Shown here piece after piece: positions 1 through 20,434 of a DNA stretch of 20,434 bases. The notes under the pieces were generated by a model that had not been told where the DNA came from, did not search any database, and was given only the letters and a program-made list of their open reading frames with translations. Source of the stretch: a virus; the IMG/VR virus record IMGVR_UViG_3300044699_000010, positions 1 to 20,434 of that record; one strand, written 5' to 3'. The position numbers and the translations under genes are program-made. Each line of letters opens with the position of its first letter. Positions within the stretch are counted from its first letter, which is position 1.

Positions 1-657
1 AGCCACTCGTCAACCAGTATGGCGCCGCCCGTCGTGGGCAGGAACAGCGGATTTGGGGCCCTGGTTAGATTGAGGTCTGCCGTTGCCGTCCAGGTGTCAT
101 CATCGGGATCATACAGCCATGCCTTCGTCGAGAGATACTCTATGACCAGCACCTTGCCGCTCGGCATGAGAACGGCGTTGCGTGGCTCGGCTGCGCCTGG
201 GAATGCATCGCCGTCAGACCAGGAGTTGCCGACGGGATCGTAAATCTCGACGCTCGTGATGTCGCCGCTCACGCCGCCCGTCACAAACACGCGCCCATCG
301 TTGAGCAGCACCGCACAGGAGAAGCCGCGAAAGTTGCGCGGGTTGCCCATGGACGTCTTGGTAGTCCATGCGAGCGTGGAGCCGTTCATGCGATAGACGG
401 TATCCAGCGCGCTAAAGCCGGCATTGCCGCCAATCTGCAGGATGTCGCCGTCTGCCAGCTTGACTACGGCGCAGTCGCCCTCGTCGGTGGATGCGCTAGC
501 CGTGTGGTCGCTCCATGCGTCGAGCGATGGCGTGTAGACCTGCATGGACTCGCCAGACGGGCAGATAACGACAAAGCGCCCATCGTTCCAGCATGACGCC
601 TTTGGGCGGGGTGTAATCCTCCGCCGTGTTGAGTGGTGCTATTGCACTCCAGCTCAC
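1..657 (-). CDS. Kelch-repeat (beta-propeller) tail-tip protein, 3' end outside the window
   Basis: The start is a GTG at 657 that overlaps the stop of the J-like gene (GTGA). After about 22 residues the frame breaks; dropping one C of the CC at 588-589 joins the start to a long clean frame running off the left edge. That frame shows at least three kelch-like blades of about 45-50 residues, each with a DGR/DGD/SGK turn, a GG strand, a Y-DP or Y-MN step and a W about ten residues later (for example VEIYDPVGNSWSDGD and AWLYDPDDDTWTATA). Such repeats fold as beta-propeller blades, related to galactose-oxidase/kelch propellers. The position just after the baseplate wedge is where phages keep receptor-binding or fibre genes, so host-surface binding is my inference. 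A fibre shaft or trimerisation domain cannot be judged because the C-terminus is missing. Confidence 0.72.
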
Positions 658-2075
658 GGCGTACCCTCGAGGAGCGTCACGTCAATGTTTGCCACCTCAA
701 ACGTAGCCAGCTGGCGCCGCGTGAGGATGATGGTGTCTGGCACCGTGGGCGTAGGGGACGTCGAGATGAACAGGTCCTGTACGTCCAGCACGCCAGCCAC
801 GGGAAGGCTTCCCTCGGTCGTGGTTTGCGGGCTATCGAACACCGCCGCCACGAGCGCCGAGGAGCGCACGTCCTTGCCCATCGGGTAGCTTGAGCCAAAC
901 GTGACCAGCGCGTTTTGCACGGCTACATCGCCGCCCGTGGGCGGGAACTTCTTCGGGTCGTATTCGACGGTCAGCGAGACGTAGATCGGCACCTCTTCGG
1001 GCCTGCTGAAATAGACCGTGTGGTCATTGTCAGCATCATCGGTGATCGTCTCGTTGCTCGTGCCGTAGGTGCCTACGCCTGCCGCGATGCTGTCAAAGAT
1101 GGCTTGGGCAACGTCGGCATCCTCGCCGCCCATCACCATCACTTCCACGCTGTGTGCAGGCACGCCGTCCACGTCGGTGATGTTCGTGTCGTTATAGAAC
1201 ACCGCGCACGAGGTGACCGGGTTATCGCTGGCAAGCCCAACCCTGAGCACCGCGCCTAGGATGGCCTTTGCCGTGGCGTTGCCCTCGGCTGCTAGCTCAT
1301 CCTCTCGAGACACGCGCAAGGATGCGTCTGTTTGCTGGAGCTGCCCCAGTGTTGCCGCTGCAAGGTTGGTCACGTTTGACCAGCCCGAGACAGGCGTAGC
1401 AATCACACTGAGCGCGCCGTCCACCGCCTGGATTTGGCCGGCAACATCGGCCTGGAAGATGATGTCCACCGCGCCAGCGCCCTCGCCGAGGTAGCGCCAA
1501 TGCGCCGTATTGTCTGTGATGTCAGCGGCCGTGGTGGTAGGTCCGCCAGAGCCCGCCGAGGTGCCCGACGTGATGCAGACGTATGACCTGCTTGAATTGG
1601 TGACGCGGTCGCCCGCCGTATAGCCGTTCGTACCGGTCCATGAGGTAAGCGTGGTGATGACGCCGTCCGCGATGGCTGAGAACCTTGAGCCTGTGCCTGC
1701 CACCGTGGCTGCCTTGCCTTCGGCGATGGTGGTGCCATTGGTGCCCGTGCAGGTTGCGGTAACGCGGCTATAGAACGCGCTCTCTCGCACCGTGCCGGTA
1801 ATGCCGCAGATGGCATCGAGAGCGCTCCCGGTGGCGCTCGCAGGGTTGAAGCTCGCATAGATGGCCTGCAGGAGGTCCCACATCTCGCCGATGCCGCTGG
1901 AGATAAGCGTCTTGATTTGGCCAGCGAACGTGTTCAGCGGAATGGTGCCATCCGCATTGGAGCCGGCTGATTCGCCGAGGATGCCCTTGAGCGCGGTGTC
2001 TACCTCGGATGCAACAACGTCGGTAGACTTCGCAACGAATCCAACATCAGGGTCCAGACCATACGTGACGGGCAT
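654..2075 (-). CDS. Baseplate J-like wedge protein
   Basis: This 473-residue protein matches the baseplate J family (P2 gpJ / T4 gp6 type), which forms the iris-like wedge ring that opens when the tail contracts. Family features seen are the N-terminal segment with DVDTALKG-like spacing and 'AGQIKTLISSGIGEMWDLLQ', the 'FNPASATGSALDAICGITG' region, and a central strand-rich part ('IIFQADVAGQIQAVDGAL', 'GWSNVTNLAAATLGQLQQTD') followed by 'DASLRVSREDELA'. Residues about 145-197 look inserted: W, GYTAGDRV, SYVCITSGTSAGSG and HWRYLG resemble the small aromatic carbohydrate-binding modules common in phage tail proteins. It starts at ATG 2075, inside the end of the gp25-like gene, and its TGA overlaps the GTG of the kelch gene. 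The family assignment is firm; the module is an inference. Confidence 0.9.
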   Translation of the reverse strand: MPVTYGLDPDVGFVAKSTDVVASEVDTALKGILGESAGSNADGTIPLNTFAGQIKTLISSGIGEMWDLLQAIYASFNPASATGSALDAICGITGTVRESAFYSRVTATCTGTNGTTIAEGKAATVAGTGSRFSAIADGVITTLTSWTGTNGYTAGDRVTNSSRSYVCITSGTSAGSGGPTTTAADITDNTAHWRYLGEGAGAVDIIFQADVAGQIQAVDGALSVIATPVSGWSNVTNLAAATLGQLQQTDASLRVSREDELAAEGNATAKAILGAVLRVGLASDNPVTSCAVFYNDTNITDVDGVPAHSVEVMVMGGEDADVAQAIFDSIAAGVGTYGTSNETITDDADNDHTVYFSRPEEVPIYVSLTVEYDPKKFPPTGGDVAVQNALVTFGSSYPMGKDVRSSALVAAVFDSPQTTTEGSLPVAGVLDVQDLFISTSPTPTVPDTIILTRRQLATFEVANIDVTLLEGTP

Positions 2076-2446
2076 TATGGAGTATCCGTTTTCCGGCGAG
2101 CGGCTGCCGTGAGTAGATGGTGTTGACCTCGTACTTGACGGTGAATTCGCGGCTCTCGGTCTCCCTAAGCTCGGCGCCTATCACCGATGTCACATCGGGC
2201 ACCTTCGCAATCTCTGCGGTGAGCAGCGCACGCACGGCCGAAGGGTCAGCGCCTTTGATTAGGATCTCGTCAATCCAAGGCAGGCCGACATCTTCGTCAA
2301 GCTCGCACTCGCCCTGGAACATGCGCAGCGCGTGGCCGATGTGCTGCCTCACCCGCCGCATCACCGGATACAACGGCAAAGTCACCGTCGACGATCGCAA
2401 GGTCGCCGTTTGCGTCTGCCAGGAAGTCGCGCACCGGGTCGGCCAT
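2047..2446 (-). CDS. gp25/gpW-like baseplate wedge protein (one frameshift)
   Basis: The start ATG at 2446 overlaps the spike stop (TGATG). The first 32 codons begin MADPVRDFLADANGDLAIVD, then the frame is lost at the CCC at 2352-2354. Removing one C gives 132 residues with the gp25/gpW core: 'RQHIGHALRMFQGECELDED' followed by VGLPWIDEIL, then an ALLTAEIAKVPDVTSV strand-helix and an R-E-F-TVKYEVNTI end. The GE-x-L-D...G-P-W/Y...IL pattern is typical of small baseplate wedge proteins that sit between hub and J-like protein. The 3' end is less certain: the apparent stop at 2047 overlaps the J-like gene by 29 bases, whereas one extra A in the AAAA near 2090 would give a TAATG junction at 2075, the style used elsewhere here. 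Confidence 0.78.
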
Positions 2447-3083
2447 CAGGATCCCTTCGCCTTTGAGGCGTCTACGCCTCCGCCGCTTGCTGTCCCATAG
2501 ACGTACGTCATGGCGCCCGCCGCACTGGCCACCGCCTCGAGCTCGCTCTTGACCTTGTCGGCGAGTGCTAGATAGTCGTCATCGCCGCCGATGCCGATGC
2601 GGTCATCGTAGAGGTGAATGGCCACGCCCCCAGGCACTCCTAGAACCGCATGGTCGGAGGGCACGCCAGCGAGTGGGGCACCGAAGGGGCGCAGCCCCGA
2701 AAGAAGATCCCATCACTGAGCCCGTGCAGATGGTCAATCTCGGGGTCAACCTCTTGCCCTTGCCCCGATAGCCAGCGGTCAAGGGACAGCTGCGACCATA
2801 CGAGCGTGCCGATATCGCCTACCTGGAGCGGGAACGTCAGCGCATAGCCGCCGCCCTGAGGGAACGCAACCGGGACACTGGCCACGATGGGCAGCGACTC
2901 GGGGCGCCGAGTGTCGGTCTCATCGCGGTAGAAGCTCATCACGAGCGGCTTTGCGTCGACCTTCTGCGTTGCCGCGTCATAGCGCTCTACGCGCGCGGGA
3001 AGGCTCACGTTGACCTGGGCCACGCGGGATTCAATCGCTTGGCGAATGACCTCAGCTAGCTCGGGCGCGCGCTCAGTGGCCAC
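2446..3083 (-). CDS. Gp138-like membrane-piercing spike protein (one frameshift, apparently fused to hub)
   Basis: From the GTG at 3083 the protein reads MATERAPELAEVIRQAIESR, then an OB-fold-like segment (VNVSLPARVERYDAATQKVD...PLPIVASVPVAF, FPLQVGDIGTLVWSQLSLDRW, GIFFRGCAP) and ends with a beta-rich and helical tail. This is the Gp138 N-terminal family, trimeric spikes at the tail tip that pierce the outer membrane. The frame breaks at the GGGG at 2686-2689 (plus strand); adding one base joins GCAP to FGAPLAGVPSDHAVLG, as the family expects, and gives 212 residues. In the raw sequence it is continuous with the hub gene, but the GTG start, an out-of-frame TGA eight bases downstream and a neighbouring CCC at 3090-3092 suggest a lost base created the fusion. 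The HLHGLSDG stretch is histidine-rich and could bind metal (inference). Confidence 0.8.
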
Positions 3084-3971
3084 TGATGACCCGTAGATGT
3101 CGCTGTTCCAGTCGCCCGAGTGCGTATCCCCACGCATCTCGACCTTTTTGACCGTGACGAATCCCTTGTAGCGCTGGCTTTCCAGGCGGACCATCTTCCC
3201 TGGCTTGGTGGCCACGAGTAGGGATGTGAACTTGAGCAGCGCCGGGGCGCCCTTCTTATCTGGCGTTCCCATCTCGGGCGAGCCGATGAGGCCGCTGTTG
3301 GATGTGATTACCGGTATGTGGTCCTCTGCCGCCGTGGCGCCGTCCTGCAGGATTTGGATAGCGCCATCCTGGATGGAGTAGGAGAACCCCATGGACTTCA
3401 GCAGCCTGTCCAGCGAGCGCATCGCAGGACCGTGCACCGCGTAGCCGTGCTGGAATACCTTGGTCATGGTTACGGCGTTGATGTTGGAGCCCGACCCGCC
3501 GAGCCCCAGCTGGTTCACGAGGTCCCTAACGATTACAGAGGCGCTCGTGTTGGCTGCGTAGGACGTGCCCCACCTGGCGAATCGGTATGCGCGCTCGCCA
3601 TCGCCGCACTTGAATACCGTGTCCCAGTTGCTGCCATTGCGGGCATGGTCAACCGAGCGAGCGTCACCGGTGAAGATGCGAACAATGCCAGTCTCTTCAT
3701 AGCCAGCGTCCAGCGTAACAAGCGAGCCCTTGCCCATGGCGGTGAGCGCCTCGCGCGTGGCCTCTGCCAGGTTGCTCACGGTAATGTCCGCCGTATTGGG
3801 CTCCTTCTCGGTGCTCTTCTTGACGCTGAACTGCACCCGCATGCCCTGAGCATCGCCGCCGTTGATCTCGAGCGCGTCCTGGTGCCCGTGCACGGTGTCC
3901 CCGCTCACATAGTCCTTGACTACCGGGAGGGACACGGTGAGCCTGCATCGGCGATTGACCAGGCGAGCCAT
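3073..3971 (-). CDS. Baseplate hub protein (gp27/gpD-like)
   Basis: The start ATG at 3971 overlaps the stop of the plug gene (TGATG). The first 290 or so residues form a baseplate-hub protein of the gp27/phage D type: a strand-rich N-terminus (GMRVQFSVKKSTEKEPNTAD, ITVSNLAEATREAL), 'IVRIFTGDARSVDHAR', the VIRDLVNQLGL-like segment VIVRDLVNQLGLG, a helical MRSLDRLLKSMGFSYSIQDG region with ILQDG and a second barrel (GSPEMGTPDKKGAPALLKFT, KMVRLESQRYKGFVTVKKVE). It makes the central ring that connects tube and spike. The raw frame runs on into the spike; with one base restored at 3090-3092 it stops at 3073 after 299 residues, overlapping the spike start. Hub identity is firm from order and sequence; the precise C-terminus is inferred. 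Confidence 0.83.
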
Positions 3972-4306
3972 CAGATTCCAAGCTCCGCTAGTTCAGCCGT
4001 CGAGAAGTAGCAAAGCTGCACGCGGTCGCCCAACTCGCCAATGCCGGGATCGCGACTCTCCCCTGAGGTATCCAGCGCAAACAGCATCCCGGGTGGCTTG
4101 CGGTCAGCGCGGTAGAGGTTCATTGGAAAATCAACAATGATGCGCAGGCCGGCAACAATGACGGTGTCAGCGTCCTCGGTGAGGATGTCCATGAACCAGG
4201 CAGACGCGCGGCTATTCCACCGAATGTTCATGGTGTAGGTCGCGCCGTCGAGGTTGACCTGCAGCGAGAAGTTGCTCAGGTTCGGCCTGATAGGAATGGA
4301 GATCAA
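3971..4306 (-). CDS. Baseplate plug protein (Pam3 gp18-like, DUF6983-type)
   Basis: The 111-residue protein shows the compact pattern of the small plug proteins described in cyanophage Pam3: IPIRPNLSNFSLQVNLDG, then TYTMNIRWNSRASAWFMDI, GLRIIVDFPMNLY, PGMLFALDTSG and GDRVQLCYFSTAELAELG. In that family, the N-W-N...W-MDI and the GxRI strand pair are the conserved parts, and the protein plugs or stabilises the baseplate centre. The start is a TTG at 4306 that forms a TTGA overlap with the stop of the preceding gene; there is no ATG in a useful position. The stop overlaps the hub ATG. The neighbours (Dit-like before, hub after) fit a Pam3-type baseplate order. The family link is from memory of the motif and was not searched. 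Confidence 0.78.
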   Translation of the reverse strand: MISIPIRPNLSNFSLQVNLDGATYTMNIRWNSRASAWFMDILTEDADTVIVAGLRIIVDFPMNLYRADRKPPGMLFALDTSGESRDPGIGELGDRVQLCYFSTAELAELGI

Positions 4307-4932
4307 AACAGCCTCTCAAAGGCCTTTTGCGCCTTGTCGAGCTTATCGACGAGGTTCATTTTGTGGAGCGCGGTCTCTTTCTTCTTCGGCGGTTCAACCT
4401 TTGGAGTCTGCTGGCCTGTATCGACCTTCTTGCCAGTGCCTGCCTTTGACACCTTTGGTGTACGCGTAAACTGATTCTGCACGATGCGGATTTGCTTGAG
4501 AGCGAGCGTGAAGTGCAGCCCATTGCTGTTCTGCGCAGAGCGCGGAACCGTCAGGCTCTGAATCACCATGCTCTCGTACACCCTGAGCGTGGTTACTACC
4601 GTGAGCAGCGCACCCGTAGAACGCAGAAAATCGAGCTGCGCATAACAGATGTTCGCTCTGTCCGGCATGATCTCGAGTGCGTTCTCTGCGGTGAAATCCA
4701 CTGTGCCGAGCCTGATCGCCCGTTGCTGCTGGACCGTGGTCAGCGGTGTATTCGATATGACGCATTCAAGCGCCAGCATATCGGGCTCAGGCCGCGCATG
4801 GTCGGAGACGTTTGCGCCTACCTCAACCGGATGGTCTGTGATAGCGCATGCCAGCGTGTGCGTCTCGAGCGGCATGGCGTCGAACTCAATCACCACCAAC
4901 TCGCTCTCAATCCTGGCGACGACAGCGGCCAT
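4303..4932 (-). CDS. Dit-like tail/baseplate protein
   Basis: This is a 209-residue protein lying directly after the tape measure. The N-terminal two thirds are beta-rich: VIEFDAMPLETHTLACAITD, then EVGANVSDHARPEPDMLALE, CVISNTPL and an ALLTVVTTLRVYESMVIQSL strand pair, followed by LHFTLALKQIRIVQ. 'VSDHARPEP' matches the H-x-R-x-EP-like motif of Dit-like phage tail proteins, which place the baseplate hub on the tail tube. Residues about 150-209 are lysine-rich and probably disordered (KVSKAGTGKKVDTG, EPPKKKETALHKM) and end in a short helix LVDKLDKAQKAFERLF. It starts at ATG 4932 in a TAATG overlap with the tape-measure stop. The Dit-like call is by motif and position; a LysM-type linker protein would be the main alternative. 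Confidence 0.72.
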   Translation of the reverse strand: MAAVVARIESELVVIEFDAMPLETHTLACAITDHPVEVGANVSDHARPEPDMLALECVISNTPLTTVQQQRAIRLGTVDFTAENALEIMPDRANICYAQLDFLRSTGALLTVVTTLRVYESMVIQSLTVPRSAQNSNGLHFTLALKQIRIVQNQFTRTPKVSKAGTGKKVDTGQQTPKVEPPKKKETALHKMNLVDKLDKAQKAFERLF

Positions 4933-6308
4933 TACTGGCCCCCGACGCTGGACATGGCATCGCTGTAATCGCTGTACAGCTTCTGCTGCACGGCGTCTGC
5001 TACCTCTTGCGCGGACTGACCAGGTGACTGGTAGATGTTAACGGTCGGCGCATGGTTAACCGTCTTATGCGATGATGGAGGAGCGCCAGCATTCAGGATT
5101 GGCGCACCCGTCGCATATGCTGCCGCGTTTCCTAGACCCTCACCGGCCCTAACGGCAAAGCCAATGGGCGTGTAGTTCATGAAGAAGCCCTTGACCTTGT
5201 CCGCCTTGTTCTCGAGGTTGACGAGGTTGAAAATCACCTTCGCGATGTACTCGTCCACCTTCTCGAGGACGTGGAGGAAGTCCCTGAACGCGGTGACAAA
5301 CCACGGCTCGCCCGCGTGAGCCGTGTTCATGAAGTAGTCAAGCTCTTTGAGGAAGTCACCGAATACCGATTCTTCACCGGCGAAGTAGCCGCGAATGTCG
5401 TCAAACAGCAGCAGCAGAACGGTCACCGCTGCAGCGATGGCAACGAATGGCGCCGCTGCCTTTATCCATGCGGCCATGGTTGCATAACCGGCCTTGATGG
5501 CTGCGAGGCTGACAACGTCGAACGAGATAGCAAGAGCTGCCAGGATTACTCCCACCCCAGCCCAGTTGGTTTTGATGAACTCCAGCAAGTTGCCGAGGAT
5601 GGCGCGCGCCTTCAGCGTCAGCTTTAGCAATGTTTCAAGTACTGGAAATCCATACTTACTTAGGAACTCATCCCAAAAGCGCTTGCTCCCCCGCTGCAGC
5701 CTGAGCATCAGCTCATGGATGCGCTTACCGCCCTTGATGGCCTCTTCATCGAGGACCACCGCCTCCTTGCGCAGCCCAGCGAGGCCCTCGCTGCCCTTAT
5801 TCAGCATCGGGACCATCTTCGCGCCTGCTCTGCCGAATAGGCTGATGGCTAGCGCGGTCTTCTCTATGCCGTCTGGCATCGCAGCGAAGCCGTCTGACAC
5901 CTCCATGATGAGGTCATCCGTATTGCGCAGCTTGCCGCTTGAATCCTTGAGGTGAACGCCGAGCTTACCGAACGCCTTCGCTTGCTCGTTCGTGCCATCC
6001 TTCGCAGATACCACCGTGCGCGCGAACCTCGAGAGGGAGACGTTGAGGCTGTCAGCGTCAACCCCGGATGCCTGCGCAGCGCCACGAAGCTCCTGCAGGG
6101 CTTTGGTGGTGAGCCCCATCGCCTGCGCACCGCGCTCGATGCCCACCGTCTCTTCTACGAGTTCAAAGACCTTGTGCGCGGCCTCTTCGCCGTACTCGAC
6201 AATCTTATTGAGGGCGAACTTGATACCTTCCGCAGCCAGCATGCCCTTGGCGAAGGCCTGGCTATCTACGTCTAACCCGAGTTTAACGAAGAGCTCCCTT
6301 AAAACCAC
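4932..6308 (-). CDS. Tail tape measure protein
   Basis: The 458-residue protein sits between the tail chaperones and baseplate genes, the fixed place of the tape measure. The N-terminal half is helical. Residues 113-172 (FGKLGVHLKDSSGKL, LFGRAGAKMVPMLNKG) carry a pattern common to tape-measure proteins, including the 'LFGRAG' turn. Residues about 250-302 are strongly hydrophobic (VGVILAALAISFDVVSLAAI, FVAIAAAVTVLLLLF), the membrane-active part that enters the host envelope. The C-terminus is Gly/Pro/Ala-rich then NIYQSPGQSAQEVADAV. The start is a GTG with an AGGAGG six bases upstream. It is short for the family; using about 1.5 angstrom per residue it predicts a tail near 69 nm. Nothing suggests a peptidase domain. 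Confidence 0.93.
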   Translation of the reverse strand: MVLRELFVKLGLDVDSQAFAKGMLAAEGIKFALNKIVEYGEEAAHKVFELVEETVGIERGAQAMGLTTKALQELRGAAQASGVDADSLNVSLSRFARTVVSAKDGTNEQAKAFGKLGVHLKDSSGKLRNTDDLIMEVSDGFAAMPDGIEKTALAISLFGRAGAKMVPMLNKGSEGLAGLRKEAVVLDEEAIKGGKRIHELMLRLQRGSKRFWDEFLSKYGFPVLETLLKLTLKARAILGNLLEFIKTNWAGVGVILAALAISFDVVSLAAIKAGYATMAAWIKAAAPFVAIAAAVTVLLLLFDDIRGYFAGEESVFGDFLKELDYFMNTAHAGEPWFVTAFRDFLHVLEKVDEYIAKVIFNLVNLENKADKVKGFFMNYTPIGFAVRAGEGLGNAAAYATGAPILNAGAPPSSHKTVNHAPTVNIYQSPGQSAQEVADAVQQKLYSDYSDAMSSVGGQ

Positions 6309-6314
6309 TGGCGC

Positions 6315-6320
6315 CCTCCT
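6315..6320 (-). promoter_or_regulatory. Ribosome binding site deciding the GTG start of the tape measure
   Basis: A perfect AGGAGG lies six bases upstream of GTG at 6308, and no ATG follows at usable spacing before residue 23. It lies within the 18-base gap after the stop of the frameshifted chaperone, so the tape measure is translated from its own strong site. Confidence 0.8.
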
Positions 6321-6326
6321 TTCGGG

Positions 6327-6931
6327 CTATTTGTTACGGTCTCGCTCCTGCCGCTTCTGCTGCTCTGCCTCTGCCTCTTCCATCGCGTCTAGCAGGTCAT
6401 TCGCATCTAGTACGTGCTGCCGTTTCAAAACCGTCTCCAGCTCCACTATGCTCGCCCACCCCTTCACAATGAGGCGCCAGCATGGCCAGGGGAGATGGTT
6501 GATTCCTTCGATTTTGACGCCTCCTTCCCCTCGGCTTTTACGCCGCCGCCGAGGGCCTTGAAAAAATCGGGGTAATTCACCTCGATGGCGAACCAAAGCA
6601 GCTTCCACGTATCCATCGTGCGGCCGCGCATATGCACATCGAACGGGTTGCCGCTCGGCGTGAACAGCGCCTTACCATCCATCGTGGCATCTGCCAGGAG
6701 CGTCTTTGCGATGGCCTCGAGCTCGTCGGCGCCAAGCTTGGCGAAGAAGCCCGCGATGGCTGGCGCGATGGCCGTTACGTCTCCGTCCAGCCCCTCCTTG
6801 AGCGCGCCGAACCCCTTCGCTACCTCGGTCAGCGCCGGCGCAATCCTCGCCTGTAAGGCAAAGCTGCGCATCGCCGGCAGCGGCGGCACAATGAAGCGAT
6901 TCTCACCGAGTAGCAGGCTATCGGCCGCCAT
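6327..6931 (-). CDS. Tail assembly chaperone, -1 frameshift fusion product (G-T type)
   Basis: Reading starts at ATG 6931 in the frame of the shorter chaperone, slips back one base at the T TTT TTC heptamer (6560-6566) and ends at TAG 6327, giving 201 residues: 124 shared, then 77 from the second frame. The second part reads QGPRRRRKSRGEGGV, then INHLPWPCWRLIVKGWAS, VELETVLKRQ and DANDLLDAMEEAEAEQQKR. The LxWPxW...G.AS..ELE...DLLDA pattern is what the T parts of phage tail chaperones show. The second frame has no plausible start of its own downstream of the overlap (no ATG in a good context before the WPCW motif), so fusion is the likeliest way to make it. In lambda the long form binds tape measure and tube subunits during tail assembly. 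The protein is absent from the mature tail in known systems. Confidence 0.72.
6464..6931 (-). CDS. Tail assembly chaperone, short form (G type)
   Basis: The 155-residue product starts with MAADSLLLGENRFIVPPLPA, directly abutting the tube stop (TAAATG), continues with a helical MRSFALQARIAPALTEVAKG segment, ELEAIAKTLLADAT, and the NPFDVHMRGRTMDTWKLLWF helix that small tail chaperones often carry near their end. It terminates in a low-complexity tail (GGGVKAEGKEASKSKES). Size, position between tube and tape measure, and the overlapping second frame match gpG-type chaperones, which coat the tape measure before the tube is polymerised. Most ribosomes should make this form; a fraction should shift to the long form. 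Confidence 0.8.
   Translation of the reverse strand: MAADSLLLGENRFIVPPLPAMRSFALQARIAPALTEVAKGFGALKEGLDGDVTAIAPAIAGFFAKLGADELEAIAKTLLADATMDGKALFTPSGNPFDVHMRGRTMDTWKLLWFAIEVNYPDFFKALGGGVKAEGKEASKSKESTISPGHAGASL
6528..6566 (-). promoter_or_regulatory. Programmed -1 frameshift signal: T TTT TTC heptamer plus hairpin
   Basis: In the zero frame the codons read GAT TTT TTC AAG, so the heptamer T TTT TTC is a canonical X XXY YYZ slip site. Four bases (AAGG) after it, CCCTCGGC (6555-6548) pairs perfectly with GCCGAGGG (6535-6528) across a 12-base loop, giving an 8-bp GC-rich stem. A slip here moves translation into the WPCW-containing second frame. Spacer, stem and position in a tail chaperone gene all match known -1 signals. 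Confidence 0.72.
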
Positions 6932-7351
6932 TTATGCCCCGTGGAAAACGTCCATCGCAGCGGTGTCAAACACCCATGCCACCGTCGACATTTCCTTACC
7001 GCGTTCGAAGTCGGGCGCCTTCTGAATCCATGCCGCCTCGGTATGCACCAGAGACGCGCCGCTAGACGTGTCCTTGATGATGAACGGGGCAACCACGCCT
7101 TGCCCGAGACGGTCAGCCACAGCCGCCGCAGAGAGCAGGTCATTGGTGCCGCTCGATTGCTTCAGCTCCACTGTAATCATTCCGCACCTATTCGCATTCA
7201 GCGTGCGCGCGACGGTGCCGTCAGCCCCTACCACCTTGGTATAGGCGTTTTCGTCGTAGGTGACCTTGATGATGGAGTCGGTAGAGAAACCACCGAACGT
7301 GATTCCACCCCAGATGACGATCACCTTCTGCGGATTGTATGTACCTTCCAT
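6932..7351 (-). CDS. Tail tube protein (DUF3277-like)
   Basis: The 139-residue protein has the tube-family layout: a strand-rich start (YNPQKVIVIWGGITFGGF), FSTDSIIKVTYDENAYTKVV, GADGTVARTLNANRCGMITV, ELKQSSGTNDLLSAAAVADR, and an APFIIKDTSSGASLVHTEAA strand followed by WIQKAPDFERGKEMSTVAWV and FDTAAMDVFHGA. The G-TVAR...N...G.ITV..K..S..ND.L and the closing E..TVAW.F patterns are typical of phage tubes in this DUF3277 group. It directly follows the sheath gene, as expected. Its ATG has a strong AGGAGGA nine bases upstream, overlapping the sheath TAG, consistent with the high copy number needed for a tube. Confidence 0.92.
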   Translation of the reverse strand: MEGTYNPQKVIVIWGGITFGGFSTDSIIKVTYDENAYTKVVGADGTVARTLNANRCGMITVELKQSSGTNDLLSAAAVADRLGQGVVAPFIIKDTSSGASLVHTEAAWIQKAPDFERGKEMSTVAWVFDTAAMDVFHGA

Positions 7352-7365
7352 GATCGTCTCTCCTC

Positions 7366-8736
7366 CTAGGTGCTCACGGCAGCGTTCACAAACATCTTGT
7401 CAATGGCGCCAGCAAGGCGGAATGAAGTATTCAGGTCCTTGAGTTCGCGTGCGGCTCGGTCAGCGTCTGCCGCATCCTCTGCAAGCGGAGCGGTGACCGT
7501 TGGCGCCGGGGTGTCTGCAATGAGTCCAGCCGCCTGCCAACGCTTATTGGCCGCTCTCACCACATTCTCGAGCGACGTGATCCCAGCGTTGGTGTACGGG
7601 ATCTTCTCGGCGTTCAGCTCCAGATCCACGAGGTCGGCGCCCACATCGGCCTTCCAGGCATCGAGGCCGCGCACCACGTCGATGTATTCCCCGCTCGATA
7701 CCCTGCCCTTGCCGCCGATGATGTTGCGACGACCGACCGTGTGGTAGAAGTTGGCCATCTTGGCGCCCATGTTCGTGATTTGCTGCGCCGTATAGGTCTG
7801 CGGAGTGACGCCGGCGAGCGTCTTGCCTCGCCAGTTGTCGCCACCTGGTGGGATGGCAAAGAATCGCGACATCTCAGCCGCATCGGGGAATTCCTGCAGC
7901 CGAGGATGGAAGAACGGCGCCGAGTAGCGGTAGGAGTTATCGAGCAGGTCTTCAAACACATCCTCCGCCGTGCTGATGCTGACCGTAGCGATGTAGCTAT
8001 CTGCGCTCGCAGGCACAAACAGCTTATGGTTCGTGTTTGCCCAAGCAGCCGCAGACGCAACGATGGCCGCAGACTTGTAGAGCAGGATCAGCCCATACCA
8101 GTCGTCGGAATCGGCGAGGATGGCGTCAAGGTCATCGTCCGTGTTGGTGCTGGGGTCCGCCGTCGTCTCTGACACGCTCATCGTGACGCAGCAGAGATTT
8201 GGAGACGTATTGTTGACCGGCTCAACCGCCCGCCATGTCTTCGTTGCGTCGGCGGTGATGGTGAGCACCTTAGAGCTCGAGCTGCCCGTTGCGGTTGCCG
8301 TGGCTCCAACGTCTGGCGACGCAAGCGCGTTGACCGCCGTGACGAGGGCATCGACGATCGCGTCATTCGATGCGCTGCCACCGCTTGTGACGGTAGCCGT
8401 CTGCGTCACGCCCAGGTACGTAATATTGATCGAGTAGTCAGTGGAATTGAGCACTGACTCAATCTTGACGACGTGAACTTGCGTAGGCGCCGTGTTCATG
8501 CGCCCAATCTTGAGATTACGCGAGGCGGGGTTGACCCCGAACCATTTTAGCGCCGCCTTGTATTCGGGGGTGGTAGTCGCGAAGTCTGCGGCCACGCCCG
8601 GGAGGTCGGTGTACGTCCGCACGTGCTCAGTCCACGTCGGCGAAGGCGTGGCAATCAGACCAGCGCTGACGCCCTCCCGCGACACACCTGGTGAGGACGC
8701 TGATACTGTGATGTCAATGAACTCGTCTAGACCCAT
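7366..8736 (-). CDS. Contractile tail sheath protein (DUF3383-like)
   Basis: The 456-residue protein matches the DUF3383 sheath family: an N-terminal DEFIDITVSASSPGVSREGV segment that links to neighbours, a beta domain around residues 95-165 (SINITYLGVTQTATVTSGGS, KVLTITADATKTWRAVE), then the alternating helix-strand core DDDLDAILADSDDWYGLILL, AAAWANTNHKLFVPASADS, FFHPRLQEFPDAAEMSRFFA, GKTLAGVTPQTYTAQQI and an RGLDAWKADVGADLVDLELN, IPYTNAGITSLENVVRAANK end. A sheath proves the contractile tail. The ATG at 8736 follows GGAGGTCACCTAGCC, giving an SD about ten bases upstream that overlaps the previous gene's end. The abundant TNTDD and AxxT segments are not unusual for this family. Confidence 0.95.
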   Translation of the reverse strand: MGLDEFIDITVSASSPGVSREGVSAGLIATPSPTWTEHVRTYTDLPGVAADFATTTPEYKAALKWFGVNPASRNLKIGRMNTAPTQVHVVKIESVLNSTDYSINITYLGVTQTATVTSGGSASNDAIVDALVTAVNALASPDVGATATATGSSSSKVLTITADATKTWRAVEPVNNTSPNLCCVTMSVSETTADPSTNTDDDLDAILADSDDWYGLILLYKSAAIVASAAAWANTNHKLFVPASADSYIATVSISTAEDVFEDLLDNSYRYSAPFFHPRLQEFPDAAEMSRFFAIPPGGDNWRGKTLAGVTPQTYTAQQITNMGAKMANFYHTVGRRNIIGGKGRVSSGEYIDVVRGLDAWKADVGADLVDLELNAEKIPYTNAGITSLENVVRAANKRWQAAGLIADTPAPTVTAPLAEDAADADRAARELKDLNTSFRLAGAIDKMFVNAAVST

Positions 8737-8738
8737 GG

Positions 8739-9311
8739 CTAGGTGACCTCCGCTGTGTACGGGTAATCCTGTGGCGAGGTTTGCCCGCCCGTGACCGTTG
8801 CTTTGCCGCTCACCTTCGCGATGTATCCAACGTACTCAACCACCGTCTGGGCCGGCATATAGCAACGAATGGTCTGCACCGCGCGCCCGCGAAAGCCGGC
8901 AGAGACAACCGCCGGCACGTAATTGACGCTGCCAAAGTCGAACGCGCTCACACCCTGCGCCGCCATGAGGTCGCTGACCGTGGGCAGGATGAGCGCCGTA
9001 CGAATGCGCTCAGCAAGCGCCAGCGCATCGCTATTGCCAGCAACGGGCGCCGTATAGCACGACACCTCGAGGCCAACCTCGCGCGTGCCCGTAACCGTTA
9101 GCGCTATCTCGGCGCCGGGGTCGCGACCTGCGTCGTAATCGGTGGTAACCGAGTCCATACCGACAACCGTCAGCGGAGTCAGCGACAGCGCCACGTACGG
9201 AAGCGCGGGCTGGTTCGTACCCTGGTACTCCCAGATCACCTTGCCGTCCGTGAGCCCGCTGGCTGCCACAATGGCGTCTTGAATGGCCTTGCGTGTATCT
9301 GCCCAGCTCAT
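8739..9311 (-). CDS. Neck/tail-terminator protein (gp12-like)
   Basis: I place the start at ATG 9311, which forms an ATGA overlap with the previous stop; an upstream in-frame start at 9398 would add 29 low-quality residues that overlap the neighbour. The resulting 190 residues read MSWADTRKAIQDAIVAASGL, VIWEYQGTNQPALPYVALSL, a REVGLEVSCYTAPV strand, ALALAERIRTALILPTVSDL and an FRGRAVQTIRCYMPAQTVVE end. The helix, Q-P..PY..L, then a paired ..V..S.....A...A..I...L pattern is that of phage neck/terminator proteins (gp12-like), which cap the tail tube before head joining. It lies right before the sheath, the expected place. The exact partner contacts are unknown. Confidence 0.78.
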   Translation of the reverse strand: MSWADTRKAIQDAIVAASGLTDGKVIWEYQGTNQPALPYVALSLTPLTVVGMDSVTTDYDAGRDPGAEIALTVTGTREVGLEVSCYTAPVAGNSDALALAERIRTALILPTVSDLMAAQGVSAFDFGSVNYVPAVVSAGFRGRAVQTIRCYMPAQTVVEYVGYIAKVSGKATVTGGQTSPQDYPYTAEVT

Positions 9312-9676
9312 TGAGCCACCGCCTGCACCAGGCACTGATAGAGCGTCTCGGTCACCGCTGGGAACGGGCGCCAGGTCTGCACGGCTTTCACGTCCCACAC
9401 GCCGCCGTCGATGCTGATGCGGTCGCGCTCGGTAGCCGCGCCCTCTCCGCCCGTCTTGAGCGCGGTGGACGTGTAAACCGTCAGCGTCTCCTCGGTGCGC
9501 GCGCCCTCGGGCAGCATCTGAATCTCTTGGCTGGTCGCCGGCTGCACGCCCGCGCGAATGGTGAACGTCGACGTGCTGCCGTCCACCTTGAGGCCATCGA
9601 CGTACGAATCAGCGGCCATGCGGGTCACCGTGTACGTGCCCGTCATGAAGCGATCGATCACGGTGGAGACCTGCAT
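9308..9676 (-). CDS. Putative head closure / neck protein
   Basis: The protein is 122 residues from ATG 9676 (a GTG just before it at 9679 adds one residue; both overlap the previous stop). It reads MQVSTVIDRFMTGTYTVTRM, then YVDGLKVDGSTSTFTIRAGV, QPATSQEIQMLPEGARTEET, LTVYTSTALKTGGEGAATER and IDGGVWDVKAVQTWRPFPAV. The Y.V.R......G........I...VQP....E...LPEG.R....L.VYT...L......D.I...G..W.V..VE.W pattern is seen in small neck or closure proteins placed between connector and terminator. It is all-beta by appearance. I am confident it is real and belongs to the neck, less so which neck component it is. Confidence 0.68.
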   Translation of the reverse strand: MQVSTVIDRFMTGTYTVTRMAADSYVDGLKVDGSTSTFTIRAGVQPATSQEIQMLPEGARTEETLTVYTSTALKTGGEGAATERDRISIDGGVWDVKAVQTWRPFPAVTETLYQCLVQAVAQ

Positions 9677-10245
9677 CACTCGCCCCCGCTCAGCGCGCGC
9701 GCCGTATTGCTCATCTCAACGGACCACGTGATCGCGTTCAGTAGGCGCCCGGTGTCAACGAGCGGCCTCGAGTTAAGCGTGAGCGTGCTTTTCTTCCACC
9801 CGCTCTTTAGAATCCTCGTCTTCTCAACGCTCTTGCGCTCAATCGTGCTCGGCGCATTCGGAGGCGGCACGCCTTCGCCGGTGGTGATCGTTTTCTTGGT
9901 CTCACTGGCGAGCTTCATGCCCAAGATGTTCAGGGCGCCGCCTACCGACTGCTTCCCATCGAGGATCTTAAACAGGAGCGCTGAAGCATTCTGCTTAAGC
10001 TCGTCGCGCTTCTCGTCGAATGTGTCACGCAGGAATGGCCGCGAAGGGATCCGCCCGTCATCGGTGCCGAACTCCAGCACCGTAGCGAGTTCCGCAACGG
10101 TCAAGCCGCCATCGGTCTCCGCGCCACCTTTGGAGTCGTCGGCTAACACGCCCACCTTCGCGTAAGAGCCACCAGCCAGGGAGTCGACGGCCTTGAGCAT
10201 TGCCCGCCAGCCCAGGTCCCTATCTACGACCTTCGCGCGAACCAT
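9676..10245 (-). CDS. HK97 gp10-like / virion morphogenesis neck protein
   Basis: The likely start is ATG 10245, one base inside the DUF4054 stop (TAATG); an upstream in-frame extension to 10473 is arginine-rich shadow sequence and is rejected. The 189 residues contain a helix with GWRAMLKAVDSLAGGSYAKV, VGVLADDSKGG, LTVAELATVLEFGTDDGRIP, SRPFLRDTFDEKRDELKQNA and a GVPPPNAPSTIERK...LVDTGRLLNAITW end. The A.V.EFGT....IPSRPFLR and LVDTG.L..ITW motifs are shared by HK97 gp10-like and Mu-type virion morphogenesis proteins, which act as tail completion or head-tail joining proteins. Everything fits a neck role. Confidence 0.8.
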   Translation of the reverse strand: MVRAKVVDRDLGWRAMLKAVDSLAGGSYAKVGVLADDSKGGAETDGGLTVAELATVLEFGTDDGRIPSRPFLRDTFDEKRDELKQNASALLFKILDGKQSVGGALNILGMKLASETKKTITTGEGVPPPNAPSTIERKSVEKTRILKSGWKKSTLTLNSRPLVDTGRLLNAITWSVEMSNTARALSGGE

Positions 10246-10583
10246 TAGGCCACTACCCCGATCGCGCGCGGCAGCAGGCGCGTCAGCCGCTCGTACTCCA
10301 TGCCGTAACCGGTGGAATCGAACGAACGCACCGTGCCGCCCGAGAACCCGTACGACTGCGCCATGGGGCCCAGCTTCTCTGCGGTAACCGGGCCGCCTGC
10401 GCCCGCGCGCCTCGAGATGGTGGCCAGGTGCGCCGCGAGGTAGACCCGCCCAATGTCTGCAAGCTCGCCCCACGTGGAGGCGTCCACCTGGGCATCAACG
10501 ATGCCCAGGATCATCTCCTGCGCGCGCGCCTCGAGCGTTGCCAGCTCTGGCGCAATCGCAGAGACATCGCCCCAGGAGATCAT
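10245..10583 (-). CDS. Head-tail connector (DUF4054-like)
   Basis: The 112-residue protein reads MISWGDVSAIAPELATLEAR, AQEMILGIVDAQVDASTWGE, LADIGRVYLAAHLATISRRA, GAGGPVTAEKLGPMAQSYGF and EYERLTRLLPRAIGV. The D..AIAP.L.......A..MI..A...V....WG...D....YLAAHLA..S.....G.V.AEK.G..S.SY.........T.YG..Y..L.R pattern is the DUF4054 adaptor family, which docks below the portal. It is preceded by a TAATG overlap with a 58-residue gene and followed by one with the gp10-like gene. Confidence 0.88.
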   Translation of the reverse strand: MISWGDVSAIAPELATLEARAQEMILGIVDAQVDASTWGELADIGRVYLAAHLATISRRAGAGGPVTAEKLGPMAQSYGFSGGTVRSFDSTGYGMEYERLTRLLPRAIGVVA

Positions 10584-10759
10584 TACGGCTCCATCCCCGA
10601 GATATCGAAGGAGAGCGGCAATACCAGATGAGCCGCGAGCAGCCCCAGCTTAGCCAGGAGACGCAGCGTCTCGTCTTCGATGTCATTGCTGCCGGGAGAG
10701 AACGTGATCCCCCCGACGATGACGTCATCGCTGCTCTGATTGACCACCTGGACGGTCAT
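10583..10759 (-). CDS. Small capsid-region protein, paralogue of the gene at 11139
   Basis: This is a 58-residue gene: ATG 10759 forms an ATGA overlap with the preceding stop, and its TAA overlaps the DUF4054 ATG. It reads MTVQVVNQSSDDVIVGGITF, SPGSNDIEDETLRLLAKLGL, LAAHLVLPLSFDISGMEP. The pattern 'V.N.....I.VGG..F.PG.N.I....L..LA.LGLL' is repeated by the 78-residue protein right after the capsid gene, so the two are paralogues. The N-terminal strands and the LLAKLGLL helix resemble the small modules phages place near capsids, but I recognise no named family. A role at the head-neck boundary is suggested only by position. Confidence 0.72.
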   Translation of the reverse strand: MTVQVVNQSSDDVIVGGITFSPGSNDIEDETLRLLAKLGLLAAHLVLPLSFDISGMEP

Positions 10760-11139
10760 CCCGCACCCTCGGCGGTCAGCGTCACATCGCCGGTCGCAAG
10801 TGTGATGGTGGTGGTTTCGTCGCCGTCGATATCGATGGGCGCCGCAAGCGCCGTTGCGCCCACAAAGGTAGGCGTTTCACCGTCTACCCAGAGGGCATAG
10901 TGCGTCACCTCATCCCAGTCGTCGCCGTCTGACGTAAAAACGGCGTCAATCGAGGACGCCTTGACCCCTCCAGACGACGCATCGAACGCGATCGGCTGCC
11001 GCTCATACCCGCCGCCGTCTAGCTCGTTTGCGGCACCGTCTACCCCGGGATCCCCCGTATGCAGGGAAATGGTATCCGCGTCGGCCAGCACGGCTTCGTT
11101 GGCTGCATCGAGGTAGTCCGCTGCAATCGTGGTCGCCAT
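10756..11139 (-). CDS. Putative head decoration / fibre-type domain protein
   Basis: The 127-residue protein begins with MATTIAADYLDAANEAVLAD, continues DTISLHTGDPGVDGAANELD, GGGYERQPIAFDASSGGVKA, then DWDEVTHYALWVDGETPTFV and ends in DIDGDETTTITLATGDVTLT. The ISLHT.DPG..GANE..GG.Y.RQ.I.F...........V.F.......V.H..LW......G pattern is a domain often labelled 'phage tail fibre' or minor structural protein. Here it stands between capsid and connector genes, so a decoration role on the head is as likely as a tail one. It is linked to neighbours by TAATG and ATGA overlaps. The acidic composition suits a surface protein. Confidence 0.66.
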   Translation of the reverse strand: MATTIAADYLDAANEAVLADADTISLHTGDPGVDGAANELDGGGYERQPIAFDASSGGVKASSIDAVFTSDGDDWDEVTHYALWVDGETPTFVGATALAAPIDIDGDETTTITLATGDVTLTAEGAG

Positions 11140-11375
11140 TAGCTCGCCGTTCCAGACCCGGCCAAGGTAAAGATCACCGTGGCCGGTCCGCGTCCGTAGT
11201 CATGCTGAAGGTCGAAGCCAAACAACAACCGCTTGTCCCTCAGCAACCCGAGGTCTGCCAACATCTCCAACATGTCCCGCCGAATGAGGTTCGTACCCGG
11301 CAGGAATTCGACGCCGCCAACGTTGATCGTCTCTTCGCCCCTGTTGAATACAGTGGCCTGCGTGGCGGCAGCCAT
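11139..11375 (-). CDS. Small capsid-region protein, paralogue of the gene at 10583
   Basis: The start is ATG 11375, two bases after the capsid stop, giving 78 residues; an upstream alternative at 11420 lies inside the capsid gene. It reads MAAATQATVFNRGEETINVG, GVEFLPGTNLIRRDMLEMLA, DLGLLRDKRLLFGFDLQHDY. Its 'VFNRGEETINVGGVEFLPG' and 'MLADLGLL' align with the 58-residue neighbour without gaps over about 40 residues. The C-terminus (GRGPATVIFTLAGSGTAS) is extra. No named family is recognised. Translational coupling to the capsid gene could give high expression. Confidence 0.72.
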   Translation of the reverse strand: MAAATQATVFNRGEETINVGGVEFLPGTNLIRRDMLEMLADLGLLRDKRLLFGFDLQHDYGRGPATVIFTLAGSGTAS

Positions 11376-11377
11376 GG

Positions 11378-12319
11378 CTAGATGTTGTCGCCGTAGCCAA
11401 TCGCCATTGGATAGCGACACACAACGCCACCCGTCGATGCGGTAGCATTGATGACGTACTCGAGGTTGCGCTGTTCTGGCGTGTGCAGCGTGAACTCCTC
11501 GGGCACAATCGCCGCCACAACCTCAGAGCTGTACGGGTAGGCGATCATGCGGTCGTACGTCAGAGCGCTGTTCGAGAGCGACGCGTCGCAGCGGATCCAC
11601 GGCTCGATGCTCTCGATGTACGGCGAGGTCGCGAGCGCAAACTTGAGCGCCGTAACGTCGGAGCCGTCACCGAGGCGAATTGTCGCCGCGTAGTTGTACT
11701 GCTCGTTTGGGAGCAGGATACGGAACCGATTGAAGGTGCCCTTCGTGGTCTCGAACACCTTGTTGCAGATGCCCATGAGATCGCGTGCAACCTCATCAGG
11801 CGTCGCATTCGGCGCACTCAGCGTGCCCCACGTCGTGCCGCCCGCCGCCTTGGTGACCGGCGTGTAGCTCGTGGTGCTGGACAGCGTGAGCAGGCCCTTG
11901 ACGTTTACGCTCGAATCACCGAGAGAGAGCGCAAGATCAATCTTCTCCTCGATGGCCCGACGTGCGCCCATCGCCTTGAGAGAATCAAGCGGGGTGCCCA
12001 TCTTCGCAGCGGCTCTGATGTCATACACCGAGTAGCCGTAAGACGCGCCCATCGGGTGAATGATGGTCGACGCCTCGGCGCCCGATGCCTCAGCGCGCGG
12101 CAGATCGTCGCTCATGTTCCCGATCCACTTCGCGCTGCCGAACGTGTCGAACATCCGGTAGGTGTAGACCTTGGAAGTGGGGTCCACGCCATCCTGCGTC
12201 GGCAGCAAGCGCCGCGCCTTGTACTCGGGATACTTCGTGTCATAGACACGGGCATCAATCGTCTCGAGCTGCCGCTTGAAGAAGACCGACTCAACCGCAT
12301 CCAATCGTGTTTGACTCAT
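11378..12319 (-). CDS. Major capsid protein (DUF2184-like)
   Basis: The 313-residue protein belongs to the DUF2184 group of HK97-fold capsid proteins. Seen are an N-terminal helix FFKRQLETIDARVYDTKYPE, a RRLLPTQDGVDPTSKVYTYR segment, FGSAKWIGNMSDDLPRAEAS, the 'YGYSVYDIRAAAKMGTPLDS' and KAMGARRAIEEKIDLALSLG spine-like helix, then GLLTLSS, a WGTLSAPNATPDEVARDLMG section, FRILLPNEQYNYAA and the beta-rich end (RMIAYPYSSEVVAAIVPEEF, LEYVINATASTGGVVCRYPM). No separate delta domain is obvious at the N-terminus, so scaffolding probably comes from the DUF2213 gene. The ATG has GGAG eight bases upstream, directly after the stop of the previous gene. Confidence 0.95.
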   Translation of the reverse strand: MSQTRLDAVESVFFKRQLETIDARVYDTKYPEYKARRLLPTQDGVDPTSKVYTYRMFDTFGSAKWIGNMSDDLPRAEASGAEASTIIHPMGASYGYSVYDIRAAAKMGTPLDSLKAMGARRAIEEKIDLALSLGDSSVNVKGLLTLSSTTSYTPVTKAAGGTTWGTLSAPNATPDEVARDLMGICNKVFETTKGTFNRFRILLPNEQYNYAATIRLGDGSDVTALKFALATSPYIESIEPWIRCDASLSNSALTYDRMIAYPYSSEVVAAIVPEEFTLHTPEQRNLEYVINATASTGGVVCRYPMAIGYGDNI

Positions 12320-12331
12320 CTCTGTCTCTCC

Positions 12332-12763
12332 TTACACGTAGCGACCGTGGATAACGACCCGTCCGGCCGGGAGCGTCTGCGTGCCGGTCTCGTCGAGCGA
12401 TAGCGAGAGAACATCCCCCGCAACCGCAATGAGATTTGTGTCTGTGCTTGAGTTCGTCAGACTGACGAACGTATCCGCCGCAATGGTTCCCTCGGTGGCG
12501 CCACCATTGATGCCGGTGGTCGTGCCATTGCCGTCGGTATTCCACGCGGCCATGAGCGTCGAGCCGTTCTTGATGCCGACCTCGAAGAAGTTGCTGTTGT
12601 CGGCAGCCAGCCCCGTGACGTTGATGTATTCCACGAGGTCAAGGCGAAACGTCTTGCCCGTGGGAACCTTCCACAGTTTGACGACGGTGTCGGCCGTGAC
12701 CTCGATGTGGTCATAGGCCATCACCACCGCCTGCTGCAGAAACTCGTTTGGTCGCTTGGCCAT
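12332..12763 (-). CDS. Putative capsid decoration protein
   Basis: The 143-residue protein is beta-rich: VMAYDHIEVTADTVVKLWKV, TGKTFRLDLVEYINVTGLAA, FEVGIKNGSTLMAAWNTDGN, then ADTFVSLTNSSTDTNLIAVA, GDVLSLSLDETGTQTLPAGR and VVIHGRYV. The alternating strand pattern and the order cement - this gene - capsid are typical of decoration proteins that bind after head expansion, but I do not recognise the family. The start ATG lies two bases after the previous stop. Its length and lack of charged patches are compatible with a trimeric spike-like or jelly-roll protein; this is inference. Confidence 0.62.
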   Translation of the reverse strand: MAKRPNEFLQQAVVMAYDHIEVTADTVVKLWKVPTGKTFRLDLVEYINVTGLAADNSNFFEVGIKNGSTLMAAWNTDGNGTTTGINGGATEGTIAADTFVSLTNSSTDTNLIAVAGDVLSLSLDETGTQTLPAGRVVIHGRYV

Positions 12764-12765
12764 GA

Positions 12766-13286
12766 TTAGTCGATCAGGTCAGCGCCACGGTTGAGAACGT
12801 CGAATTCGAGGAGCACGAGCCCCGCGCCAGTCGTCGTGGTGAGGTAACGCGCCCACGAGGAGATATCGACGCAGTTGGAAGAGTCCGCCGTGTCACGGAA
12901 GTCTCCGACCTGCGCGCTGTTCGCAACCACGCGAACGAGGACCGCAGAAGCAGGCGTAAACGGCCTCTTCAACGTGGACCCAGATGCGCCCACGCTTGAG
13001 CACGCTCATGACGACCTTCGGCTTGACGCCAGAGGTGCCAAGCTCGTTGTCGTTGTTATAGGCGTGCGAATGAACCCGTCACGCCGAGGAACTTGTCGCT
13101 GGTGGACGTGCAGAGCAGCAAGGCGTCATCGGCCGTGCCCTGCTTGACCATGATGCCGAATGGCACCTCGGCGCTGGTCTCCGAATTGACGTATGAGGCG
13201 CAATCCTTGAGCATCGAGGAATCGCCGAGCTGACCCTTGAACGAAACGGTCTGCTGAAGAGAAACGGAGGTCTGAGGAGCGGCCAT
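12766..13286 (-). CDS. Structural cement protein (two frameshifts)
   Basis: ATG 13286 follows AGGAAGGACAATAACC, a good ribosome binding site. The protein reads VSLQQTVSFKGQLGDSSMLK, DCASYVNSETSAEVPFGIMV, DDALLLCTSTSDKFLGVT, then breaks at the CCC 13075-13077. Removing one base continues HSHAYNNDNELGTSGVKPK and VVMSVLKRGRIWVHVEE. A second extra base in the CC of 12964-12965 hides the junction to PFTPASAVLVRVVANSAQVG and ends in SSWARYLTTTTGAGLVLLEF. The repaired gene has 172 residues and ends at TAA 12766. Family features are the E...PFG..V..G....... and GV..HS, L..G.....SVL..G..WV.V...V, plus ...A....S....GL.L.E. phage cement proteins (Gp24-like). Confidence 0.8.
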
Positions 13287-13288
13287 GG

Positions 13289-14465
13289 TTATTGTCCTTC
13301 CTGTGTTGCGAGGTTGCGATTGCGGGCGATCATTCGCTCCCGCGCGCTGCGCGCATCAGCGCGCCGTTCACTCTCCGATGCAGCGTCGGCACGGCTTGCG
13401 CTAAGCGCCCGCTCGCAGCCCACGTGATTCTCGATGGCCATCTGATAGCGCCCAGACAGGTGCTCATCGCTTGCGGCATTGATGCCGTCAGCTCGCCCCA
13501 TGCGGGTAAGCACAGCCGCCTTGACTTCGCGGTCGGTCAGCTCGTCGAGCCGAACGTGCCCACCGAGGACGCTTGCCGCCTCCTGCTCGAGCTTGACGCG
13601 CGCAGCGATGTCCGCCCGACGCTTCGCCGGGTCGGTGGCATCCTTCAGCGCCGCTTTCAGGGTCTCCGCGTCGGTGCGGAGCGCCTTGATCGTGCCCTCG
13701 CTCTCAGCATGGTCCTTGCGGACCTTCTCGAGCGCAGCGACCTGCTCCTTCAGTCGGTGACCTGGCCTTCGGCCTTCTCGGCGCGCGCGGTGACCTCGGT
13801 GAGCGCCTTCTCTGCTGCATCGGCTCGCGAGGTCTGCTCTGCCGTCTTCTCAGCAGCGGCCGTGACCGCGTCCTTGTCCTGCTCTGTCATTGTGACTCCA
13901 TTGGTTTGGGAGGCATGGAGGCCAATCACGTCGGCCCCGCTATCGAGGCGTACCCGTGCCTCAGGTCCCGCGCGCCCACATTCCACGAGCGCCAGGTGAT
14001 TGATGACAAGGCCGCGCTGTATGGCGTCGTAACGGCCGTGAATGGGGTCGACCCCGGGGGGTGGGGTCGAGGTCCACGTCGTAACCTACCGACAGCGCGG
14101 TTTTACCGTGCTTGACCTTCTCGATTGTCGCCGAGTCGGTCACAATCATTGACGCGCGCACGAGGCCGTCCTCGCGCTGCGCAGGCGCCAGCACCGAGCC
14201 AACCGCCAACCGCTTGGCATTGTCGGCCGTTACCTTGCCGCCAGCCTCTGCGGGGTGGCCATCGGTCACCGGGGCGCCCTCGAAGGCAGCCATCACGTCA
14301 GCGTGGAACACCTCAGACTCGGGCCGCAGCTCGCGCCGTACGCCGCCCTTACCGTCGGGATACTCAAACACGCCCACGCGCGAGGCGTAGCCGTCTAGCT
14401 TAAGAAAGCCTTGCGGCGTCTTCTTGGCGGTCGCAGTGCGCCGAATCGGTGCGCGATACCTTCAC
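13289..14465 (-). CDS. DUF2213 prohead protease-scaffold protein (three frameshifts)
   Basis: From GTG 14465, reading MKVSRTDS, one extra base at 14441-14442 hides the link to TATAKKTPQGFLKLDGYASR. The N-terminal half has DUF2213 features: GVFEYPDGKGGVRRELRPES, VFHADVMAAFEGAPVTDGHP, LVRASMIVTDSATIEKV and ALSVGYDVDLDPTP. A surplus base in the six-G run at 14056-14061 precedes GVDPIHGRYDAIQRGLVINH and LALVECGRAGPEARVRLDSG. The C-terminal half is a charged coiled coil (EKTAEQTSRADAAEKALTEV, a lost base near 13754, LKEQVAALEKVRKDHAES) ending in ARERMIARNRNLATQEGQ. The corrected length is 391 codons plus stop. H at the GHP motif and S of ALSVGYD suit a serine-type protease. An internal ATG at 13890 with GGAG five bases upstream could make the scaffold alone (200 residues). 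Confidence 0.82.
13896..13899 (-). promoter_or_regulatory. Internal ribosome binding site for scaffold-only product
   Basis: GGAG lies five bases upstream of ATG 13890 inside the protease-scaffold frame, just where the DUF2213 domain ends and the coiled coil begins (MTEQDKDAVTAAAEK). An in-frame second start at this boundary is how lambda makes Nu3 from within gene C. The match is short, so this is a suggestion from position more than strength. Confidence 0.5.
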
Positions 14466-14502
14466 TGCAACCACAATTGCGCAGGCTACATTTCAGCGTA
14501 TT

Positions 14503-15366
14503 TCAGGATTGCGAGTCGCTTAACAGATCGTCAAGCACGGGTTCCGCATAGCACCTACAATTCACAGCCTCGCCTGGTATCCCCTCCGACGGTGGAATCG
14601 TTCCAATCGAAGGTCTCGCCATCGAGGTCCTCATGCTCGGGTCTTACGCGCTCATCATGGGCCGTGCGCCATATGAACTTTTCCACGCCTAGCGCCGTCT
14701 GCCGCGCCTCGTTCAGCTCACCATAGAATTTGCCAGCCTGGTCACGTGCGATAAGCGCCGCCTTGGATTCGCTCACGTCGTATCGGTCCTGCAGCTCTTT
14801 CGCGAGGTCTGGCCATAGCGTGCCAGCACGCATGGCTGCGGTAACGCGCTTCTCTACGTCGCTGAAGTACTGCGTGGGGATGGACTTGATGAGCGCTACG
14901 TTCTCAGCGGTGAACGCTGCCACCCGTGGCGCTAGGTTGGGCTCCACTGACAGCACATTGACGCCCATTGCCGCCGTGATCTGGCGGTTGAGCTGCTGGC
15001 GCTGGAACGCTGACAGGTTCTGCGCGGTCTCCGTGGCCAGGCGCTCGATGTCCGCCACGTTGATGTTGTCGAAGTACTTAGCCGCGATGCGGTCTATCTC
15101 GTCGTTTACATCCTTGCCTCGGTCCATGCGCATGGAGTCATCGCGTGCTCGCTTGGCGTCCTCCAGCATCGCTGGCAAGCGCGGGAATAGGTCCGCCGTG
15201 AGCATGGAGCGCGCAAGGTCGAGGTAGCGGCGAATGGCCTTGAAATAGTCGGTAGCTATGTGCGTCGGGTGTATCTGGCGCGGTAGCTTGCGCCGTCTCG
15301 GCTTGATGCCGATGCTGCGCAATAGGCGGATATGGTGGATCACGTGCTGCTGAGAACGGGCCTCAT
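14503..15366 (-). CDS. Mu F-like head morphogenesis protein (one or two frameshifts)
   Basis: The protein reads HPTHIATDYFKAIRRYLD, DIERLATETAQNLSAFQRQQ, QITAAMGVNVLSVEPNLAPR, then AFTAENVALIKSIPTQYFSD and VEKRVTAAMRAGTLWPDLAK, ELQDRYDVSESKAALIARDQ, AGKFYGELNEARQTALGVEK, FIWRTAHDERVRPEHEDLDG. This is the Mu F family: NVALIKSIP...F..V...V, ARDQ..K....N..RQ..LG...Y.W....DERVR..H..L.G. An extra base in the four-C run 14580-14583 hides the end: corrected, it reads GIPGEAVNCRCYAEPVLDDL and stops at 14503, restoring the PG..VNCRC motif. The start is either GTG 15343 or, with one base added to the CCC after it, ATG 15366 in an ATGA overlap with the portal. The role is minor head protein bound to the portal. 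Confidence 0.88.
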
Positions 15367-16897
15367 TCGGCTGGCTGCTCTGCCTTGGGCTTGCCGTTCG
15401 CTGCAGCCTTCGCCGCCGTATCAGCCGCCTTTTTCTTCGCGGCCTCCTCCTCGGGCGTGGTCTGCCCTGGCATTGCAACGGGCATGGTCTCCATTGCCGA
15501 GCGCGCGTCGGCCATCTTCTGCCGCGCGTCCACGTCGATGGTCATCGCATACGAGTACTCGTCACCGCCGAACCTCCGACTGCGCCACCTCCTCAGGCGT
15601 GAGCACGCCACGGTCGAGGTAGATGGCATCCGCCTGCGCCTGCGCGTAACGGCTCTCCGTCTCTTCCTTCTGGCTCGGTTCCCATAGCGGCCTGAACTGG
15701 ATAGACCACACATCGGGCTCTACGCCATTGGTCGGCGATGGTTCCTTCTCGGGGCCAATCGACCGCGCGTGAAAGATGAGCCTGACAATCTGGTCTAGCG
15801 CAGGACACAGCTTCGTGCGCTGCAGATGGCTGATCTGGTCGTAAAAGAACGCCCGATCGCTCTCACCCGTAGCGTTGAGCCACCCGGTGAGCGCCCCATG
15901 AGCAGCGTAATGGGCATATTGCAGCGGCGCCAGGCGCTCGTCTGCTTGTCCATCATGTCCTTCGATGCGGCCATGGGCGTCTCTTTGCGCTCAAACGTGT
16001 CTTCTTGTCGATGACCACCATGCGTAAAAACGCTGCGCACCATGTCCATTTGCGCGAGGATGTCCGTTACCTCTTTGTTCTTGTTTGCCGCTAGCAGCTT
16101 GGTCAGCCCCTCCATGCTGTAGACCGCCTGCGACATGTCCTGCATGAGCACAGCCGCCGATTCATAGGCCGTGCCCCAGTCTCCGCAATGCACCATGTAC
16201 ACGCTGCAGCACGAGCCTCCCATGAAGGCCGATGCGAATTAAACTGGGTCCGCGAAAAAGCGAATGCCGGGGAAATGATCAGCCGTGAGCGATGGACAAG
16301 GATGCTGCCATTCCAGCGCGTAGGTGCGTGGCGTGATGCGGTAGATCTCGGGCTCACCGAAGGTGCGGTAACGTAATATCCGCCTTGCCACGTTGCCGCT
16401 TCGCATTCGCTCGGCTCTAGCACCACGAAGTGCGAAAGGGACATCAGCGGTCGACTTCGAACGGCTGCGTTAGGTCTGACGAGCCGTCGTTGACGATAGG
16501 GAAGATGGCCGCGCCACAATACGCGCGCTCATACATAAGCGCAGTCTCTACCTCGTGCTCAACGCACAGGTCCTCGCACGTGGCAGCAACGTCCTCCTCA
16601 TGCCTGGCGCGTCTTCTCGGCGTCGTCCTCTTCGTCGCCCTGAATGCGCAGGTCCCAGCCAGCACGCAGCATCTCGCGGGGCACCAGCTCGATGATACGA
16701 GCTGCGGCATCGTTGCCGATCCAATAATTCTGAGCGCTTGCATCGTCCAGGATGTCAGCAAGGAAAGAAGCACCGCTGCGCTTATCCGGGACGTGTCCAA
16801 GCCCCGTTACAATGTTCATCCAGCCATCCGAGCGCGCGAGCGCTTTAGACTTCCTGCCTTCGGGATTGCCAGACTGCCCCTTGACCCATTTCGCCAT
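15363..16897 (-). CDS. Portal protein (DUF1073-like), broken by several frameshifts
   Basis: Six or more pieces in three frames line up in order. From ATG 16897: KWVKGQSGNPEGRK, SDGWMNIVTGLGHVPDKRSG, LDDASAQNYWIGNDAAARII, ELVPREMLRAGWDLRIQGDE; then HEEDVAATCEDLCVEHEVET, ALMYERAYCGAAIFPIVNDG; PLMSLSHFVVLEPSECEAAT; GEPEIYRITPR; YESAAVLMQDMSQAVYSMEG, LTKLLAANKNKEVTDILAQM, DMVRSVF, EDTFERKETP; LNATGESDRAFFYDQISH; WSIQFRPLWEPSQKEETESR, YAQAQADAIYLDRGVLTPEE, VAQSRFGGDEYSYAM, and an Ala/Lys-rich tail. These are the conserved blocks of DUF1073 portals; LNATGES..R and RPLW.P are diagnostic. About 510 residues are expected. A portal forms the dodecameric DNA port. The N-terminus carries an extra KGQSGNPEGRK motif before the portal domain. 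The stop overlaps the Mu F-like gene. Confidence 0.85.
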
Positions 16898-18195
16898 GGG
16901 CACAGCCTGCATTGGCCTGCATTTCGGCGTATTTGGTGCCTGCTACCAGCGTGATGCAGCTACGGCAGGGCCACGATGTCATTTTCGAGGAGTTATACGC
17001 ATGCGCCAGCGCGTCGACCTGGTCATCGTGGATATCTTCCTTCGTGCGGTGATAGCTCATCACCTCGTACATGAACTCATTGAGCCACGCGCCGCAGTGG
17101 GCACCCGCACGCGGCCATTGTTCCACGAGGCTGCTACGGGAGCGCACGCGTGAGCTTATCGCCCTGGGCGCTATCTCCTGGATGCGCAGTTAGGGTTGAT
17201 GGCGCGCAGGGCTCTGCGGCACGCTCTTAAACCGCCGAACGCCTCAACGAGATCTCGCGCGTTCCACCGTGCCTGTACCTCGATGAGCTTCTGCACCAGC
17301 TTGGGCACCTCGAGGCGCGCGCGCACCACCTCCAGAACGTCGCACACGCGCTCACAGCCCAGCCCCCGCCCACGCGACGCAAGCACGACAATGGCTGAAT
17401 AGTCCGCGCTGGTCCTTCTCGCTCGCTGCAGGGTCGCAGGCAAATGACCAAGCTGCGCGCCCGTGGCGTCCTGCTCTCGTAACGGGCTGGCTCTGAGAAT
17501 ATCGACCCGCCGCTGTGAAGAAATTGGGCTTCGTACTCTTGGCGATAGACCAGCGAATGGAACTCAGCGCGCGCGGCGTCTAGTTCGGCTTGAGGCACAA
17601 GCGGGTTTTGCGAGGTAGGCGCCTGCCACCGTGCCCAGCATCTGCCGTCTCAGCTGCGTTGAACAGGTCGTGAAACCAGTTGAGGCCCTTCGGCGTCGAG
17701 ATGATAGATTGGCCCCACCTTGGCGGTCGGACAGCGCAGGGCGTAGCACCTCGGTCCATGCCTCCTGCTGCATGAACGCGGCTTCATCGCACACGATGCC
17801 GTCGAGGCCGGCGCCTCGTAGGCCATCGGGTTGTCCGCTGACTTGACCGTGATAGAGCCGCCGCTGTAGCACGATGCGTAGCTCGGTCTCGCTCTTGTCT
17901 ATTCATGCATCGGCTAGCGCGCTCTTCAGCTCGCGCCAGATGAGCTTGGCAATGGGGAACGTGGGCGCTATCCACCAGATTGGTACGCCCTGTACGGCGC
18001 CTTTCCGCCCGCCATGCCCTAGACACATGCCACGGAGCCAAGCATCGTTTTGCCCAACCTACCGCTGCATATGACCTTGAACCTAGCGGGGTGGAGTAGG
18101 ATCGGCTGCTGATGCAGCTTCGGCGGGGTAGAATCACCCGCGCTAGTTGGCGGTTCATTGCGGGTTGCCCAATCGTTTGAGTAATACACTTCCAT
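16845..18195 (-). CDS. Terminase large subunit, broken by many frameshifts
   Basis: The fragments in order are: PPKLHQQPILLHPARFKVIC followed by SGRLGKTML (Walker A, ATPase P-loop), QGVPIWWIAPTFPIAKLIWR, ELKSALADA, GSITVKSADNP, DGLRGAGLDGIVCDEAAFMQ (Walker B, IVCDE), QEAWTEVLRPALSDRQG, ISTPKGLNWFHDLF (coupling motif), WQAPTSQNPLVPQAELDAAR, FHSLVYRQEYEAQFLHSGGS, then nuclease-domain parts ADYSAIVVLASRG, VLEVVRARLEVPKLVQKLIE, VEAFGGL, and DDQVDALAHAYNSSKM at the end. All the expected blocks of a phage TerL packaging motor (ATPase plus RNase H-like nuclease) are present in order. I count at least six frame changes. The start may be ATG 18195 (MEVYYSNDW) or ATG 18158, which makes an ATGA junction; the 3' end near 16845-16930 is also uncertain. 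Confidence 0.85.
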
Positions 18196-18450
18196 GCGCG
18201 TCGGTCCGCCGCCCTCGCGGATGCTCCACCGATTGGAATGGGCTTGCCCCATGCGCGGTCGAGAAGCGAATTGACGCCTTGACCCTCACAGCATCGGAGT
18301 CGCTGCGCTCTCCGTCGAGTTTCCTTGAGGATGTTCGATGCAGGCGAGGCGTTATGGGCCCTGCATGACCTCGATGACCTCGGATGGTATACTTGGGGGC
18401 GCCCACGATGGGTTGCCGCTCTCGCCTGGCTTGAATGGCCTGCCTACCAT
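18158..18450 (-). CDS. Small-terminase-like protein with SGNP motif (broken)
   Basis: From ATG 18450 one frame gives MVGRPFKPGESGNPSW, PSEVIEVMQGP, then stops; a second gives HNASPASN, and a third gives LLDRAWGKPIPIGG, followed by EGGGPTRMEVYYSNDW in a fourth step. The layout PGxSGNP near the N-terminus, an EVI..M helix, P-A-S, and a LLDRAWGKP helix end is that of DUF5681-type small phage proteins found beside terminases. I read these as parts of one gene of about 90-110 residues with at least three indels. A stop at 18155-18157 would give an ATGA overlap with TerL. Its place just upstream of TerL makes a DNA-recognition small subunit the best guess. Confidence 0.5.
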
Positions 18451-18532
18451 GCTGCGTCATTTGCTGTTACCAGGCTACTCCTCATCGTCATCGTCTGCAT
18501 TTGAGCTGCTGCCGCCTGTGGCTATGAACAGG

Positions 18533-18791
18533 TCATCCAATACGTGATTGCACGTTCATTGTCCATATAAGCGCTTTGCAGAGGGTGCATCGCATCAGCT
18601 GGCGTTCTGGTTTTTTGTACTTGCAGGCGTCTCGGCGGTGGACCTGGTTGGTGGCAGATGGCACAGCCGTATGCGCGGTTTTTTGACAATGCGGGGATCA
18701 TCATTTGGTGAATTCTGAAATTCTGAAGAGTCGTCTAATTCTAGTGTCATTACTTGGGGGGTTGACACGAAATCGCAGCAGCTGCACCCAT
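18533..18791 (-). CDS. Small cysteine-rich (zinc-ribbon-like) protein, frameshifted
   Basis: ATG 18791 has GAGAGGAG six bases upstream, one of the best ribosome sites in the window. The frame reads MGAAAAISCQPPK and stops at a CCCCCC tract. One extra C would join it to a frame with LELDDSSEFQNSPNDDPRIV; then changes in AAAAAA and CC lead to NRAYGCAICHQ and VHRRDACKYKKPERQLMRCT, LCKALIWTMNVQSRIG, ending at TGA 18533 (85 codons). C-x2-C and later C-x2-C pairs suggest a zinc site. An alternative without the first correction is a 13-codon leader coupled by TAATG to a second start at 18750. No family is recognised. Confidence 0.5.
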
Positions 18792-18797
18792 AGGGAT

Positions 18798-18805
18798 CTC
18801 CTCTC
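18798..18805 (-). promoter_or_regulatory. Ribosome binding site of the cysteine-rich protein
   Basis: GAGAGGAG ends six bases before ATG 18791. It supports that start over a downstream ATG at 18750, which has no such site. Confidence 0.7.
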
Positions 18806-18826
18806 TTAATTCGGTTCGTCTACGAC

Positions 18827-19291
18827 TCACCTAAGAGCACCGTGGTAGTGCATGGCAACGTAAGGGCCATGAGATGGGTCAAAAGGGGGGCGGTCATCGT
18901 TTCGGCCATAGAATCGCACGTTGGTTGGCTTCCTTTTCCCTTTGGCGGAGCACGCCTTAGAACAAAACCGCTGTGCACGGTGATAGGTTGACCACTGTTT
19001 TTTGCAGACCTCGCACTGCTTTAGCGCAGGCGGATTACTTCTTCCTTTGTCGCTCTGCTTTCCGGTTTCGCTGCAGGCGCATGCGCGTGAGGCAATAAAG
19101 CAGTTTGTCCTTTGCCGTCGTTGTAGCGCTTGTAATGCCTTGTAAATGTCTTTCCACATTTTGACAGATTCAGTAGCCAATGCCTTCTCAGAGGATCGCC
19201 AGTCCTTGCTTGCAGGTCACAGGAACCGCCTACGCAGCTCATACGCGATAACTCGCAGCTCGCGGCGCCAGCATCGCAGTAGGCGCATCAT
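18827..19291 (-). CDS. Hypothetical protein with C-terminal zinc-finger-like motif
   Basis: ATG 19291 lies eleven bases after GGAGG (19303-19307). The frame gives MMRLLRCWRRELRVIAYELR and is interrupted by a TGA at 19217-19219, then continues in the same frame with PASKDWRSSEKALATESVKM and WKDIYKALQALQRRQRT to TGA 18827. The end carries LKQCEVCKKQWSTYHRAQRF followed by CSKACSAKGKRKP: C-x2-C, then FCSxxC, the layout of a small zinc ribbon. Around 19050-19110 another frame (KDKLLYCLTRMRLQRNRKAE) looks at least as protein-like, so two compensating indels may surround the stop. Function unknown; a DNA-binding accessory in the early region is possible. Confidence 0.45.
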
Positions 19292-19299
19292 ATGTAGCG

Positions 19300-19716
19300 T
19301 TACCTCCATGTGCCGCCGTCGGGCTTGCACTTTTCGCAACCTTCGCCGTGTCGCAGGGGATGAACGTTCTACGTGCCGACCTTCACGTTGGCGCTATCGG
19401 CTCCGCCGTGCGCATTCAACGAATGCGACCATCTTATTCAGGCAGGAACGCCAAGCTGTCGCTGCCATGGCGAATCACCCCGCACGCCGGCGACGAGCGC
19501 GCGAAATGACCTATCCTGCGAAGCCCCCCGAGTGCGTGGAACCGTAGCCGGATATACACCAGTAGGCGCATCAATCCGCCGCCACGTGCCCATACGATGA
19601 GCGCGACCCTGGTGCCGACGGCGGAATAGCTACGCAAGTCGTCCTCGGTGAGCCACCTTGCGTGACGTGATTCGCGTTTCGTCGAGCGGGTTGCGGTACG
19701 GGCGTAGGCGCGTCAC
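19300..19716 (-). CDS. Hypothetical protein(s), fragmentary
   Basis: GTG 19716, four bases after the helicase stop, opens [19 protein letters not shown]; a frame change then gives [18 protein letters not shown], and at the far end [15 protein letters not shown] stops at TAA 19300, just before the next gene's ribosome site. Between these, no frame stays open convincingly (pieces such as [12 protein letters not shown] at 19434-19470). I read the stretch as one or two small genes between helicase and the next gene, damaged by indels. The C-x2-C near the end hints at metal binding. No function is recognised. Confidence 0.35.
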
Positions 19717-19720
19717 GGGC

Positions 19721-20434
19721 TCACCCGGTCGCTGTAGTCGCCGTGGTCGCGCCCGTTGCCGTTCGTGTGCGCACAGGGTTCGCAAACGAGGTAGTTGCCC
19801 CGTTCCATGCGAGCTTGACCGTGCCTGTGGGCCGTTGCGGTGCTTGCGCAGAATCAGCTCGGCGATGCCCTTGTCCTCGGTGTCCGGGTCGTATTCTTCA
19901 TCGCGGTAGAGCATCGCCACCACATCGGCGTCTTGCTCAAGGTCGCCGGCTTCGCGCAGGTCAGACAGCAGGGGGCGCTTGTCGTCGCGCTTCATCGCAA
20001 ACGCGGTTGAGCTGCGCGAGCGCCAGCACGGGGATGTGAAGCTCGCGAGCCATGTTCTTGAGCCCGCGGGTGACCTCGCCCAGCTGCTGCTGGGCGAGTC
20101 TCTGCCTTTCCGCCTGCACGAGCTGCACGTAATCAACCACGATGAGGCCGCCGCGATTGACCTCCTTCGTGGCCACATGAGGGCCTTAGCGCGGATGGCG
20201 TTGATGGTCGGCGAGATGGATTCATCCAGCCACGATGCGCTCCTCTGCGCGCGAGCGAGGGAGCGATGGCAGCTACTGGCGCCATTTCTCGGGGCTCTTG
20301 ATGCAGCCTCGCCGAAGGTCGCTAGGTCGGCGCCCGCTTCGGCTGCGAGGATGCGTTTCCCGAGTTGCTGGTTTGCCATCTCGAGGGGAACACCAGCACG
20401 GGATAATTCGCGGCCACGTGCTTGCCGATGTTCA
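19721..20434 (-). CDS. Replicative DNA helicase, DnaB-like, C-terminal part (frameshifted, 5' end outside)
   Basis: At the right edge [15 protein letters not shown] leads, after a lost C near 20381, to [20 protein letters not shown]. Later pieces are [31 protein letters not shown] (Walker B, IVVDYVQL), [70 protein letters not shown] and [13 protein letters not shown]. Adding one C near 19832 gives [10 protein letters not shown] and a Thr/Ala-rich end stopping at TGA 19721. [18 protein letters not shown] is the DnaB H4 signature. The Walker A part lies just beyond the window. It unwinds DNA at the phage fork. It reads as a functional family member broken by about five indels. Confidence 0.88.

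Follow-up and report, generated by a model that had tools for sequence, protein, structure and literature searches.

In the window, which is the whole 20,434-nucleotide stretch of viral DNA analyzed here (IMG/VR record IMGVR_UViG_3300044699_000010), the genes of a tail module lie on the minus strand. These are the gene for the tail sheath (DUF3383; 7366..8736; PHROG 205, 1e-78; PF11863), that for a tail tube-like protein of the KPP10_Orf10 family (6932..7351; Pfam PF11681; PHROG 280), a tail assembly chaperone gene whose short product, TAC-N, has 155 aa (6464..6931), and the gene for the tail tape-measure protein (4932..6308; PHROG tape measure families; Pfam PF10145), which starts with GTG and has its own Shine-Dalgarno sequence, AAAGGAGG (6315..6322, minus strand). 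The chaperone matches Phage_TAC_15 (Pfam PF21822, E=3e-19; PHROG 1613, 7e-14) with 70.1 bits, the curated cut-off being 22, and its gene is flanked by the tube/sheath genes and the tape-measure gene, as is demanded of a G/GT-type chaperone. At the far end of the window (15500-20379), the head genes are split into fragments that lie in more than one frame (two of the portal gene, 15795-16223 and 16598-16912; two of the terminase gene, 16845-17147 and 17564-17872; and one of a helicase gene, 19630-20379), which likely reflects assembly indel errors; the tail module is clean.

Within the chaperone gene, the slippery heptamer T_TTT_TTC (6560..6566, minus strand) is the sole sequence of the form X_XXY_YYZ. 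The original prediction had placed it in the correct zero frame, and the minus strand indeed reads GAT TTT TTC AAG (D F F K). In the register GA(T TTT TTC), which encodes D F F, each of the two tRNAs is able to pair again after moving back by one base. The sequence TTTTTTC occurs once in the window when both strands are counted (chance expectation, 0.66), and the window's own codon usage predicts that about 3% of FF pairs would be encoded as T_TTT_TTC; none of the seven other FF pairs in the window's structural genes forms this heptamer. A Shine-Dalgarno-like sequence, GAGGTG (6578..6583, minus strand), lies 11 nt before the heptamer and is a candidate extra stimulator. From the end of its GAGG core to the heptamer is 13 nt, and five distant relatives (L174, L088, L014, L017 and L072) have a GAGG core at the same distance before the slip site. 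In the window GAGGTG encodes Glu-Val, and its presence may be a coincidence.

On the other side of the heptamer, the 4-nt spacer AAGG (6556..6559) leads into a hairpin with a 5' arm CCCTCGGC (6548..6555), a 12-nt loop (6536..6547) and a 3' arm GCCGAGGG (6528..6535), all on the minus strand and all as had been claimed (four bases past the heptamer, with a 12-base loop). The arms form a perfect 8-bp stem, to which comparable stems are found in relatives. The RNA fold that had been proposed as a check gave a divided answer: the minimum-energy structure includes the stem, but the whole 86-nt fold is not more stable than shuffled sequences (z = 0.10), a whole-region score that says little here, as the region is GC-rich and the stem makes up only a minor portion of it. 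Of 1000 codon shuffles, 11 gave an equally strong stem right after the site, and 29 of 2039 stretches taken from the window did likewise. The heptamer is conspicuous by its position and codon choice; the stem is only moderately so. The 4 nt between the heptamer and the perfect 8-bp stem compare with the 5-8 nt that usually separate a slip site from a stimulatory stem (PMC4066793).

Translation across a -1 slip at the heptamer joins 124 residues of the zero frame to a 77-aa C-terminal domain (6327..6560, minus strand) and yields the 201 residues that had been predicted for the long form, TAC-NC. Its stop codon, TAG (6327-6329), ends 18 nt before the start of the tape-measure gene. A trans-frame profile that combined the -1 domains in seven relatives, with the window left out, matched the window's -1 frame with 52.9 bits (a small search, E=9e-18) and found nothing above noise in the window's other frames, so that the chaperone-like region claimed for the -1 frame is upheld. 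Most of these domains share the pattern W..(W/Y/H)R ... (D/E)A(N/H)..LD, and in the 45 codons that follow the N stop of the window the GC contents of the three codon positions in the -1 frame are 0.73/0.29/0.69, which is a coding-like pattern. The further claim that this frame lacks a start of its own stands in part: a GTG in the -1 frame overlaps the N stop (TTGTGA, 6464-6469), but no ribosome-binding site precedes it, and the conserved domain begins upstream of this sole GTG able to re-initiate at the N stop. The -1 ORF overlaps the chaperone gene, lacks its own start signal and is conserved in relatives. In this phage, the annotation of the pair can thereby be fixed as a single gene that yields two products rather than as two separate genes.

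Direct searches of viral contigs with the chaperone, tube and sheath proteins returned no chaperone relative and one sheath relative, and the window's chaperone had only weak matches among phages; the window is without a close relative in the collections searched. Searches with the tube and sheath proteins did reveal about 1000 phage records with the same module. In eight known phages (ctsHD2, ctfzr933, FP_Brigit, SSE121, JES2013, Michonne, Sf13 and Hena2) the chaperone gene contains T_TTT_TTN once in the zero frame, located at the homologous N(Y/F)xxF(F/L) codons, and has a -1 frame that reaches the tape-measure gene or its vicinity (in Sf13, the end of the fetched stretch), while KPP10, PaoP5, VCM and P577 have GTT_TTT at the homologous site instead of TTT_TTC. 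Michonne is annotated with 'ribosomal slippage' and Magia with a 'frameshift product'. Consistent with these observations, the -1 frameshift was reported to be conserved in 56 distinct Vandenendeviridae alleles and a GTTTTT motif to be common to 231 Andersonviridae (PMC12846349, 2025).

Protein-level scans of viral contigs with the Brigit group led to 73 loci, and the chaperone of L073 added four more. A scan of genome contigs with the Brigit chaperone found none, and alignments of all the distant relatives were too variable for scanning. All 53 distinct sites from the viral contigs lie at the conserved NYxxFF motif and keep the slippery motif, as TTTTTTC in 52 and TTTTTTT in one. The -1 extension is 71-101 codons long in all of them, compared with 2-58 codons for the +1 extension, and other FF pairs of the same loci are encoded as T_TTT_TTY in 4 of 66 cases. 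A scan of bare DNA for the heptamer plus stem found 79 stretches, 14 of which encode chaperone homologues by profile; hits of this kind are biased toward having the stem, so only the loci retrieved by protein search were used to assess how well the stem is conserved. The comparison with related phages that the original prediction had called for thus favored its two elements unequally: the heptamer is conserved in 53 of 53, while the exact stem is not universal.

Stems after the slip site were counted as strong when no more than 5 of 100 codon shuffles matched them; 25 of the 53 relatives have such a stem, and at least two pairing registers occur. In the first group, columns 14-22 pair with columns 35-43, 82% of the cells are paired, the changes include GC to CG and GC to AU, and covariation exceeds that of 500/500 shuffles. 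The second group uses a displaced partner, with columns 17-24 pairing with 38-45; its changes include GC to AU and GU to CG, and its covariation exceeds that of 480/500 shuffles. It should be noted that a common register was part of the basis for forming the groups, and the shuffles therefore overstate the covariation somewhat. In the remaining relatives the stem is absent or different, and the fold is different or weak.

These observations bear on whether the hairpin has any part in frameshifting. It could be an idle by-product of the coded residues L-G...A-E beside a real frameshift: the arms encode LG and AE, which recur in relatives, many relatives are without this stem, and lambda-type shifts in some tailed phages have been described as seeming to have no stimulators (PMC5009743). 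We consider this unlikely, although it is the most serious of the alternatives, given that compensatory changes are found in two registers, that about half of the relatives have strong stems and that the 4-nt spacing is near the usual 5-8 nt (PMC4066793). The comparative sequence evidence suggests that the hairpin is probably a stimulator, and we prefer to regard it as a real one that is free to drift rather than as an invariant element. By extension, it is possible, at somewhat less than even odds, that the widespread Phage_TAC_15 lineage carries an evolving multi-part -1 signal made up of T_TTT_TTC, a hairpin and sometimes a Shine-Dalgarno-like sequence, with compensatory change preserving the stem even as its pairing register has moved.

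The heptamer, its register and the conserved -1 coding domain, all retained across relatives, support the programmed -1 frameshift originally proposed for the tail chaperone, and we infer that one gene almost certainly gives rise to two chaperones by ribosomal slippage. Most ribosomes would read 6464-6931 to its own stop and produce the 155-aa TAC-N. Held up at the hairpin, which starts 4 nt past the heptamer, a minority would slip on T_TTT_TTC from TTT TTC to TTT TTT and then translate the -1 frame as far as 6327, producing the 201-aa TAC-NC. By analogy with the binding roles of the two lambda chaperone forms, gpG and gpGT (PMC5009743), the shared N part would bind the tape-measure protein and the rarer C domain would recruit tube subunits, so that the ratio of the two forms would matter for tail assembly.

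Slippage of the ribosome at T_TTT_TTC is much more likely than any of the other routes to a shifted product. The polymerase, rather than the ribosome, might slip on the T run and give mRNAs with an altered frame, as runs of identical bases can cause and as the T6 run of the heptamer could invite. Six T followed by a C is, however, short for polymerase slippage; moreover, the relatives keep the codon register for a tandem slip and have downstream stems with compensatory change, and the KPP10-type relatives carry GTTTTT, which together make this explanation very improbable. Slightly less probable again is that ribosomes re-initiate at the GTG overlapping the N stop and so make the C domain as a separate protein. 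That GTG is in the right frame, and a mechanism other than frameshifting has been proposed for the chaperone forms of T4-like phages (Vladimirov 2022, as cited in PMC12846349), but the missing ribosome-binding site, the position of the domain's conserved W..WR motif upstream of the GTG and the conservation of the -1 frame in relatives back to the heptamer all argue against it. Finally, a sequencing or assembly indel in the T6 run of a genome that truly has a single continuous frame is suggested by the homopolymer at the slip site and by the broken portal and terminase frames of the same record, a worry about homopolymer errors that holds for the window's far end (15.5-20 kb) and not for the slip site, since the same arrangement and heptamer in 53/53 distinct relatives on separate contigs and in isolated phages, together with the annotated frameshifts of Michonne and Magia, in effect rule it out.

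Compared with known systems, the window most resembles the tail modules of Pakpunavirus Adele and other Vandenendeviridae and of Andersonviridae (e.g., Mooglevirus Michonne), which have the same order of sheath, tube, chaperone and tape measure, a related chaperone, and a poly-T slip site at the same N(Y/F)xxFF/VF codons with a -1 frame open to the tape measure. The window's chaperone, however, shares only about 17-22% identity with the members that were aligned, the window has one tube gene where the Vandenendeviridae have three, and it differs from both families in having a clear 8-bp stem after the slip site. Another close system is Faecalibacterium phage FP_Brigit with a large set of related viral contigs, in which, as in the window, a CTCGGC...GCCGAG stem closing a 12-nt loop comes after T_TTT_TTC; the stem of this group has 9-10 bp, and the FP_Brigit chaperone is about 31% identical to that of the window. 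Unlike in our reading of the window, the annotation of FP_Brigit gives part of the trans-frame domain as a hypothetical protein of its own (L005, 4013-4165), and in FP_Brigit-like relatives the domain is filed in this way under PHROG 31474, a stand-alone family of 50 aa.

TTTTTTC followed by a CTCGGC...GCCGAG stem was also encountered in a second, unrelated gene family (L022, L026, L036, L058, L062, L068, L084, L086, L090, L091 and L096). There the zero frame ends in ...STRANFF(G/V)ETSAS*, and the -1 extension, mostly 112-115 aa long, has weak similarity to a tail chaperonin family; judged from these sequences, it looks like another tail-chaperone frameshift. In Rheinheimera phage Barba35A, the chaperone gene has a lambda-like G_GGA_AAG heptamer (L011, 4425-4430), and a DNA-binding gene on the opposite strand is inserted between chaperone and tape measure.

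In lambda itself, the G/GT heptamer is G_GGA_AAG. Lambda G/GT has been described as seeming to be without stimulatory signals (PMC5009743), whereas the window has a stem. Frameshifts of this kind have already been described widely in tailed phages, and in this tail module specifically; the window is a divergent addition to them. What it adds is modest, i.e., a stem that shows compensatory change in many relatives, and the set of stems offers natural variants for testing how hairpins tune bacterial frameshifting.
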